From Clostridia bacterium (lineage in GTDB: Bacteria; Bacillota; Peptococcia; DRI-13; SM3-B62): a stretch of 64,000 nucleotides of DNA. The translations under genes were made by a program, and so were the position numbers. The notes below the pieces were generated by a model, which did no database searches, had not been told where the DNA came from, and saw only the letters and a list, made by a program, of their open reading frames with translations. The stretch spans positions 62,001 through 126,000 of the forward strand of contig JAHDSQ010000011.1 in NCBI GenBank assembly GCA_018432615.1. The letters run 5' to 3'. This document shows, piece after piece, positions 1 through 64,000 of the stretch; positions within the stretch are counted from its first letter, which is position 1; each line of letters begins with the position of its first letter.

Positions 1-570
1 ACCGACAGCTGCCAATAAATCCAGGGGATTTGTCCCATATTCATCTATCATATATTTTACGGTTTTCGCGGCAATCCCGGCAACTGTTCCCTTCCATCCC
101 GCATGGGCTACAGCAATTGCCTTTTTGACCGGATCAAGAAAAAACACAGGAACACAATCGGCAAAAAAAGCCATCAATAAAATACCCGGTTCATTTGTTG
201 TCAAAGCATCAGTAGCGGGAATAACCGTGTCCGGATCAAATGCACCCAAGCCTTTGTCCTGGACTAAAACCCGATATACCTTGTCTTTGTGCACCTGATG
301 CGCCCCGACAATTGCCCCTGCCTCCACTCCTAAAGCAGTTACCATTCTTCTCCTGTTTTCCCACACATTACTAAGTTTATCATCAGTTAAAATACTCAAA
401 TTTAAACTCTCATAGGCTCCCTCACTCACTCCGCCCGTCCTGCCGCTAAAAGCGTGAAGCACAAGCCCCGTCCTTTCAAATACTGGCACAGTGAAATACA
501 CAAGCCCGTTCTTTTCATTTCTGACAAAAGTTTCTTTCACATCTCTACCCTGCTCTTTCTTCACCAGCAT
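1..570 (-). CDS. pgeF: peptidoglycan editing factor PgeF (YfiH/laccase-domain family), partial
   Basis: The gene runs off the left edge of the window, so only about 190 N-terminal codons are present. The family (DUF152, multicopper polyphenol oxidase-like, now PgeF) removes wrongly built muropeptide precursors or acts on purine nucleosides. Visible marks are the metal-ligand segments AHQVHKD, FADCVPVFF and VAHAGWKG, with the His-Cys-His set typical of the fold. The start is the ATG at 568-570 with an AGAGGG-type ribosome site just upstream. In many Clostridia this gene lies near sigE/sigG and ylmC, as here. Identification is firm; the exact substrate is not. Confidence 0.92.
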   Translation of the reverse strand, partial: MLVKKEQGRDVKETFVRNEKNGLVYFTVPVFERTGLVLHAFSGRTGGVSEGAYESLNLSILTDDKLSNVWENRRRMVTALGVEAGAIVGAHQVHKDKVYRVLVQDKGLGAFDPDTVIPATDALTTNEPGILLMAFFADCVPVFFLDPVKKAIAVAHAGWKGTVAGIAAKTVKYMIDEYGTNPLDLLAAVG

Positions 571-626
571 ATTTTCCCTCTACACCCATTATATTCTTTA
601 TATTATATCATGAGCTGGAGAAAAGT

Positions 627-660
627 AAAAATGCCACCCGTTTTGCGAGTGGCATTTTTT
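627..660 (-). terminator. rho-independent terminator after the Cys-rich gene 661-1437
   Basis: The 7-bp stem ATGCCAC/GTGGCAT (631-637 with 649-655) is extended by A/T pairs and followed on the minus strand by a T-rich tract. It starts directly after the stop codon of the Cys-rich gene and separates it from pgeF. Confidence 0.8.
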
Positions 661-1437
661 CTACGGTTGAGGCGGAGGACACTGTCCGCAACGACCTGGC
701 TCCAAATCTGTTTCTTGACAGAAAGTATCGCATTTTGCTTCTCTCTCAAAAGGCACACACTCTCCGGGTAGAACAGGAAAGGGTAAGTCAATACACTCCT
801 CGACACAAGTTGGTACGCATACAATGGACTTACCGGATTCCATTGCAAAGAATTCTTTCTCCACCGTAACTTCGACGGCATAGGGCGGAAAAGTGCTGGG
901 GTACCCCTGCGGACGCGGCACAACAACGGCACGGATACAATCCAGATTAATACGCCTGATACAAAGATCAACCGCCTCCGGTTGACAAAGAACACAACCT
1001 CCGTCAATGTCTGTCACCGGCACGGCCAACTCCCTCTCGAAGAACTGGCTGGCCATTCTCACCTCAAGACAATTTGTACTCGTATCAAAAAACTCATACC
1101 AGACCCTCACCTTGTAAGCCACGTTAAATACTATGCATTCACCCACTCTTCTTGGTGCCTCGATCCCGTCCCGAAGCGGTTCGTTGCCAACCCCGAAAAT
1201 TGTAAAATTGCTCACAACACAATTTATCGGGCAGGAATCGGCGGGAATAGGGCAACCTCTTTCATCCTCAAAGAGATAGTGAATGTCGTGAAAGCATTTT
1301 GTTCCGGATGCACACACTTTTTCTAATATGATAGGTGTGCAATTAAACCTTTTATGGAAGCAACGTGTTGCTAAAGTCTGGATTTCCGGATTTTTCCATG
1401 CTTCCTTGACCTTCGCGACAAATTCAAGATCCTGCAA
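661..1437 (-). CDS. cysteine-rich protein, possible spore-coat or surface component
   Basis: I do not recognise a named family. The 258-residue product is rich in Cys (about 25, several in CxxC or CxxxC spacing), has no signal peptide and ends in the Pro-rich tail CGQCPPPQP. The middle part is predicted beta-rich. It starts with TTG at 1437, six bases after a strong AGGAGGG site. Cys-rich, signal-less, beta-rich proteins with Pro-rich ends are common in the coats of clostridial spores; this role is inference. The 4351-4971 protein has a similar style but no clear alignment by eye. The minus-strand sequence at 1483-1475 (CATATTATA) resembles a sigma-K -10 element. The gene may also be read from the upstream CAP gene, since no terminator separates them. 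Confidence 0.6.
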   Translation of the reverse strand: MQDLEFVAKVKEAWKNPEIQTLATRCFHKRFNCTPIILEKVCASGTKCFHDIHYLFEDERGCPIPADSCPINCVVSNFTIFGVGNEPLRDGIEAPRRVGECIVFNVAYKVRVWYEFFDTSTNCLEVRMASQFFERELAVPVTDIDGGCVLCQPEAVDLCIRRINLDCIRAVVVPRPQGYPSTFPPYAVEVTVEKEFFAMESGKSIVCVPTCVEECIDLPFPVLPGECVPFEREAKCDTFCQETDLEPGRCGQCPPPQP

Positions 1438-1444
1438 AATAATC

Positions 1445-1502
1445 CCTCCTTCTTATAAACCTTATTACCTACCCTATAATATGAATGGGTACAAGAAGGA
1501 GG
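1445..1502 (-). promoter_or_regulatory. SD/anti-SD inverted repeat before the Cys-rich gene
   Basis: CCTCCTTCTT at 1445-1454 and AAGAAGGAGG at 1493-1502 are a perfect 10-bp inverted repeat. On the minus strand the downstream copy is the ribosome binding site of the gene ending at 661, and the upstream copy would pair with it. A sigma-K-like -10 (1483-1475) lies between the two arms, so a transcript starting there would lack the blocking arm while a transcript read through from the CAP gene would carry it. Confidence 0.4.
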
Positions 1503-1525
1503 TGACTTTACTTTCTTTTTTCCTA

Positions 1526-2167
1526 TTATCCTCCAAAATGCTGAGTAAACATTTTACCGTAAGGCCCACCATCAACAATTCCTATCCCCACATGGGTATA
1601 ATTGGTGTTAAGAATGTTTTTACGGTGCCCGCTGCTGTTCATAAAGTTTTTATGAGCAGTTTCCACACGAGGTGCCCCGGCAATATTTTCGGCCGTATAG
1701 CTATAATCGGGGGCGTATTGCCTGATAAGAGCGGAAAATCCTCCATAAACAGGTGAAGTATGACTAAAATAATTATTGTCGATCATATCACTGCTTTTTG
1801 CCCGTGCGCTTTTAACAAGCCGCATGTCAATTTGCAGCGGAGCCGCATTTACCTTCGCCCTTTCCTTATTAATCAAATCAAGCATTTCTTTCTCATCAGC
1901 ACTCAGACCCTGGATTGCCTGTGGTTCTTCAGGTACTTGTGGTTCCTCAGGCGCAGGCTTTACTTCTTCCTTATCACCCTCTGTTGCTCTTTGCGTATTC
2001 CAACGGTTTAGCAGCTTTAAAAAGTCCTCGTTTCCATAAAAATAGCGGAATCTAGCACTATCCTGACCATACATTTCTGCGGCATTTAGCACCGACGGAA
2101 ATATTGAGAACGCAAAAAAGAGCATCATCATAAGGGCTACTATAAACCTGGTCTTCCTGTTTCTCAT
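1526..2167 (-). CDS. secreted CAP-domain (SCP/PR-1, YkwD-like) protein
   Basis: The product has 213 residues: a signal peptide of about 29 residues ending near VLNA, a variable region with an acidic Glu-Pro linker (about 73-87), then a CAP domain to the C-terminus. CAP hallmarks are NYFSHTSPVYG, the TAENIAG block and the SSGHRKNIL block, which place the His and Glu residues of the CAP cavity. It starts with ATG at 2167 after AGAGGG. Its closest relative in the window is the protein at 3449-4090, which has the same YFSHTSPVYG segment. CAP proteins of this type are secreted and common in spore formers (YkwD group); the biochemical function is unsettled. It is likely cotranscribed with its neighbours. 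Confidence 0.87.
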   Translation of the reverse strand: MRNRKTRFIVALMMMLFFAFSIFPSVLNAAEMYGQDSARFRYFYGNEDFLKLLNRWNTQRATEGDKEEVKPAPEEPQVPEEPQAIQGLSADEKEMLDLINKERAKVNAAPLQIDMRLVKSARAKSSDMIDNNYFSHTSPVYGGFSALIRQYAPDYSYTAENIAGAPRVETAHKNFMNSSGHRKNILNTNYTHVGIGIVDGGPYGKMFTQHFGG

Positions 2168-2265
2168 AATATCCCTCTTTTCATGATATATTTTTTGGCC
2201 GCAAGTGCTATCTTAACACGCCTCAGAATTGTTGTCAGCAGGTAAATCTAGGCATTGAAGCAATA

Positions 2266-3342
2266 CTATTCAATGGTACCTTCTCTTCTGTTAAATTCGC
2301 TTCTAATTGCAGTTGTACAAATTGAATCGTTGACCGTAAAAATCGAGTTTCCGCTATTTATTAATTGTTCCCCGGCCACAAAACGAAAAAACGGAGCATC
2401 ATCCGGAGGAAAGAGTACTGCCTTTTTCGTATTACGGTGTTTTTTCGCATTGACACTTTTATTCTTGACATTTGCTGAAATCTCTTTTCTTTTTGCCTTT
2501 TGCTTCTTTTCCAGAACCTTTTCTTCTTCCGCTGCCTTCGCTGCTTCTTTCTCCAGCCTTTCCTGTTCTAATTTTTCCTGTTCTAATTTCTCCTGTTCTA
2601 ATCTTTCCTGTTCAATAACCTTTAACGCTTCAGCCTTAAGCCTCTCCTGCTCGATTTCCTCTCTTTTTTTGTTATTTTCCACTATATATACTTTTAAAGC
2701 GTTCACCTTGCTCTCCTGTTCATCATAAGGAATATCCCCGTATATTTCCAACATGCCTTCTATAATGGCCTTTTCAAGTTTTCGCAGTTCTATTTCTCCA
2801 CAGCGATTTATTTCCACAAGGACGGTAGGTATTTCTGACCAATACCAGCGATAATATTGAGGGTTTTTCAGCATATCAAAGTATCCTGCAACTTCACATT
2901 CTGCCTTTGGCCCCCAGGACAACATTTTTTTAATGACAGTCGCTAAGACCTTTTGGCTCTTTTCCTTCTCCTTGAGAGAGTAGAATAATTTTATCCCTGT
3001 TTTATCTTTATTCTTCTTTTCCTTAAAACTAAGTATGATTTGGACCTTCATGATCTTCAATAAAGCATTTGACTTTTTTTTGGTGTCAACATACAAAACA
3101 AGTGCACCAAAGGACAAAAGCTTTTCCGAAAGATGTTTGACGATATTATCAGGTCTTTCACTGCTTTCTCCCAATGGTGACAGAGCTACCGTAACACCTT
3201 TTAACACTGGAAATAAATGATAATTACCTATTTCGCTGATCTCATAATCAATACCATTATCATCGCAAAAGATACTTACCTCCTCTTTATGATTATTTTG
3301 ACATGATATGATATGCTGCTCTCCCCAGTAAATCTCGAACAT
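2266..3342 (-). CDS. degenerate N-acetylmuramoyl-alanine amidase-like protein with coiled coil
   Basis: This 358-residue product has no signal peptide. Residues about 48-203 follow the order of an Amidase_3 domain: a beta strand where the DPGHGG loop normally sits (here ALSPLGES), the helix (PDNIVKHLSEKLLSFGA), a strand where SIHAN is expected (here ILSFKEK), a GIKLFYS strand and a VLVEI strand near residues 174-178. The zinc-binding His residues are missing at both expected places, while the Glu in VLVEI remains, so it is probably not an active amidase. Residues about 214-286 form a highly charged coiled coil with tandem EQEKLEQ-type repeats, followed by a basic stretch and a C-terminal tail. 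It starts with ATG at 3342 after GGTGGGAG. The family assignment is my inference from pattern. Confidence 0.5.
   Translation of the reverse strand: MFEIYWGEQHIISCQNNHKEEVSIFCDDNGIDYEISEIGNYHLFPVLKGVTVALSPLGESSERPDNIVKHLSEKLLSFGALVLYVDTKKKSNALLKIMKVQIILSFKEKKNKDKTGIKLFYSLKEKEKSQKVLATVIKKMLSWGPKAECEVAGYFDMLKNPQYYRWYWSEIPTVLVEINRCGEIELRKLEKAIIEGMLEIYGDIPYDEQESKVNALKVYIVENNKKREEIEQERLKAEALKVIEQERLEQEKLEQEKLEQERLEKEAAKAAEEEKVLEKKQKAKRKEISANVKNKSVNAKKHRNTKKAVLFPPDDAPFFRFVAGEQLINSGNSIFTVNDSICTTAIRSEFNRREGTIE
2560..2625. repeat. in-gene tandem repeat encoding EQEKLEQ units
   Basis: Near-identical units of about 18 bases (cctgttctaat followed by TTTTT, TTCTC or CTTTC variants) recur in tandem. They encode the repeated Glu-Gln-Glu-Lys-Leu heptad-like motif of the coiled coil in the gene at 2266-3342. 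Confidence 0.7.
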
Positions 3343-3412
3343 AGCGCTCCCACCTTGTAAACATTTATTAATACCACTATATGAATAAAGTCTCCAGAAT
3401 GATAAAAAAATA

Positions 3413-3430
3413 CGGCAGGTCTCCCTGCCG
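3413..3430 (-). terminator. rho-independent terminator after the CAP gene 3449-4090
   Basis: The stem CGGCAGG/CCTGCCG has a 4-base loop and is followed on the minus strand by TATTTTTTT. It separates the second CAP gene from the amidase-like gene, so these are probably separate transcripts. Confidence 0.88.
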
Positions 3431-3448
3431 CATAATCCTCTGCCTCGG

Positions 3449-4090
3449 CTATCGCTGCATAATAAATAACTGGGTTATCACAACACCATATTGATAATGC
3501 TCTACACCTATCCCTATGTGTGTGAATTTGGGGTTCAAAATATTTGCCTTGTGCCCGGAACTGGCCATTAATAACATATGAGCATGTTGAACATTTCTGG
3601 CTTTTGCTAAGTTTTCCCCTACCGTATAATAGCTTATTCCGGCATCGGAAACCATTTTAGCAAAGCTGCCGTAAACCGGCGAAGTATGTGAAAAGTAATC
3701 ATTCACTATGATATCCTTACTTTTCATCTCCGCGAGCCCATTGAGTTCGGCCATAGGTGCCAATGGTTTTAAGCCATTCTTGGTTCTTTCACTATTCACC
3801 ATCTCCAGCATATTTCTCTCTTCTTGGGACATTGCTCCCTGCCCGCTTCCCGGATCCGGTTCAGGTTCCGGTTCAGGTTCAGGGACCGGTTCAGGGACCG
3901 GTGGAGGAGATGGTGGGGTTGGAGTCGGTTCGGGAACAGTTGGTTCGGTAACCGTTTTGCCCTGTCTTGCCAATATTTCCGCAAGCCTCGCGGCACCCCA
4001 AGATGCATCGGCCTCTTTTACGGGCAATAACGTTAATACCAGCAATGTTAATGTAATAATCGAGCAAAGTTTCAAACCTTTCTTTAACAT
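3449..4090 (-). CDS. secreted CAP-domain (SCP/PR-1, YkwD-like) protein with Pro/Glu linker
   Basis: The 213-residue product has a signal peptide of about 30 residues (cleavage near EADA), a low-complexity linker (about 48-82) rich in Pro and Glu, and a C-terminal CAP domain with EMVNSER, DYFSHTSPVYG, VGENLA and SSGHKANIL blocks. The linker is encoded by GGTTCAGGTTCC-type repeats, a site prone to length changes. It starts with ATG at 4090 after GAGAGGGG. It is a paralogue of the 1526-2167 product, with which it shares the CAP core but not the linker. A wall- or spore-envelope-associated secreted role is likely; no enzymatic activity can be assigned. Confidence 0.87.
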   Translation of the reverse strand: MLKKGLKLCSIITLTLLVLTLLPVKEADASWGAARLAEILARQGKTVTEPTVPEPTPTPPSPPPVPEPVPEPEPEPEPDPGSGQGAMSQEERNMLEMVNSERTKNGLKPLAPMAELNGLAEMKSKDIIVNDYFSHTSPVYGSFAKMVSDAGISYYTVGENLAKARNVQHAHMLLMASSGHKANILNPKFTHIGIGVEHYQYGVVITQLFIMQR

Positions 4091-4270
4091 AGCTTATCCC
4101 CTCTCCACCTTGTTAAAACAACTATATAACAGAGGTCTTTCTTGAGCAAACTCCGCATCTTCAAATATTATTTCTTTACACAAGATTATGATTTTAATTG
4201 TTAGTTATATGTTGTTTTCTTACTATTTAACCATTACTGTCTATTAATTCCTTTTTGCCTAACGCAAAAA

Positions 4271-4296
4271 AGCTGTAACATCTTCATGCTACAGCT
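4271..4296 (-). terminator. terminator-like hairpin in reverse orientation before the plus-strand Cys-rich gene
   Basis: AGCTGTA (4271-4277) and TACAGCT (4290-4296) form a stem with a 12-base loop. On the minus strand it is followed by six T residues, as in a terminator, but no minus-strand gene ends here; the next gene (4351) is on the plus strand. It may block antisense transcription or be a remnant. Confidence 0.45.
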
Positions 4297-4350
4297 AATA
4301 CAATACACTAGAAATCCACTCAAATTATATTTCAGAAGGAGGAATAATAT

Positions 4351-4971
4351 ATGGTCGATAAGGCGAAACTTGCCCAAGTTTCACCAGGCGTCTGCCCACC
4401 TGAAGGTTGTCCGCCGCCGACAAGGATTGAATGTATTGTTGTCGATAAAGTATATGATAGTTGTTTTCAAATCCACGACCTTAACCGCGACTTTACAATA
4501 ACCACAGGTACCGAAGGTGAATTTGAAACCGGCACCTTTGTTTTAGGCGATGTCATTCCCTGTGCCTTGGCTGAGGCTGGTATCAGTTGTACCGAAATTA
4601 GCAGAACACCTGTAGGCGAAGGCTTCTTCACAATCACTCTCTTAGTCACCGTACCCCTTGTTCTCACTAACCCCAATGCCACCGAAGAAACTGTTGAACG
4701 CACAGTAACCTTCACAAAGACTGTGACCCTTTGCTGCCCAGAGGGAGTTGGTCCCGACTGCAGTGAAAGCACAATCGTTATGTGCAGCTGTGTAGTTAGT
4801 TTGGTGGGTGAGGGTGAAATCACAATCACCTGTAATATCCAGGTCTGTCTTGTTACTAAGTGCATACTTACCGTTCAACTGTTGGTTCCGAGTTATGGTT
4901 TTTGCGTGCCCGCTCCCTGTGTTACCTTACCGGGGGTTTGTCCGCCGACGCCACCCGCTCAATGTTTTTAA
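4351..4971 (+). CDS. cysteine-rich beta protein, probable spore-associated
   Basis: The 206-residue product lacks a signal peptide and begins with a Cys/Pro-rich segment (SPGVCPPEGCPPP) followed by IECIVVDKVYDSC. The latter resembles a motif I associate with Cys-rich proteins of endospore formers. The body is a long series of Thr/Val-rich alternating segments, predicted all-beta, and the end is again Cys/Pro-rich (PGVCPPTPPAQCF). The ATG at 4351 follows a strong AGAAGGAGG site. It stands alone between two terminators, in the opposite direction to its neighbours. The role in the spore coat or exosporium is inference. Confidence 0.7.
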   Translation: MVDKAKLAQVSPGVCPPEGCPPPTRIECIVVDKVYDSCFQIHDLNRDFTITTGTEGEFETGTFVLGDVIPCALAEAGISCTEISRTPVGEGFFTITLLVTVPLVLTNPNATEETVERTVTFTKTVTLCCPEGVGPDCSESTIVMCSCVVSLVGEGEITITCNIQVCLVTKCILTVQLLVPSYGFCVPAPCVTLPGVCPPTPPAQCF

Positions 4972-4984
4972 GCCAATTAGCTAT

Positions 4985-5023
4985 AAAAGAAGCACACTGC
5001 CAAATCTGCAGTGTGCTTCTTTT
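4985..5023. terminator. bidirectional terminator between the Cys-rich gene and nrdR
   Basis: A 13-bp perfect stem AGAAGCACACTGC/GCAGTGTGCTTCT with a 7-base loop is flanked by AAAA on the left and TTTT on the right. It can end the plus-strand gene at 4971 and the minus-strand nrdR transcript at 5040. Confidence 0.92.
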
Positions 5024-5039
5024 ATACATTGAAAATGAT

Positions 5040-5507
5040 TTATAATTCCTCTTTCCCTTTCAGCAGTCTTTCTATTTCTTTTATGAAGGTATTAATGTCC
5101 TTAAACTCCCGATAAACACTGGCAAACCTCACATATGCTACCTCATCAAGACCTTTTAAATGTTCCATCACCAATTCCCCGATCTCTGTCGTGCTGACCT
5201 CTCTTTTTAACGAATCATTTTTTAATTTTTTTTCTATCTCGGCAACTGTCTTTTCCAGCTCGTCCAACGGCACAGCCCTTTTTTCGCAAGCCTTGATCAT
5301 CCCATCTAAAATTTTATACTGCTTGAACTGTTCTCGCCTGCCGTCCTTTTTCACAACCAATAACGGCAAATCGTCAGTTTTCTCGTATGTTGTAAAGCGA
5401 TTTTGGCATTCCGTACACTCACGACGTCGACGCACGGAATAACCGTCGTCTGCTAACCTTGTTTCCAGAACCTTCGAATCGCTACAACCGCAAAAGGGAC
5501 AGCGCAT
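5040..5507 (-). CDS. nrdR: transcriptional repressor NrdR
   Basis: NrdR represses ribonucleotide reductase genes in response to ATP/dATP. The N-terminus is a zinc ribbon (MRCPFCGCSDS ... RECTECQNRF), followed by an ATP-cone domain from about residue 46 (PLLVVKKDGRREQF). The 155-residue length fits the family. The ATG at 5507 is chosen over the in-frame GTG at 5516 because GGTGA lies at a good distance and family members start with MRCPFC. It ends at a bidirectional terminator. No reductase gene is in this window, so its targets cannot be seen here. Confidence 0.96.
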   Translation of the reverse strand: MRCPFCGCSDSKVLETRLADDGYSVRRRRECTECQNRFTTYEKTDDLPLLVVKKDGRREQFKQYKILDGMIKACEKRAVPLDELEKTVAEIEKKLKNDSLKREVSTTEIGELVMEHLKGLDEVAYVRFASVYREFKDINTFIKEIERLLKGKEEL

Positions 5508-5587
5508 CTTCTTCACCCGCCAGTCATCCGATTATTCTATATCTAGTGTTATTACCATAATACCAACTACATATAGAAGCTGTCAAT

Positions 5588-5842
5588 TCAATCGGCGCCT
5601 GTACCTAGTTCCACCAAGACTACATCTACCCCAATCTTTTTTATATTATGCCAAGGAACAACAATGTCATCACCACGACTGAACAAACCGAAAATACGGC
5701 CACCGGTAAAGCCCGGTAATATTATCGCACTAATTATTCCCTTCCCCAAATCCAGTTCAATATCTCTTATTGGTCCTAATCTTCTGCCGTCCGCTACATT
5801 AATGATTTCCAGGTCACGCAAATCGGACATTTTAATGATCAC
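5588..5842 (-). CDS. YlmC/YmxH family sporulation-associated PRC-barrel protein
   Basis: This short protein (84 residues) has the single-domain PRC-barrel pattern of the YlmC/YmxH family: [19 protein letters not shown], the SAIILPG strand and [18 protein letters not shown]. The family is nearly restricted to endospore formers and often lies by sigG or among spore genes; its molecular role is not known. The GTG at 5842 has GGGTG eight bases upstream and is preferred to the ATG at 5830. It follows sigG closely and is probably cotranscribed with it. Confidence 0.88.
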
Positions 5843-5928
5843 AATAAATGCACCCTTCCCTGTTTTGTACTACATATATATGTCCGACCTGGGAAAAAAG
5901 TACATTTGTTTCCCCTCATGGGTTTGGC

Positions 5929-6702
5929 TTAAACGTATTTGCGCATATGGCTAAGAGCAGCCTTTTCCAAACGTGATACCTGAGCCTGAGAGATTCCTAT
6001 TTCTTCAGCTACCTCCATTTGCGTTTTCCCTTCAAAGAACCGCAAAGATAAAATATGCTTCTCCCGCGGCATTAATTTATCCATCGCTTCTTTAACTGAT
6101 ATCATCTCCAACCAATTGGAGTCAATATTCTTTTCATCCCCTATCTGATCCATGACAAAAATCGGATCGCCGCCATCATGATAAATCGGCTCAAAAAGCG
6201 ATACCGGTTCCTGGATGGCATCAAGTGCAAAGACTATCTCCTCTCTTGGAACGTTCAATTCTTTAGCAATTTCATTGACCGACGGCTCGCAAGAGTTTTT
6301 GTTTATCAAGCCATCTCTTATCTGCAGAGCCTTATATGCGATATCCCGCAAAGAGCGACTCACCCTGATAGTATTGTTATCCCTTAAATACCTTCTTATT
6401 TCACCTATTATCATGGGGACGGCGTATGTTGAAAACTTAACGTTTTGTCCCAAATCAAAATTGTCTATAGCCTTTATCAGACCTATACAGCCGACCTGAA
6501 ACAAATCGTCCACATATTCTCCTCTATTGGTGAACCTTTGTATGACACTTAATACTAGGCGAAGGTTGCCGTTAATCAATTCATCTCTGGCTGCATCGTC
6601 CCCTTGCTGCATCTTACTAAAAAGCTCTCGCATTACGGAATTCTTAAGAACAGGTAGCTTTGACGTATTTACACCGCATATTTCAACCTTATTAATAAGC
6701 AT
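5929..6702 (-). CDS. sigG: RNA polymerase sigma-G factor (late forespore)
   Basis: SigG directs late gene expression in the forespore. The product (257 residues) starts with the conserved NKVEICGVNTSKLPVLK segment, has region 2 (RLVLSVIQRFTNRGEYVDDLFQ, VKFSTYAVPMIIGEIRRYLRD), region 3, and region 4 with a helix-turn-helix (QMEVAEEIGISQAQVSRLEK). The ATG at 6702 gives the family's N-terminus; upstream in-frame codons to 6741 are probably not translated. As in Bacillus, sigG lies after spoIIGA-sigE, but here an acetyltransferase gene separates sigE from sigG. Confidence 0.97.
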   Translation of the reverse strand: MLINKVEICGVNTSKLPVLKNSVMRELFSKMQQGDDAARDELINGNLRLVLSVIQRFTNRGEYVDDLFQVGCIGLIKAIDNFDLGQNVKFSTYAVPMIIGEIRRYLRDNNTIRVSRSLRDIAYKALQIRDGLINKNSCEPSVNEIAKELNVPREEIVFALDAIQEPVSLFEPIYHDGGDPIFVMDQIGDEKNIDSNWLEMISVKEAMDKLMPREKHILSLRFFEGKTQMEVAEEIGISQAQVSRLEKAALSHMRKYV

Positions 6703-6811
6703 CTCTTCTGCCCTTCCTCCCGGTATCATGAGTTGTTTCAACTAACAACATTATTGCCTTGATAAAAACCAAATATACCGTATAAAACAAGGGAAAGATG
6801 GAGACAAAAAA

Positions 6812-6842
6812 AGAATCAGCTGATTCGATTTCAACCGATTCT
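6812..6842 (-). terminator. terminator after the ArgA-type acetyltransferase gene
   Basis: On the minus strand a 12-bp stem with two G-U pairs, AGAATCGGTTGA/TCAGCTGATTCT, has a 7-base loop and is followed by seven T residues. It ends the sigE/acetyltransferase transcript before sigG, so sigG should have its own promoter. Confidence 0.85.
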
Positions 6843-6878
6843 TTCGTTATAAAACTTTCGTTATGATTTTTTCGTTAT
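6842..6878. repeat. three TTTCGTTAT direct repeats with 14-bp period
   Basis: TTTCGTTAT occurs at 6842-6850, 6856-6864 and 6870-6878, exactly 14 bases apart. The repeats lie between the stop of the acetyltransferase gene (6893) and its terminator, so they would be in the 3' end of that mRNA or act on DNA near the sigG promoter. Confidence 0.75.
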
Positions 6879-6892
6879 AAAGCTATCTTTTG

Positions 6893-7345
6893 TTAGAGAT
6901 TTATCTCCAAGCAAATCTCATCACAATTTGGGAATTTCGGACAATTGATGCATTCCTTCCAGACCTTCTGGGGCATCGCCTCTTTTTCGACTACTCTAAA
7001 CCCTATTTTTTCAAAAAATCCCGGTTGATAAGTAAGCGTAAATACTTTGGGAATTTTTAATTCCCTGGCTTCTTGCAGGGCATATTCAACCAACATTTTC
7101 CCAACGCCCTGTTTGGTATAACCCTCTTTGACGGCAAGGGTTCGAATTTCCGCTAAATCTATCCACATAATATGGAGGGCACATGTCCCCACCACTTCTC
7201 CATCATTCTCAACCACAATAAAATCACGGATATACTCATAAAGCATACTGCGCGGTCGAGGCAACATTAATCCCTTTTCTGCATATATATTCACCATTCC
7301 ATGCATTTCTTCCACGTCACTTAAATTAGCTTTGCGTATCAGCAT
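6893..7345 (-). CDS. GNAT acetyltransferase, ArgA-type (N-acetylglutamate synthase family)
   Basis: The 150-residue product is a single GNAT domain. Acetyl-CoA binding is marked by IRTLAVKEGYTKQGVGKMLVEYALQ (Q/RxxGxG/A type), and the C-terminal segment MPQKVWKECINCPKFPNCDE with its CxxC...C is typical of short ArgA-like N-acetyltransferases that can make N-acetylglutamate for arginine synthesis. The ATG at 7345 follows a weak AAGGGAAAAGA site. It sits between sigE and sigG, an unusual place; a role in sporulation is not implied by its sequence. Confidence 0.82.
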   Translation of the reverse strand: MLIRKANLSDVEEMHGMVNIYAEKGLMLPRPRSMLYEYIRDFIVVENDGEVVGTCALHIMWIDLAEIRTLAVKEGYTKQGVGKMLVEYALQEARELKIPKVFTLTYQPGFFEKIGFRVVEKEAMPQKVWKECINCPKFPNCDEICLEINL

Positions 7346-7427
7346 CTTCTTTTCCCTTCATTTGCAATATGTTTGATGTATTAATAATAGCAGAGCCTTT
7401 TCAAAAACGCAAATATTTTTCGCATAT

Positions 7428-8162
7428 TTATTCCATTCGTTGTATTTCTTTTCTCAACCGTTTGATAATACGTTTTTCCAACCGGGAAATATATGACTGG
7501 GATATACCCAGGTAATCAGCTACTTCTTTCTGTGTTTTTTCCTCGCCGTCTTTTAAACCAAACCTCAAGTCCATTATTCTTTTTTCCCTGGCAGACAATT
7601 TCGCCATGGCACATAATAAAAGTTTTTTATCGACTTCTTCCTCTAACTCTTTGTAAATGATGTCAACATCTGTGCCCATTACATCCGAGAGAAGAAGCTC
7701 ATTCCCGTCCATATCAACATTTAGCGGTTCATCAAAGGAAACTTCACTGCGTGTTTTGCTGTTGCGTCTAAGATGCATCAGGATTTCATTTTCGATACAA
7801 CGAGACGCATAAGTTGCCAGCTTTATTCTTTTAGTAGGATCAAAAGTATTGACCGCTTTGATCAATCCGATCGTACCGATAGAGACCAAATCCTCTATCC
7901 CTACTCCGGTATTCTCGAATTTTCGGGCAATGTACACAACTAAACGCAGGTTCCGTTCGATAAGCGTACTTTTTACCCCGCTGTCCCCTTTCTCCAGACA
8001 ATTCAATAAGTTCAGTTCCTCATCCACACTCAGCGGCGGCGGTAGGGCCTCACTGCTCCCAATGTACAATACCTCTGTGTCTATTCCCAGAAGTCCCAAT
8101 ATTCGCAGCACAGACCTTTTTAAATCGCTGCCCAAACTTTTCATCCCTGTCTGAAGCGGCAT
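7428..8162 (-). CDS. sigE: RNA polymerase sigma-E factor precursor (early mother cell)
   Basis: SigE drives early mother-cell transcription. The product (244 residues) begins with a hydrophobic/basic pro-sequence of about 31 residues that ends before [12 protein letters not shown], matching the site where SpoIIGA activates pro-SigE. Region 2 ([31 protein letters not shown]) and the region 4 helix-turn-helix ([21 protein letters not shown]) are intact. The ATG at 8162 has AGAAGGAGG upstream and lies 13 bases after the spoIIGA stop, so the two are cotranscribed, as in other endospore formers. Confidence 0.98.
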
Positions 8163-8175
8163 GTTATTCCTCCTT

Positions 8176-9108
8176 CTATATATCTTGTTTTAATACTTCC
8201 GGATGTAGAATAGCCTGATATCTACCTTCTTTATTGATTGCTCGGCCTACCAGGCCGACTATTACATCCCTTTTTATTACCCTTTTTCCTCCTTTATTGA
8301 TTTCTATATAATCAGGCCGTATACCAAGCAAAAGACCGTTTTCCCTTCCAACGGAACTATATGGTATCATACAAAATCTTGGCACCCACTCCTGCGCCGA
8401 CTTTTCTTGAACAGCCTGCAAAAAAAAATCGTCATTCCTTGCCAACGCTTTTACAACATCTTGGGGAAGTACATCTTGCAGGTACTTTGCCTCAACAATC
8501 ACCACCGGCTTTTTTGTAAACGGCTCCGAGAGTTGGTTTCCGGTATCAAGAAGCGCCTTGATTGTAACCTTCTTTTGCAGAACGGCAATGGTCAGTGAAT
8601 ACAACAAGTTCCTTCCCAGCTGGTTCTTATTTATATAATGTACACCATACCAACCTGATACCATCACCACTATCATACCGGCAAGCAGCAAATGATAACT
8701 AAGTCCTGTTTGCAGTATCCCTGCACCGTTAATCACTTGTAGGCCATAAGCAGAATTATCAACCAGGTACACAAACGCAACGACACAACCTCCAACTGCA
8801 AAAGAAACCAAATACATTAATGCCATTCCCTTAAAGAACACACGCCAAGAGAAAGGGGCAAATGCCAGTAAAAGCATGATAACCGAACAAGCGACCTTAG
8901 CGTATCCACTGGCCAGTGTCCCTCCTCCAGGCAAGAAGATGGCAAGTGAATAAAGCGCGCCAAAAAAGGCCCCCAACAAAAGACGGGCTATCCCTTTTTT
9001 TAGAGCCGTAAGCTTTCCCGTAAGCCAGAGAATGAAAAAGTCCACTCCAAAGTTGACAAGAAAAACTATATCAACATATACCTTTAGGACTAATTCATTT
9101 CCCTGCAT
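8176..9108 (-). CDS. spoIIGA: sigma-E processing peptidase SpoIIGA
   Basis: SpoIIGA is a septal membrane aspartic protease that cleaves pro-SigE in the mother cell after a forespore signal. The product (310 residues) has about five N-terminal membrane segments (first about 13-31) and a C-terminal protease domain with the catalytic [12 protein letters not shown] motif and the conserved IPYSSVG segment. The ATG at 9108 has GGTGGTGAC just upstream. Its promoter carries a Spo0A-box-like site (see 9140-9175). Confidence 0.96.
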
Positions 9109-9139
9109 GTCACCACCCCGGGATCACTAAGTTAAGCTT

Positions 9140-9175
9140 ATTATACACCATACTTTTCCAATATTTTGTCGCAAT
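9140..9175 (-). promoter_or_regulatory. spoIIGA promoter with Spo0A-box-like element
   Basis: On the minus strand TATAAT occupies 9145-9140, and TGCGACAAA (box core 9173-9167, one mismatch to the reverse of TGTCGAA) lies 21 bases upstream. In Bacillus subtilis the spoIIG promoter has a Spo0A box overlapping the -35 with an over-long spacer, which this layout copies. A sigma-A promoter activated by phosphorylated Spo0A is inferred. Confidence 0.6.
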
Positions 9176-9209
9176 ATGCGGTCATATTTTGTTATATTAA
9201 AGAAAACTT

Positions 9210-9243
9210 GGCTTCCGCCAAGCCCCAGGCGAAGACGGAAGCC
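9210..9243 (-). other. hairpin between ftsZ terminator and spoIIGA promoter
   Basis: GGCTTCCG (9210-9217) and CGGAAGCC (9236-9243) can pair. On the minus strand it is followed by AAGTTTTCTTT, so it could be a second, weaker terminator protecting the spoIIGA promoter from ftsZ read-through. Confidence 0.5.
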
Positions 9244-9301
9244 TTAGTTGCGCTTATACTGTCTTCCGATAATACCTTTCAAGGACAGTGTAAAGAAAAA
9301 A

Positions 9302-9347
9302 GACCCAAAAGAAATCCCTGTCTTACCCGGGAATTTCTTCTGGACCT
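9302..9347 (-). terminator. ftsZ terminator
   Basis: On the minus strand a long stem (about 17 bp with one bulged T and a few G-U pairs) around the loop at 9320-9328 is followed by TCTTTTTTC. It lies about 60 bases after the ftsZ stop and should end the ftsQ-ftsZ transcript. Confidence 0.82.
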
Positions 9348-9405
9348 TTATTTTATCCCTTTATCCCATTAACCAATTCTAAGACTCCCACTGTGGGGAC
9401 TCACT

Positions 9406-10449
9406 TTATTTTTTTGACCTTAAAAATTGCGGGATATACAAATCTTCGGTATTAAAAGGCTTCACGTCTAACTCCACCAAGGTTTCCTTACTGGCAGGTC
9501 TATCGAAGCCTGTGGCAATAACGGTCACTCTAACCTGATCCTGTAAATCTTCATCAATAACAGCCCCGAAAATAATGTTTGCTTCCGGGTCTGCCGCCTC
9601 GGCAATTATCTCTGCCGCCTCATTCACCTCAAACAGTCCCAAATCCGCCCCGCCTGTGATATTAAACAAAACTCCTTTAGCTCCCTCTATCGATGTCTCC
9701 AATAGAGGACTGGAGATAGCGGAACGTGCCGCAACAGCCGCACGGTTTTCACCATCGGCACTGCCAATTCCCATTAAGGCCGTACCTGTTTCCTGCATTA
9801 TCGTCTTAACGTCAGCAAAATCCAAGTTGATCAAGCCCGGTACCGTAATCAGGTCAGATATCCCCTGAACACCTTGCCGCAAAACATCGTCGGCAATTCT
9901 AAAGGCTTCGTTTATCGAAGTGTTTTTATCCACCACGCTGAGCAGCTTTTCATTAGGTATGATTATTAAAGTATCAACCTTACCCTTAAGGTTTCCGATT
10001 CCCATATTGGCGTGAGCCATCCTTTTCCTGCCTTCAAAAGGAAACGGCTTGGTAATAACGCCTACAGCCAAAGCACCTACTTCTTTAGCTATTTCTGCCA
10101 CAATAGGCACAGCCCCTGTTCCGGTACCGCCGCCCATGCCGGCAGTGACAAAAACCATGTCAGCACCTTTTAAAGCAGCCGCAAGCTCATCGCGGCTTTC
10201 TTCAGCGGCCTTCTGACCAACCTCCGGGTTTGCACCGGCTCCTAACCCTCGTGTCAACTTAGTTCCTATCTGGATTTTATGCTCTGCTTTTGAGATATAT
10301 AGCGCCTGAGCGTCAGTATTAATTGCAATAAATTCAACGCCCTTCAAGCCACTTTCAATCATCCTGTTAACTGCATTGCTACCTCCACCGCCTACTCCAA
10401 TAACCTTTATTTGGGCAGTTTGATGCACATCTGTTTCAAACTCAAGCAT
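9406..10449 (-). CDS. ftsZ: cell division protein FtsZ
   Basis: FtsZ is the tubulin-like GTPase that forms the division and sporulation septum ring. The product (347 residues) has the GTP-binding [11 protein letters not shown] loop, the tubulin signature [10 protein letters not shown], the NTDAQ segment and the T7 loop around NLDFADV that completes the neighbour's active site. The C-terminus is the short conserved peptide [12 protein letters not shown], joined by a very short linker for FtsZ. The ATG at 10449 has GGGGG upstream. It follows ftsQ directly; ftsA, usually between them, is missing. Confidence 0.99.
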
Positions 10450-10564
10450 TATGTATAATCCCCCTTTTTTTCGTCAAGGAACTTCTGGTAAATAATAAGC
10501 AAAAACGTTCACCGTTCACTATGCTTATTCCACAATCACGCTACTTTTTCCTCTTTTACTTCGA

Positions 10565-11347
10565 CTATTTTGAGTTTTTTCTTTTAATAACAGGAGCTGT
10601 TTTATATCGCAAATCGAGGTATTCCACCGTTTGGTTGTTGATAGCATTGCTATTGTCCAGCAGTAGGCTTTCCATAACCTCAACCTTCCTTTCCAAATCC
10701 TCAGGCTCTCCAAACATGACAACCACTCCTTGCTTCGTTTTTAATGAAAGTGATTGTGACGTCTCAGCCGATATTTCTATTACATTTGAAAAGAATTCTT
10801 TGTCCATCAAGGTAATCAGTCGAATCGCCGAAACCAATCCTGGAGTCTCGACAACGTCACCCGGTCTGGCATCATTAGGCACAGTGACACCGCTGATGAG
10901 AGGATAATTAAGATGCAAGATATCACTTGTTTTCTCAAGATAGACTCTATCCTCGTCTACCATAATAATGCCATCATCACAAATCACCAATGCCAAGGGC
11001 TTTCTCTCTACGACCGTCACCTTAAGAGTATCCGGCAGTTTCCTGTTGATAGACAATGATTTTATTCGCGGATGAACCAAGACCTTCTGTACTGCTTGTA
11101 CCGTAGAAACCCTAAATATATTGGCACCAAACTTCAAATCGGTCATTTCAACTATTTCTTCCGCCGAAACGACCTCGTTGCCATAGACAAACACTTGTCC
11201 CACCGAGAAATAAACAGAATTGGCAAAATAATACGCCGAAACAGAAACGGATAGTACCAAAATAATCCACAAAGCAAAAAAAGACGCTGTTTTTCTTTTT
11301 CTTTGCCTGATATACCTGGTGTTACTTTTAGTGGTGGCTGTACGCAC
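10565..11347 (-). CDS. ftsQ: cell division protein FtsQ/DivIB
   Basis: FtsQ/DivIB is a bitopic divisome protein that binds FtsL and FtsB/DivIC. The 260-residue product has a basic cytoplasmic N-terminus, one membrane span (about 24-45), a POTRA domain (VGQVFVYGNEVVSAEEIVE onward) and the FtsQ beta domain, then a short basic tail. The GTG at 11347 follows AGGAGAGAG. A good sigma-A promoter lies about 40 bases upstream, so ftsQ-ftsZ form their own transcript apart from the mur genes. Confidence 0.93.
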   Translation of the reverse strand: MRTATTKSNTRYIRQRKRKTASFFALWIILVLSVSVSAYYFANSVYFSVGQVFVYGNEVVSAEEIVEMTDLKFGANIFRVSTVQAVQKVLVHPRIKSLSINRKLPDTLKVTVVERKPLALVICDDGIIMVDEDRVYLEKTSDILHLNYPLISGVTVPNDARPGDVVETPGLVSAIRLITLMDKEFFSNVIEISAETSQSLSLKTKQGVVVMFGEPEDLERKVEVMESLLLDNSNAINNQTVEYLDLRYKTAPVIKRKNSK

Positions 11348-11386
11348 TTGACTCTCTCCTAATACCCGTCAAATATTAGCCATGCC

Positions 11387-11436
11387 ATTATACCATATAA
11401 ACCCGACACGTCCAACACTGTGAAAGAAACACTGTG
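11387..11436 (-). promoter_or_regulatory. ftsQ-ftsZ promoter with overlapping direct repeats
   Basis: On the minus strand TTGGAC (11415-11410) and TATAAT (11392-11387) are separated by 17 bases, a good sigma-A promoter. Two copies of AACACTGTG on the plus strand (11414-11422 and 11428-11436, 14 bases apart) overlap and precede the -35, as an operator would. Confidence 0.7.
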
Positions 11437-11809
11437 TTCATTCTGTGATAATGTCACCATGCATAGAAGAATAGTACTTCAGGTATTCCACAATTTTCGA
11501 GATACTATATTCTGGCATGAATACTATATCTGAACAATAACAGGTTCTTGTCAAAACAAATTGTAAAGATTTATTGTTATTAGCTAATTCTTCTTATATA
11601 ATTACTTTGGAATTCAGGTAAACCGAGATTGCCGAAGCCTTTGAGCCTTAGTGCGACTGCACTTGGCGAAAAGGTTTGGGTGAAGCGTAGCGAAACTGGC
11701 AATCCGTTGTTTTATATGATGGTCGGTGCTTTTTATCTGCCTTTTAGTTATTGCTGTTTTACGTATTTACGTATATACTAATAATACAATAACACTTGAG
11801 GTGATTTCT
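11437..11809. other. gene-free stretch between ftsQ promoter and toxin-antitoxin genes
   Basis: No convincing coding region is visible. The left half is AT-rich, and the right half holds the REP-like inverted repeat element at 11627-11704 and then the leader of the antitoxin gene. Confidence 0.5.
11627..11704. repeat. REP-like element bounded by GATTGCC/GGCAATC
   Basis: GATTGCC at 11627-11633 and GGCAATC at 11698-11704 are inverted repeats around about 64 bases that are GC-richer than the flanks. Inside is a small hairpin AGTGC/GCACT near 11650-11663 and GCGTAGCGAAAC near the right end. The ends resemble the GATTGC...GCAATC palindromic repeats dispersed in many bacterial genomes. Copy number cannot be judged from this window. 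Confidence 0.5.
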
Positions 11810-12103
11810 ATGTCTAAAACTCAAACTTTTTCACATAGGATTTTTGTTCAAAAGCGTAACCTTATCAGCATACCAAGAGATATCCGTGATACCTTAAGAA
11901 TCAATGAAGGTGATGTTCTTGATATTAGTTTAGTTGATAATAAAATCATCATTGAACCAATGAAACTTGTACCTTCTAGTCAAACTTATTTTTGGGCTGA
12001 TAAAACTCAAAAGGATTTGCTGGAAGCAAAGAAAGATATTGAGTCCGGAAATACCCGAGATTTTAAGAACGTTAGAGAATTCTTGGACGGTATTGAGCAA
12101 TGA
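11810..12103 (+). CDS. AbrB/SpoVT-family antitoxin
   Basis: The 97-residue product begins with a swapped-hairpin AbrB DNA-binding domain (IFVQKRNLISIPRDIRDTLRINEGDVLDISLVDNK segment, about 11-46) followed by a C-terminal helical part that would cover the toxin. The ATG at 11810 has GAGGTGA seven bases upstream; the longer upstream reading has no ribosome site. The gene overlaps the toxin gene by 4 bases (ATGA). It likely represses its own promoter. The pair is lower in GC than the surrounding mur genes, a sign of acquisition. Confidence 0.85.
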   Translation: MSKTQTFSHRIFVQKRNLISIPRDIRDTLRINEGDVLDISLVDNKIIIEPMKLVPSSQTYFWADKTQKDLLEAKKDIESGNTRDFKNVREFLDGIEQ

Positions 12104-12378
12104 GTAGACGCTTCCGTTCAACCCGTAAATTTGATAAGCAGTTTAAATCTCTTGATGGTAATTCTTATAAGCAAGCTGTAAAAGCTGTTGAATTGTTTAT
12201 TTCAGATCCCAGCCACCCTTCACTCCGATACAAGAAAATCCAGGGGACAAATAGTTTCTACGAGATAAGTGTCAATATGTCAATTCGTATAATTATTGAA
12301 ATTACTTCAGAGGGGCAAGATCAGATTAATACTTTCTATATCATTGGCACTCATAATGAAGTATTTCCTTCAAAGTAG
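12100..12378 (+). CDS. RelE/ParE-superfamily toxin
   Basis: The 92-residue product fits the RelE fold: RKFDKQFKSLDGNSYKQAVKAVELF (two N-terminal helices), HPSLRYKKIQG, then the strands YEISVNMSIRIIIEI and INTFYIIGTHNEVF. Members of this superfamily cut mRNA at the ribosome or block gyrase; this one, paired with an AbrB-type antitoxin, more likely acts as an mRNA interferase (YafQ/RelE-like). It overlaps the antitoxin stop by 4 bases and so is translationally coupled. The system lies inside the dcw cluster between murA and ftsQ. Confidence 0.85.
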   Translation: MSRRFRSTRKFDKQFKSLDGNSYKQAVKAVELFISDPSHPSLRYKKIQGTNSFYEISVNMSIRIIIEITSEGQDQINTFYIIGTHNEVFPSK

Positions 12379-12407
12379 CAGATTGGTCTAAAATGCGTGT
12401 GTTTGCC

Positions 12408-12576
12408 TTACCAGGCTTCTATGAAACTACCGTCAGGAAACACATATTTTTTTGTGCCGTTAGCTTTCATTTCCTTAAATGCTATTTCTGCTTTTCTAAG
12501 AATTCGCTTTTATATAGATTCTCAAAGCCTTTATGCCGTAAACGTCCCTTGATATGGTGTCGGGATCCCCATGTCT
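12408..12576 (-). pseudogene. possible remnant of a decayed gene with frameshift
   Basis: On the minus strand two frames give protein-like fragments. The upstream one contains RHGDPDTISRDVYGIKALR (about 12576-12510) and the downstream one RKAEIAFKEMKANG and KKYVFPDGSFIEAW, ending in TAA at 12408. A frameshift near 12500 would join them. No start with a ribosome site is seen. I cannot name the family; this may be a leftover of the event that brought the toxin-antitoxin pair. Confidence 0.35.
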
Positions 12577-12616
12577 CTAATGTTCATTAGTTCCATTTTT
12601 CGCGATATTATTTTAG

Positions 12617-12646
12617 AAAAGACCAGGATTTTATGCCTGGTCTTTC
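12617..12646. terminator. bidirectional terminator between toxin gene and murA
   Basis: AAAGACCAGG/CCTGGTCTTT with an 8-base loop (GACCAGG 12621-12627, CCTGGTC 12636-12642) is followed by TTTTC on the minus strand. It lies 55 bases after the murA stop and ends the mur operon; on the plus strand it may end the toxin-antitoxin transcript. Confidence 0.82.
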
Positions 12647-12700
12647 GTTCGCTAAGAGTAAGAAGAACTGAATCATTATAACGTTTACCTGTAACCGCCT

Positions 12701-13978
12701 CTATTTTCTTACGCCCGAACCGTTTGTACGGAAAATCTGTGCGCCCAGACTGCGCAGCTTCTGTTCCATTCTTTCGTAGCCTCTGTCAATATGCTCCACA
12801 TCCCCTACCACGGTGGCACCTTCCGCCGCCAAGCCTGCCGTCACCAGAGCGGCCCCAGCCCTTAGGTCAGACGCCTCAATGTATGCACCGCTTAATGATT
12901 TGACCCCTTTTACAACGGCAATTCTTCCTTCTACTCTGATATTGGCACCCATGCGACGAAACTCATCAACATGCTTGTATCTGTTCTCAAAAACGGTTTC
13001 CGTGATAATACCGGTTCCTTCAGATAAGGCCATCATTGCCATCAGCTGTGGTTGTACGTCGGTAGGGAAACCGGGAAAAGGCATAGTCTTGATATCAACG
13101 CATTTGTACCGTTTCTGTCCGCTAACCCTTACACCCTCTTTTAAATCTACAATCTTCACTCCCGCCGCTCTCAATTTAGCAATAACTGCTTCTAAATGCT
13201 CCGGTATAGCTCCCTCGACACTTACATCCCCTTGAGTAATAGCAGCCATAATAATGAACGTTGCCGCCTCGATTCTATCCGGGATGATGGTGTGTTCCGC
13301 CGACCCTAGTTCCCGTACACCTTCAATTTTAATTACATCTGTACCCGCACCCCTAATCCTGGCACCCATGCTATTGATAAAATTCTGCAAATCCACGATT
13401 TCCGGTTCTCTGGCTGCATTCCGAATAACCGTTACCCCGTCTGCCATAGAGGCAGCCATCATCAAATTCTCAGTTGCTCCCACGCTTGGGAAATCGAGAC
13501 ATATTTCCTCCCCTGCCAGTTTTACCGCCTTAGCTTCAATATACCCATGGCGTTCAATAACCTGCGCTCCTAGCAATTCCATCCCATTCAAATGCTGATC
13601 CATGGGTCTGGAACCAATCGAACATCCGCCCGGATAGGCAATTTTTACTTCTTTAAACCGTGAAAGGAGAGGACCCATCACTAAATTTGATGCTCGCATC
13701 CTTCTGGTAAGAGTGTCCGGAACCTCGATCACATTAATCATCGAGGCATCAACAACCATAGTACTGCCTGTAAAAACAACATTAGCACCCAAGCATTCCA
13801 GAACTTCTTTCATCACGTACACATCGCTTAGTCTGGGAACATCATGGATGGTACAAACCCCCTTAGATAGCAGACAAGCGGGTAAAATCGTCAGAACTGA
13901 ATTTTTTCCGCCGCTTATGCGCACAGTTCCCGACAATTTATTCCCGCCAATAATAACATATTTTTCCAGGTTGCTCAC
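12701..13978 (-). CDS. murA: UDP-N-acetylglucosamine 1-carboxyvinyltransferase MurA
   Basis: MurA transfers enolpyruvate to UDP-GlcNAc, the first committed step of peptidoglycan synthesis. The product (up to 425 residues) has the substrate-binding SGGKNSVL segment near the N-terminus and the catalytic, fosfomycin-binding Cys (Cys119) in YPGGCSIGSRP, so it should be fosfomycin-sensitive. It overlaps the murB stop. The start is unclear: the GTG at 13978 lies inside the ribosome site GGGAGGTGA, whereas a CTG at 13969 is well spaced from it and gives the N-terminus usual for the family (xEKYVIIGG). It is the last gene of the mur operon and precedes a terminator. Confidence 0.97.
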   Translation of the reverse strand: MSNLEKYVIIGGNKLSGTVRISGGKNSVLTILPACLLSKGVCTIHDVPRLSDVYVMKEVLECLGANVVFTGSTMVVDASMINVIEVPDTLTRRMRASNLVMGPLLSRFKEVKIAYPGGCSIGSRPMDQHLNGMELLGAQVIERHGYIEAKAVKLAGEEICLDFPSVGATENLMMAASMADGVTVIRNAAREPEIVDLQNFINSMGARIRGAGTDVIKIEGVRELGSAEHTIIPDRIEAATFIIMAAITQGDVSVEGAIPEHLEAVIAKLRAAGVKIVDLKEGVRVSGQKRYKCVDIKTMPFPGFPTDVQPQLMAMMALSEGTGIITETVFENRYKHVDEFRRMGANIRVEGRIAVVKGVKSLSGAYIEASDLRAGAALVTAGLAAEGATVVGDVEHIDRGYERMEQKLRSLGAQIFRTNGSGVRK

Positions 13979-14889
13979 CTCCCGTTGTCTGAAAAACCCA
14001 TCAAGACAACTTCCGTTTCCAACTCAACGGAATACTTTTCCCTAACTGTCTTTTGCACCTCCTCAATCAAGGCAAGGACATCGGACGCTTTAGCCCTACC
14101 CTTGTTCACAATAAAATTCGCATGCTTAGAAGAAACCTGGGCGTCACCAACAGACAAACCCTTCAGACCTGCCTCCTCTATTAAACGTCCGGCATAATCT
14201 CCCGGTGGGTTTTTAAAAATGCTGCCGGCATTTGGGAGCCCTACCGCCTGTTTTTTCCGTCTTAACTGCCGGTACTCATCCATAGTTTTACGCACAACAT
14301 CTCTTTCACCCTCGGCAAGTTTCAATGACACCTCAATTATTAACTCGTTTTTGCCTTTTAACGCACTGTTTCGATATATAAAACCAAGATCCTTTTGTTG
14401 ATATACCTTTGTTAAACCCTGACTGTCTACGGTTTTTACTGTCTCTATAACCTCCGCCATTTCCCTGCCGTGTGCTCCTGCATTATTAATAACAGCCCCG
14501 CCCAGCGTTCCGGGAATGCCACATACAAACTCAAGTCCTGTCAAACCGGACTGCAGCGCATGTTGGGAAAGGGTAACCAAAGAAACTCCAGCCTCCGCTA
14601 TTATTCTATCCTTCTCGTTCTTGCTCCGATTAAGCTTTCCGGTCTGAATAACTAATCCCTTTAATCCGGCATCGGCAATAAGCACATTCGAGCCTGCTCC
14701 CAGATAGAAAATTGGCAACCCGGCTTGATGGACACATTCGATGGCACGGCAACAAGCCTCAGAGCTTTCGGGTCGATAAAACACTTCTGCCGGTCCGCCG
14801 ATTTGCCATGTGGTATACCCGGCCAGAGGATAATGCGTAAACACTTCGCCCTGCCTTAAGGCACTTATAAAATCGTATACGGCACTCAT
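13975..14889 (-). CDS. murB: UDP-N-acetylenolpyruvoylglucosamine reductase MurB
   Basis: MurB is the FAD enzyme that reduces enolpyruvyl-UDP-GlcNAc to UDP-MurNAc with NADPH. The product (304 residues) has the FAD-binding region YTTWQIGGPAEVFYRP and YLGAGSNVLI, the GIPGTLGGAVINNAGAHG block, and the catalytic GSIFKNP and Glu-containing C-terminal parts of a type IIa/IIb MurB. The ATG at 14889 with GGTGGTGG upstream is preferred to an in-frame upstream extension into murC. Its stop is inside the murA ribosome site. Confidence 0.97.
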   Translation of the reverse strand: MSAVYDFISALRQGEVFTHYPLAGYTTWQIGGPAEVFYRPESSEACCRAIECVHQAGLPIFYLGAGSNVLIADAGLKGLVIQTGKLNRSKNEKDRIIAEAGVSLVTLSQHALQSGLTGLEFVCGIPGTLGGAVINNAGAHGREMAEVIETVKTVDSQGLTKVYQQKDLGFIYRNSALKGKNELIIEVSLKLAEGERDVVRKTMDEYRQLRRKKQAVGLPNAGSIFKNPPGDYAGRLIEEAGLKGLSVGDAQVSSKHANFIVNKGRAKASDVLALIEEVQKTVREKYSVELETEVVLMGFSDNGR

Positions 14890-14912
14890 TCCACCACCGT
14901 CCTCAAAACTTG

Positions 14913-16301
14913 TCAGCGGGCATTGGCCATCTGCATCATCTGCAGCAAATCGGCGCCTACCTCCCATATATTACCTGCCCCTAAAGTAATTACACAGTCC
15001 CCTGGCTTAACAATATTTAAGAGCCACGGAACTATATCCTTTTTATTTTTTATGTATTCTACCTCCTGTTTCACTTGGGACCTGATGCTATCGACAATCA
15101 AACCGGCATTCACCCCAGCTATTGGTTTTTCTCCTGCCGCGTATATTTCGTTTACTATCAGGATATCAGCGTCAATAAAGGCACTGCCGAATTCATGGGC
15201 CAACAGCTTAGTTCTGCTATAACGATGGGGCTGAAACACAGCAATCAAGCGTTGAGAATGCAATGTTTTGGCTGCCGCCAGGGTAGCTTTTAGTTCAGTG
15301 GGATGATGGGCATAATCATCATATATGTCAATACCGGAAATTTCTCCTGTTTTTTGAAACCTTCTTTGTACACCCTGAAAAGGGCGAAGACTATCCGCAA
15401 TCTCTTTGAAACCCAATCCGCAATTGGTACCCACAGCTATAGCCGCCAAAGCATTCATGATATTGTGTTTCCCCGGAACATTCAATTCCAAGGAACCAAG
15501 TATCCTGCCCTTATGTACTATTGTCGCCTTACTTTTAGTTCCTTGCAGGCTGACATCTTTGGCCCAAAAATCAGCAACCTCTGAAAAACCATAGGTAACC
15601 ACCCTGATATTCTGCGGTAGTTTTTTTATCATTTCGCCCAAAACCGGATCATCCAAGTTCAATACAGTAAACCCTTCCTGAGGAGTAGCGCTGATGAAAC
15701 GGAAAAAAGCCTGTTCAATATTACTGCGGCTTCCGTAAAAATCAAGGTGGTCATCCTCAACGTTTGTCACAACAGTTATATATGGGTCTAATTTTAAGAA
15801 AGATCCATCAGATTCGTCCGCTTCGGCAACCAGATATTCTCCCTTACCCAACTTAGCGTTCCCGCCAATGTCATTAACTTCTCCTCCCACTACAACTGTG
15901 GGATCATAACCATTTTTTTCAAACATCAATGAAACCAGCGATGAAGTTGTCGTTTTTCCGTGTGCTCCCGCCACGCCTATACCCTTCTGACGAGCCATCA
16001 ACCTAGCTAGCATTTCCGCCCTTTGGATAACCGGGATTTTCAGTTCCTTTGCTTTAACGACCTCCGGGTTATCACTGGGTATCGCCGAAGAGACCACCAC
16101 CGTATTAACAGAATCTTGAATGTTATCCCCGCTGTGCCCCAACCTAATTAATGCTCCCATATCCTGCAATCTTTTAATGATCTCTGAGGCCTGCAGATCA
16201 GAGCCCGAAATCTTATAGCCTAATTCTAACAAAACCTTTGCTATACCGCTCATTCCGGCACCACCGATGCCGATAAAATGCACCCACTGCTTTTCAGACA
16301 T
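14913..16301 (-). CDS. murC: UDP-N-acetylmuramate--L-alanine ligase MurC
   Basis: MurC adds L-Ala to UDP-MurNAc using ATP. The product (462 residues) has the N-terminal UDP-binding GIGGAGMSGIAKVL motif, the ATP P-loop GVAGAHGKTTTSSLV, the Mg-binding EADESDGSFL region and the ligase signature DDYAHHPTELKATL. The ATG at 16301 follows AAGGAG. It precedes murB by 23 bases; about 165 bases separate it from murG. Confidence 0.98.
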   Translation of the reverse strand: MSEKQWVHFIGIGGAGMSGIAKVLLELGYKISGSDLQASEIIKRLQDMGALIRLGHSGDNIQDSVNTVVVSSAIPSDNPEVVKAKELKIPVIQRAEMLARLMARQKGIGVAGAHGKTTTSSLVSLMFEKNGYDPTVVVGGEVNDIGGNAKLGKGEYLVAEADESDGSFLKLDPYITVVTNVEDDHLDFYGSRSNIEQAFFRFISATPQEGFTVLNLDDPVLGEMIKKLPQNIRVVTYGFSEVADFWAKDVSLQGTKSKATIVHKGRILGSLELNVPGKHNIMNALAAIAVGTNCGLGFKEIADSLRPFQGVQRRFQKTGEISGIDIYDDYAHHPTELKATLAAAKTLHSQRLIAVFQPHRYSRTKLLAHEFGSAFIDADILIVNEIYAAGEKPIAGVNAGLIVDSIRSQVKQEVEYIKNKKDIVPWLLNIVKPGDCVITLGAGNIWEVGADLLQMMQMANAR

Positions 16302-16466
16302 TTAGAATTATCTCCTTCCCTGCCATCCTCACCCTTTACTGCAACTGTTTCGTCCCTCAACCGCGCCTCGTAATTTACTATATATGCGATTTCCAGCAAG
16401 GTGTTACTGAGGTTGGCTGTCCGTTATCACTCTATTGCTTGTCCTGCCTCTTGAGGCAAAACACTT

Positions 16467-17582
16467 TTACCTAATAAACTTTTTCACAACTTGTATTACC
16501 TTCTCTATAGCCTCCGGTTTTCCTGCCTGCAAACTGCATTTCGCCATGCTATCTCTTAACTGGCGGTCAAATAATAAGTCAGAAATCTTCTTCTTCAGGT
16601 TATCACCCTTCAACTCACCGTCAAGCAGCATTGCCGCAGCCCCTTTTTCTAGTAGCGAACGGGCATTGTATTCCTGGTGATTACCCGCAGCATAAGGATA
16701 AGGTATAAGAATCCCCGGAATTCCCCGGGCAGTCATTTCAGACAAAAAGGCCGCCCCGGCCCGGGCCACGCAAAAATCGGCACAGGCTAAAGCATACTCC
16801 ATTTCATTCAAATAAGGCTTGACGATAATATTTCCATTATTAGCCACATCTATACCCTTCCTTGCTAACTCCCCAAGGTATTTTTCATAGGTGTTTTTTC
16901 CGGTAAGATGGATAATCTGCATCTCGGAAAGCAAGCCCGAATCAGCATAAACACTGAGCATCGCCTTGTTAACGCTTTCAGCGCCCCTCGAACCGCCCGT
17001 CACCAAAAGAATAGGTTTAAGTGCCGAAAAACCAAAAAATCTCAATCCCTCTTCCCTATCGATGCGAAGAATGTCCGAACGAATCGGCAGGCCGGTCAAA
17101 TAACATTTTTTGTGTACTCTTGCCGGTAAATATTTTTGCGCATCCTCAAAAGTTAACATAATAGCATCAACCCGCAGGGAAAGGAACCTGTTCGTTATTC
17201 CCGGCAAAACGTTTTGCTCATGAATTATTGCCGGGGTTTTCGTTTTTGTTGCAGCCCACACCACCGGCAAGCAGGCATAACCGCCTGTCCCAATTACAAG
17301 GTCCGGAGAAAAATCTTTAATAATTCTCTTAGCTTGCCTCAAAGCTGTCATCGTTTTGTAACAAGCCTGCAAGGCCTGAAAAGAAACCTTGCGCTGCCAA
17401 CCCACCACCTCTAAAGCCACATATTCAAGCCCTGCCGCCGGTACCAGCCCAGACTCCATTCCGTCCTTTGTACCCACATATAACAACTCTGCTTCCGGCC
17501 ACCTATCCTTTATTGCCTGCCCAATGGCCAAAGCTGGGTAAATGTGCCCGCCCGTACCGCCACCGCTTAGAATGACCCTCAT
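16467..17582 (-). CDS. murG: lipid II synthase MurG
   Basis: MurG is the membrane-associated glycosyltransferase (GT28) that adds GlcNAc to lipid I to make lipid II. The product (371 residues) has the N-terminal glycine-rich loop LSGGGTGGHIYPALAI, the second loop VTGGSRGAESVN and the UDP-GlcNAc-binding C-terminal segment LIPYPYAAGNHQEYNA. The ATG at 17582 is within a GGAGAG context. It lies between ftsW/spoVE and murC as in other Firmicutes. Confidence 0.98.
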   Translation of the reverse strand: MRVILSGGGTGGHIYPALAIGQAIKDRWPEAELLYVGTKDGMESGLVPAAGLEYVALEVVGWQRKVSFQALQACYKTMTALRQAKRIIKDFSPDLVIGTGGYACLPVVWAATKTKTPAIIHEQNVLPGITNRFLSLRVDAIMLTFEDAQKYLPARVHKKCYLTGLPIRSDILRIDREEGLRFFGFSALKPILLVTGGSRGAESVNKAMLSVYADSGLLSEMQIIHLTGKNTYEKYLGELARKGIDVANNGNIIVKPYLNEMEYALACADFCVARAGAAFLSEMTARGIPGILIPYPYAAGNHQEYNARSLLEKGAAAMLLDGELKGDNLKKKISDLLFDRQLRDSMAKCSLQAGKPEAIEKVIQVVKKFIR

Positions 17583-17612
17583 CTCTCCAACCCCTCACAT
17601 TTCCGGCTTTTC

Positions 17613-18710
17613 CTAAGTATCCCTGACATAACGGGAAATGTTCAAAAGCATTCCGACTCCAACCATCGATAATAACAGAGAAGACCCGCCATAACTAATA
17701 AAGGGAAGACCCATCCCTGTGACGGGTAAAAGGCCCGTTACAACCCCCATATTTATTAAGGCTTGAAAAATAATCATCGTTGTAATTCCGGCAGCCACGT
17801 AGCCTCCGTAAACATCCTGACACTTTAAAGCGATCCTGTACCCGCGCCAGGCAATTACAAAAAACAGCAACACGATAACTAAAACACCGACAAAACCAAG
17901 CTCTTCCCCTATAATGGCAAAAATAAAGTCGGTGTGCTGTTCCGGAAGAAAGGCCAACTTCTGTCTGCTATTCCCCAGCCCCATACCCAGCAATCCTCCG
18001 CTTCCCAGGGCATATAAGGAATTAATGGTTTGATAACCCTCTTTGGAAGCATGGGCCCACGGATCAAGATAACCGATTATTCGATTCATACGATAAGGCT
18101 CTTGTAAGATCAAACCGATAACAACAGCAACTCCACTAACACCAAGGACAAAGATATGACGCCATTTAATCCCGGCAACAAAAAGCAGAATCATTGATGT
18201 GATCGTAATCGCCACCGTCGTTCCCAAATCCGGTTCTTTCATAATCAGCCCGCCGACTAAAGCTATGACAAGCAGATACGGCCCGAGATCAGAGAAGAAC
18301 TTCTTGAGCTGAGCCCCTTTCTTGCTGAGTTTTTTAGCCAGATATAAAACCATACACAGTTTCATGACCTCCGAGGGCTGAAAATTGGTAAAGCCTAAAT
18401 CTATCCAACGCTGCGAACCCTTTACCTCATGTCCGATACCCGGAACTAACACCAGTATCAAAAATATGACTGTTACAAAGAAAAATGTCTCGGCATAAGG
18501 CTTGATGCGATAATAGTCGATTTTCGTCATAATCAGCATAGCAATGAGACCAAGGAAGCCCCAGGTCAACTGTTTTCTGAGATAAAAATACGGATCCTTA
18601 TCAAGGGTATCGTAATAACTGGCGCTGAAAACCATTATGATACCTACTGCCAGCAAAAGCAAAGTAGCGAAAAAGATTAAGACATCTGGCGTTCCCTTTC
18701 TTAAACCCAT
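17613..18710 (-). CDS. SEDS glycosyltransferase FtsW/SpoVE
   Basis: SEDS proteins polymerise lipid II into glycan strands together with a class B PBP. The 365-residue product has about ten membrane segments, the conserved EPDLGTT segment, the GLGNSRQKLAFLPEQHTDFIFAI loop split over the large extracellular region and the C-terminal PFISYGGSSLL motif. The ATG at 18710 (seven bases after AGGAGGG) is chosen over the adjacent ATG at 18713. Being next to murD-murG with spoVD upstream, it occupies the SpoVE position, and may serve both septum and spore cortex; FtsW versus SpoVE cannot be settled from sequence. Confidence 0.95.
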   Translation of the reverse strand: MGLRKGTPDVLIFFATLLLLAVGIIMVFSASYYDTLDKDPYFYLRKQLTWGFLGLIAMLIMTKIDYYRIKPYAETFFFVTVIFLILVLVPGIGHEVKGSQRWIDLGFTNFQPSEVMKLCMVLYLAKKLSKKGAQLKKFFSDLGPYLLVIALVGGLIMKEPDLGTTVAITITSMILLFVAGIKWRHIFVLGVSGVAVVIGLILQEPYRMNRIIGYLDPWAHASKEGYQTINSLYALGSGGLLGMGLGNSRQKLAFLPEQHTDFIFAIIGEELGFVGVLVIVLLFFVIAWRGYRIALKCQDVYGGYVAAGITTMIIFQALINMGVVTGLLPVTGMGLPFISYGGSSLLLSMVGVGMLLNISRYVRDT

Positions 18711-18723
18711 CATAACCCTCCTC

Positions 18724-20097
18724 TCACGCCTTTGCCAACTCATGCACCAGTTTTTTGAAAACGTCGCCCCGCTGTTCAAAGCTTTCAAACATATCCCAAC
18801 TGGCGCAACCCGGAGACAATAATACCACGTCTCCCGCTACGGCTAAACGTGCCGCATCAAAGACAGCCTCTTTAAAGGTAGTGGCAAGGGTATAAGAAGT
18901 ATAGCCCTCCGCCTCAACGGCCTCTTTGATCTCATCTGCCGCCTGGCCGACCAGAACGATTGCTTTTGCTTTTTCTTTAATCTTATGCGCAAAGGGCCCA
19001 AAATTACTACCCTTATTCTTTCCACCTGCAATTAAAACGATAGGATTTTCATATGATTCCAAGGCTTTGATTGAAGCATCAGGATTTGTTCCCTTCGAAT
19101 CATTAACATATTCAACTCCGTTATGTATTAGAACCCTCTCTAATCTATGAGGTACTCCCGGAAATTCCTTTAATCCTTTTTCCAAAAGCTTTGGACTAAG
19201 TCCCAGCAACCACCCGGCTGCCGCTGCGGCAAGTGCGTTTTCCAAATTGTGCCCGCCCTTGATATTGATCTCATCAACTCTGATGATACCATGGGTTCTC
19301 TCGTTCATCCGGGCTAACATACGACCATCCTCAATGTAAAAACCTTCTTTTAACTTCTGCTTCCTACTGAAAAATACAACATTAGTGGAGGCCTGCTCCG
19401 CCAGCTTTCTGGTATTTTCATCATCCCAGTTGAGAATCAGCCAATCATCCCGGTCTTGATTGGCAAATATTCTTGCTTTGGCTTCAATATATTTTTCAAA
19501 CGAACCGTGCCGGTCAATATGGTCGGGCGTAAGGTTTAAGATCAAGGACACCCGTGGTTTAAAAGTCTCAATGGTTTCCAATTGGAAGCTGGACGCTTCC
19601 AGGACGGCAACATCTTCTTCCCCTAAATCCTCCGCCGCGCAGATGAAAGGAACCCCAATATTCCCCCCTACAAACACCTTTTTACCTGCCCCGGCAAACA
19701 TCTGACCCAAAAGAGCCGTAGTTGTAGTCTTGCCATTTGTTCCCGTAACTACTACCATCGGTGCCCTTGTAAATCTAGAGGCTAATTCCATTTCACTGTA
19801 AACGGGAATGCCTTTTTCCCCTGCCTCGACGAGGGGTGGTATCGTTAACGGAACCCCGGGACTGACGACAATGAAATCAGGGTCACATTGCGCTAAAACA
19901 GCATGCCGTCCCAATATCAAATTGGCCCCACGATTTTCCAACATATCAAGATTTTCTCGGGCTTCTGACGATAAATTATTTTTCTTTTTGATATCGTTTA
20001 AAGAAACTCTCACCCCATGAGCAAGTAAAAACCTTGCCGCTGCAATACCGCTTCTCGCTGCTCCTACAACCAGTACATTTTTCCTTTTAAGCTCCAC
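18724..20097 (-). CDS. murD: UDP-N-acetylmuramoylalanine--D-glutamate ligase MurD
   Basis: MurD adds D-Glu to UDP-MurNAc-L-Ala. The product (457 residues) shows the N-terminal dinucleotide-like fold (VVGAARSGIAAARFL), the P-loop VTGTNGKTTTTALLG, the LEASSFQLE segment, the LTPDHIDRHGS block and the VNDSKGTNPDAS signature. The GTG at 20097 has AAGGTGTAAG upstream. The stop is followed after 13 bases by ftsW/spoVE. Confidence 0.98.
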   Translation of the reverse strand: MELKRKNVLVVGAARSGIAAARFLLAHGVRVSLNDIKKKNNLSSEARENLDMLENRGANLILGRHAVLAQCDPDFIVVSPGVPLTIPPLVEAGEKGIPVYSEMELASRFTRAPMVVVTGTNGKTTTTALLGQMFAGAGKKVFVGGNIGVPFICAAEDLGEEDVAVLEASSFQLETIETFKPRVSLILNLTPDHIDRHGSFEKYIEAKARIFANQDRDDWLILNWDDENTRKLAEQASTNVVFFSRKQKLKEGFYIEDGRMLARMNERTHGIIRVDEINIKGGHNLENALAAAAAGWLLGLSPKLLEKGLKEFPGVPHRLERVLIHNGVEYVNDSKGTNPDASIKALESYENPIVLIAGGKNKGSNFGPFAHKIKEKAKAIVLVGQAADEIKEAVEAEGYTSYTLATTFKEAVFDAARLAVAGDVVLLSPGCASWDMFESFEQRGDVFKKLVHELAKA

Positions 20098-20116
20098 GGC
20101 TTACACCTTCTTTCCC

Positions 20117-21073
20117 CTATATCGCCAGCGCAACGCCTAAAGCGGCGAATACGGCCGATGCTGTCCAAAATAATACGACCACTCTTTGTTCAGACCAACC
20201 CAATAATTCGAAATGATGATGAAGCGGACTCATGCGGAAAAAACGTTTTCCGCCTGTCATCTTAAAATATGCCACCTGAATGATATCGGAAAGCGCTTCT
20301 AAGACATAGACTCCACCAATGACTACCAATAATAGTTCTGTCTTCGTTATCACAGCCAGGGCACCAACTGCCCCGCCCAGCGTCATGGCCCCTGTATCCC
20401 CCATGAAAAGCCTGGCAGGATGAATGTTAAACAGCAAAAACCCCAAACAAGTCCCCAGCAGCGCAGCGCAAAACACACTCATATCCTGCATATTCCAAGC
20501 TGCCGTTATAAATAAATATGCCAAGGCTACAAACACGGTAACTCCCGCGGCTAGCCCGTCCAAACCATCTGTTAGGTTGACGGTATTAGTGGTAGCAACC
20601 ATAACCAGCATCGCAAAAGGCACATAAGCCCAGCCTAATTGATAGCTCCATTCCAGTACGGGGATTACCACCTCGGTTCCCCTGCCCAGATACACTACCG
20701 CAATAAGAACGAAAAGCCCCGCACAAAAAAGCTGTCCCCAAATCTTTTCCCTGGCCTTAAGCCCAAGAGGCCTTTTCTTGACGATCTTAATAAAATCGTC
20801 AAGAAATCCTATCAAGCCAAAACTCAATGCGGCCAATAAAACGACGACCACACGGGTAACAAATCCCGTTATGAAAAGTGTCCCCAAGGATAGACTGAAA
20901 ATAAACATTACTCCGCCCATCGTAGGGGTCCCTGTTTTTTGCAAATGTGTTCTGGGCCCATCGCTACGAACCTGCTGCCCAAACTTTAAATTCCGTAAAA
21001 AAGGCAGTAATAAAGGTCCGCTCAGTGCACACACTCCTGCAGCGATTGCTGCCGCCATGAATAAATCCCGCAA
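20117..21073 (-). CDS. mraY: phospho-N-acetylmuramoyl-pentapeptide transferase MraY
   Basis: MraY moves phospho-MurNAc-pentapeptide to undecaprenyl phosphate, making lipid I. About ten membrane segments are visible with the catalytic Asp clusters FLDDFIKIV, VNLTDGLDGLA and the Mg/uridine-binding FMGDTGAM, plus the MSPLHHHFEL loop. I place the start at the TTG at 21073, eight bases after GGGAGG; the upstream GTG at 21094 would include the ribosome site within the gene. The product is then about 318 residues. Confidence 0.97.
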   Translation of the reverse strand: MRDLFMAAAIAAGVCALSGPLLLPFLRNLKFGQQVRSDGPRTHLQKTGTPTMGGVMFIFSLSLGTLFITGFVTRVVVVLLAALSFGLIGFLDDFIKIVKKRPLGLKAREKIWGQLFCAGLFVLIAVVYLGRGTEVVIPVLEWSYQLGWAYVPFAMLVMVATTNTVNLTDGLDGLAAGVTVFVALAYLFITAAWNMQDMSVFCAALLGTCLGFLLFNIHPARLFMGDTGAMTLGGAVGALAVITKTELLLVVIGGVYVLEALSDIIQVAYFKMTGGKRFFRMSPLHHHFELLGWSEQRVVVLFWTASAVFAALGVALAI

Positions 21074-21106
21074 ATAAATGACCTCCCCCGACACAACACA
21101 ACAATA

Positions 21107-22519
21107 TCATAAAGAAAACTTACTTATACCCGCGACAATCTCCTCCATCTTCATGCCCCGCGACCCTTTCACCAAAACGACATCCTCCGGTTCTAGGATC
21201 TCCTTGATACCCGCCAACGCCTCTTGATTACTCCGGTAAGCCCGAATCCTCTCTTCTGGCATTCCCCCGATTTTGGCACCCTGTGCAATGGTTTCCGCCA
21301 ACTTACCAACAGTCAGTAAGAACGAAACGTCCAGCTTCGCGAGCGCTTTTCCGACCTGCAAGTGACCTTCAGTCTCATAAGCACCCAGTTCATACATATC
21401 GCCTAAGACAGCAATCTCTTTCCCGCTAACCGGCAGGGATTTCATTGCCTCCAGAGCCGAAACGACGGAAGCGGGGTTCGCATTATAGGCATCGTCGATA
21501 ATAATCACATCAAGCCCTTCGACCCTTTTAAGATCAAGACGCATTGCGGTCATTTCCAGTTCTTTAAGACCACAGGCCACATCCTGCCAGCTCAGGCCCA
21601 TCTGAACGGCCAGAGCAGCCGCAAGCAAAGCATTAATAACATTATGCCTGCCCAAAACAGGCAGTTCAACATTACAAACCTGTTTGCCCCGGTAATAGAT
21701 CTTGAATGCGATTCCGCCCTTGCCTTTATCTTCCTCCCAGTATTCTAGAATGTCTTCCGCCCAAACATCACAAGAAGAATCCAACCCAACCCAGCAGGGG
21801 GTACATTTCAAATCGGACAACCAGGGCTTTAGAATATCCCTGTCTTTAGCGCACAGAGCTATACCGCCCTGGGGCGGTATATGACGGAATAGTTCCGCCT
21901 TGGCTTGCGCGATTCTTTCCCTTGAACCGAGAAGTTCCAAGTGGGTATAACCGATATTAGTGATCACCCCATAATCGGGTTTGGCGATACGGGATAAGTA
22001 ATCTATTTCTCCTAAACCCCTCATCCCCATTTCCAAAACAGCGTATTCGTGTTCCTCCTGCAGGGCTAACAAGGTCAAAGGCAGGCCCAGTTCATTGTTG
22101 TAATTGCCCTTATTCGCCAGGGCCGGTCCTTTCCTGCTAAGAATTGACCGGAGCATGTCTTTGGTAGATGTTTTGCCTACACTGCCCGTTACAGCAGCAA
22201 TTTTTACACCGGAAGCCTTTCTCATGGCGGCTGCTAAGTCACGCAAGGCCTTCTCAACCTCTTCGACATAAAGCAGAGGAAAGCTATCATCCCGAAAAGC
22301 ATTAGGACAACGCGACACTACTGCTCCTGCTGCTTTTTTGTCCCGGGCTGCCTGTAAATAATCATGCCCGTCACTATTTTCTCCTTTGAGCGCAAAAAAC
22401 AGCTCGCCGGCCTGAATGTTTCTCGTATCAAGAGCCGCGCCGGATGGCATAATACCTTGTCCACCGCTTAATCTTCCTTTTACTATTCTTTCAATCCTTT
22501 CCATGGTAAACCCAAACAT
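21107..22519 (-). CDS. murF: UDP-MurNAc-tripeptide--D-Ala-D-Ala ligase MurF
   Basis: MurF adds D-Ala-D-Ala to the tripeptide precursor. The product (about 470 residues) has the N-terminal UDP-binding region (SGAALDTRNIQAGELFFAL), the P-loop VTGSVGKTSTKDML, the NKGNYNNELGLPLTLL block and DDAYNANPASV. The start codon is uncertain: ATGs at 22519 and 22522 follow GAGGAG, and the former has the better spacing. It starts within 15 bases of the murE stop. Confidence 0.97.
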   Translation of the reverse strand: MFGFTMERIERIVKGRLSGGQGIMPSGAALDTRNIQAGELFFALKGENSDGHDYLQAARDKKAAGAVVSRCPNAFRDDSFPLLYVEEVEKALRDLAAAMRKASGVKIAAVTGSVGKTSTKDMLRSILSRKGPALANKGNYNNELGLPLTLLALQEEHEYAVLEMGMRGLGEIDYLSRIAKPDYGVITNIGYTHLELLGSRERIAQAKAELFRHIPPQGGIALCAKDRDILKPWLSDLKCTPCWVGLDSSCDVWAEDILEYWEEDKGKGGIAFKIYYRGKQVCNVELPVLGRHNVINALLAAALAVQMGLSWQDVACGLKELEMTAMRLDLKRVEGLDVIIIDDAYNANPASVVSALEAMKSLPVSGKEIAVLGDMYELGAYETEGHLQVGKALAKLDVSFLLTVGKLAETIAQGAKIGGMPEERIRAYRSNQEALAGIKEILEPEDVVLVKGSRGMKMEEIVAGISKFSL

Positions 22520-22530
22520 CATGCATCTCC

Positions 22531-24027
22531 TCAAGCCTTCTCATTATATATTTCGCCCCGCAAAGCAGCCTCTGCCTCTTTTTTATCATCGAAAGGAAGA
22601 ACCGTAGAACCTATGATCTGATAGGTTTCATGGCCCTTGCCGGCTATGATGATCACATCCCCGGCCTTAGCCATATTCACGGCATATCTGATAGCCTCTC
22701 GCCTATTAACTATGACGCGAAAGGCCCCTACTGCAGCGTATTTTTCCACACCGGGAAGGATCTCATCAATAATATCTTGAGGGTTTTCACCTCGCGGATT
22801 ATCAGAGGTCACAATGGAATAATCCGACAATCTGCCGGCAACCTCTCCCATCAAAGGACGTTTCCCCCTATCACGTTCGCCCCCACAGCCAAATACGGTA
22901 ATTACTCTTCCCTTGACAAACTCTCGCGCTGTTTTAAGACAATTTTCCAGACTGTCCGGCGTATGGGAATAGTCAACAATAACCGTAAAATCCTGTCCAT
23001 TCTCTACCTTTTCGAACCTTCCGGGTATACCGGGTATCTCCTGCAACACGTTGATTATCTTCTCTATTGGAACACCCTCAATTAAGCCAACCGCAATGGC
23101 AGCTAAAGAATTATATACATTGAACAAACCGGCAAGTTTTAGTTTAACAGGTAAAACTCGATCTGTATAGCATAGCGTAAACTCCGCGCCCTCTGCTTTG
23201 ATGCTAACATCCTTTGCCTTAACATCAGCCTCGTTTTTAATTCCATAAGTTATAACAGGTACGCTGGTCATTTCTATGATCCTCTCTGCGTACTGATCAT
23301 CGACGTTTATCACAGCAAACTTGCGGTTTCTTTTTTGACTGTTTTTACCAAGCCCGCCAAACAACCGTCCTTTGGTCGCAAGGTAGTTTTCCATATTTCC
23401 GTGGTAATCCAAATGGTCTTGCGTCAAATTAGTAAAAACGGCAATGTCAAATTCAACCCCTCGTACTCGTTGTAAATCCAGGGCGTGAGAGCTAACCTCC
23501 ATAACCGCATAATTTGCCCCTTTTTCAACAAAAGTTAAAAAAAGCCGCTGTAAATCAGAAGACTCGGGTGTCGTATGACTAACCGGAATAATCTCTTCGC
23601 CGAGACGGCTGTGGATTGTCCCAATCAGTCCCGTTTTGTACCCGGCGTTTTCCAGTACCTCTTCAATCAGATTAACCGTCGTAGTTTTCCCGTTCGTTCC
23701 CGTTACACCGATAAGCTTCATTTTATTACCCGGAAAACTGTACACAGCACAACTAAAATCAGCCAGCGCAATTCTTGCGTTTGGAACTAGTATCCACGTA
23801 TATTCCTTTGAAATGTAGTTTTCATTCTCAATAACAACAGCTGCAGCTCCCCTGGCAACAGCATCCTTGATGAAAAGATGTCCGTCTGTGTTAAAACCGG
23901 GGACAGCAACAAACAAAGAATTCTTTGTTGCTTGACGGGAATCATGTGTTACCTTTTCTATTTCTGTCTGCGATTCCCCTTCCCAGTCAATCACCTCAGA
24001 GAATCCCACTAATTGCTCTATTTTCAT
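22531..24027 (-). CDS. murE: UDP-MurNAc-dipeptide--diaminopimelate ligase MurE
   Basis: MurE adds the third amino acid of the stem peptide. The product (498 residues) has the P-loop VTGTNGKTTTVNLIE, the HTTPESSDLQ segment, the NLTQDHLDYHG block and the motif SDNPRGENPQDIIDEI. DNPR in that place is the mark of enzymes that use meso-diaminopimelate and not lysine, so the wall should be of the A1-gamma (mDAP) type. The ATG at 24027 lies five bases after GAGGTGA. It follows spoVD. Confidence 0.98.
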   Translation of the reverse strand: MKIEQLVGFSEVIDWEGESQTEIEKVTHDSRQATKNSLFVAVPGFNTDGHLFIKDAVARGAAAVVIENENYISKEYTWILVPNARIALADFSCAVYSFPGNKMKLIGVTGTNGKTTTVNLIEEVLENAGYKTGLIGTIHSRLGEEIIPVSHTTPESSDLQRLFLTFVEKGANYAVMEVSSHALDLQRVRGVEFDIAVFTNLTQDHLDYHGNMENYLATKGRLFGGLGKNSQKRNRKFAVINVDDQYAERIIEMTSVPVITYGIKNEADVKAKDVSIKAEGAEFTLCYTDRVLPVKLKLAGLFNVYNSLAAIAVGLIEGVPIEKIINVLQEIPGIPGRFEKVENGQDFTVIVDYSHTPDSLENCLKTAREFVKGRVITVFGCGGERDRGKRPLMGEVAGRLSDYSIVTSDNPRGENPQDIIDEILPGVEKYAAVGAFRVIVNRREAIRYAVNMAKAGDVIIIAGKGHETYQIIGSTVLPFDDKKEAEAALRGEIYNEKA

Positions 24028-24046
24028 GAAGGTCACCTCATTTCAT

Positions 24047-26191
24047 TCAAGGACTAAGCGGCTCTACAGCCGATGATGCCGGTTGTTCCAGGAATACAAT
24101 CACCTTACTGCCTACTTCAACTTGGATATATGGCTCCGGTTCCTGACGAACAACCACTCCGCTTCCTCTGATTTCAAAATTAAGATTCAACACTCTGGTA
24201 AGCTCTTTAACCTCTCCGACCGTCATAGCCGTAAAGTCCGGTACAACTACACTCTCGGGACAGTTTTCCGCAGCGGGGATACTGGTGTATAACAGTACCT
24301 TACTCCCTTCCTGTACCGTACTGCCGGGCAGAGGCATCTGTGCTTTGACTACGCTCCCCGTACCGACAATATCCGCCTTCAGATTGCTTTGCTTAAGAAT
24401 TGACAGTGTTTCATCCAGTTCTTTCCCTTCCAAGTTCTGTAGAATCACCGTTTTCGCCCTGCCTCCCGCAATTTTATCAGGCTGTACCTGAGCAGGAACC
24501 TGCAAATACCTGAGAGTATCCTCTACCACATTTTTAAAGGCAGGAGCAGCTATTACTCCTCCGTAATATGCTCCTTGCGGTGTATCGATAACTACCAACG
24601 CAGCAACTTTTGGATCATTGACCGGAGCAGCGCCTAAAAACGAACTAACATACTCAGACGAGGAATAACCGCCTCCGGGGATGATTTTTTGCGCAGTTCC
24701 CGTCTTGCCTACCACACGATACCCCTCAATAAAAGCATTTTTCCCTGTCCCCTGGCTGACCACTGTTTCTAAGATTTCCATCAATGTTTTAGAAGTCTCC
24801 TGGGAGATAACCTGTCGGACTTTTTCCGGTTCAATCGTTTCAATCAAATTACCGTCCTTGTCCTTGATCTCCTTTACCAACTGCGGCTTCATTAACTCTC
24901 CGCCGTTACAAATAGCGGAAAAAGCCGTAATCAACTGCAGTGGAGTAACCGCATTGGCTTGCCCGATCGACATAGTAGCAATGTCGATTTCCTTGGCTTT
25001 GTCTTCATTAACTATTATTCCCAACGACTCGCCCGGCAACGCAATTCCTGTTTTTTGCCCAAAACCAAAGCCGTTTAAGTACCGGAAAAATATTTCTTTT
25101 CCTTCCCTAAGTCCTACGGTAATAAATACCGGATTGCAGGAGTTTTGCACTCCTTCCACAAAAGTCTGGCTCCCGTGAGGCCTGCTGTAGCTCCAACACT
25201 TTATCCTCTCTTTTCCCACCATGATATAGCCCGGACAATAAAACCTGTCATCAAGCTTTACCACCCCTTCTTCCAATGCACCGGCAGCCACAACAGTCTT
25301 AAATGTCGATCCCGGTTCATAAGCATCGGATACGAGAAAATTACGCCAGATAGACTGATCATAGCTCTGATAGTTATTAGGATCAAAAGCCGGCCTCATA
25401 CCCATAGCCAAAATGTTACCGGTTGCGGGCTCCATGACAATTATTCCCGCCCTGGCAGGATTCCGCAGCTTCATAATCTCATCCAATTCGCGCTCAACTA
25501 TATATTGAATCGTTTCATCTATCGTTAACACGATGCTTTTCCCGTCTTCGGGAGGAATATATTTATGCACAGCATCGGGTATTTCTTGACCTTTGGCGTC
25601 GTACTCGACCATAATCGTTCCGGGCGTACCGCTTAATACATCCTCATAAGACACTTCTATGCCGTTTAATCCCTGATTATCTATCCCTGCAAAGCCTAAA
25701 ACATGTGACAGCAATTCTTCCTTTGGATAAAAGCGTTCAGGCTCCTCCACATATTTTATCCCACTGAGCTTAAGATCTTTTAAAACTTGAGCTTGCTCAT
25801 CAGGAACATGCCTTTTTACCCATACGAAGGCCAGGTTTTTTGTTATGGCATTTTTTACTGCTTCCTCGTCCATTTCCAGCACCTTGGCTATTTGACGAGC
25901 AATTTCTTCCTCCTGACCACTTTTTTTAACCTGTGAAGGTATAGCATAAAAAGAGGCTGTACTAACACTAATAGCTAAGGCTCTCCCCTTAGCATCATAA
26001 ATGACTCCTCTTTTTGCCTTAACCTCAACATTGCGAAATCGCACCTCAAAGGCCTTCTGCCTCAGTTCTTCTCCCATAACAAACTGTACCCAGACAAGCC
26101 TTGTCGTTATTGTCGCCAAAATAACTACGGCCACAAAAAATACAATAATAATCCTCTTTCTTATTTTTGCAGGTACGGACAAATTCCTCAC
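24047..26191 (-). CDS. spoVD: class B penicillin-binding protein SpoVD/FtsI type with PASTA domains
   Basis: This transpeptidase cross-links glycan during septation or spore cortex formation. The 714-residue product has one N-terminal membrane span (about 13-36), a PBP dimer domain (about 55-215), and a transpeptidase domain with STFK (catalytic Ser295), SCN (351-353) and KTG (496-498). Two PASTA domains follow (about 585-645 and 652-705), as in SpoVD. The gene is next to ftsL and murE, the usual place of pbpB/spoVD; only one such gene is here, so it may serve both vegetative and sporulation roles. The GTG at 26191 is a likely start, but a TTG three codons later is possible. Confidence 0.94.
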   Translation of the reverse strand: MRNLSVPAKIRKRIIIVFFVAVVILATITTRLVWVQFVMGEELRQKAFEVRFRNVEVKAKRGVIYDAKGRALAISVSTASFYAIPSQVKKSGQEEEIARQIAKVLEMDEEAVKNAITKNLAFVWVKRHVPDEQAQVLKDLKLSGIKYVEEPERFYPKEELLSHVLGFAGIDNQGLNGIEVSYEDVLSGTPGTIMVEYDAKGQEIPDAVHKYIPPEDGKSIVLTIDETIQYIVERELDEIMKLRNPARAGIIVMEPATGNILAMGMRPAFDPNNYQSYDQSIWRNFLVSDAYEPGSTFKTVVAAGALEEGVVKLDDRFYCPGYIMVGKERIKCWSYSRPHGSQTFVEGVQNSCNPVFITVGLREGKEIFFRYLNGFGFGQKTGIALPGESLGIIVNEDKAKEIDIATMSIGQANAVTPLQLITAFSAICNGGELMKPQLVKEIKDKDGNLIETIEPEKVRQVISQETSKTLMEILETVVSQGTGKNAFIEGYRVVGKTGTAQKIIPGGGYSSSEYVSSFLGAAPVNDPKVAALVVIDTPQGAYYGGVIAAPAFKNVVEDTLRYLQVPAQVQPDKIAGGRAKTVILQNLEGKELDETLSILKQSNLKADIVGTGSVVKAQMPLPGSTVQEGSKVLLYTSIPAAENCPESVVVPDFTAMTVGEVKELTRVLNLNFEIRGSGVVVRQEPEPYIQVEVGSKVIVFLEQPASSAVEPLSP

Positions 26192-26219
26192 TCCATGTTC
26201 GCCTTAAGCCTTTTCAATT

Positions 26220-26729
26220 TTAACCTCGTGCAAATAAAGCTTCGGCAATCCTCTTGAAAATACCGTCTCCCGCAGAAATTTGCGTCTCGGTTTGCCCTTT
26301 CTTTCCATCCATCGATATATTTTCGGCAGCAACGCCCCTAATGCCCTCCGTCTCAACCATCTTCATGTCATAGGCCAAATACTCGATTTGGGGATTTTTT
26401 ACCATCCCTAATTCGCTTATAGCTACTGTCTCCACTCTATCTAATGATTTCAGGCCAGCCACTTTTACCTTTAATTTTTCATTTTCCGCTATGATAGCAG
26501 TATTGCTTTCTTCAACCTGCCTAATTTGCAGGTTTATCTTGGCAATGGAGGCCTTAAGATACAAATAAGAAAGACCCGTGCAAAAAATGCACACAATCAA
26601 AAACGTGCCAACGACGACCCCGGCCACAGGCGAAACACTCTTTTTGATTCTTATTTTTCTCTTTTGTTTGGGAGCATAAGACGGATAATAATCCTCAGAC
26701 CCAACTGCCAATTTCCTTGCTACTGCCAA
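26220..26729 (-). CDS. ftsL: cell division protein FtsL-like
   Basis: The 169-residue product has a basic N-terminus, one membrane span (about 36-57) and an extracellular coiled coil (about 58-95) with the LGMVKNP-like segment near 107-112, features of FtsL/DivIC-type septum proteins. Sequence conservation is low, as usual for FtsL, so the position between rsmH and spoVD carries most of the assignment. A TTG at 26729 is the start, seven bases after GGGAGGTG. Confidence 0.87.
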   Translation of the reverse strand: MAVARKLAVGSEDYYPSYAPKQKRKIRIKKSVSPVAGVVVGTFLIVCIFCTGLSYLYLKASIAKINLQIRQVEESNTAIIAENEKLKVKVAGLKSLDRVETVAISELGMVKNPQIEYLAYDMKMVETEGIRGVAAENISMDGKKGQTETQISAGDGIFKRIAEALFARG

Positions 26730-26758
26730 GAGTATTCACCTCCCTTAAATTTTAGAAC

Positions 26759-27700
26759 TTATAGTTTTTGCGCCGCCCGCATTTTTGCACTGCGCGAACG
26801 CGGATTGTTCTCCAACTCTTCTGCACCGGGAAGGATTGGCTTTCTTTTCATAATCTTTACAACGGGTTTATTATTGCAAACACACACCGGTAATTCCTTG
26901 GGGCAGGTACAACCCTTCGCTTTCCTTTGAAAAACCTCTTTGGCAATACGATCCTCCAAGGAATGAAAGCTGATTACCACTATTCTTCCTCCGGGGTTAA
27001 GAACCTCGATACCTTGCTCAAGAGCTTCTTCTAATATCTCCAATTCCCGGTTGACCGCTATCCTTAGGGCCTGAAAGGTTCTTTTTGCCGGGTGAGGCCC
27101 ATCCTGGCGAGCCCCCTTGGGAATGGCCATTTTTATGATTTCCACAAGCCTCTGTGTTGTTTCGATAGCTTCCTTTTCCCTCTCCTGCACAATAAAGGCA
27201 GCAATTCTTTTAGCCCAACGTTCCTCGCCGTAGGAATAAATTATTCTTGAAAGTTCTTCCTGTGAGGCCTGGCTAATAAGATCATAAGCAGATAATGGTG
27301 CTTCCTTGTTCATGCGCATATCTAGCGGCGCATCATTTTTGTAGCTGAATCCTCTCTCTGGCGCATCTAACTGATATGAAGAAACTCCCAGATCATACAG
27401 CACCCCGTCGATTTTTTTTATGCCTAATTCCTGAAGTACCGCTTTGAGATTGATGAAATTAGCTTGTACTACAGAAATGGTGTCTGCTCCAAATGTCTTT
27501 AATCTTTCTTTCACCGCTTCAACCGCATCGTTATCCTGGTCTAACGCTATCAATCTCCCACCGGGCAGAATCTCTTTTATTATTGCTTCACTATGTCCGC
27601 CGCCCCCTGCGGTACAATCCGCTACCACACAACCGGGCTGCAGGTTTAAATATTCAAGCACCTCTGTGAGAAGCACGGGCTTATGTTCAAATTTGGGCAT
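26759..27700 (-). CDS. rsmH: 16S rRNA (cytosine-1402-N4)-methyltransferase RsmH
   Basis: RsmH (MraW) methylates C1402 of 16S rRNA with S-adenosylmethionine. The 313-residue product has the cofactor-binding [15 protein letters not shown] motif, the [14 protein letters not shown] block, [15 protein letters not shown] and the C-terminal [13 protein letters not shown] end. The ATG at 27700 has GAGGTGG upstream and is 10 bases after mraZ, forming the standard first pair of the dcw cluster. Confidence 0.98.
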
Positions 27701-27710
27701 TCATACCACC

Positions 27711-28148
27711 TCAAAAACCAAGATCCAAATCAACCATCTTTTCGGCTAGTTCTTCATAGCTTTTTTCCGTTTCAAGACTGTAACCGCTCCATTTCTCCCT
27801 GCTCCAGATTTCAATGCGTGTTCCAACGCCAATAATGATTACTTCCTTGCATATCTCGGCATACTCTCTAAGATTACTGCCAAGCAATATTCTCCCCTGT
27901 TTATCGGCTTCGCAATCAACAGCGCCGGAGAAAAAGAAACGGGCAAATGCCCGCGCATCTTTATTAGTAAAGGGCAATTGCTTAAGCTTATCCTCTAATA
28001 CTTTCCATTCTTTCAGCGGGTAAACAAAGAGACATCCATCAAGGCCCTTGGTAATAACAAAGCTGTCTCCCAGGACCTCTCGATACTTGGCAGGCATGAT
28101 TAGGCGCCCCTTACCGTCAATTGTATGTTGATACTCACCTGTAAACAC
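27711..28148 (-). CDS. mraZ: transcriptional regulator MraZ
   Basis: MraZ is a DNA-binding protein that represses its own operon by binding repeats ahead of it. The 145-residue product has the two SpoVT-AbrB-like half domains: [22 protein letters not shown] near the N-terminus and [20 protein letters not shown] in the second. The ATG at 28148 has AAGGAGG upstream. Five GTGG repeats with a 10-bp period lie before it (28170-28220). It is the promoter-proximal gene of the dcw cluster. Confidence 0.97.
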
Positions 28149-28169
28149 CCTGCCACACCTCCTTGTCCA

Positions 28170-28220
28170 CCACTATACACCACATTATACCACTTTACAC
28201 CACTTCATACCACTATATTC
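28170..28220 (-). promoter_or_regulatory. MraZ operator: five GTGG direct repeats over the mraZ promoter
   Basis: On the plus strand CCAC-type units begin at 28171, 28181, 28191, 28201 and 28211, an exact 10-bp period. On the minus strand these read (A)AGTGGTRTA. MraZ is known to bind TGGGN or AAAGTG-type repeats with this 10-bp period. The minus-strand -10 TATAAT (28189-28184) is inside the array, so occupancy would block the promoter. No clear -35 is seen. Confidence 0.85.
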
Positions 28221-28285
28221 TACCTCAATGCAAATTTTCCTCTTTTTAAGCAGCACAATTTTATTTTTTATATATATAAAAAATA

Positions 28286-28306
28286 AAAGGCCCTCAACGG
28301 ACCTTT
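28286..28306 (-). terminator. terminator after the COG2426 gene
   Basis: On the minus strand AAAGGTCC/GGGCCTTT forms an 8-bp stem with one G-U pair and a 5-base loop, then TTATTTTTTA. It ends the transcript of the genes upstream (28314-31654) before mraZ. Confidence 0.8.
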
Positions 28307-28313
28307 GTCGTTA

Positions 28314-28850
28314 TCATTTTCCTTTCACTTTCTTGAAATAATAAAGCAGCATAAGCGCTAATAAAACCGCCAGTAAAAAATATTCCAGTCGATACAACAC
28401 AACCATTTTAATAATACCCAGACTGCCCAAAATCATAATCAGACCTGCCGCAAAGACTCCCAAAGCAATTGCTGCAGCCGACGGGATAATATTCAAGCCG
28501 AAGAGCCAGGCAAGAAGAGCCCCGGTCCATGCACCCGTACCGGGAAAGGGCAAAGAAACAAAGAAAAATAACCCTATAACCCCATACTTTTCTACCCTGC
28601 CCCCTCTTGTTCTTGTCCTTCTCAGAATAGCCTTAAACAATCTTTCCAGGAAAGGCAAATGCCTTAAAAGCTTGCTTACAGGTTCAAGAAGGATTAGCAA
28701 AGGAACAACGGGCATAAGATTCCCGGCCACAGCCAAAAAATAAGCCTTGAAAGGTTCAAGCCCCATGGCTAGTGCAAAAGGAATGGTAAAACGAAGTTCG
28801 GTTATCGGAATTGCGGATAAAAAAAACACTTGCCAATCAATCCAAGACAT
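28314..28850 (-). CDS. COG2426 small multidrug-export-like membrane protein
   Basis: The 178-residue product has about five membrane segments and the family marks SAIPITELRFTIPFALAMG near the N-terminus and FVSLPFPGTGAWTGALLAWLFGL in the middle. The family (Sm_multidrug_ex, COG2426) is named for weak drug-export evidence; its transport substrate is not settled. The ATG at 28850 follows GAGGAG and is only 11 bases after the helicase-loader gene, suggesting a shared transcript. It is the last gene before the terminator. Confidence 0.85.
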   Translation of the reverse strand: MSWIDWQVFFLSAIPITELRFTIPFALAMGLEPFKAYFLAVAGNLMPVVPLLILLEPVSKLLRHLPFLERLFKAILRRTRTRGGRVEKYGVIGLFFFVSLPFPGTGAWTGALLAWLFGLNIIPSAAAIALGVFAAGLIMILGSLGIIKMVVLYRLEYFLLAVLLALMLLYYFKKVKGK

Positions 28851-28861
28851 TATCGCACTCC

Positions 28862-29842
28862 TCAGTTTTGTTTAACATTGCTTAACGTCTTATTTCTTTT
28901 AATCATCTTCTGCCTGCGGACGCTTTCGCCGGTAAACTTCAGTTGACAAGACATACTCATAATCCTATCGCTTAACCTATCTTCATAGATTGTACCGATC
29001 TCATTAGGGGATAAATTGGTGCTGATTATCCACGGCAACCGATAATTCAAACGTTCGTCAAGCAGTAAAAACAATTGTTCCTTAACAAAGTCGGAAGAAA
29101 CTTCCGTACCTAAATCGTCAATAATCAAAAGACCGACCTGGTACAAATCCTGCAAATCTTTTGCAAGGTTTTCACGGGAGGTCTTGTCGCTGTTGAATTT
29201 TTGTTCCCGAATCAGATCAAGCAATTTGCTTACCTTTAAGTATATTACACTCACCCCGGCCTGTAGCACATAGTTTGCTACCGAACTGCACAAGTGTGTC
29301 TTACCGGTACCTACCGGACCATATATGAAGAGGCTTTCTGCTTTTTTGCCCTCACTGACTTTTTCTGCAAAACTTAAACACTCTTTCATATTTTTACGGC
29401 AATTTGCTTTATCCTGGCACCACTCCAGAGAAAAATTGGTAAACGTCTGGTTCTTTTGTTCAGGAGACATTTTGCTTGCTTGCCAACGCGCTTCAAGCTC
29501 TTCTTTTAACCTGCAGGAACACTTTTTACCCACAGCAACAAAACCTGTATCCTTGCATTTATCACATTCCCACCAAACATCATAAATATTATCAGGAATT
29601 TTATTCTGTTTTAATATGACCTTTTTTTCGGCCTGCAGTGCTTCCATAGCCTTTTGCAATTCCTCTTTTGTCATCCCCATTTTGCCTCTATTCATTGCCA
29701 ACAGCGCCATTTCAACAGACATCTCGGCAAAAAGACGTGTTATCTCTTCAAGTCGCGGATATTTTGTATGGAGCATTTCAACCCTTTTTTCGCATTCCGC
29801 AATCTTTTTTTGGCGTTTTAAGTTCCACTCTGGCAGGCTCAC
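28862..29842 (-). CDS. DnaC/DnaI-type helicase loader ATPase
   Basis: The product (326 residues) is an AAA+ helicase loader of the DnaC/DnaI type that would bring the replicative helicase to DNA. An N-terminal helical part leads to a zinc-binding motif (WECDKCKDTGF ... CSCRLKEE, about 88-112), then the ATPase domain with Walker A GPVGTGKTH, Walker B LLIIDDLGTE, sensor 1 (ISTNL) and an arginine-finger region DRLSDRIM. The GTG at 29842 has GGTGAGG upstream. With the DnaD-domain protein upstream it forms a primosome pair like dnaB-dnaI of Bacillus. Confidence 0.9.
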   Translation of the reverse strand: MSLPEWNLKRQKKIAECEKRVEMLHTKYPRLEEITRLFAEMSVEMALLAMNRGKMGMTKEELQKAMEALQAEKKVILKQNKIPDNIYDVWWECDKCKDTGFVAVGKKCSCRLKEELEARWQASKMSPEQKNQTFTNFSLEWCQDKANCRKNMKECLSFAEKVSEGKKAESLFIYGPVGTGKTHLCSSVANYVLQAGVSVIYLKVSKLLDLIREQKFNSDKTSRENLAKDLQDLYQVGLLIIDDLGTEVSSDFVKEQLFLLLDERLNYRLPWIISTNLSPNEIGTIYEDRLSDRIMSMSCQLKFTGESVRRQKMIKRNKTLSNVKQN

Positions 29843-29871
29843 AATTCCTCACCACCGGTTATATTAGTGTA

Positions 29872-30813
29872 TTAGGTAATATTTTCCCAGTCACGTTCAT
29901 CTGCACGACTTATCCTTTTTTTATTGTTTTCCCCTTTTACGACTTTTCTCTGTCTGTGGTTCTTTTCGTCATGGTCCTTAATCAAATCTTCGGCTTCACT
30001 TACATCCTTTATGCCTTTTTTATGCCAATCTTGCAGAATAGCATCGATATATTTGAAACTTGGATTGTTCGCCCGGATGGTCTCTTCTCCCGCCCGCATA
30101 ATTAACTCGTGGCTCAATCCCCATTGTTTATTCCATTTTAAATACATTTCTCGTTGCGGCCCCGTCACTCCCCCATACTGCCCAATACACTTTTTAATTT
30201 CTACTACCTTATGTCTGGTCCAGTCCCATTCATTCATAAAGCCGATTAACCCTTCCACCGTGTTAATCCCGCTCTCATACACCCTTTTGGCGATGTATTG
30301 GTAATTCTGAAGCCTTTGCTGTCCCCTTTCAAAAGCCAGTTCGAGAAAAATGATAATAAATTCGGTAGACCAACCGTATTTTATATTAAACTCCTGTATC
30401 ACCTGTTTTTCTTTATCTGTTATGGATAAAGTGCCCCTGGCTTGATCCAGCCATTTCAGAATCTTACTATAATCAAAACCACCGTTTTGTCCAAAAAAAG
30501 CGTCATTGTTCTTTCCATTACGGGATAATAACGACACACTGTGGAGACGCTTCCAAAGAGGCAAGAAAGAAATGTGTCTTTTTTCGCCCTCGCCCTGCCA
30601 GCAAGCCCAACCCTCACCCAGGCACCATTTTACCCCTTTGTTTTCCGCTACTTCCTCAACGGAATTTGCTTTTTGACAACAAGCCATAGCCAGGACAAGA
30701 TAACCTAGGTTTTCCGGCGGAATGTCAAGAGCCTGTGAATTTTCCAAAAGCCGCTTAGGAATAACAACGTATCCTCCCTCTATAAGCCAGTTCCCATATT
30801 CAGCCTGTTCCAA
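29872..30813 (-). CDS. DnaD-domain primosome protein (DnaB/DnaD-like)
   Basis: The 313-residue product has an N-terminal helical/winged-helix region (about 1-100) and two DnaD-like (DnaB_2) domains: about 133-200 (FNIKYGWSTEFIIIFLELAFERGQ ... LIGFMNEW) and about 215-270 (YLKWNKQWGLSHELIMRAGE ... ILQDWHKKG). The tail is basic and disordered. It starts with TTG at 30813 after AGGGGGAAG. It lies just before the helicase loader, so it is likely the initiation/primosome partner. Confidence 0.86.
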   Translation of the reverse strand: MEQAEYGNWLIEGGYVVIPKRLLENSQALDIPPENLGYLVLAMACCQKANSVEEVAENKGVKWCLGEGWACWQGEGEKRHISFLPLWKRLHSVSLLSRNGKNNDAFFGQNGGFDYSKILKWLDQARGTLSITDKEKQVIQEFNIKYGWSTEFIIIFLELAFERGQQRLQNYQYIAKRVYESGINTVEGLIGFMNEWDWTRHKVVEIKKCIGQYGGVTGPQREMYLKWNKQWGLSHELIMRAGEETIRANNPSFKYIDAILQDWHKKGIKDVSEAEDLIKDHDEKNHRQRKVVKGENNKKRISRADERDWENIT

Positions 30814-30826
30814 AGCAGCTTCCCCC

Positions 30827-31654
30827 TTATTTTTTCTCCATAGCGGTCTCTAAAGACTTTATTTGGATTTGTGTGTCGTAAACAATCAAGCCGGTCATCC
30901 ATTCCACTCTTTTCTCAACATCTCGTTGTACATCCAAAGCGACCTTAGGCAAAAAGCTGCCATAAAGGGCAGTCAACTCCAAGCGTATTTTCACACCGTC
31001 TTCAATCATGATTACCGTCGCTTTATTGACCTGCGTTACCCCTTTGTTCTGCAAGGCAATGCGAGTCGCAATTTGCGAAACGGCATGCTCTGAAATACTC
31101 AGCTTGCCTATGAAACTGAATTTCGGCCTGATAATCGACTTTTCACCCACTTTCCGCCTTGTCTCATTCTTTTTGCGAAGAAAGTACTTTAACGGATCAA
31201 CCAGATAACCTCGAAAATCTCTTTTTACTTCAATTGTCGGAACCGGAATAACATGCATCCCGAAATTATCCCGGTAATTTTTGGCCAGTTCCAGCTCTTT
31301 TTCCGAGGCAAGATCTTTAATATCAATAACCCTACAAGGACGAGGAATGCTCAAAGTGTCGGTAATGCGATTCACCATCCGCAAAGATGTCCCCAATACC
31401 AAAACCTTGGGCGGATTCTCTTGCGAGAGGCGTTCTCTGATTTCACGAGCATGCTCCGCATCTAAAAAAATGGCCCTTTTGACGGCTAACAAGGCTGTTG
31501 ACTCACGTTTTGCCGAACGTCCTGCCAGAATACAACCGCCTTTAATCAACAGACCATCGTCTATAACGGTATCAATATCATACTCATAGGCAACGATCAT
31601 TGCCCGATGACTCTTTCCGGTTCCACTATCACCAATTAGGGCATAAACTTCCAT
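30827..31654 (-). CDS. P-loop protein fused to an Asp23/YloU-like domain
   Basis: The 275-residue product starts with a nucleotide-binding loop GDSGTGKSH (residues 8-16) and a region with a FLD strand (near 80-82), in a fold I cannot assign to a named family. Residues about 188-275 resemble the Asp23/YloU domain (SEHAVSQIATRIALQNKGV ... VKIRLELTALYGSFLP ... VQRDVEKRVEWMTGL). The ATG at 31654 has GGCGGG upstream and is preferred to the in-frame start at 31696. It is the first gene of the minus-strand run through the DnaD and helicase-loader genes and is divergent from the M42 peptidase gene. Its function is unknown. Confidence 0.7.
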   Translation of the reverse strand: MEVYALIGDSGTGKSHRAMIVAYEYDIDTVIDDGLLIKGGCILAGRSAKRESTALLAVKRAIFLDAEHAREIRERLSQENPPKVLVLGTSLRMVNRITDTLSIPRPCRVIDIKDLASEKELELAKNYRDNFGMHVIPVPTIEVKRDFRGYLVDPLKYFLRKKNETRRKVGEKSIIRPKFSFIGKLSISEHAVSQIATRIALQNKGVTQVNKATVIMIEDGVKIRLELTALYGSFLPKVALDVQRDVEKRVEWMTGLIVYDTQIQIKSLETAMEKK

Positions 31655-31686
31655 TAATATTGCCCGCCTTCCTATTTTAAACGTAT

Positions 31687-31716
31687 TTGTCTGCACTGTT
31701 AATTATGCGTTATAAT
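31687..31716 (+). promoter_or_regulatory. promoter of the M42 peptidase gene
   Basis: TTGTCT at 31687-31692 and TATAAT at 31711-31716 are 18 bases apart, a sigma-A type promoter, with the start codon about 30 bases downstream. Confidence 0.65.
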
Positions 31717-31746
31717 TCTACTATAGTATTTTATCAGGAGGTAACA

Positions 31747-32823
31747 ATGAAAAACTTGGAAATGATTAAAGAACTGGCTTTAGCCCACGGGCCTTCCGGA
31801 TTTGAAGGAGAAGTCCGCAAAATCATCAAAAAACATTTGGATAAAGAAGCTGAATTCAGCCAGGACAACTTGGGTAGCCTTATCTGTAAAAAAACCGGAT
31901 CCCAAAAACCCCCCAGGATAATGATACCGGGACATATGGACGAGGTGGGCTTTATGGTAAGCAGTATTACCAAAAGCGGCTACATAAAATTTGTCCCTTT
32001 GGGCGGATGGTGGGACCAAGTAATGCTGGCCCAAAAAGTAAACATCAGAACCTCCCGAGGAGATGTCACGGGAGTAATAGGCTCTACTCCTCCCCATCTC
32101 ATGTCGGCCAAAGACAAAGAAAAACTTTTTGAGAAAAAAAATATGTTCATAGATGTAGGTGCTGCCGACAGGGAAGAGGCCGAATCCACTCTTGGCATCA
32201 GACCGGGTGATTCCATAGTGCCGGCCGTTGATTTTCATGTTCTCTCCGGTACGCGCAGGATAATGAGCAAAGCAATAGACAACAGAATCGGTTGCTGTCT
32301 TTTTATCGAGGTTATTAAGGGCTTAAAAGACATCTCACACCCTAACACGGTTTATGGTGTAGGTACGGTCCAGGAAGAGGTTGGCCTGCGCGGCGCCTCT
32401 ACTGCCGCCAATGTCATCCAGCCGGATATCTGTTTAACTGTTGACGTCACCATCGCAACAGACATGCCGGGGCTAGAAAAAGAAGAACCCGAAATCAAGT
32501 TGGGGGGCGGACCCGTCTTAACACTCGTCGACGCCTCATTGATTGGGAACAGGGGTCTTAGAGACTTGGTTATCGACACCGCAAAAAGAAATAACATCCC
32601 GCTCCAATACAACACAATGATGGGCGGCGGCACGGACGGAGGATCCATACACAAATCCGGACCCGGCGTTCCCAGTATTGTTATTAGCCTGCCAACCCGC
32701 TATATCCACAGCCACTACAGTATTTTTGACTATGACGACTACCAAAATACAATCACACTTTTAATAGAAGTAGTTCGGCTTCTCGACTTGGATACCGTAA
32801 CCTGTATCAAGCAAGAAATGTAG
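31747..32823 (+). CDS. M42 family metallopeptidase (TET aminopeptidase-like)
   Basis: Members form large dodecamers and are dinuclear metal aminopeptidases (glutamyl aminopeptidase/endoglucanase-like FrvX family). The 358-residue product has metal-ligand motifs PGHMDEVG (His, Asp), SKAIDNRIG (bridging Asp), TVQEEVGLRG (catalytic Glu-Glu), TVDVTIATDMP (Asp) and the C-terminal RYIHSHYSIF His. The ATG at 31747 follows AGGAGGT with good spacing; the longer upstream reading overlaps the promoter. Its 3' end overlaps the convergent NTPase gene by 17 bases. Confidence 0.93.
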   Translation: MKNLEMIKELALAHGPSGFEGEVRKIIKKHLDKEAEFSQDNLGSLICKKTGSQKPPRIMIPGHMDEVGFMVSSITKSGYIKFVPLGGWWDQVMLAQKVNIRTSRGDVTGVIGSTPPHLMSAKDKEKLFEKKNMFIDVGAADREEAESTLGIRPGDSIVPAVDFHVLSGTRRIMSKAIDNRIGCCLFIEVIKGLKDISHPNTVYGVGTVQEEVGLRGASTAANVIQPDICLTVDVTIATDMPGLEKEEPEIKLGGGPVLTLVDASLIGNRGLRDLVIDTAKRNNIPLQYNTMMGGGTDGGSIHKSGPGVPSIVISLPTRYIHSHYSIFDYDDYQNTITLLIEVVRLLDLDTVTCIKQEM

Positions 32824-33829
32824 ATAAAAGCCTCCAGATTCCTTTGCCACCCTCTGTTTGGACATCAAACACGGGGGTGTTGCATTTTTCTGCCAGAGTA
32901 GCCTTTATTTCAATCCTGTCTACATATGCCGGCTCATAGTCCTTGGCAGCAACTCGATAATTGGGGTAAAAGGGATTAACGGTAAAAGCCAATAACTTTA
33001 CCTTCTTTTTGACCGCCACCTCTATTCCTGCACTTTTAAGCCCTGCTATCACTTCCAGTATACCGGTAAAAGAACCTGTTATCAGAAGCTTAATGGCATC
33101 CGTCAAAACCAAGGTTTTTCCTGTCAGCTCATCAACACCTATCTCCAGCAACAGATGAAAGCTTTCTTCAGTAATCAAGCCCTCAACAAATACCTGACCC
33201 GTTTTTTCGTTAATATTGTCCAACAGTTCCTTGACCATGTCCTCATTTAAGAGCGAACTTACAGTCAAGACATTCTCCGTTTTTTCTGCAAACAAGGGCA
33301 GAGCTAATAACTTCTCCAGGGCAGCTGCCTCCGAGGCAAGACGCTGCATATCCAAACTGCGGGCAGCACCGGTGGCAATAACCAAGCCATCCGTTTCAAC
33401 CATAGGAGCCAGTCGGTTCAAGGCACCATCAACCAAAACCAGCTTACAGCCCTCTGCGACAAGCATTTGTTTTATCTTTCTTAGCTCCGAACTCTTATTA
33501 GGACCGGCTAATACTACAAGCCCCGACTTCACAACTCTGGCAATAACTATTGTTCCCAAAGGAACGCGAATATTCGTCTCTCTTAGAATCTCCGCTTTGA
33601 CGGAACCGGTCTTTAAACAGCTGTCTGCCACCGCTAAAATCATACCTTCTCTGGCTTTGATTCGCGGCTTGGGTAATCCCGTAATACTGTCGATCTCTTC
33701 TCCGTCGTAGCCGATACTCGTCAAGCCTACTGTGATTCCTTCTTGATACGCATTCTCCATTATGGCATTCATCGTTGTTGTTTTCCCTGTGTTTTTTGCC
33801 GTTCCGGCCAATCCTATTACCGTTTTCAC
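32807..33829 (-). CDS. P-loop NTPase of unknown function (KamB-like?)
   Basis: The 340-residue product starts with GLAGTAKNTGKTTTMNAIM, a Walker A motif of the deviant SIMIBI style (KNTGKT). The rest has alternating strands and helices with VLVDGALNRLAPMVETDGLVIATGA in the middle, as in dethiobiotin-synthase-like folds. It reminds me of the KamB component associated with lysine 5,6-aminomutase reactivation, but I cannot confirm that and no such aminomutase is in the window. It overlaps the YgjP-like gene upstream by 4 bases and the M42 gene on the other strand by 17 bases. Confidence 0.62.
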   Translation of the reverse strand: MKTVIGLAGTAKNTGKTTTMNAIMENAYQEGITVGLTSIGYDGEEIDSITGLPKPRIKAREGMILAVADSCLKTGSVKAEILRETNIRVPLGTIVIARVVKSGLVVLAGPNKSSELRKIKQMLVAEGCKLVLVDGALNRLAPMVETDGLVIATGAARSLDMQRLASEAAALEKLLALPLFAEKTENVLTVSSLLNEDMVKELLDNINEKTGQVFVEGLITEESFHLLLEIGVDELTGKTLVLTDAIKLLITGSFTGILEVIAGLKSAGIEVAVKKKVKLLAFTVNPFYPNYRVAAKDYEPAYVDRIEIKATLAEKCNTPVFDVQTEGGKGIWRLLSTFLA

Positions 33830-34194
33830 CTATAGCCTTCCTTTGCATAATTCTGCATAGCATACGCCTTCAACATCTTGCGACAATTGATATAATCCGG
33901 ACATGCTTTGCTGACCAGATTCCAATAACGAGCGTTATGGGATCTTTCTTCCAAATGGCAAATCTCGTGGGTCAAAACATACCATATCAATTCCAACGGT
34001 GCACCTTTAAGACGGTGGGAAACGTATATTTGCCTGGTTTTCAAGCTACAAGTACCCCATGTACTGTACTGCTTATGAAATATCGCATTTTTTAAGGGCA
34101 AGTTGTAATAAGTTTCATTAATCATCTTGGCAAGTCGACGTAAATCATCGTCACTTCTCACAACCAAATGCCCACCGAACCCTCGATTTCCCAT
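33826..34194 (-). CDS. YgjP-type metallopeptidase (DUF45)
   Basis: The 122-residue product is a small single-domain zinc metallopeptidase of the YgjP/WLM-like type with HExxH in VLTHEICHLEERSHNARYW and the third His/Glu ligand downstream. The STWGTCSLKTRQIYVSHRL block ahead of it is typical (WGSC-like). The ATG at 34194 follows GGAGGTG; in-frame GTG at 34212 is part of that site. Family members of about 240 residues have a longer N-terminus, so this one is short but keeps the catalytic core. It is coupled to the NTPase gene by a 4-base overlap. Confidence 0.85.
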   Translation of the reverse strand: MGNRGFGGHLVVRSDDDLRRLAKMINETYYNLPLKNAIFHKQYSTWGTCSLKTRQIYVSHRLKGAPLELIWYVLTHEICHLEERSHNARYWNLVSKACPDYINCRKMLKAYAMQNYAKEGYR

Positions 34195-34294
34195 CAAACG
34201 CACCTCCACCACATCAAAACAGAAAAAGCACCTTCTGACAGGCGTTTTTCCTTCTCTAACCGCTCAAGCTGTACCTTTTAAAACGCACAACTCC

Positions 34295-34876
34295 TCACTT
34301 TTCTCCCTGTTTTCTTTTCCACTTCGGTACTATTGGCAAGGCCTCGTACTCATCCTTCAGCAAGCCCAATATCCACTGGTCGATATACTTACCTTCAATG
34401 AAAGCCTGCTTGCGTAATTTGCCTTCCTTGATGAAACCAAAATTCAAAGCACTGCGCAGACCCAAGTTTTGATTGTCGTAACTTTTTAAATAAGCCTTTT
34501 CCATTCCCAACTCATAATATACCAAATCCAAGAGAACGATTAACACATCGATGCCGTACCCTGCCAAGCGCATATCCTTTTCTCCGATTCCTAGGACAAT
34601 CTCAGCGTTCCCGTTGTTTCTGTCTATATGCCGCAGACAAGCCATCCCGATGGGTCGCAAATCGCTCTTGCGTTCCACCATAAAGACTACTTTTTCCGTT
34701 CTTGGGTTTATAATGTCACCGCGAGAGGAAGATATTTCCTTGCTGATAGAATCTATATCAACACTGGAATACTCATCATAGGCTAATCTAAACTCTTTAT
34801 CTACATACCATTTTTGTATTGTCTTGGCGTCACGGAGCTCAACGGAACGCAAAACAATTTTTCTACCCTTCCACAT
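34295..34876 (-). CDS. GNAT acetyltransferase (RimJ/RimL-like)
   Basis: The 193-residue product has the RimL-like N-terminus IVLRSVELRDAKTIQKWY, an acetyl-CoA-binding region with EKDMRLAGYGIDVLIVLLDLVY and the C-terminal YLKSYDNQNLGLRSALNFGFIKEGKLRK block. The Gxx(A/G)-type turn is weak. Its substrate may be a protein N-terminus, an antibiotic or a small amine. The ATG at 34876 follows GAGGTG. No clear operon partner. Confidence 0.85.
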   Translation of the reverse strand: MWKGRKIVLRSVELRDAKTIQKWYVDKEFRLAYDEYSSVDIDSISKEISSSRGDIINPRTEKVVFMVERKSDLRPIGMACLRHIDRNNGNAEIVLGIGEKDMRLAGYGIDVLIVLLDLVYYELGMEKAYLKSYDNQNLGLRSALNFGFIKEGKLRKQAFIEGKYIDQWILGLLKDEYEALPIVPKWKRKQGEK

Positions 34877-34959
34877 TTTAGCACCTCGCCGGACATATAA
34901 TCTATAAAGCAGGTATTATCTAATTTTCCACATCACAATCCTTTTTCCCTTTTTTTTAT

Positions 34960-36126
34960 TTAGTTTAACTTTTTGATATGTTTATAAATATGTATCCCTG
35001 AGAGAAGTTTTGGTGAAAAGTATGTTGATTTCTCGGGCATAATGATATCCGGATCATTAATGCCGGCATCTGCTACTGCTATCAGTTCCTCGCTCGATAC
35101 GGGATGTAATGCCACAGCAATATCATATCGCCCTGTATCCACCAATTCAACCATATTCTCAAGTTCTGATTCGGCGAAATAATCAAAGTGCCGGTCATCC
35201 ATAATCAAATCATGGCTAAGCCCCAATAAAGGATAAAGCTCCCGCTCCAAAATACTGCAATCCAATCTGCCTACCACATCGTCAGGAACATCTTGAGCCT
35301 TTAGTAGATAGCAGCCCTCCCTGGAATATATTGCAAAACTGTGTTTGGGCGGAGTCTTAAACCCTGCGCATTTCTCCAAATCCAGGGTATCTTTGACTTT
35401 TTGGAAGCTTACCTTGCCTGTTATTACCCTGTTGTAGGCCTGAATGGTAGCATCCTGTGCTTCACAAATGTAAGCCAGGCAATGGGATTGCCTGTTTAAA
35501 AGAGAGGCATGATAACGATGGTGCCCATCGGCTATATAAAGCGGAGAGGAAGATAGTATTTTTTTAATAAGCATACCTTCCTCGCTATTTTCTTGCACAC
35601 GAAAGATACGATTATATACGCCATGCAGGGTGGAATGCCCGGCAAAATCTGAGTAGAACTGGTAGACAGGCGTAATTTTTCCCGTTATATCATCCAGTAC
35701 AGACCTGATTTTCGCCTTCGTCAAGAAAAACACAGGTTCAAAGGTATACCCTGTCTTTTCTCTTAGCGCCAGTCTGCCTCGCACCTTATCGTCAAATGTC
35801 TTTTCATGACGGATTATTTTGCCCTCTGCATATTCGGAAACACCAGCAGCCGACAGAACGCCAACTCTCTTTTTACCTTCATAATTCTGCTCATACACAT
35901 AAAAGCACGGTTCCTCGTCACTTTTCAAAACTCTGCTGGCAATCAAATCCTCAAGTGCTACTACCGGATCTTTTCCCAGCGTAATGTGATACAAGGAATC
36001 CTTGTTACCCTGCAACAGCTTTTCAAGCTCCGTTCCCGGTTTGATTACATCATAGGGAGGAGTTGTAATTGCTACGATTCTATCCTGAACCGGTCTTAAA
36101 CCCGCTAACCCTTTCAATCTCTGCAT
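34960..36126 (-). CDS. DUF1015 family protein
   Basis: The 388-residue product begins with GLAGLRPVQDRIVAITTPPYDVI and contains the hallmark IADGHHRYHASLL (about 200) followed by an AYNRVITG block, all typical of DUF1015. The family is widespread in anaerobes and its function is unknown; a nearby serine metabolism role has been proposed in other genomes but there is no support for it here. The ATG at 36126 follows AAGGAG. It lies 27 bases after the polysaccharide deacetylase gene. Confidence 0.9.
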   Translation of the reverse strand: MQRLKGLAGLRPVQDRIVAITTPPYDVIKPGTELEKLLQGNKDSLYHITLGKDPVVALEDLIASRVLKSDEEPCFYVYEQNYEGKKRVGVLSAAGVSEYAEGKIIRHEKTFDDKVRGRLALREKTGYTFEPVFFLTKAKIRSVLDDITGKITPVYQFYSDFAGHSTLHGVYNRIFRVQENSEEGMLIKKILSSSPLYIADGHHRYHASLLNRQSHCLAYICEAQDATIQAYNRVITGKVSFQKVKDTLDLEKCAGFKTPPKHSFAIYSREGCYLLKAQDVPDDVVGRLDCSILERELYPLLGLSHDLIMDDRHFDYFAESELENMVELVDTGRYDIAVALHPVSSEELIAVADAGINDPDIIMPEKSTYFSPKLLSGIHIYKHIKKLN

Positions 36127-36153
36127 ACTTGCTCCTTACCTCCGTCCTATTTT

Positions 36154-37218
36154 TCACTGCTTCGTCCATAAAATCAGTTTTTTCCCGTTCAGGGCTTCTT
36201 TATTGACCAATTCCTCTTTTTCAGCAGGTATTGCCACTGTTTCCAAATTTCCATCACTGATATACTTCTCTTTTGGATTCTCCTCAAAGTATTTAAACCA
36301 TTTCTCAAGCTCACTTGTACTGCCTCTGACTCGGGGCAGTCGATAACGGTCAAATCCAACAGCAACGGGACTTTTGGCCGGATTAGCTCCAACATTCAAA
36401 GCAGCTCGGTTTTCATAGCTATACCCTGCAAACTCACCCTTGACCAGCAACTCCCGCTCAGCCGGAAAAATACCAAAGGGTAAGGCCAACGAAACAACCT
36501 GATAACCGGGCACAGTTTCTTCAACCACCTGAGCCAACCGTGCTATTTCTTCCTCTACCTGCAAGTCAGAAATCCGATTGAGTCGTGGATGTGTCAAGGT
36601 ATGATTGCCGATATCAAAACCCAACTCAACCAAATGATTCAATTTCTCCCCCCAATATTTACCTTGCCCAAAGGGACGGTCATTAATGTAAAATGTTGCG
36701 GTGTGACCAAATCCCGGGTGTTTACCGGCAAAATCCAATAAAATGCCGACGGCACACTCCGGATCTATCGTTTTTTCGCCTTGTTCTCCTTCAAGATATC
36801 TGAAATGGCCCGCGGTACCGTCATCAAAGGTCAGAACCACAGGTGTTTTACCCGCAGGTATGTCAATATTATTGTCAACAAAATCCTTTAAACTGATTAA
36901 AACATATCCTTGTTCATAAAGGTTTTGTAAATCCCTGCGGAAGTTTTCACCGGTCTGCGTCCACTCCTGTTCTTCTTCCCCACCGATAACATGATACATC
37001 AGAATCATAACTTGCCCTATCTCGTTTGCCTCAACCTCCGCAGATATATCCTTATCCGGCTCATCCGGCAGTTCCTCTTTTATGGGTGGCACCTCACCCC
37101 CCGTTTCTAAGATTCCTTCACCGGACTGGTTACTCTCTTTAATGGTACAGCCTAAAAAAAGAACAAGCAACAACATCAATATACCAAAGACCGCGAACAC
37201 TTGCCTCTTATAGAGCAT
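36154..37218 (-). CDS. lipoprotein polysaccharide deacetylase (NodB homology)
   Basis: The product (about 354 residues) is a likely membrane-anchored deacetylase of wall or surface glycans. The N-terminus is a lipoprotein signal with lipobox LFLGC (Cys near residue 24), then an acidic/Gly-Glu-rich linker (about 25-70) and a NodB domain: VVLTFDDGTAGH (metal Asp-Asp), FDIGNHTLTHPRLN (His-xxx-His) and a later LPFGIFP. Several residues fit a functional CE4 active site. I take the ATG at 37218 because a promoter (TTGTTT, 17 bases, TATAAT at 37266-37261) leaves almost no leader for the ATG at 37251. Confidence 0.86.
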   Translation of the reverse strand: MLYKRQVFAVFGILMLLLVLFLGCTIKESNQSGEGILETGGEVPPIKEELPDEPDKDISAEVEANEIGQVMILMYHVIGGEEEQEWTQTGENFRRDLQNLYEQGYVLISLKDFVDNNIDIPAGKTPVVLTFDDGTAGHFRYLEGEQGEKTIDPECAVGILLDFAGKHPGFGHTATFYINDRPFGQGKYWGEKLNHLVELGFDIGNHTLTHPRLNRISDLQVEEEIARLAQVVEETVPGYQVVSLALPFGIFPAERELLVKGEFAGYSYENRAALNVGANPAKSPVAVGFDRYRLPRVRGSTSELEKWFKYFEENPKEKYISDGNLETVAIPAEKEELVNKEALNGKKLILWTKQ

Positions 37219-37381
37219 ATCTCCTGTTCCCCTATCTTTTCTTATATTCATATCCTTCTTATTATACCTTGCACACACCTAATAAACAATCAATCCGGAT
37301 CAATTGAAAACAGTAAACTTTTTTGTTATACTCTTGACATGAATTGACTATACTAACAGGGTAAGGAGGTATTATACCGCT

Positions 37382-37573
37382 GTGATTACCAAAGAAATGT
37401 CCATAACCGAAGTAGTACAAAAGTATCCTGAGTCAATCGACATATTCATGCAGCATGGTATGGGCTGTGTTGGTTGCGCCGCAGCACGGTTCGAGAACAT
37501 TGAACAGGGCGCAATGGCTCACGGTGTTGACGTGGATAAGCTGATTAAGGCTCTAAACAAGACTTTAGAATAG
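37382..37573 (+). CDS. DUF1858 / hybrid-cluster-associated redox disulfide domain protein
   Basis: The 63-residue product is one DUF1858 domain with GMGCVGCAAARFENIEQGA, a CxxC redox motif. This domain is often next to hybrid cluster proteins or fused to sulfur/redox enzymes; here it stands alone. The GTG at 37382 follows AGGAGG with a rather long gap of 12 bases; no better start exists. It ends in a bidirectional terminator. Confidence 0.88.
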   Translation: MITKEMSITEVVQKYPESIDIFMQHGMGCVGCAAARFENIEQGAMAHGVDVDKLIKALNKTLE

Positions 37574-37589
37574 TTTTTTCATAACAAAC

Positions 37590-37634
37590 AAAAAAAGAGT
37601 GTTTCAATCGAGAGATTGAGACACTCTTTTTTTG
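37590..37634. terminator. bidirectional terminator between DUF1858 gene and ablB
   Basis: AAAAAAGAGTGTTTCAATC / GATTGAGACACTCTTTTTT forms a long stem with one mismatch (G-U on RNA) and a 4-base loop, with runs of A on the left and T on the right. It serves the plus-strand DUF1858 gene and the minus-strand ablB. Confidence 0.92.
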
Positions 37635-37639
37635 TTTAG

Positions 37640-38476
37640 CTAATTGATAGTTTTTGACCAAAGGTTCATATCCTCGAAATTACCGCAGATATCACAGTTA
37701 TTAATAAACCTTCCGTAATAGTTGTAACCGTGCTTGGCAAAAACCGTGTTGATCCCCGCCGATCCGGCCCGGGCAATCGTATAAATAGTGATTAATCCCA
37801 TTTCCTTCGCCTGTTTTTCTAAATAGTACAAAAGATGCGCCATCAGACCCTGACCCCTATACTCCGGCGAGGTTACGCAATCGGTCAACTCAGTGCTGAG
37901 GGTTTCGGAATCTACGTCTAACGAAGCCGCACTAATGATTTGCCCCTTGTGGGTCACAACCATAAAAACAGCACCTTTTCGCATGGCCTCTTTTAAGTAT
38001 CCTTCGTCATTCACATCAGTAGGATATGTTACAAATACACTGCTATACAGTTTCGCTAATCCGGCAACGTCCGATTGTAAGGCCACACGTATTTTGTAAT
38101 CTTTGTTTAAAGCTGACATTTCCCGACTACTGTTTTTAGCAACACCCAGCAATTCCTCTTCTTTTTCCCAGTCTGCCGGAGTCCTCCGTTCGCGAGAATA
38201 AAATTTTGACACATGAAAGCCTGCTTTTCCTCTAAAAAAAGTAGGATGCAGCGCCTCTAACCAATACCCTCTTACAAAAAATTCTTGCCAGTCCTGTTCC
38301 CCAGCAGTAAGAATTGTTTTTGTCAAATTGTTTTCCACAGCAAGGACATCCAAGTATTTCGTAAGAGCGTCGTAATCAGTCGCAAAATAGCTTTTAATCT
38401 TTACCCTCTTATTTGTCCAATCAAGAAGGTACTTTACAGAATAACCTTCTTCTTCTTTGACGCTCCATAATGCCAT
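37640..38476 (-). CDS. ablB: beta-lysine N6-acetyltransferase AblB
   Basis: AblB acetylates L-beta-lysine to N-epsilon-acetyl-beta-lysine, a compatible solute of methanogens and some anaerobic bacteria. The product (278 residues) has an N-terminal AblB-specific region and a C-terminal GNAT domain (about 128-265) with VTSPEYRGQGLMAHLLYYLEKQA and a Cys-containing end NNCDICGNFEDMNLW. The ATG at 38476 lies nine bases after GGGAGG; an in-frame TTG at 38482 is too near. It directly follows a lysine 2,3-aminomutase gene, which would supply beta-lysine. Confidence 0.88.
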   Translation of the reverse strand: MALWSVKEEEGYSVKYLLDWTNKRVKIKSYFATDYDALTKYLDVLAVENNLTKTILTAGEQDWQEFFVRGYWLEALHPTFFRGKAGFHVSKFYSRERRTPADWEKEEELLGVAKNSSREMSALNKDYKIRVALQSDVAGLAKLYSSVFVTYPTDVNDEGYLKEAMRKGAVFMVVTHKGQIISAASLDVDSETLSTELTDCVTSPEYRGQGLMAHLLYYLEKQAKEMGLITIYTIARAGSAGINTVFAKHGYNYYGRFINNCDICGNFEDMNLWSKTIN

Positions 38477-38491
38477 TCTCAAGTTCCTCCC

Positions 38492-39649
38492 TTAACCGCT
38501 TTTGCGATTTTTAACAATATCTTTACCGATAGCTTTATCCGGCTCGGTATAAGTAAATATCTTCCCTTGATAATTCCTCAGAATAACCTTGTTATCGGTT
38601 CTGGAGATCACATATTGCGGGCTGACAGGAATCTTTCCTCCACCACCGGGGGCATCAATAACATAATGCGGAACAGCCATTCCTGAAGTATGGCCTCGCA
38701 AGTTTTCCATAATTTCAATACCCTTACCTACTGAGGTCCTGAAGTGTCCAATACCTCTAGACATATCACATTGATAAATATAGTATGGCCTAACACGTAT
38801 CGTTAATAATTTCTGCATGAGTTCTTTCATTATCTGGGGAGAATCATTGACACCCTTTAACAAGACCGTCTGGTTCCCCAAGGGCACACCACTATCCGCC
38901 AGCCTAGTACAAGCCTTTTTGGCCTCCGGCGTTATTTCCCGAGGATGATTAAAATGAGTGTTGATCCATACCGGATGATATTTTTTCAAAATCTGGCACA
39001 ACTCTTTGGTGATACGTTGGGGCATAACCACCGGCGTGCGGGTGCCGATTCTGATTATTTCCACATGAGGAATTTCTCTTAAGCTTCGCAAGATATAGTC
39101 GATCTGCTCATCCGGCAGTGTAAAAGGATCCCCTCCCGAGACCACCACGTCCCTCACTTCCGGTGTCTCTCTGATATACTTTAAAGCCATCTCAATCTGC
39201 TTTCTTGGCATGGCTCCATCCTTTTGCCCTGCCATTCTCCTTCTCGTGCAATGCCGACAATACATAGCACACTGATCTGTCACCAAAAGCAAAACACGGT
39301 CTGGATAACGGTGTGTCAATCCGCTTACGGGTGAATCTTCATCCTCGTGTAACGGGTCATCCATATCACAACTATATGACAACAGCTCCGATTCGGAAGG
39401 AACTGCCTGTTTTCTTATCGGACAATTGGGATCATCACGATCCATCAAAGATGCATAATATGGTGTGATTGCCATCCTAAACTTCTTCAGACAAGCACCG
39501 ATCCCTTTCATTTCTTCATTTTTCAGCTTAACACTGCCATACAATTGTGAAAGTGTTGTCATACGGTTTGCCAACTGCCATTTCCAATCATCCCAGTTCG
39601 ACTCATCGATATCACACCACTTACGCACACTCTCAGAACCAATACTCAT
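38492..39649 (-). CDS. ablA: lysine 2,3-aminomutase (AblA/KamA), copy 1
   Basis: This radical SAM, PLP-dependent enzyme turns L-lysine into L-beta-lysine. The 385-residue product has the radical SAM cluster motif [12 protein letters not shown] (CxxxCxxC), the [11 protein letters not shown] and [13 protein letters not shown] segments (PLP-binding Lys in the region), and the Asp residues of YQCD and [10 protein letters not shown] that in KamA hold the lysine side-chain amine. It is shorter than clostridial KamA at both ends and lacks the usual C-terminal Cys/zinc segment. The ATG at 39649 has AGGAGGG upstream. It is followed by ablB after 15 bases. Confidence 0.93.
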
Positions 39650-39743
39650 AATTACCCTCCTAAATTAAAACATACTAATGAAAACTTACAACTTATTATA
39701 GCATACCGAGGTTGTCTATTCAACCCTTTTTTATCCATTTTAC

Positions 39744-39774
39744 CTGTAAGACTCTGTAAGTATGGATCTGTAAG
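39744..39774. repeat. three CTGTAAG repeats between the two aminomutase genes
   Basis: CTGTAAG occurs at 39744-39750, 39754-39760 and 39768-39774. They lie about 95-125 bases upstream of the copy 1 start codon and just after the stop of copy 2. They could be an operator or a remnant. Confidence 0.5.
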
Positions 39775-39781
39775 TGTTATT

Positions 39782-41050
39782 TTATTGAAGGTATTTTTGT
39801 CTCCTTATCTCTCGTTTATTTCCTCTGGGGATTAAGCTCTCCTTATCACCGTAAAACAACTTAGCAATTCCGCCCGTCGGCTTATAAATATCATAATCGT
39901 CGCAATCATTACATCTGTCAGGGCACTCACTGTCTCTATGCTGAGGTTGAGAATAAGAGGTAATTATTCCTTCATAATTTCTGAGAATAACCTTTTCATC
40001 AGACATTGAAATCAAATACTGCGGAGCCACCGGTATTTTCCCTCCGCCGCCCGGAGCATCAATAACATATGTCGGGACTGCCAATCCCGAAGTATGTCCT
40101 CTGAGCATCTCAATAATCTCAATTCCCTTAGCAACTGAGGTTCGATAATGCTCGACCCCCTCGACGAGATCACATTGGTAAAGATAATATGGTCTTACCC
40201 TCATTTTCAACAAAAGGTGCATCAGCTTTTTTATAATATGGGGACAGTCATTGACCCCCTTTAACAGTACAGTTTGGTTTCCCAACGGGATTCCGGCATC
40301 AGCAAGACGCGCACAAGCCTCCTTGGCCTCTTCGGTTATTTCCTTCGGATGATTGAAATGAGTATTGATCCAAATAGGGTGATACTTCTTCAAGATCCGA
40401 CAAAGCTCCGGCGTGATCCTTTGCGGAAGTACCACCGGTGTACGTGTGCCAAACCTGATGATTTCCACATGACTGATCCGAGCCAACCTATTGAGGATAT
40501 ATTCCACATCATCGTCCTCTAGAAGAAGCGCATCGCCACCGGAAATCAGAACATCTCTGACTGCCGGAGTATTGCTGATATAAGCAATAGCCGCATCTAA
40601 ATCCTCCTTGCTTCTCATACAATCAGTTCCTCCCGCAAGGCGTCTCCTGGTGCAATGTCGACAATACATAGCACATTGGTCCGTCACCAGAAATAAAACT
40701 CTATCCGGATACCTATGTGTTAAACCGTTCACCGGTGAATCCTTGTCTTCAAAAAGCGGATCCCTGCTTTCATATCCTGCTTTATCCAGCTCACTCACTA
40801 ACGGAACGGCCTGCTTCCTGATTGGGCATTCCGGATCATGCTTATCCATCAGAGAGGCATAATATGGAGTTATCGCCATCCGTAAGGACTCGAGACACCT
40901 TTTGATACCTTGTTCTTCCTCCCCAGTAAGCTCAATTATTTCCTTGAGCTCTTCTATAGTAGTAATACGGTTTGTTACCTGCCAGTGCCAGTCAGACCAA
41001 AGGTTATTTGCCACATCCTTCCGACTTTCCATCCCTTCTTTGTATTCCAC
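39782..41050 (-). CDS. kamA: lysine 2,3-aminomutase (KamA), copy 2
   Basis: A paralogue of copy 1, 422 residues, with the same radical SAM motif [36 protein letters not shown] and Asp residues in YQCD and [10 protein letters not shown] that point to lysine as substrate. In contrast to copy 1 it has a C-terminal extension with [15 protein letters not shown] (three Cys, as in the zinc-binding tail of clostridial KamA) and a basic end. The GTG at 41050 follows GGGAG; an ATG six codons later is possible. It probably forms an operon with copy 1 and ablB, or has its own promoter and 130-bp gap. Confidence 0.92.
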
Positions 41051-41177
41051 TAAAACACCACTCCCTCAGTATTTTCCCAACCTTTTACAGGCTATCCTAC
41101 GGTTTTAAGATACCCTTTTATGAATCAAACAATTCCACCGCCTAGTCACTCGCCCATGCCAGACGCACCAACAAAAA

Positions 41178-41205
41178 CGGAACTAGACAATGTAGTCCAG
41201 TTCCG
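41178..41205 (-). terminator. terminator overlapping the splB stop codon
   Basis: CGGAACT (41178-41184) pairs with AGTTCCG (41199-41205), with an inner GAC/GTC helix, and TTTTTG follows on the minus strand. The last codons and the TAG stop (41185-41183) of splB lie inside the hairpin. Confidence 0.85.
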
Positions 41206-42205
41206 CTTGCGGGAAAAAAGCAGCTATGCTATTACTAAAATACTCTTTTACCTTTTTCATTTCCTCCGGTGGATATATATATTTACCATAACCAAACTGC
41301 CCGTACTTAAACCTTCTATTTTCTTCATCCATAGGCAGCGAACTCTGTTGGTATATTTCCAAGATGTTCTTTTTTGCCCTCGCAGTAAACCTGTGGGTGA
41401 CTATTTCGAAGGTCAGTCCATCTTGACTGTCACGAGGTAAATGCTTTTTTAATTCTTGCAAGAGGGCCTTATATTCCTCCTGCCATCCCTCTCGTAAAAT
41501 CACAGGAGCAATCAATATTCCTAAGGGGTAGCCTGCTGCAGCAACCTTGCCTGCAGCTGTAAGACGATCAGCAAGTCTCGGAGTTGCATGTTCGAACGCG
41601 TTGATTATTCCGGGGGTATTTAAACTGAATCTAAACCGTGTCCGTTTGTTATGCTTAAGACCCAAAAGAGGCTCAACTCCAGTAAACTTCGTCACGAAAC
41701 GGAAACGACCATAGTCCTGTTTGCTAAAGAACTCTATCGTTTGCGCCAGTGCCCCGGTATATGGTTCGTAAGGCAAAGGGTCCGAGGTTGCCGCCCCTTC
41801 AAAAGTCGTAATCTCGGGAATACGTTTTTCGATGTACTCAGCCGTCTTTTGCAGAATCTCATCAAGGTTAACATATACACGCAAGTAAGGCTTTTTACCC
41901 AGTGTGGTGTTTAGATAACAGTATTCACACCTGCCTAAACAACTGGTACACAATGGAAGCTGGTAGTGGGCAGACGGCTTGCATGTTTCAAATTTTAATG
42001 TTTTTCTAACCCCGACAACAAGTGTCTTTTTAGCTTCCAGATATGCCTCTTTTCGATCTTTACCCGGTATCCCGGTCACTCTGTTATGGCTCCCAATTAG
42101 CTTTACCGGCACATTTTGTTCTTTAAAATGCTGCCAAAGCTTTTTCCCAAGAGGATAATCAAGAGCCGCATGTTCAAAATATACCCTGCGGGGGATAAAT
42201 ACCAT
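41183..42205 (-). CDS. splB: spore photoproduct lyase
   Basis: SplB is a radical SAM repair enzyme that reverses the spore photoproduct thymine dimer during germination. The product is 340 residues, close to the family length, with the cluster motif CLGRCEYCYL (CxxxCxxC, about residues 89-96). The loop that carries the hydrogen-donor Cys of Bacillus SplB (CTSD) reads EGAATSD, so an Ala (about 139) seems to replace it. A further Cys at about 75 (FETCKP) is conserved in position with other family Cys. The ATG at 42205 has AGGTG nine bases upstream and matches Bacillus numbering better than the GTG at 42217. Confidence 0.93.
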   Translation of the reverse strand: MVFIPRRVYFEHAALDYPLGKKLWQHFKEQNVPVKLIGSHNRVTGIPGKDRKEAYLEAKKTLVVGVRKTLKFETCKPSAHYQLPLCTSCLGRCEYCYLNTTLGKKPYLRVYVNLDEILQKTAEYIEKRIPEITTFEGAATSDPLPYEPYTGALAQTIEFFSKQDYGRFRFVTKFTGVEPLLGLKHNKRTRFRFSLNTPGIINAFEHATPRLADRLTAAGKVAAAGYPLGILIAPVILREGWQEEYKALLQELKKHLPRDSQDGLTFEIVTHRFTARAKKNILEIYQQSSLPMDEENRRFKYGQFGYGKYIYPPEEMKKVKEYFSNSIAAFFPQAELDYIV

Positions 42206-42262
42206 GACATCCGACACCTAACCGTATTTTTCTGATAACCATATCATTCCCCTCTCCACTAT

Positions 42263-43042
42263 CTATCCATACATTTGGGGATTACGGTCAGCAAAACAAT
42301 TCATATACCTCCGTGTCCTCTTAACTAAGCTAAAATCTATCTCCGCGCAAAGAGTCCCCTCCTGTTCATCGCCCTCTATAAGAATATTTCCTTCCGGTCC
42401 AACTACCGTCGAGTGTCCAAAAAACTCGACCTGTTTTTCAACTCCTGCCCTGTTAACTGCTGCCACGAAAAACTGGTTTTCAATGGCTCGCGCCCGTAAT
42501 AACGTCTGCCAATGCTGCAACCTAGGGTGAGGCCATTGAGCCGGTACGAAAAGCAGTTCAATCCCATCTAGGGCCAAGGCACGCGCTAATTCCGGGAACC
42601 GCAATTCATAGCAAATCATTACTCCGCATTTCACACCGTCGAGAATGAAAGTAACCCGCTCGCTCCCTTTATGCAGACACTTATCTTCTTTCATTAAACC
42701 AAAAAGGTGCCCCTTATCATAACGGGCCACTTCCTTTCCGTTTCGATCATATACATAACAAGTGTTGTAAAGCCGGCCCTCTCTTAAATCAGCAACAGAT
42801 CCCGCAACGATGTTCACAGAATATTTTGCTGCCAGTTCTCCCAGCATTGAGGCACTGGGTTTACCAAAACGATCGGCTAAACTCTCTAATTCCTCCAGTG
42901 CTAATCCGGTGTTCCACATTTCAGGTAAAACAATCACATCCGGCTTATTGACGGCGGCTTTCTTAACCTGCTTAATAATATTCTCTTGATTTTTCTCAGG
43001 ATTCCCCAAGACAATATCCGTTTGTACCAACGCCAGCTTCAT
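42263..43042 (-). CDS. nitrilase-superfamily carbon-nitrogen hydrolase (omega-amidase-like)
   Basis: The 259-residue product has the catalytic triad of the superfamily: Glu in VLPEMWNTG, Lys in ARYDKGHLFG and Cys in VMICYELRFPEL. These short enzymes commonly hydrolyse small amides such as alpha-ketoglutaramate (omega-amidase). The ATG at 43042 is eight bases after GGGAG; the ATG at 43048 overlaps the stop of the hydrogenase-like gene. The overlap suggests cotranscription and translational coupling with it. Confidence 0.9.
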   Translation of the reverse strand: MKLALVQTDIVLGNPEKNQENIIKQVKKAAVNKPDVIVLPEMWNTGLALEELESLADRFGKPSASMLGELAAKYSVNIVAGSVADLREGRLYNTCYVYDRNGKEVARYDKGHLFGLMKEDKCLHKGSERVTFILDGVKCGVMICYELRFPELARALALDGIELLFVPAQWPHPRLQHWQTLLRARAIENQFFVAAVNRAGVEKQVEFFGHSTVVGPEGNILIEGDEQEGTLCAEIDFSLVKRTRRYMNCFADRNPQMYG

Positions 43043-43044
43043 GA

Positions 43045-44358
43045 TCATCGCTCCCGCTTTTCGTATTGGTTCATCGACGGCGGCATTTTTTTGGCTAAAT
43101 CAACCATTCTTTCGGCCAGTCCTGAGACATTTTCCCGCAACTTGATAATGCAATCTAACTCATCCGCCTTACCCCGTACAATATCCTCGGCCAAGGCCCT
43201 ACAAGTAGGGGCACCACAGGCTCCGCAATCCAAGCCGGGCAAATCCTCGGTAATCTCCTCTATTTCCCCCATTTTTTTAATGGCTTTTACCATATCCTCG
43301 TCTAAACGCAAGACATTCTGAGGAGTAATAGGTTTATCGTAGACAAAACCATCAGCTAATTCCGCAGAAACTTGAGGCAACTCCCCGGTAATGCCTTCAC
43401 TCAACTTGCTGATACGTTCCTTAGCCATAAAAGGATTCTCCACTGTTAAAGGCCCTCCGACACATCCTCCTGAACAGGCCAAAGCCTCTATAAAATCGAC
43501 TTCCTTCAATTTTCCCATCATAGCGTCCTCTAATACCCTTGTCACATTGGTCAAACCGTCAACAGATATATGACGTCTATCCTTTATAAGCCTTGATTCA
43601 CCGCCGCTAATGGCCCAGCCTATTCCGGCTGATGTTGACTTCTGCAACACCTTGTTCATTTTTTCTTCCTTGATTTTTTCAAGCAGCGGCCCATAAATAT
43701 CGGAGATCGCCAATACGCCGTCCACGTTTGACTTCTCTTTACCGAGAGGATTTTTAACAATCGTAAATTTTGCAGCACACGGCGAAATGAAAAAAACCCC
43801 AATGTCTTCTCTGGCATAGCCTTCCGCAGCCAATTCCTCCTTGACCATATAAGCCGCGACTTCCATAGGGGAATCCACCGGCAAAATATGGTCAACCAGT
43901 TCGGGATAACGAATCCTTATCAGCCTCATCACTGTTGGACACGCTGAGGATATCACCGGTTTGGGCAGGTCATGCTCTTTTAGATATCGTTCTGTAACCT
44001 TCGATACTATCTCTGCCCCTCTGGCCACCTCCCAAACTTTAAAAAAGCCCAATCCATACAGACCGGAAATTATCTTATCTACAGAAACATTGCCCTTGAA
44101 CTGCCCATAAAGGGACGGTGCCGGAATTGCTACCGGATAACGAAACTTTTTAATTTCCTCTAAAGAATCAGTAATAGCGGTTTTCGCATGATGAGGACAA
44201 ATTCTAATACACTCTCCGCAGTCAATGCATCGTTCATCAATTATTTTAGCTTTACCATCCCGTACCCTGATGGCTTCTGTAGGACAGTGCTTAATACAAT
44301 TTGTGCATCCCTTACATTTATCTTTGTCCAGCGTTACCGCATGAATTAAAGAACCCAT
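43045..44358 (-). CDS. [FeFe]-hydrogenase-like iron-sulfur protein (HfsB/sensory type)
   Basis: The 437-residue product begins with two [4Fe-4S] ferredoxin motifs (Cys 15, 18, 21, 25 and 44, 47, 50, 54), continues with the H-cluster domain whose cysteines are in SSACP, ISPCAAKF and LACSGGCVGGP, and ends with a C-terminal extra cluster motif DCGACGAPTC ... DC (about 378-405). This layout matches the putative sensory [FeFe]-hydrogenases (HfsB-like) that lack the accessory maturation-linked subunits and are thought to sense redox or H2. The H-cluster motif variants differ from the TSCCPxW form of energy-producing enzymes. It lies directly downstream of an anti-sigma-type HATPase gene. Confidence 0.86.
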   Translation of the reverse strand: MGSLIHAVTLDKDKCKGCTNCIKHCPTEAIRVRDGKAKIIDERCIDCGECIRICPHHAKTAITDSLEEIKKFRYPVAIPAPSLYGQFKGNVSVDKIISGLYGLGFFKVWEVARGAEIVSKVTERYLKEHDLPKPVISSACPTVMRLIRIRYPELVDHILPVDSPMEVAAYMVKEELAAEGYAREDIGVFFISPCAAKFTIVKNPLGKEKSNVDGVLAISDIYGPLLEKIKEEKMNKVLQKSTSAGIGWAISGGESRLIKDRRHISVDGLTNVTRVLEDAMMGKLKEVDFIEALACSGGCVGGPLTVENPFMAKERISKLSEGITGELPQVSAELADGFVYDKPITPQNVLRLDEDMVKAIKKMGEIEEITEDLPGLDCGACGAPTCRALAEDIVRGKADELDCIIKLRENVSGLAERMVDLAKKMPPSMNQYEKRER

Positions 44359-44368
44359 TTTATTATAA

Positions 44369-44815
44369 CTAGCCTCCCTTGTAGAGCACCATCGTCACAG
44401 TCGTACCTACATCCTCCCGCGACTCTATCTCGAATTCGTCTGCGCAATTACGCATATTTGGCAGTCCCATTCCGGCACCAAAGCCCATCTCCCGGACCTG
44501 CTCGGGTGCCGTGGAAAAACCTTCCTTCATGGCAAGTGCCACATCCGGTATCCCGGGGCCTTCGTCTTTTGCCACCAGCACTACCTTCTCCGGATATATT
44601 TTTACTTTTAATGAACCGCCCAAAGAATGAATAACAATATTCATTTCCGCTTCATAAGTCGCTATGGCGGCACAACGAATAGTGCTTCCCGTAAAACCTA
44701 AACGCAATAACTTCTTTTTTATTTTTGAACTCGCCTCTCCGGCTCTCACGAAATCTCCGCGTTCAATCTCAAAGAATAGTTCTATGGGCGTTATCTCACT
44801 CTTTCCCTCAGTCAT
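44369..44815 (-). CDS. HATPase domain protein, anti-sigma factor-like
   Basis: The 148-residue product is a GHKL ATPase without a histidine phosphotransfer part: N box in IATYEAEMNIVIHS, G1 box KDEGPGIPD and G2 box GFGAGMGLPNM. This is the RsbW/SpoIIAB-like form that binds a partner, such as a sigma factor or antagonist, and may phosphorylate it. It is followed by the [FeFe]-hydrogenase-like gene with an 11-base gap and preceded by cheW. In other Clostridia similar proteins accompany sensory hydrogenases; the target here is unknown. Confidence 0.86.
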   Translation of the reverse strand: MTEGKSEITPIELFFEIERGDFVRAGEASSKIKKKLLRLGFTGSTIRCAAIATYEAEMNIVIHSLGGSLKVKIYPEKVVLVAKDEGPGIPDVALAMKEGFSTAPEQVREMGFGAGMGLPNMRNCADEFEIESREDVGTTVTMVLYKGG

Positions 44816-44826
44816 CTTATCATTTC

Positions 44827-45285
44827 CTAACCTTCCATTTCAACTTTGAGCCGATCTTTTTCCTGGCCTGTAAAAGTACCCGCCATATCAAGTATGATTA
44901 TTAATCTGGCATCAACCTTGCCGATACCGACTATCCCTGAATCAGATGTACTCTTGTTTATAACATTTGGCAGTTCTATCGCTTCCTCGTCGATACTTAT
45001 CACTTCAGATACTTCGTCAATGATAATACCAACAGCCTGCTCACCTATATCGGTAATAATGATCCGGCTATTTTGACCAATAGCCGAACTCTGATAGCCG
45101 AATTTCCTCTTTAAATCAATGATCGGTATAACCCTTCCTCTTAAACTAATAACACCCTCTATCATTTCGGATGCCTGGGGAATCTTAGTTATTTCCTGCA
45201 TTTGAATAATCTCAAAAACATCTTTAATGTCAATCCCATATTCTTCAGTGCCAATTTGAAATACAACCACCTGTTTATTAGCCAT
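44827..45285 (-). CDS. chemotaxis-type scaffold protein CheW
   Basis: CheW links chemoreceptors to the kinase CheA. The product (152 residues) has the two-subdomain SH3-like CheW fold with VFQIGTEEYGIDIKDVFEI, GVISLRGRVIPIIDLK and ARLIIILDM. The ATG at 45285 follows AAGGAG. The gene is upstream of the HATPase and hydrogenase genes on the same strand; no CheA, receptor or methyltransferase gene is in the window, so it may act outside classical chemotaxis. Confidence 0.92.
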   Translation of the reverse strand: MANKQVVVFQIGTEEYGIDIKDVFEIIQMQEITKIPQASEMIEGVISLRGRVIPIIDLKRKFGYQSSAIGQNSRIIITDIGEQAVGIIIDEVSEVISIDEEAIELPNVINKSTSDSGIVGIGKVDARLIIILDMAGTFTGQEKDRLKVEMEG

Positions 45286-45445
45286 CCCTCTCACTCCTTA
45301 TATACTATTTTTGTTAACTCTTTATTCTGTTTATTTTTTCCCTTTATGTAATTCTCCCTTCATTACCCGGTTTCCTGCCGCATTGTATTTTCACACAGGT
45401 TTCTTGGTTAGTAATAATATTTTTTAAGAAGGTTTTGATATTTGC

Positions 45446-45474
45446 TTGGAGAATAAATAACTCATTAGTATAAT
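45446..45474 (+). promoter_or_regulatory. promoter of the small membrane protein gene
   Basis: TTGGAG at 45446-45451 and TATAAT at 45469-45474 are separated by 17 bases; the start codon is 42 bases downstream. Confidence 0.6.
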
Positions 45475-45515
45475 AATATCACTAAAAACAATTCCGTTCA
45501 AAAGGGAGGATTATC

Positions 45516-45785
45516 GTGGGTGACATCGATTGGAAACAATTTCTAATTATGATCATTGTAGCTGCCATTCTTGGTGTGTTGCTACGTTTAGGCATCAATC
45601 TCCTCGAATCGCGAAAAATGATCAAAGATCTGGAAAAATATTTCGGTAAAAAACTGCCGCTCAATAAAAAAGGGAACGGCGAAATCGATTGGAACAAAGT
45701 TCTGAAAATGTTACGCAAGGAACCTACCACAGAAAAAGTTGCCCACTGGAAAGTATTAGTAAAAAAAAGATTGAAAGGCATCTAA
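45516..45785 (+). CDS. small membrane protein of unknown function
   Basis: The 89-residue product has one N-terminal membrane span (about 8-27) followed by a cytoplasmic, Lys-rich, helical part. I do not recognise it. The GTG at 45516 follows GGGAGG. It is an isolated plus-strand gene between cheW and the two-component system genes; its stop lies within a strong terminator hairpin. Confidence 0.7.
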   Translation: MGDIDWKQFLIMIIVAAILGVLLRLGINLLESRKMIKDLEKYFGKKLPLNKKGNGEIDWNKVLKMLRKEPTTEKVAHWKVLVKKRLKGI

Positions 45786-45803
45786 AAAAGGTGCCTTTCA
45801 ATC
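45769..45803. terminator. bidirectional terminator overlapping the end of the small membrane protein gene
   Basis: GATTGAAAGGCA (45769-45780) and TGCCTTTCAATC (45792-45803) form a perfect 12-bp stem; the TAA stop at 45783-45785 lies in the loop. TTTTT follows on the plus strand and eight T on the minus strand, so it also ends the response-regulator transcript. Confidence 0.92.
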
Positions 45804-45833
45804 TTTTTCATCCTATAAAGCGGAATAACTATG

Positions 45834-46529
45834 TCACACTTTGCTCCTAATCATATATCCCACACCACTACAGGTAACAATATACTCCGGATTACTGGAA
45901 TCCTTTTCTATCTTTTGCCTTAACCGACCGATACTAACCCTTAAATAATGTGTACAATCACGGTAATCCTCGCCCCAAATAGCCAGCATCAACTCTTCGT
46001 GAGGTACAACTTTATCTAGATTATTCACCAAATAATTGAGCACCTTAAATTCCGTCGGGGTCAAATGTATGGTTTGATCGTCGACACTAACCGCCCTTTG
46101 CGTCATATCAACAACCATTTTCCCTATCTTAATCTTATCCGACTGAACATGGGAGATGTTAGCCTTAGCCCTGCGCATAACTGCGTTGATCCTCGCCAGC
46201 AGTTCGTCTACAGCAAAAGGTTTTGTGATATAATCATCGCCCCCGGCATTCAACCCTTCCACCGCATCCTGAATATCGTTCTTGGCCGTAATCATCACTA
46301 TCGGGACATCCGAACCCTCCCTTATCCTGCGACACACTTCAAGTCCATCAATTTTCGGGAGCATTATGTCCAGGACAATAACATCTGGCTTGACTTTCTC
46401 AAACTGTTCCAGCGCGTCGATCCCATTCGTAGCCGACACCACCTCAAACCCGCTTGCACGCAGGTTTGCTCTCACAAATCGTAAAATATTAGACTCGTCC
46501 TCTACCACTAATGCTAAAGGTCTTTTCAT
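45834..46529 (-). CDS. OmpR/PhoB-family response regulator
   Basis: The 231-residue product has a receiver domain (acid pocket Glu10-Asp11, phosphorylated Asp54 in IVLDIMLP, Lys in ITKPF) and a winged-helix DNA-binding domain (LTPTEFKVLNYLV ... RVSIGRLRQKIE). It is the partner of the histidine kinase just upstream. Its ribosome site GGAGGGGG lies inside the end of the kinase gene, which suggests coupled translation. KdpE/PhoB-like genes have many possible targets; none is marked here. Confidence 0.93.
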   Translation of the reverse strand: MKRPLALVVEDESNILRFVRANLRASGFEVVSATNGIDALEQFEKVKPDVIVLDIMLPKIDGLEVCRRIREGSDVPIVMITAKNDIQDAVEGLNAGGDDYITKPFAVDELLARINAVMRRAKANISHVQSDKIKIGKMVVDMTQRAVSVDDQTIHLTPTEFKVLNYLVNNLDKVVPHEELMLAIWGEDYRDCTHYLRVSIGRLRQKIEKDSSNPEYIVTCSGVGYMIRSKV

Positions 46530-46530
46530 T

Positions 46531-49236
46531 TTAAGAACCCCCTCCGTTTTTCACTGGAATTGTAAAATTAAAGCAACTTCCTTTCCCTACAACGCTTTCC
46601 ACCCATAACTTTCCGCCATGAGCGTTTATAATCCCTTTGGCAATTGATAACCCTACCCCACTGCCACTTATTTTGTTAACCGTTGCACTGTCTACTCGAT
46701 AAAACCTTCCAAAGATTGCTTCGTAGTGCTCAGGCTCAATACCGATTCCTTTATCTATGACACTAACCATCACCGTCTTCTTATCCAGTAAATATTTTGT
46801 CTCTATTCTAATCTCGGCTTTTTCCGGTGAGTATTTTATACCGTTTTCAATAAGATTGGATAATACCTGTTCAATCCTTACCTTATCAATATCTACCAAA
46901 GGCACCTCTCTTTCTTGCTCCACATAAAACTCCACATCAGTTCTCCTTTGTTTATATCTTTCTACAAAACCTTGAATAACCCTCCGAATATCCAGCACCT
47001 CTTTATCCAGGTAGAGAACACCCGCCTCTATTTTGGACATATCCATGACATTTTTGATTAAATCAGTCAACCGTTTGCTCTCCTCGACTATGACCCTGAT
47101 GAATTTTTCTTTCTCTTTTTCATGCAAATCAATGTCCTTGCGCAAAAGCGATTCGGCGTTTCCCCTGATAGACGTGAGCGGGGTACAAAGTTCATGTGAA
47201 ACAGTAGAAAGTATAGAGTTCTTAAGGATCTCAACTCCCTTTTCCTTGGTAATATCCCTGAAGATATAACCATAGCCAATGAAAGCACCATCCGACAACA
47301 CAGGAAAACCCGTAATGGAATAATAGTAAGCCTTATCGTCAATCCTCAAGGAACCTTCGCGCTGTAAGAAAACGCGCTGATGCAAAAAATCACTATGCAA
47401 GTCCATAAAGGGTATGTCTGTATCCATATTGTTTAAAACCTTTAAGATTTCCTTGAACGATGTACCTTGCCAGCCGTCGCTACTTAGATTGAACATTTTT
47501 TGCAACAACTGATTGACATAAATAATCTGCCCCTTATGGTCAAAGAGGGCTAGACCCTCATTCATACTATTCATTACAGCCAAAAACATATCGTGCTCTT
47601 CATTGATGTTGTTAAACAGGGTCACATTTGTTATCACGACTCCGAGTTGATTGCAAATCGCCTGCAGCATAATCATCTGTTCATCGCTGAAATGATTGGC
47701 GGTATTACCGGCCAACATGACCGTACCCAAAATCCTGTTTTTATTTATTATCGGCACACATATTAATGACCGTGAATCTTCTTTTTTTGATAACCCTTCA
47801 TCGTCCCCTTGACCATCTTTTAAATCGTTTACAATTAGGGGCCTGGAGTTGGCAATTACCCATCTGCGATAACGCTCCGTACGAGCTGCAAAAGATGCTT
47901 TCTCATCTGCCAAGTATTCATTGTGCCAAATTGACTGCTCTATTTTTTCCCCTTCCTCCTCATAAACAACAATACTCAGTATATCAAAACGAAAGAGTTT
48001 ATCAATTTCCCGCAATACCCTCTTTAGCACGTATTTCAAATTGTCCGTATTACTGACCGACGAAGCTACGGCGTACAAGGCCGACAACTCCCGGTTTTTG
48101 ACAACGAGCTCTTTTGTTCGTTCAATAATTCTTGCCTCCAGTTCTTCACTGTGCATTCTCAATAAGGTGTTTATTTCGTACATGCTTGCCGCCATATAAT
48201 TAAACCTGTCACCCAGCATTTTTATTTCCACCGGCAGACTGTAAGACTCTAAATCAACACGGAAAGTGATATCACCGTAGGATATTTTCTGACAAGCCTT
48301 GTATAGCTCTGAAATGGGCTGGGCGATGTTTAGGACTAGCAATCTCCTAACAATAACCACGACTGCAGCACATAAAAAAAGTAAAATCAAAGATAAGCCG
48401 GCGGCGCCGATTAAAGGCAAATTCACCTCTCTAATGGGAGCAGAACTCCACATACCCCATTCAGGATTTTGAATAAAAGAGTATCCCGCTATCTCCTTAC
48501 GCCGATATTCCGGCGAAAAATATTCCTGCGAAATACTGGTCCTAAACGGCAGTTTTGGCATGATATCAGCGACTATTTTGTCGGCAACCCCTGCCGAAGT
48601 GCCTAAATAGTCTACCACTTTGCCTCTACTGTCAAATATGACAGAATACCCGGAGGGATAAGTTTTAGCCTGGTGCAGTAAATTGTCAACGTAATTCCAA
48701 TCCAGTACACCCACGACAAACCCGCAATAAGTACCGCCATATTTCCATATTGGTACGGCGAGCAGCATCTTTTTATTTTTCCCGTCAGTAATAACGGGAC
48801 TAAGATAAGGTTCATTTCTATTAATAAATTCATCATAACCAATATTTGAAAATAAAAGACTTGTTATTTCCATACCCTTGGAATAAGGCACACGATACAT
48901 CTCAGTACTGGCACGAACCCCCGAAAGTTCCATGTATATTTCTGAAAAACCCTCATAATGACAATCAACCTCAGTTATCAAATCGTTTAAAACCAGCAAT
49001 AATACATCAGACTGAGCAATTTGTTTCGCCAGAGTATCGATAGCCAAAACGTGTAAATCCATAAAATAATTAATTTGCTCTGAAACCCTGTTAGCTGAAG
49101 CAAGGTGCTCCGCTTTTAATTCTTTTCCTTTTTTTGTAATATTATAAATGGACATAAAGCCAAGCAGCAAGAGAGGTATCAATACCAGAACCGCTATTAT
49201 ACTGACATAATGGGTTATGTTGTAGCTTTTTTTCAA
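46531..49236 (-). CDS. sensor histidine kinase with extracellular, HAMP, GAF and PAS domains
   Basis: The 901-residue product has a membrane span (about 10-30), a large extracellular sensor region (Cache-like, about 35-270), a second span (about 277-300), a HAMP domain and coiled coil (about 300-380), a GAF domain (about 385-545), a PAS domain (about 553-665) and the kinase core with phospho-accepting His681 in VSHELCTPL and ATP site N box IENGIKYSP, G1 DKGIGIE, G2 GSGVGLSI. A TTG start at 49236 follows GGGGGAG. The signal is not known; the GAF and PAS domains suggest that intracellular redox or ligand cues are added to an external one. It is followed by its response regulator after 1 base. 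Confidence 0.92.
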   Translation of the reverse strand: MKKSYNITHYVSIIAVLVLIPLLLLGFMSIYNITKKGKELKAEHLASANRVSEQINYFMDLHVLAIDTLAKQIAQSDVLLLVLNDLITEVDCHYEGFSEIYMELSGVRASTEMYRVPYSKGMEITSLLFSNIGYDEFINRNEPYLSPVITDGKNKKMLLAVPIWKYGGTYCGFVVGVLDWNYVDNLLHQAKTYPSGYSVIFDSRGKVVDYLGTSAGVADKIVADIMPKLPFRTSISQEYFSPEYRRKEIAGYSFIQNPEWGMWSSAPIREVNLPLIGAAGLSLILLFLCAAVVVIVRRLLVLNIAQPISELYKACQKISYGDITFRVDLESYSLPVEIKMLGDRFNYMAASMYEINTLLRMHSEELEARIIERTKELVVKNRELSALYAVASSVSNTDNLKYVLKRVLREIDKLFRFDILSIVVYEEEGEKIEQSIWHNEYLADEKASFAARTERYRRWVIANSRPLIVNDLKDGQGDDEGLSKKEDSRSLICVPIINKNRILGTVMLAGNTANHFSDEQMIMLQAICNQLGVVITNVTLFNNINEEHDMFLAVMNSMNEGLALFDHKGQIIYVNQLLQKMFNLSSDGWQGTSFKEILKVLNNMDTDIPFMDLHSDFLHQRVFLQREGSLRIDDKAYYYSITGFPVLSDGAFIGYGYIFRDITKEKGVEILKNSILSTVSHELCTPLTSIRGNAESLLRKDIDLHEKEKEKFIRVIVEESKRLTDLIKNVMDMSKIEAGVLYLDKEVLDIRRVIQGFVERYKQRRTDVEFYVEQEREVPLVDIDKVRIEQVLSNLIENGIKYSPEKAEIRIETKYLLDKKTVMVSVIDKGIGIEPEHYEAIFGRFYRVDSATVNKISGSGVGLSIAKGIINAHGGKLWVESVVGKGSCFNFTIPVKNGGGS

Positions 49237-49420
49237 AGCAACTCCCCCTGTGTTTCTATTAATTCGTGAGCATAGTATGCCTTTATTCGCTTATTTTGAA
49301 TACTAATCCTTTTTTTTAATAGTCGCAACATTTTTTGGTCATCTTTCTTCTCAACGAAAATGTTGTATTAAAAAATCCAGCTCACGAAGGTCTCTTTTCT
49401 ACAAATATCGTATAATTCCT

Positions 49421-49450
49421 GCATAAAGTATTTATATAAATACTTTATGC
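49421..49450. repeat. perfect 30-bp AT-rich palindrome
   Basis: Bases 49421-49450 equal their own reverse complement; the left half reads GCATAAAGTATTTAT. It begins 2 bases after the stop codon of the Mrr-like membrane protein gene and about 190 bases upstream of the histidine kinase start codon. No T-run follows, so it is not a standard terminator. Confidence 0.9.
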
Positions 49451-49452
49451 TC

Positions 49453-50331
49453 CTAAAATGACAGTTCTTTTTTAATATCTCGTTTGTCCTTTATAAAAGA
49501 CACAACAGCCATAATAACAAGTATTGTACCAAAAAGAAGGTTCCAACTCTCAAACCCGATTTTTAAACGAGTCATGGCCAAAAGAATTAAACCATAAAAA
49601 AAGTAGTTGCGGCTTTTATTGGCCTGCAGGGCTTGTTCTCTGAGTACGGAAAACTTTCTCTCCCTTTTTTCTGCCTCATGCTTTAAAATGGCATCCAATT
49701 CCGTATCGGAAGGACATAGACAGCTATCGGAAACTATTTTTTTCATTTCCTTACCTTCGAAAAGCTTTAAAACTAGGTCATACTGTTCTGCCAAAGCAGC
49801 TGTGTTCTTACTGAAAACGCCGTCGGTTATGACTCGAACTTGTTTTATCCCGCGCTCATGGCAGGCACGTAAAACTCTAAATAGTTCTCTTTTTTCTACA
49901 ACCTCATTTTCCCCGGCAAATACGTATACGACTTGCAATTTCTCTTTATTGTACTCACCCTCCAGTGCCTTATCCGTACAACGCAAATCCTTGACGTGAT
50001 ACTTCCTTGTAATACTTTCCTGCAAAATACTCAGTATCTCCTGTTGTGAACACCGTTCCAGTCTTCTTCTGAATTCCCTGTTATGTAAGCTTTCTCGGCA
50101 CTTTTTTATTAGTGCCTTATTGTCTCTTTCCTTTACCGCAAACAAAGTGAAAACGCAGGATAAAAAAAGAATAATACTCTTCCATAACAACTCGATGTAG
50201 GTCACCGTTCTTGCGCTAACTGCAAACAGCAAAACAACAAAAATCAGCAAAACATTAAACAGTGGCACACCGGGCGGGGTATGGATCTGCGCCCGGCAAT
50301 AATCCATCAGCTGCTTATTTTTAATACCCAT
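49453..50331 (-). CDS. membrane protein with a possible degenerate Mrr-like nuclease domain
   Basis: The 292-residue product has two N-terminal membrane spans (about 22-40 and 46-66), a cytoplasmic region and two further hydrophobic segments near the C-terminus (about 243-258 and 262-278). The middle (about 120-200) with QVVYVFAG, ...ACHERGIKQVRVITDGVFSKNTAALAEQYDLVLKLFEG resembles the end of Mrr_cat restriction domains (TNGxFT...A...LxDG), but no full catalytic set is visible. The ATG at 50331 follows GAGGGGG. It may be an unclassified membrane protein instead. Confidence 0.5.
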   Translation of the reverse strand: MGIKNKQLMDYCRAQIHTPPGVPLFNVLLIFVVLLFAVSARTVTYIELLWKSIILFLSCVFTLFAVKERDNKALIKKCRESLHNREFRRRLERCSQQEILSILQESITRKYHVKDLRCTDKALEGEYNKEKLQVVYVFAGENEVVEKRELFRVLRACHERGIKQVRVITDGVFSKNTAALAEQYDLVLKLFEGKEMKKIVSDSCLCPSDTELDAILKHEAEKRERKFSVLREQALQANKSRNYFFYGLILLAMTRLKIGFESWNLLFGTILVIMAVVSFIKDKRDIKKELSF

Positions 50332-50398
50332 GGCTAAAACCCCCTCACACCTGCTATTATCCCCAAAACACAGGATAACTAAGCCTGGCTTGCGAGAG

Positions 50399-51340
50399 CT
50401 AGCTCATATCGATCCCCTTAGAGGTGACAAAGGGTTGGAATAACTGTTTTTTAACCTTCATTTCTTTATCCATGATCAACATGCCGTTATGCAAAAAGCG
50501 ATCCTTCACAAAATAGCGAAGATCCATCAAACTGCCTATCCACTCGTCTTCTTCATTCCGACAGTCGATATGATACAGCGGAGTAAACTCGGAAAACAGT
50601 TTTCCTAAATTCGTCCCCAAAATAATATTCTTCATTTCATCGGTGATACACTTCAGCGAACAGATGATTTTGAACCTTCCCGTTATTATGTCTACCGAAC
50701 CAACAAGCCTTTCACGAGAAATATTAACGACAAAGTCCCAAGCAAAAGGATTACGCATCGCGGGAAAAGTTATTATCTCCAATTCCGAACCATTGTTTTG
50801 CAGCTTTCTTCGCACTCTACCCCTAGCCACCAAACGCATCAACAGACGGATGAGAATATATGTCGGCGGCATCATTGTCAATAGTACGTCAAAATCAGTC
50901 CCTCTCCCATACACAATAGACAAGAGCATCATGCCAAAAAGAATCGGATCAAATAATGTCAGTAGATTCAGGGTCCACATCCTCTTATTGAGCGGCCAAA
51001 GAATCTTTACCCCGTAGGAATTAAACAAATCGAGAAAGGTATGAGACAAAGCCCCCCAAAAGGCCCATATTGCCAACGTGGTAAAGGAATACGCCGGATA
51101 AACCATATTCAGCACCAAACCCAGGCTAAGAGCTATTAAGGCCAGTCCGGGAATCGAATGCGAGAAACCCCTATGCTGCCTCAAATAAGCAAACTCTCCC
51201 CGTAAGTACGCAACAATATCAATATCAGGCATTACCGCTCCCAGGGTCGATGCCACCACCAACCCGTTGGAGAAAGAAAGAGGCCCTCCCGCTTTGCATC
51301 CGACGGCAAGGCCCACGATAGCATGAGTAATTGGATCCAT
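50399..51340 (-). CDS. DUF457 (YdjM-like) membrane-bound metal-dependent hydrolase family protein
   Basis: The product (314 residues) starts with MDPITHAIVGLAVG and has four or more membrane spans; the HRGFSHSIPGL, GALSHTFLDLFNSYG and DIDIV motifs give the His/Asp set of the DUF457/YdjM family. The C-terminal half is a soluble extension of about 150 residues. Function is unknown; the family includes LexA-controlled and phospholipid-related proteins. The ATG at 51340 is preferred to the GTG one codon upstream. Confidence 0.85.
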   Translation of the reverse strand: MDPITHAIVGLAVGCKAGGPLSFSNGLVVASTLGAVMPDIDIVAYLRGEFAYLRQHRGFSHSIPGLALIALSLGLVLNMVYPAYSFTTLAIWAFWGALSHTFLDLFNSYGVKILWPLNKRMWTLNLLTLFDPILFGMMLLSIVYGRGTDFDVLLTMMPPTYILIRLLMRLVARGRVRRKLQNNGSELEIITFPAMRNPFAWDFVVNISRERLVGSVDIITGRFKIICSLKCITDEMKNIILGTNLGKLFSEFTPLYHIDCRNEEDEWIGSLMDLRYFVKDRFLHNGMLIMDKEMKVKKQLFQPFVTSKGIDMS

Positions 51341-51447
51341 CACTGCACCCCTAACTGCTTATCCACATTTAGACCATTATATCACGGCACTGTGGCTCGG
51401 ATTACTGGTACATCTTAGGAATGCAGGCAAGAAATTCATCGGTAGCT

Positions 51448-52719
51448 TTAATCGAGAAAGTCAAACTCAAGTTCACTTATCCTGACGGTATCACCATCTT
51501 TTGCTCCTGCCTCGCGCAAAGCCTTCTCAAGTCCCATACGACGAAATATTACCAGCAACCTCTTGATCGCTTCCTCATTGGAAAGGTTCATCTTTCTCAT
51601 GAGACGATCGGGTTCAGGACCCGTAACAACCCAGCGGTCATCTTCATAATTGATTATAAATGGCTCTTCCTTTTCGACCTTTACAACTCTTATCGCTTCG
51701 TCACTTGTCACCGGCGGCAAAGACGGCAGTTCTTTTAAAATTCCAAAGGTCCTGTACATCAGCTCGTCAAGACCCTTCCCCGTCACAGCGGAAACGGCAT
51801 AGATTTCATACCTTTCCCCCAGCTCTTTTTGCATCCTCTGTATGTTTTCCTCAGCATTAGGCAAATCTATTTTGTTAGCAACGAGTATTTGTTTACGTTC
51901 TTTTAAAATAGGATTATACTTCTCCAACTCACCGTTGATCAAGTCAATATCCTCGAGAGGGTCTCGCCCCTCCGAACCGGAAGCATCAACCACATGCAGC
52001 AAAAGACGTGTCCTTTCAATATGCCGCAGAAAACGGTGCCCTAATCCCGCACCGGCGCTAGCTCCCTCAATCAAGCCGGGAATATCCACCAAGACAAAAC
52101 TTTCACCCTCGTTAAGCCTCACTACGCCCAGATTAGGATCTATTGTGGTAAAATGATAATCCGCTATTTTCGGTTTGGCAGCCGAAACATGAGAAATTAT
52201 CGTCGACTTCCCCACATTGGGAAAACCAATCAGACCTACATCCGCCAGTAGCTTCAGTTCAAGTTCGAGCCACATTTCCCCTCCGGGATCCCCATTTTCT
52301 GCTATCTGCGGGGCTTTGTTGGTATTTGAGGCAAACCTCTTATTGCCTCTGCCCCCGCGGCCACCTGCTGCAACAACGTATTGTTGCCCATGCTCAACGA
52401 AGTCCACGACAACATTTTTCGTCTCCGCCTCCTTGACAACAGTCCCTACAGGCACCCTCACCAGCATATCCTCGGCATGACGCCCGTGCATGCTCTTGCT
52501 TTTGCCATTTTCACCCTTATCGGCCTTAAAATGTCTTTTGTAGCGAAAGTCGACCAGTGTATGCAAACCTTCGTCTGCAACAAAGATAACACTCCCGCCT
52601 TTTCCCCCATCGCCCCCCGCCGGGCCTCCTTCAGGGACATATTTCTCACGGCGAAAGGCGATCATTCCATTCCCGCCGTCCCCGCCTTTCACGTAGACTC
52701 TTGCATAATCATAAAACAT
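51448..52719 (-). CDS. obg: Obg GTPase
   Basis: Obg is an essential GTPase in ribosome assembly and stress, and in Bacillus links to sporulation. The product (about 423 residues) has the glycine-rich Obg domain (DYARVYVKGGDGGNG ...), the G domain with GFPNVGKST, DIPGLIEGA, NKIDLPNA, and a C-terminal OCT domain ending in LEFDFLD. The ATG at 52719 follows GGTGA. Its place after spo0B is the same as in Bacillus (rplU-ysxB-rpmA-spo0B-obg). Confidence 0.97.
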   Translation of the reverse strand: MFYDYARVYVKGGDGGNGMIAFRREKYVPEGGPAGGDGGKGGSVIFVADEGLHTLVDFRYKRHFKADKGENGKSKSMHGRHAEDMLVRVPVGTVVKEAETKNVVVDFVEHGQQYVVAAGGRGGRGNKRFASNTNKAPQIAENGDPGGEMWLELELKLLADVGLIGFPNVGKSTIISHVSAAKPKIADYHFTTIDPNLGVVRLNEGESFVLVDIPGLIEGASAGAGLGHRFLRHIERTRLLLHVVDASGSEGRDPLEDIDLINGELEKYNPILKERKQILVANKIDLPNAEENIQRMQKELGERYEIYAVSAVTGKGLDELMYRTFGILKELPSLPPVTSDEAIRVVKVEKEEPFIINYEDDRWVVTGPEPDRLMRKMNLSNEEAIKRLLVIFRRMGLEKALREAGAKDGDTVRISELEFDFLD

Positions 52720-52760
52720 ATCTCTCACCAATTTTCACTTGTTTTTTATAGGCTTCCCGA

Positions 52761-53330
52761 TTACTGGGGATTTTTTGTCTTTTGAATTATAATCTTAACA
52801 TTTTCTGACTCTTCTCTTGTAACCGAGACAACAAAATCTTCTTCTGACCGGTTTAATTTATGTATATATTCTGTCTTCTTCGTTAACGTTTCCTGCGAAT
52901 CTTCCTCACTGTTTTCTGATTTTACTGCTAGCAAAACAACTATCTCCCGAGACAACAGAATTCTACAAACCAAACGCTCGCAAAGAACATCTTCAAGAAG
53001 GGGATGCAATAGCTCATTCAAATAAATCGTCAATTCCGGATCACAATCATCCCATGGCTGCCAATCATCCTCGATTGCAATGGCAAAACCCTCTTGTTTT
53101 AGATATACCTGTGTGTTCCAACATGTTAAAAACGCTTGCAGTAGCGGCTGATTTATCTTACTCAACTGTCCAAAGCCTTGCATGGCCTCCGCAGTATTCA
53201 GAGCGCACTTGCGTGCTTTTTCCGGTTGTTTTATCTGCAAGTAGCCGAGAATTACCTGAAAGCAATTCATAATATCATGGCGCAACACCTTGTGGGATTC
53301 AAGCATTCTCGCCAGCAGCACTCTTTCCAT
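52761..53330 (-). CDS. spo0B: Spo0B-like sporulation phosphotransferase
   Basis: Spo0B passes phosphate from Spo0F to Spo0A. The product (189 residues) has the SPOB-alpha helical-hairpin region KVLRHDIMNCFQVILGYLQIKQPEKA, with the phosphoryl His in RHD, and a divergent C-terminal ATPase-like fold. The ATG at 53330 follows AGAGG. The context rpmA-spo0B-obg strongly supports it. Many Clostridia lack Spo0B, so finding a clear copy is notable. The C-terminal half is poorly conserved. Confidence 0.88.
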   Translation of the reverse strand: MERVLLARMLESHKVLRHDIMNCFQVILGYLQIKQPEKARKCALNTAEAMQGFGQLSKINQPLLQAFLTCWNTQVYLKQEGFAIAIEDDWQPWDDCDPELTIYLNELLHPLLEDVLCERLVCRILLSREIVVLLAVKSENSEEDSQETLTKKTEYIHKLNRSEEDFVVSVTREESENVKIIIQKTKNPQ

Positions 53331-53418
53331 ACGACCTCTCCACCCCCGAAACGCACTCTTTCTCAAAACATAACCGGTTCAATCCGGTTAATTGATTATA
53401 CTCTCTGAAAGTGCAAAA

Positions 53419-53447
53419 AAAGCCCTAGCACATTCGACCAGGGCTTT
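53419..53447 (-). terminator. terminator after rpmA
   Basis: AAAGCCCT/AGGGCTTT (53419-53426 with 53440-53447) is followed on the minus strand by TTTTTTTG. It lies 10 bases after the rpmA stop, so spo0B-obg needs its own promoter or read-through. Confidence 0.88.
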
Positions 53448-53456
53448 CCGGTTCTT

Positions 53457-53732
53457 TTATGAATAAATGCTGACCTGCTTTTTGTCTTTACCCTTACGCT
53501 CGAATTTTACATTTCCGTCAATCAGAGCAAACAAAGTGTCGTCTTTACCGATGCCCACATTGTTTCCGGGGTGTATCTTGGTTCCTCTTTGCCTCACAAG
53601 GATATTCCCTGCGTTTACCAACTGACCGTCATATCTTTTCACTCCAAGGCGTTGTGCCGCGCTGTCACGTCCGTTCCGCGAACTACCCACACCTTTTTTA
53701 TGAGCAAACAATTGCAAATCTATTCTAATCAT
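53457..53732 (-). CDS. rpmA: 50S ribosomal protein L27 with cleavable N-terminal extension
   Basis: L27 sits near the peptidyl-transferase centre. The 91-residue product has the core [14 protein letters not shown] ... [24 protein letters not shown]. It starts with the extension [10 protein letters not shown], which in Firmicutes is removed by the Prp protease before the HKKG core; the prp gene is immediately upstream and overlaps by 8 bases. The ATG at 53732 follows AGGAGGTG. Confidence 0.97.
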
Positions 53733-54072
53733 CTTTAGTACACCTCCTCTTGCTGACTTTTAAATATTTCCCGTAATCCTTCTCAATGCCGGTAAGGCCT
53801 AATTCCACAGTACGAATTATCGCCTGAGCCTGAAGTGATTCCTCATCATTCAAATCACTCGGCAACCAGCATTCCAGGTATCCGTCACCATCAATCTTCC
53901 AGTCAGGCTTTTTGTACAAAACAGCCTCCAAGCCTAAAATCGTCGCCTGAGTCAAAGCAGATACTCCTGAGCACACAAGATCTTGGCCCTTTTCTGCCAT
54001 CCCGGCGTGTCCTTTTACGATAAAACCCTTCCTGCTTCCCATTTCATCATAAAAGATTTCGGCGATAATCAT
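53725..54072 (-). CDS. prp: L27-processing cysteine protease Prp (YsxB)
   Basis: Prp removes the N-terminal extension of L27. The 115-residue product has the two conserved motifs: [21 protein letters not shown], with the catalytic His and Cys. Its length is normal. The ATG at 54072 overlaps the rplU stop by 4 bases; the gene also overlaps rpmA. The order rplU-prp-rpmA is the standard one. Confidence 0.94.
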
Positions 54073-54383
54073 TGTGCTTCAATTTTTTCAACGACAACCT
54101 GAGTATATGGTTGACGATGGCCTTGAGTTTTGCGGTATTTTTTCTTAGCCTTATACTTGAAAATGATTATCTTCTTGTCTTTTTTATGCTCCAAGACCTT
54201 CAGTACAGCCTTTGCTCCCTCGACCAATGGTCTTCCTACAACCATTTCGCCGTCTTTCACAACTGCCAATACTTTCTCCACCTCAACTGTTTCACCCTCA
54301 TTCGCCGAGAGCTTTTCAACATTGAGTACATCGCCTTCTTGCACCTTGTACTGCTTTCCACCTGTCTCAATTACTGCATACAT
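54069..54383 (-). CDS. rplU: 50S ribosomal protein L21
   Basis: L21 binds 23S rRNA. The 104-residue product starts with [18 protein letters not shown] and has the C-terminal [21 protein letters not shown] motif. The ATG at 54383 has GGAGGTG upstream; the ORF's longer 5' reading is the untranslated leader. A possible regulatory leader lies ahead of it. Confidence 0.98.
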
Positions 54384-54490
54384 TACACTACACCTCCCTG
54401 ACCTAGACTCGCCATTCCAAGGCAGCAACACTTGATGTCGCTTTTAGCCCGAACTGAGCGGTTTGGCAGGCAGACCCTGCCCACGCTAAG
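54384..54490 (-). promoter_or_regulatory. 5' leader of rplU, candidate ribosomal-protein leader
   Basis: About 100 bases between the promoter and rplU hold GC-rich pairable segments, for example GGGCAGG/CCTGCC within 54458-54482 on the minus strand. Firmicutes often have an autoregulatory L21 leader here. The match is by location and pairing only. Confidence 0.4.
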
Positions 54491-54492
54491 CT

Positions 54493-54521
54493 AATTTATC
54501 ACAATATCATGAAAATGTCAA
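54493..54521 (-). promoter_or_regulatory. rplU promoter
   Basis: On the minus strand TTGACA (54521-54516) and TAAATT (54498-54493) are 17 bases apart, a sigma-A promoter giving a leader of about 105 bases before rplU. Confidence 0.7.
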
Positions 54522-54572
54522 CTTAAATGCACCTTCAACTACCGATTCAATTACCATCCTCAATGACCAATT

Positions 54573-56054
54573 TTAGATGTCAAACAAGGGCTTAATCTCA
54601 TATTCATCAAGGAAATTGCCCTCTTCCTCTTTAACAACCAGTTTCAACCCCAACTCTTCCTCCAGCTTCATTACACCATCCTTATCTTCACCCTTTAAAC
54701 AAAGAGCCACCCGCGGATTAACTGCGAGCATTACCGTATCGGACGAAGTATATGACGCCTTCTCACGCAAATTTTTTTTGATTTGGATGCAAACCGTTTC
54801 TTCCGAAAGAACCCTACCCTTCCCTCCACAAAAAGGACATGATTTTTCCAAGGTAGTACTCAATGACTGTCTAACCTTTTTTCTAGTCATCTCTACAAGT
54901 CCGAGAGAGGTTATCCCTAAAACGTGGGCCTTGACCTTGTCTTTTCTTAACTCACTTTCCAAAGCTTCCAGCACGGCGAGCTTATGCCTTTCATCCTGCA
55001 TGTCGATAAAATCGATGATTATAATGCCGCCGATATTACGAAGCCTAAGCTGTCTGGCTATTTCACCGGCAGCTTCGATATTGGTTTTAAAGACGGTATC
55101 GGCCAGGTTTTTACTCCCTATGTATTTACCCGTATTCACATCTATAGCAGTCAAAGCTTCCATCTGATCGATAATTAAATATCCTCCACTTTTGAGCCAA
55201 ACCTTTTTCTGCAGAGCCAGCATTATTTTTTGGTCAACGGAATACTTGGCGAAGAGATTATCCGTATCGCTTAAATACACTTTGCTCTTAAGATGAGGGT
55301 CTGTCACGGCCAGATACTCGATCACCCTTTCATATACAGCCTGAGAATTAACGCTCATTCTCTGGGTATCCTCTGTAAAAACATCCCTTAAAATACGCTG
55401 TACTAATTCCACATCCCTATGCAATAAAACCGCTCCTGCAGCTGATTGCTGTCGTTGCTCAATTTTATCCCATATCCTAAGCAGGCTGCTCAGATCCTTT
55501 TTTATCTCCTCGACACACGCACCCTCAGAGACCGTGCGAAGAATCACTCCCATATTATCAGGTTTAATATCTGCCATAATATCCTTCAAACGTTCTCTTT
55601 CTTCTTGGTCTTCGATTCGTCTTGATACTCCCACATAATCGACCTTCGGCATCAGAACCAAGTAACGGCCCGGGAGCGAAATTTGCCGTGTTACACGAGC
55701 CCCCTTCGTTCCCACCGGTTCCTTAGCTATTTGCACAACAATCTCTTGCCCCTCTTTAATTACATCACGAATACTGGGCCGAACTTTACTTTTAGTGAAG
55801 TGCCCGTTCTCATCCCGCCATATTGAATAATCCAGAGCGTCATCCACGTACAAAAAGGCGTTTTTTTCCAACCCTATATCAACGAAGGCCGCTTGCATGC
55901 CCGGCAGGACATTCTTAACAACCCCTTGGTAGATATTACCCACTTGGCGCTGCTCCAAAGTCCTTTCAACATATATCTCCGCTAATATTCCGTTTTCCAA
56001 AACCGCTACTTTTGTTTCTTCCTCCGTCGCTTGTACCAGTATCTCCCTAAACAT
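54573..56054 (-). CDS. rng: ribonuclease G/E
   Basis: RNase E/G family endonuclease that processes 16S rRNA and mRNA. The product (about 493 residues) has the N-terminal S1 domain (VGNIYQGVVKNVLPGMQAAFVDIG), the RNase H-like/DNase I-like catalytic region with the GGYLIIDQMEALTAIDVNTG and GGIIIIDFIDM Asp pair and the zinc-link CPFCGGKG. No long C-terminal scaffold is present, so it is the short G-type. The ATG at 56054 is chosen by family start MFREILV. It lies in the conserved TIGR03960-DUF2344-rng-rplU order. Confidence 0.95.
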   Translation of the reverse strand: MFREILVQATEEETKVAVLENGILAEIYVERTLEQRQVGNIYQGVVKNVLPGMQAAFVDIGLEKNAFLYVDDALDYSIWRDENGHFTKSKVRPSIRDVIKEGQEIVVQIAKEPVGTKGARVTRQISLPGRYLVLMPKVDYVGVSRRIEDQEERERLKDIMADIKPDNMGVILRTVSEGACVEEIKKDLSSLLRIWDKIEQRQQSAAGAVLLHRDVELVQRILRDVFTEDTQRMSVNSQAVYERVIEYLAVTDPHLKSKVYLSDTDNLFAKYSVDQKIMLALQKKVWLKSGGYLIIDQMEALTAIDVNTGKYIGSKNLADTVFKTNIEAAGEIARQLRLRNIGGIIIIDFIDMQDERHKLAVLEALESELRKDKVKAHVLGITSLGLVEMTRKKVRQSLSTTLEKSCPFCGGKGRVLSEETVCIQIKKNLREKASYTSSDTVMLAVNPRVALCLKGEDKDGVMKLEEELGLKLVVKEEEGNFLDEYEIKPLFDI

Positions 56055-56085
56055 ACCAGTCCCACCCTTCACTTGAAGAACCATA

Positions 56086-56775
56086 CTAACATTCCATAGG
56101 AGTCATTACCTCTCCTCTTTCAACAATGAAAAGCCCTACTCTATGTATCCTGGGCTGTTTACCAGAAAAAAGCCTTCCTTGCCTTTCAAGCGCCGCCAAA
56201 ACTTCAGCAGGTTTGACATTCCCCTCACTCCCGGTTTGTAAATCGGCATGCAATTCGAGGTTGCTGTTATCAATTTTCCCTTCGATACGAAATATACCCT
56301 GCTTAATATCGACCTGACGAGTTCCCCGTTTACCACTGCGCGTCACATATATCTCAGAGGCCTGTCTAAGCTGCTCAATAGCTTCGAAAATCTCTTCATC
56401 TTTAACAGAATCCTCAAGCGGAACCCTTATATTGTAACGAGCTATATTGATTAGAGCCGTAAGGCTTTTTTTTCTTTCCCTGACCTCTTTAATTCCCAGA
56501 ACAACTAACCCTGCAGGCAATGCCTCGCTGAGTCTTGCTTTGATTTCCTCAATTGATATCTCTTCTTGCAATTCCACATCCAGGTATTCCCCTTCACTGG
56601 TGACACCCACCGCCAGGGCAGAAGCAAAAGATACTTTGGGGTGGGGGTTAAAACCTTCCGAAAAGGCCAGGGGTAGACCGGCCCTGCGAAAAGCTCTTTC
56701 CATCGTTCTCATTAAATCAAGGTGGGAGAGGAATCTGCCTTCTTGCGTTTTGCCATACTTAATTCTGATTACCAC
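56086..56775 (-). CDS. DUF2344 / TIGR03936 family protein
   Basis: The 229-residue product has the family marks RIKYGKTQEGRFLSHLDLMRTMERAFRRAGLPLAFSEGFNPHPKVSFASALAVG. It always accompanies TIGR03960 radical SAM proteins, often as a fusion; its role (probably in RNA or amino-acid modification) is unknown. The GTG at 56775 matches the family start and leaves a 17-base overlap with the upstream gene. It overlaps nothing downstream and is followed by rng. Confidence 0.9.
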   Translation of the reverse strand: MVIRIKYGKTQEGRFLSHLDLMRTMERAFRRAGLPLAFSEGFNPHPKVSFASALAVGVTSEGEYLDVELQEEISIEEIKARLSEALPAGLVVLGIKEVRERKKSLTALINIARYNIRVPLEDSVKDEEIFEAIEQLRQASEIYVTRSGKRGTRQVDIKQGIFRIEGKIDNSNLELHADLQTGSEGNVKPAEVLAALERQGRLFSGKQPRIHRVGLFIVERGEVMTPMEC

Positions 56776-58618
56776 ATTCTCCCCCACCTTTTTTATTTTT
56801 TATCGAAAGTTTTACGTCTAACCCTGGGCATACCCCGCAATCCCAGCATTTTCCATATCGACAATCACTCGTGGTTTTCATGCCATAGGCCTTTTCTCTT
56901 TCTTCCCACAAATAACGCTTCGAAACACCATAATCAATATGCTCCCAGGGCAGCACGGTATCAATGTCACCCGGTTCATTAGCAATTTTCATAGGATCTA
57001 CCCCGGCTTCGGCAAAAGCCTTCAGCCATTTATCAAAACAAAAATGCTCCGTCCAGCTGTCAAATTTGCAACCCTCTTTCCATGCCGCCAGCAAAACATC
57101 GCTCAGTTCACTTCCGCCTCGGGCGAAAACCGCCTCTAAAAAACTCAGCTTTGCCTCATGATAGTTATAACTGATTCTCTTATCCTTTAACCTTTTCTTT
57201 AAATACTGCTGCTTTTCCATTAATAACTCTATCGAATCCTGGGCTTGCCACTGAAAAGGCGTATGGGCCTTGGGAACAAAAGAAGAAACACTCACTGTGA
57301 TTTTCGGCTGTTTACTCCTCTTCTTCTCCTTGTTGATCTCAATTCCTCTGCGCAATACTCTATAGGCAAGCTCTGCAATTCCCTCGATATCTTCCATAGT
57401 TTCGGTGGGCAAACCAATCATAAAGTACAGCTTGAGATGTGTCCAACCGGCGTAAAAAGCGGCTTCTGCGACCTCCAACAGGTTTTCCTCCGTCACATTC
57501 TTGTTAATAACATCCCTCAACCGCTGAGTTCCCGCTTCAGGGGCGAATGTCAAGCCGGTCTTTCTCACACGCTGTACTTGTTGAGCCAGATCCACGGAAA
57601 AAGAATCAACGCGCAGCGAGGGCAACGATAGACCGATTTGTTGTTTTTCATAGGCATCCAAAAGGCTTTTTGTCAGTTCTGCTATCCCCGAATAATCACT
57701 GGTACTGAGCGACGTCAGGGAGATCTCGTTATATCCGGTATTTTTGACCAGTTGCCTTGCTTGTTCCTTTAAAACATCTCCGCTTCTTTCCCGCACGGGA
57801 CGATAAATCATACCTGCCTGACAGAAACGGCATCCTCTGGTACAACCTCGAAAAAGCTCCAGCATAATCCGATCATGAACGATTTCCATGTACGGCACTA
57901 TTGGTTTAAGGGGGAAATAGGACTCATCCAAATCTTTGACCACTCGTTTAACGATTCGTTTTTCTTTATGCATGATTTGATGGAGAGAAGGCACATAAAG
58001 ACCTTCCAAGGAAGCAAGAGTGTCCAATAACTTGTTTTTTTCTTTATTCTTGCCAAACACCTCATGATGCCGCGCAATAACATCCAGCATTTCCAAGATT
58101 ACTTCTTCACCCTCGCCGATGACAAAGACATCAATAAATTCAGCCAACGGTTCCGGATTGCCCGCACAAGGCCCACCGGCAATTATTAAAGGATAAGTCT
58201 CATCCCTCTCTTTTGTTTTCAAGGGTATTTTCCCTAAATCAAGCATATTTAAGATGTTGGTATAGCTCATTTCATACTGCAGCGTAAACCCAATGCAGTC
58301 AAAATCAGTAAGCGGTCGCCATGACTCCAGACTAAACAGTGGGATGTTCTCCTGGCGCAAGATGGCTTCCAAATCCGTCCAGGGAGCAAAAACGCGCTCC
58401 ATCAGATATTCGCTTTTTTCATTGACAAGATGGTATAATATTCTCAGTCCTAAATGTGACATTCCTACTTCGTACAAATCGGGAAAAGCAAAAAGAAAAC
58501 GCAGTTTTACTTCTTCCCAGTTTTTCTTAACACTGTTATGCTCATTGCCGACATATCTCAATGGTTTCGTTACTTTAGGCAAAATTTCGTTTTCCAGGAT
58601 ATGCTCAATAGATTCCAA
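56759..58618 (-). CDS. TIGR03960 family B12-binding-like radical SAM protein
   Basis: The 619-residue product has an N-terminal cobalamin-binding-like domain (FAFPDLYEVGMSHLGLRIL ... GGPCAGNPEPLAE), a radical SAM core with CTRGCRFCQAG and the LSTSDYSGI and FAPEAGTQRLRDVINKN blocks, and a C-terminal Cys-rich tail DCRYGKCWDCGVCPGLD (about 588-606). Function is unknown; the family pairs with DUF2344. The TTG at 58618 has AAGGAGG upstream. Confidence 0.92.
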   Translation of the reverse strand: MESIEHILENEILPKVTKPLRYVGNEHNSVKKNWEEVKLRFLFAFPDLYEVGMSHLGLRILYHLVNEKSEYLMERVFAPWTDLEAILRQENIPLFSLESWRPLTDFDCIGFTLQYEMSYTNILNMLDLGKIPLKTKERDETYPLIIAGGPCAGNPEPLAEFIDVFVIGEGEEVILEMLDVIARHHEVFGKNKEKNKLLDTLASLEGLYVPSLHQIMHKEKRIVKRVVKDLDESYFPLKPIVPYMEIVHDRIMLELFRGCTRGCRFCQAGMIYRPVRERSGDVLKEQARQLVKNTGYNEISLTSLSTSDYSGIAELTKSLLDAYEKQQIGLSLPSLRVDSFSVDLAQQVQRVRKTGLTFAPEAGTQRLRDVINKNVTEENLLEVAEAAFYAGWTHLKLYFMIGLPTETMEDIEGIAELAYRVLRRGIEINKEKKRSKQPKITVSVSSFVPKAHTPFQWQAQDSIELLMEKQQYLKKRLKDKRISYNYHEAKLSFLEAVFARGGSELSDVLLAAWKEGCKFDSWTEHFCFDKWLKAFAEAGVDPMKIANEPGDIDTVLPWEHIDYGVSKRYLWEEREKAYGMKTTSDCRYGKCWDCGVCPGLDVKLSIKNKKGGGECGNQN

Positions 58619-58727
58619 GATTAGGCTGCCTCCTTCGTGAATTCTTAGCTGCTTCTTCTGTTCCTAACTATTAATATACAATTTCTCCTAGCCTATGGCA
58701 ATGAAATGTATGGTGAATAAAAACAAA

Positions 58728-58746
58728 ATACCGCATAATACGGTAT
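58728..58746 (-). terminator. terminator after the SpoIVFA-like gene
   Basis: ATACCG/CGGTAT (58728-58733, 58741-58746) with a 7-base loop is followed on the minus strand by TTTGTTTTTA. It ends the SpoIVFA-like transcript ahead of the radical SAM gene. Confidence 0.8.
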
Positions 58747-58784
58747 AAGTTTCACCCCTTCCCTTTCCTCATGCATATTTTGTT

Positions 58785-59525
58785 CTATGTTTCCTCGTTC
58801 TCCGGCATGAAAAGCTTCACAGGGTCAAGGGGCACACCCTCTTTTTCAACCATAAAATACAATTGAGGCTCTTTGGCTTCCCCTGTTGCCCCCACCTTAC
58901 CAATGACCTGTCCTCTTTGTACCGTATCACCGAAATTTACCAGTATTTCCTGAAGGTGCGCATACTTAGTAATATAACCGTCATCATCGGTTATCTCGAC
59001 CAAACGCCCTTTTATTTCTTCATTTCCGATTCTGGTGACGGTGCCGGACAAGGCAGCCCTGATATATGTGCCCTCAGCCGCGGCAATTGTTACTCCGTCA
59101 CGGAAACTGCCCACCTGATCGGAATCTTGCTCCCAGCCAAACGATGTAATAATCTGACCTGAAACAGGCACCGTCAACAGCCCCGGTTCGGCTGAAACCT
59201 GTGAAGAAGGTATTCGAGAGGCTTCAAAAGCCGCCTGTTCTATCGTATCACCCCATAAACCTGCATTGTAAAAGAATTCTAAGACCGGTCTGACATTATA
59301 ATCTTCGGTAAAGCAACTCCTTAATTTTGACTGCACAGGCTCCACCAGCGGGGAATTCACCTGAAATATTCCCCAGATCAGCCAAAAGAGAAGGAAGGCA
59401 GCCACAGACTGCAATATTAACTTCTTTAAAAAGCGATAGCCCCTTCTGTTTTCATCTCTAAACCGCCGTCTGCCGTAAAGCCTCGAAGAAAAATACTTTT
59501 CTCCGGGTTCCCATAATTTCTTCAT
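58785..59525 (-). CDS. SpoIVFA-like membrane protein with degenerate LytM (M23) domain
   Basis: In Bacillus SpoIVFA holds the SpoIVFB protease in check. The 246-residue product has a basic N-terminus, one membrane span (about 36-58), a linker and a C-terminal M23/LytM-like fold (about 120-240). The zinc motif residues are lost: the first GxxxHxGxD position reads SFRDGVTIA and the HLHF position reads PQLYFMV, so it should be enzymatically inactive, like SpoIVFA. It precedes the TIGR03960 gene, where spoIVFA normally is followed by spoIVFB. The ATG at 59525 with GGTGA is preferred. Confidence 0.75.
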   Translation of the reverse strand: MKKLWEPGEKYFSSRLYGRRRFRDENRRGYRFLKKLILQSVAAFLLFWLIWGIFQVNSPLVEPVQSKLRSCFTEDYNVRPVLEFFYNAGLWGDTIEQAAFEASRIPSSQVSAEPGLLTVPVSGQIITSFGWEQDSDQVGSFRDGVTIAAAEGTYIRAALSGTVTRIGNEEIKGRLVEITDDDGYITKYAHLQEILVNFGDTVQRGQVIGKVGATGEAKEPQLYFMVEKEGVPLDPVKLFMPENEET

Positions 59526-59610
59526 CTCCATCACCCATAATGCTATTTATTATAAATATATTGTCCTAAAGATAAGAATATGACTGATCAAACCGGCGAT
59601 TTAGAAAGTG

Positions 59611-59639
59611 TTGACTTACCGCGCCATTACGGCTAGAAT
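59611..59639 (+). promoter_or_regulatory. promoter of the metH-type gene
   Basis: TTGACT at 59611-59616 and TAGAAT at 59634-59639 are 17 bases apart. The leader is about 15 bases, too short for an S-box or T-box. Confidence 0.7.
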
Positions 59640-59660
59640 GGTCTAAATTGGAGGTAAAAT

Positions 59661-62063
59661 ATGACTAATTTTATAAGCACTATAAAAAAACAAGTCCTCT
59701 TGGGCGATGGAGCAATGGGAACGATGCTTGTCAAGCACGGCCTTCCTCGCGGCAGCAACCCCGAGCTTTGGATGCTTGACAACCAAGAGGAAATCGTTAA
59801 AATACACCGTTCTTATCTTAACGCAGGCTCTCAAATCATCTTAACCAACACCTTCGGAGGTAACGGTCTAAAACTCGGTGAATACGGCGCGTCCTCCCGG
59901 GTCAGGGAAATTAATGAGACTGCCGCCCGCTTGGCAAAAAAAGCCGCCGGTGATGAAGCCTTCGTTGCCGGGTCAATTGGACCTACCGGACATTTTCCCC
60001 AACCTCTTGGCGATTTTTCTTGGAATAAGCTCGTTGAAGTTTTCGCTGAACAAGCCCGGGCACTGGCCGACGGAGGGGTAGATTTTCTCTTTCTCGAAAC
60101 ATTTTCCGACCTCGGTGAAGCCAGAGCGGCCCTTTTTGCAGCGAAGAACTACACCTCATTGCCTGTGGCTTGTTCTTTGACCTACACTAACGGACGCACC
60201 CTGACCGGTTCTACCCCTCAAATCGCCGCAACAGTTCTGGAATCCTTAGGTGCCGACCTTATCGGGGCTAATTGTTCTACCGGACCTAAAGAACTATTAG
60301 ACGTCATGAAAGAATATAGAAAGCATACAACTCTCCCTCTCCTGGTAGAACCTAATGCGGGCATGCCTGAATTGATTAACGGTGAAACGATATATCGGGA
60401 AACCCCGGAAAACATGGCACGTTACGTTGAGCCTTTCAGGCAAGCGGGAGTGAACCTCATCGGGGCTTGTTGCGGCAGTACTCCGGAACACATTCGCGCC
60501 ATGTCGGAAGCACTTCTTGCCTCCCAACCCGCAGTAATTGAAAGCTATGCCTCTACAACCTCGACAAGACTTGCCAGCCGTACGAAAATTGCCGCATTTG
60601 GCCCTCAGCATCTCCACCAGATTATCGGAGAAAGGATTAACCCTACTGCCAGAAAAATCATTGCTCAGGCTTTTCGCGATAACGATTGGAATTGTATCGT
60701 CGAAGAAGGTCAAGCTCAAATAGAAGCTGGTGCCTCCGTATTAGACCTGAACGTGGGGGTTCCCGGTATGGATGAATCATATCTTTTGGCCCAAGGCGTC
60801 CAACAATTACAAATGGCCCTTGATTTTCCGCTTGTGCTAGATTGTACCAGACCTGAAGCCTTGGAAAGAGGACTGCAAGAATTCCAGGGTAAAGCCTTGA
60901 TCAACTCTGTTAACGGAGAAAAAGAAAGCCTTGCCGGAATCCTGCCCCTGGCAAAAAAATATGGTGCGGCTGTTTTAGGCCTAACCCTTGATGACAAGGG
61001 AATACCGGAAAAAGCTGAAGGAAGGCTGAAGATCGCCGCGAGAATTGTTGATACAGCCCTATCATACGGCTTGGCCAAGGAAGATATTTTAATCGACTGT
61101 CTCGTCCTCACAGCCGCGGTTTCACCATCTCAAGCCATGGAAACGATCCGAACTATCAGTCTTGTCAAAAAAGAATTGGGAGTCAATACCGTTTTAGGCT
61201 TGAGCAACGTGTCGCACGGTTTGCCACGTCGTTCCTGGCTGAATGCTACCTTCCTGGCCTTAGCATTGCAGGCAGGGCTCGATGCGGCCATTGCCAACCC
61301 CGCAGACGAGAGGATCAAAGAAACGATGGCTGCTTCAGCCGTACTAAACGAGCGGGATAAAGGTGCAGTACATTTTATCGCCGCGGCAGGCAAGACCCCA
61401 CCAGAGACAAAGAATGACATTCCTGCAAACACAAAAAAAGAAATTTCTCTGGAAAGTCTGCAGGAACACATCATCAACGGACGACAAGAGCCTATTATTC
61501 CCCTTCTCAAAGAACTGATCGCGACAACTTCAATCATCTCAATCATCAATGAAGGTATCGTTCCGGCTTTAGAGAAAATAGGGGATATGTTTGCCGACGG
61601 CGAAGTTTTTCTCCCCCAACTGATACTCTCCGGTGACGCGGCTAAGACGGCTTTCACATTCATCAAAAAACACCTTCCGGAGACAGATTTCAGTGATAAA
61701 GGTACCATTGTTATCGGCACAGTAAAAGGAGACGTTCATGACATCGGCAAGAACATCACGGCTGCACTCTTGGAAAACCATGGTTACAGGGTTATTGACC
61801 TTGGCAAGAATATAGCGGCTGAAAAATTTGTACAAACAGCCCTGGAGGAAAATGCGGAAATTATCGGTTTAAGTGCTCTGATGACGACCACCATGGTCGA
61901 GATGAAACCCGTTGTTGAATTGATAAAAGCAACAAACAAAAATATCAAAGTAATAGTTGGTGGGGCTGTGGTAACCGAGGAATTCGCTACACAGATCGGG
62001 GCAGACGGTTACGGTAAAGACGCTGTTTCAGCCGTAAAGCTCGTCCGCTCCCTCCTGTCTTAA
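59661..62063 (+). CDS. metH: cobalamin-dependent methionine synthase without reactivation domain
   Basis: MetH moves a methyl group from methyl-tetrahydrofolate to homocysteine through cobalamin. The 800-residue product has a homocysteine-binding domain (about 1-285; LGDGAMGTML, zinc Cys in ANCSTGP and ACCGSTPEH), a pterin-binding domain (about 308-575; IGERINPTARK, LDLNVGVPG), a cobalamin cap and binding domains (about 600-800) with GDVHDIGKN. The C-terminal AdoMet activation domain of Escherichia coli MetH is absent, as in many Clostridia, so reactivation must come from another protein. The ATG at 59661 follows TTGGAGG. Confidence 0.94.
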   Translation: MTNFISTIKKQVLLGDGAMGTMLVKHGLPRGSNPELWMLDNQEEIVKIHRSYLNAGSQIILTNTFGGNGLKLGEYGASSRVREINETAARLAKKAAGDEAFVAGSIGPTGHFPQPLGDFSWNKLVEVFAEQARALADGGVDFLFLETFSDLGEARAALFAAKNYTSLPVACSLTYTNGRTLTGSTPQIAATVLESLGADLIGANCSTGPKELLDVMKEYRKHTTLPLLVEPNAGMPELINGETIYRETPENMARYVEPFRQAGVNLIGACCGSTPEHIRAMSEALLASQPAVIESYASTTSTRLASRTKIAAFGPQHLHQIIGERINPTARKIIAQAFRDNDWNCIVEEGQAQIEAGASVLDLNVGVPGMDESYLLAQGVQQLQMALDFPLVLDCTRPEALERGLQEFQGKALINSVNGEKESLAGILPLAKKYGAAVLGLTLDDKGIPEKAEGRLKIAARIVDTALSYGLAKEDILIDCLVLTAAVSPSQAMETIRTISLVKKELGVNTVLGLSNVSHGLPRRSWLNATFLALALQAGLDAAIANPADERIKETMAASAVLNERDKGAVHFIAAAGKTPPETKNDIPANTKKEISLESLQEHIINGRQEPIIPLLKELIATTSIISIINEGIVPALEKIGDMFADGEVFLPQLILSGDAAKTAFTFIKKHLPETDFSDKGTIVIGTVKGDVHDIGKNITAALLENHGYRVIDLGKNIAAEKFVQTALEENAEIIGLSALMTTTMVEMKPVVELIKATNKNIKVIVGGAVVTEEFATQIGADGYGKDAVSAVKLVRSLLS

Positions 62064-62105
62064 AGCTAAAAACCTCAATTATTCAGCCCAAGGGGGGATG
62101 AAAAT

Positions 62106-62687
62106 TTGTGTGCTACCGTCATTATCTATTCCTCTGATACAAGGAGAAAAAATAAAATCATTTCCCTTACGAGATCAATAGGCTTAAATGTTATAGGTGA
62201 TGCCGTCGACGCCCCGCAAGCCCTTCGACTTGTACATGCCACCCAGCCGGATCTTGTAATTATCGATATCAATATTGACCACCAAGAGATTGAAGTTGCA
62301 GCGGTTATCGCCGATAAAAAAATCGCTCCGGTTATAATAATAACCGCACCACAGCAACAAAACATTCTTGATACCCTCAATAGGGAGTATCTAATAACTT
62401 ATGTAGTCAAACCTATAAATAAATGGGCCTTTGAAGCAGCCATACACATGACACTGGCCGGCTTCCGAAAACTACGGGAAATGGAGAAGGAAATCGAGAA
62501 GCTTAAAGAAACCTTGGAGACGCGCAAGCTGGTGGAAAGAGCCAAGCACATCATCATGCAAGACCATAATCTGACGGAACAAGCCGCCTTTCGTCGTCTG
62601 CAAAAGCAAAGCATGGATCGGGGCATCCCCATGAAAGAAATCGCCGAAGCCATTATTCTCAGCGATAATTTAAAAAATCCCGGGTAA
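62106..62687 (+). CDS. ANTAR-domain response regulator (NasR/NitR-like antiterminator)
   Basis: The 193-residue product has a receiver-like domain (Asp11, Asp54 in IIDINID, Lys102 in VVKPINK) and an ANTAR RNA-binding domain at about 120-185 (LVERAKHIIMQDHNLTEQAAFRRLQKQSMD). ANTAR proteins prevent terminator formation in target leaders, often for nitrogen genes. The TTG at 62106 is the start, eight bases after AGGGGGG. The next gene is glnA, 85 bases downstream. Confidence 0.9.
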   Translation: MCATVIIYSSDTRRKNKIISLTRSIGLNVIGDAVDAPQALRLVHATQPDLVIIDINIDHQEIEVAAVIADKKIAPVIIITAPQQQNILDTLNREYLITYVVKPINKWAFEAAIHMTLAGFRKLREMEKEIEKLKETLETRKLVERAKHIIMQDHNLTEQAAFRRLQKQSMDRGIPMKEIAEAIILSDNLKNPG

Positions 62688-62772
62688 CACTTAGGAATAT
62701 CTTGCTAATTAAGGACCATACCTGATAAAATAGTTCTATCTCGAATACTTCCGCCAAAAAGGAGGATAATTA

Positions 62773-64000
62773 ATGTCACGCTATACAAAGGAAGATGTTT
62801 TACGTTTAGTAGCTGAAAACAATATTCATTTTATAAGGTTACAGTTTACTGATATTTTGGGCATCCCCAAAAATGTTTCTATTACCGCAAAGCAATTAGA
62901 AAAAGCCCTCAACAACGAATTAATGTTTGACGGCTCATCAATAGAGGGCTTTGTACGTATCGAGGAATCGGACATGTACCTTTACCCTGACCCGAGTACA
63001 TTTGAAATTTACCCCTGGCGGGCCTCTGAAGAAGGATCCATTGCCAGGTTGATCTGCGATATTCACAACCCCGACGGCACGCCCTTTGCCGGCGACCCAA
63101 GATACGTCCTGCGTCGGGCCCTGGAAGAAGCAAATAAAATGGGGCTGGCCTTTAACGTCGGCCCGGAAGCGGAGTTTTTCCTCTTCCATACTTCCCCCGA
63201 CGGGACATCTACTACCCATACCCATGACAAAGCCGGTTACTTTGACCTTTCCCCCATTGACTTGGGAGAAAATGCCCGTCGCGACATCATTCTTACCCTG
63301 GAAAAGATGGGATACGAAATAGAGGCCTCCCACCACGAGGTAGCTCCCGGACAACATGAGATCGACTTTAAATACTCCGATGCCTTGGATATCGCAGATA
63401 AGATCATTACCTTTAAAATGGTTGTCCGTATAATAGCGCAACGTCACGGCCTCCATGCGACCTTTATGGCAAAGCCGATATTCGGCGAGGCCGGCAACGG
63501 CATGCATATCAACCAATCACTGTTCAAAAACGGAGAAAACATCTTTTGGGATCCTTCTTCGCCCGAGCAGCTTAGCGAAACCACTTTTCAATACATCGCC
63601 GGTATCATGAAGCACGCCAAGGCAATAGCAGCTGTCACCAATCCGACCGTTAACTCCTACAAAAGACTCGTGCCGGGTTTTGAGGCACCCCTTTACATTG
63701 CCTGGTCATCCCAAAACCGCAGCCCCTTAATACGTATCCCTGCCAAAAGAGGTCTTTCGACCCGAGTCGAATTGCGCAACCCGGATCCGACCTGCAATCC
63801 TTACTTGGCATTTGCCGCAGTTCTGATGGCTGGACTTGACGGCATCAAGAACAAGTTAACGGCACCTGCTCCCTGTGACCGCAATATTTTTGAAATGACG
63901 CCCCTCGAGCGGTGGGAGCACGGCATCACAAACCTTCCTGGCAACTTGATGGATGCCTTGGACGAGCTTTCCAAGGACGAAGTGATAAAGACCGCTCTGG
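62773..64000 (+). CDS. glnA: glutamine synthetase type I, partial at 3' end
   Basis: GlnA makes glutamine from glutamate, ammonia and ATP. About 409 of about 445 codons are in the window. It has the N-terminal [47 protein letters not shown] and [17 protein letters not shown], plus [10 protein letters not shown], and matches the short GSI-alpha type of Firmicutes and archaea, without the adenylylation region. The ATG at 62773 follows AGGAGG. No strong terminator or ANTAR leader structure is visible in the 85-bp gap before it. Confidence 0.97.

Follow-up and report, generated by a model that had tools for sequence, protein, structure and literature searches.

Our best reading is that a putative sensor-kinase pair, comprising an [FeFe]-hydrogenase-like protein (HydS) and a HATPase, has parted from its usual operon and now sits inside a CheW-nitrilase locus. 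The locus lies in a 64,000-nucleotide stretch of DNA, called the window, from a draft genome of a Clostridia bacterium (3.16 Mb, 70 contigs). The pair itself is conserved far beyond the window's class, whereas its neighbour CheW is not.

Gene order and sequence features of the locus

Genes for CheW, a HATPase, HydS, a nitrilase and spore photoproduct lyase (SPL) follow each other, in that order, on the minus strand (Table 1). CheW and the HATPase are separated by 11 nt, the HATPase and HydS by 10 nt, and the nitrilase and SPL by 45 nt. The HydS and nitrilase genes overlap by 4 nt. Judged from the sequence, the run from CheW to SPL could plausibly be a single operon. The original prediction had placed CheW, the HATPase and the [FeFe]-hydrogenase correctly, and matches to Pfam families PF01584, PF02518 and PF02906 bear this out. 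For CheW, translation most likely starts at the ATG at 45285, behind AAGGAG, and not at the GTG at 45294. This agrees with the end coordinate given earlier. Upstream of the run are genes for a histidine kinase (46531-49236) and a response regulator (45834-46529). The small open reading frame between the two groups is kept beside CheW in several loci of the class, as detected by tblastn, and matched no Pfam or NCBIfam family. An Rfam scan of positions 40000-47000 gave zero matches, and we rejected the idea that the locus contains a known RNA element. A plasmid search returned distant matches alone (best 48.7% identity). Beside SPL, at 37640-41050 on the minus strand, are two adjoining KamA-like (lysine 2,3-aminomutase-type) radical SAM genes, then an acetyltransferase-like gene. 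The KamA-like genes share 69-74% identity with an SPL-adjacent gene in locus L209.

Table 1. Features of the HydS locus, with positions in the window
Feature	Position	Strand	Evidence
HydS, group D (M2e) [FeFe]-hydrogenase-like putative sensor, 437 aa	43045..44358	-	Pfam; motif conservation in 86 orthologs
HydS N-terminal F-domain Cys motifs, residues 15-54, two [4Fe-4S]	44197..44316	-	eight Cys invariant in 86 orthologs
HydS H-domain, residues 76-303, four H-cluster Cys and A139/S192/L293 substitutions	43450..44133	-	Pfam; alignment
HydS C-terminal Cx2Cx4Cx16C FeS motif, residues 376-404	43147..43233	-	PF04060; alignment
SpoIIAB/RsbW-like HATPase (GHKL), 148 aa, stable HydS partner	44369..44815	-	Pfam; sequence and fold matches; motifs
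CheW, 152 aa from likely ATG start, class-specific CheW ortholog clade	44827..45285	-	Pfam; tree
Carbon-nitrogen hydrolase ('nitrilase'), goes with CheW locus	42263..43048	-	PF00795
Spore photoproduct lyase, last gene of run	41183..42217	-	PF20903; TIGR04070, 538.5 bits (over cut-off)
Terminator-like hairpin, 14-pair stem, after SPL gene	41175..41208	-	consensus match only
Small divergent ORF, 89 aa, one apparent TM helix, neighbour outside HydS pair	45516..45785	+	tblastn

HydS matches Fe_hyd_lg_C (PF02906) with 128.8 bits, and has two Fer4 motifs and a C-terminal FeS domain (PF04060, 50.5 bits). Its nearest named record, 97% identical, is a copy in Clostridia MAG SM3-B6.2. Alignment of 86 orthologs showed that all eight F-domain cysteines are invariant, as is the C-terminal motif C378-x2-C381-x4-C386-x16-C403. 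The four H-cluster cysteines are all present in the window's HydS (C140, C194, C295 and C299); across the orthologs, three are invariant and the fourth occurs in 85 of 86. Conversely, the proton-relay cysteine is replaced by A139, and the two flanking methionines by S192 and L293. Hence, the altered H-cluster surroundings and the motif for an extra C-terminal cluster, both claimed in the original prediction, are borne out by the sequence. No PAS or MCP domain was detected in HydS with Pfam. With its two Fer4 motifs, H-domain substitutions and invariant cysteines, HydS carries every sequence feature examined for group D (M2e), the putative sensory hydrogenases that include TamHydS of Thermoanaerobacter mathranii. 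The presence of these hallmarks backs the earlier suggestion of a sensory-type hydrogenase.

TamHydS (PMC8163306, PMC13104023) is among the closest parallels. Both proteins have an F-domain with two [4Fe-4S] clusters, an H-domain that has lost the relay cysteine and exchanged its methionines for serine and leucine, a C-terminal Cx2Cx4Cx16C cluster, no PAS domain and an adjacent HATPase. Unlike TamHydS, the window's HydS is not upstream of HydABC. Instead, it lies between CheW-HATPase and the nitrilase, with DRTGG and PHP genes on another contig. Note that group D genes commonly, though not always, precede a bifurcating group A hydrogenase, so the lack of one after the window's HydS does not keep it out of the group; inside the class, HydB was within 5.5 kb of HydS in 0 of 16 cases. 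The window's genome has four PF02906 matches: HydS and three group A enzymes, the latter on other contigs.

A stable HATPase-HydS pair, separated from its usual operon

We compared 86 de-duplicated group D loci, 69 of them from outside the window's class, and counted each neighbour where the flank sufficed. Neighbours were scored with profile searches and tblastn; some HATPase genes lie under longer antisense open reading frames (clusters c24 and c118). Outside the class, the HATPase gene is directly upstream of HydS at 65 of 67 loci. A small DRTGG gene is also upstream (62/64), a second DRTGG gene is downstream (63/65) and a PHP gene comes after the latter (59/62). HydB is found downstream at 39 of 53 loci. 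CheW was near HydS at none of 60. The usual order is thus DRTGG-HATPase-HydS-DRTGG-PHP, often then HydABC. The HATPase-HydS neighbourhood is far beyond chance. From these counts, we conclude that the stable unit is the HATPase-HydS pair, within the DRTGG-HATPase-HydS-DRTGG-PHP module. Hence, the lack of a conserved neighbourhood, named with the original prediction as grounds for refuting it, does not hold for HATPase-HydS and applies in part to CheW, whose place beside HydS is limited to the class.

This core is already known, so the description of the locus as an undescribed system does not hold. M2e hydrogenases near protein kinases ('histidine/serine kinase') and bifurcating hydrogenases were listed in 2012 (PMC3561251), and a flanking HATPase was reported for group D in 2020 (PMC8163306). 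The window resembles the 2012 clusters in having HydS near a histidine/serine kinase-like gene. It differs in that HydABC, a few genes away in those clusters, is unlinked in the window's genome, and CheW is upstream. In a literature search with most subscription papers outside its reach, we found no report of the DRTGG/PHP part beside HydS, and nothing relevant linking DRTGG or CBS-HATPase proteins with hydrogenase.

Within the class, we sampled 46 genomes, several of them drafts (genomes are labelled G, families f and loci L). Group D HydS is encoded by 18. The HATPase adjoins HydS in all of these except G033, where HydS and DRTGG are present with no HATPase at the locus. Families f11 and f2 have the order CheW-DRTGG-HATPase-HydS (G033 without the HATPase), and DRTGG is missing from the HydS locus in families f1, f4 and f8. 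Small DRTGG genes are nevertheless found in all 18 HydS genomes, compared to 4 of the 28 others. Thus, 18 genomes have both genes, none HydS only, four DRTGG only and 24 neither (Fisher p 2.6e-9, with relatedness and assembly gaps ignored). Joint absence of the two recurs, in G018, G010, G005 and G038; according to taxonomy, each of these shares its genus, family or order with a genome that has HydS.

In the window's genome, contig C8 carries the cluster folC-SPOR-rex-DRTGG-DRTGG-PHP-HATPase (L204:4181-9191; the SPOR gene is SPOR-like). HydS is missing. Unlike in relatives outside the class, there is no HATPase-HydS between the two DRTGG genes. This shows that the HATPase-HydS cassette is separated from the usual operon in this genome. 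In which direction the cassette moved, and when, is inferred.

CheW, the nitrilase and chemotaxis

The CheW protein scores 127.5 bits against PF01584, over the cut-off. In a tree of 49 sequences, it belongs to a clade of 16 rows with support of 95/85, apart from the CheW of the flagellar chemotaxis operon. In 11 of the 18 HydS genomes of the class, from families f1, f2, f4, f8 and f11, an ortholog sits upstream of HydS, within two to three genes. In the other seven, it is not at the HydS locus. Four genomes without group D HydS also have the ortholog (G005, G038, G032 and G036). The arrangement in G005, HK-RR-CheW-nitrilase-SPL, is that of the window minus HATPase-HydS. G038 keeps the CheW-nitrilase order with no HydS, and G036 has CheW then a DRTGG gene only. 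Across the 46 genomes, HydS and the CheW ortholog occur together in 11, HydS alone in seven, CheW alone in four and neither in 24 (Fisher p 0.0015, taking no account of relatedness or assembly gaps).

All 15 genomes carrying the CheW ortholog have CheA. Counts for both, CheW only, CheA only and neither are 15, 0, 16 and 15 (Fisher p 0.0007, again ignoring relatedness and assembly gaps). Two genomes, G014 and G016, have no CheA and no CheW at all, yet HATPase-HydS is kept. Since its carriers all have CheA, and CheW and HydS are each found alone, we conclude that CheW is tied to chemotaxis, and to HydS through a shared site. The neighbourhood is real but class-limited. Even so, adjacency in 11 genomes and five families suggests more than a purely accidental neighbour. 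We rejected CheW as an obligate scaffold, given the four genomes with CheW and no HydS and the seven with the reverse. Hence, of the three-gene set originally proposed, HydS and the HATPase stand as a pair, and CheW is not an obligatory member.

The nitrilase was likewise rejected as a functional partner. It stays beside CheW once HydS is gone (L209 and L210), and gaps part it from HydS in relatives L116 and L120. The overlap taken earlier as a sign of coupling is therefore a local feature.

Could HydS nonetheless act through chemotaxis? CheW might dock HydS, with the HATPase, to an array of CheA and receptors, so that H2 steers swimming. This would recall HydDB group C2, putative chemotactic hydrogenases proposed to act through methyl-accepting chemotaxis proteins (PMC5037454), with a separate CheW replacing the fused receptor domain. 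Both are sensory-type hydrogenases linked to chemotaxis genes; the window's HydS differs in lacking an MCP domain and in having CheW as a neighbour only, and a separable one. The 11 genomes with CheW upstream of HydS all have CheA, an MCP search finds receptors there, and both HydS genomes without CheA also lack CheW. Furthermore, in family f8, a Fer4-Fe_hyd_lg_C-FeS-MCPsignal fusion of 636-637 aa, resembling the C2 type, is encoded downstream of HydS. It directly adjoins HydS in L121 (5899-7809, minus strand), L122 and L124, and is a few genes off in L118. The fusion and CheW are grounds for keeping H2 or redox taxis as an alternative, albeit an unlikely one. Not only are CheW and HydS separable in both directions, and CheW absent near HydS outside the class, but none of the four PF02906 matches in the window's genome is a hydrogenase-MCP fusion. 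As a separate observation, locus L208 (4682-9798, genome G001) contains an array of similar MCP-like proteins of 277-282 aa, with two near-identical CheW genes interspersed. A similar MCP array in the window's genome (L207:5134-8131) has no CheW.

The HATPase as a candidate reader of HydS

The HATPase matches HATPase_c (PF02518) with 40.7 bits. By sequence, its nearest solved relative is SpoIIAB (E about 5e-7). An AlphaFold2 model (pLDDT 92.8) has SpoIIAB as its best PDB match (1til, E 3.2e-11), followed by RsbW. The N-box (E55/N59), G1 (D84xGxG) and G2 (GFGAGMGL) motifs are conserved; across 76 orthologs, conservation of E55, N59, D84, G86, G88 and the G111-G117 loop is 100% or close to it. 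This conservation of the N-box Glu and Asn, and of the glycines in G1 and G2, makes it plausible that the protein binds ATP and has Ser/Thr-kinase-type chemistry. The earlier description of a serine-kinase-like HATPase is thus borne out.

The same likeness raises the option of a partner-switching system, with the HATPase a true anti-sigma factor that HydS releases or engages. SpoIIAB and RsbW share the GHKL fold, catalytic Glu and ATP motifs with the HATPase. Against this, it scores 52.7 bits with the NCBIfam spIIAB model, well under the 135-bit equivalog cut-off, and the conserved neighbours of HATPase-HydS include neither a sigma factor nor a STAS gene. A further difference from SpoIIAB and RsbW is that the associated input is HydS or a CBS pair. 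We consider an anti-sigma role improbable, and call the protein SpoIIAB-like rather than an anti-sigma factor.

The CBS pair is found in a paralogue of the HydS-linked HATPase. In G002, G004, G029 and G031, a CBS-CBS-HATPase fusion lies between the two DRTGG genes of a rex-linked module (L221:5990-6900, L222:890-1870, L223:6410-7340 and L225:6260-7200), with rex, PHP and a second HATPase adjoining. The G002 fusion matches Pfam CBS (103 bits) and HATPase_c_2, and its HATPase part belongs to the HydS-linked family. CBS pairs commonly bind adenine nucleotides. A fusion of this kind, at the HydS position, suggests that sensory inputs to the HATPase are exchangeable. With a probably nucleotide-sensing CBS pair in HydS's place, a role for HydS as sensory input to the HATPase is therefore supported.

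We think it probable, though by no means certain, that HydS and the HATPase work together as a two-protein sensor-kinase unit, in which the HATPase reads the state of HydS, a putative H2 or redox sensor. Solely from gene order, we infer that the two are in contact. H2, or low potential, would reduce HydS at its N-terminal clusters and at the H-cluster, and a change in shape would pass to the HATPase. This could then bind or phosphorylate a partner, the DRTGG proteins being the likeliest, and the PHP phosphoesterase may reverse the effect on DRTGG. Since HydABC is often downstream of the module, the ancestral output may act on redox or hydrogenase functions. CheW would be an auxiliary chemotaxis adaptor that tracks CheA, and may share the sensor's transcript. 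Several points count against a sensor-kinase unit. No conserved substrate, sigma factor or STAS gene lies beside the pair, the HATPase is missing at the G033 locus, and CheW adjoins in 11 class genomes. In addition, TamHydS shows H2 turnover in vitro (PMC8163306), so HydS may have a catalytic role. That HydS is instead a catalytic, metabolic hydrogenase with incidental neighbours is very unlikely: every cluster ligand is retained and TamHydS is active, but the relay cysteine and both methionines are replaced, the HATPase partner is near-constant and the genome encodes three group A hydrogenases besides.

Returning to the sensor-kinase unit, a wider scheme can be sketched, tentatively. A SpoIIAB-like kinase, two DRTGG proteins and PHP might form a core with swappable inputs: a group D hydrogenase, for H2, or, in a paralogous operon beside rex (NADH), a CBS pair, probably for nucleotides. 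In one class, the H2 input lies next to CheW, and could also feed chemotaxis.

The signal output of putative sensory [FeFe]-hydrogenases without PAS domains is a question posed in the TamHydS papers (PMC8163306, PMC13104023). Our comparative data make the adjacent SpoIIAB-like HATPase the first candidate for passing on the HydS signal. DRTGG and PHP proteins are further candidate partners, and the CBS paralogue provides a natural replacement of the hydrogenase. Hence, the signalling step becomes testable with a few purified proteins.
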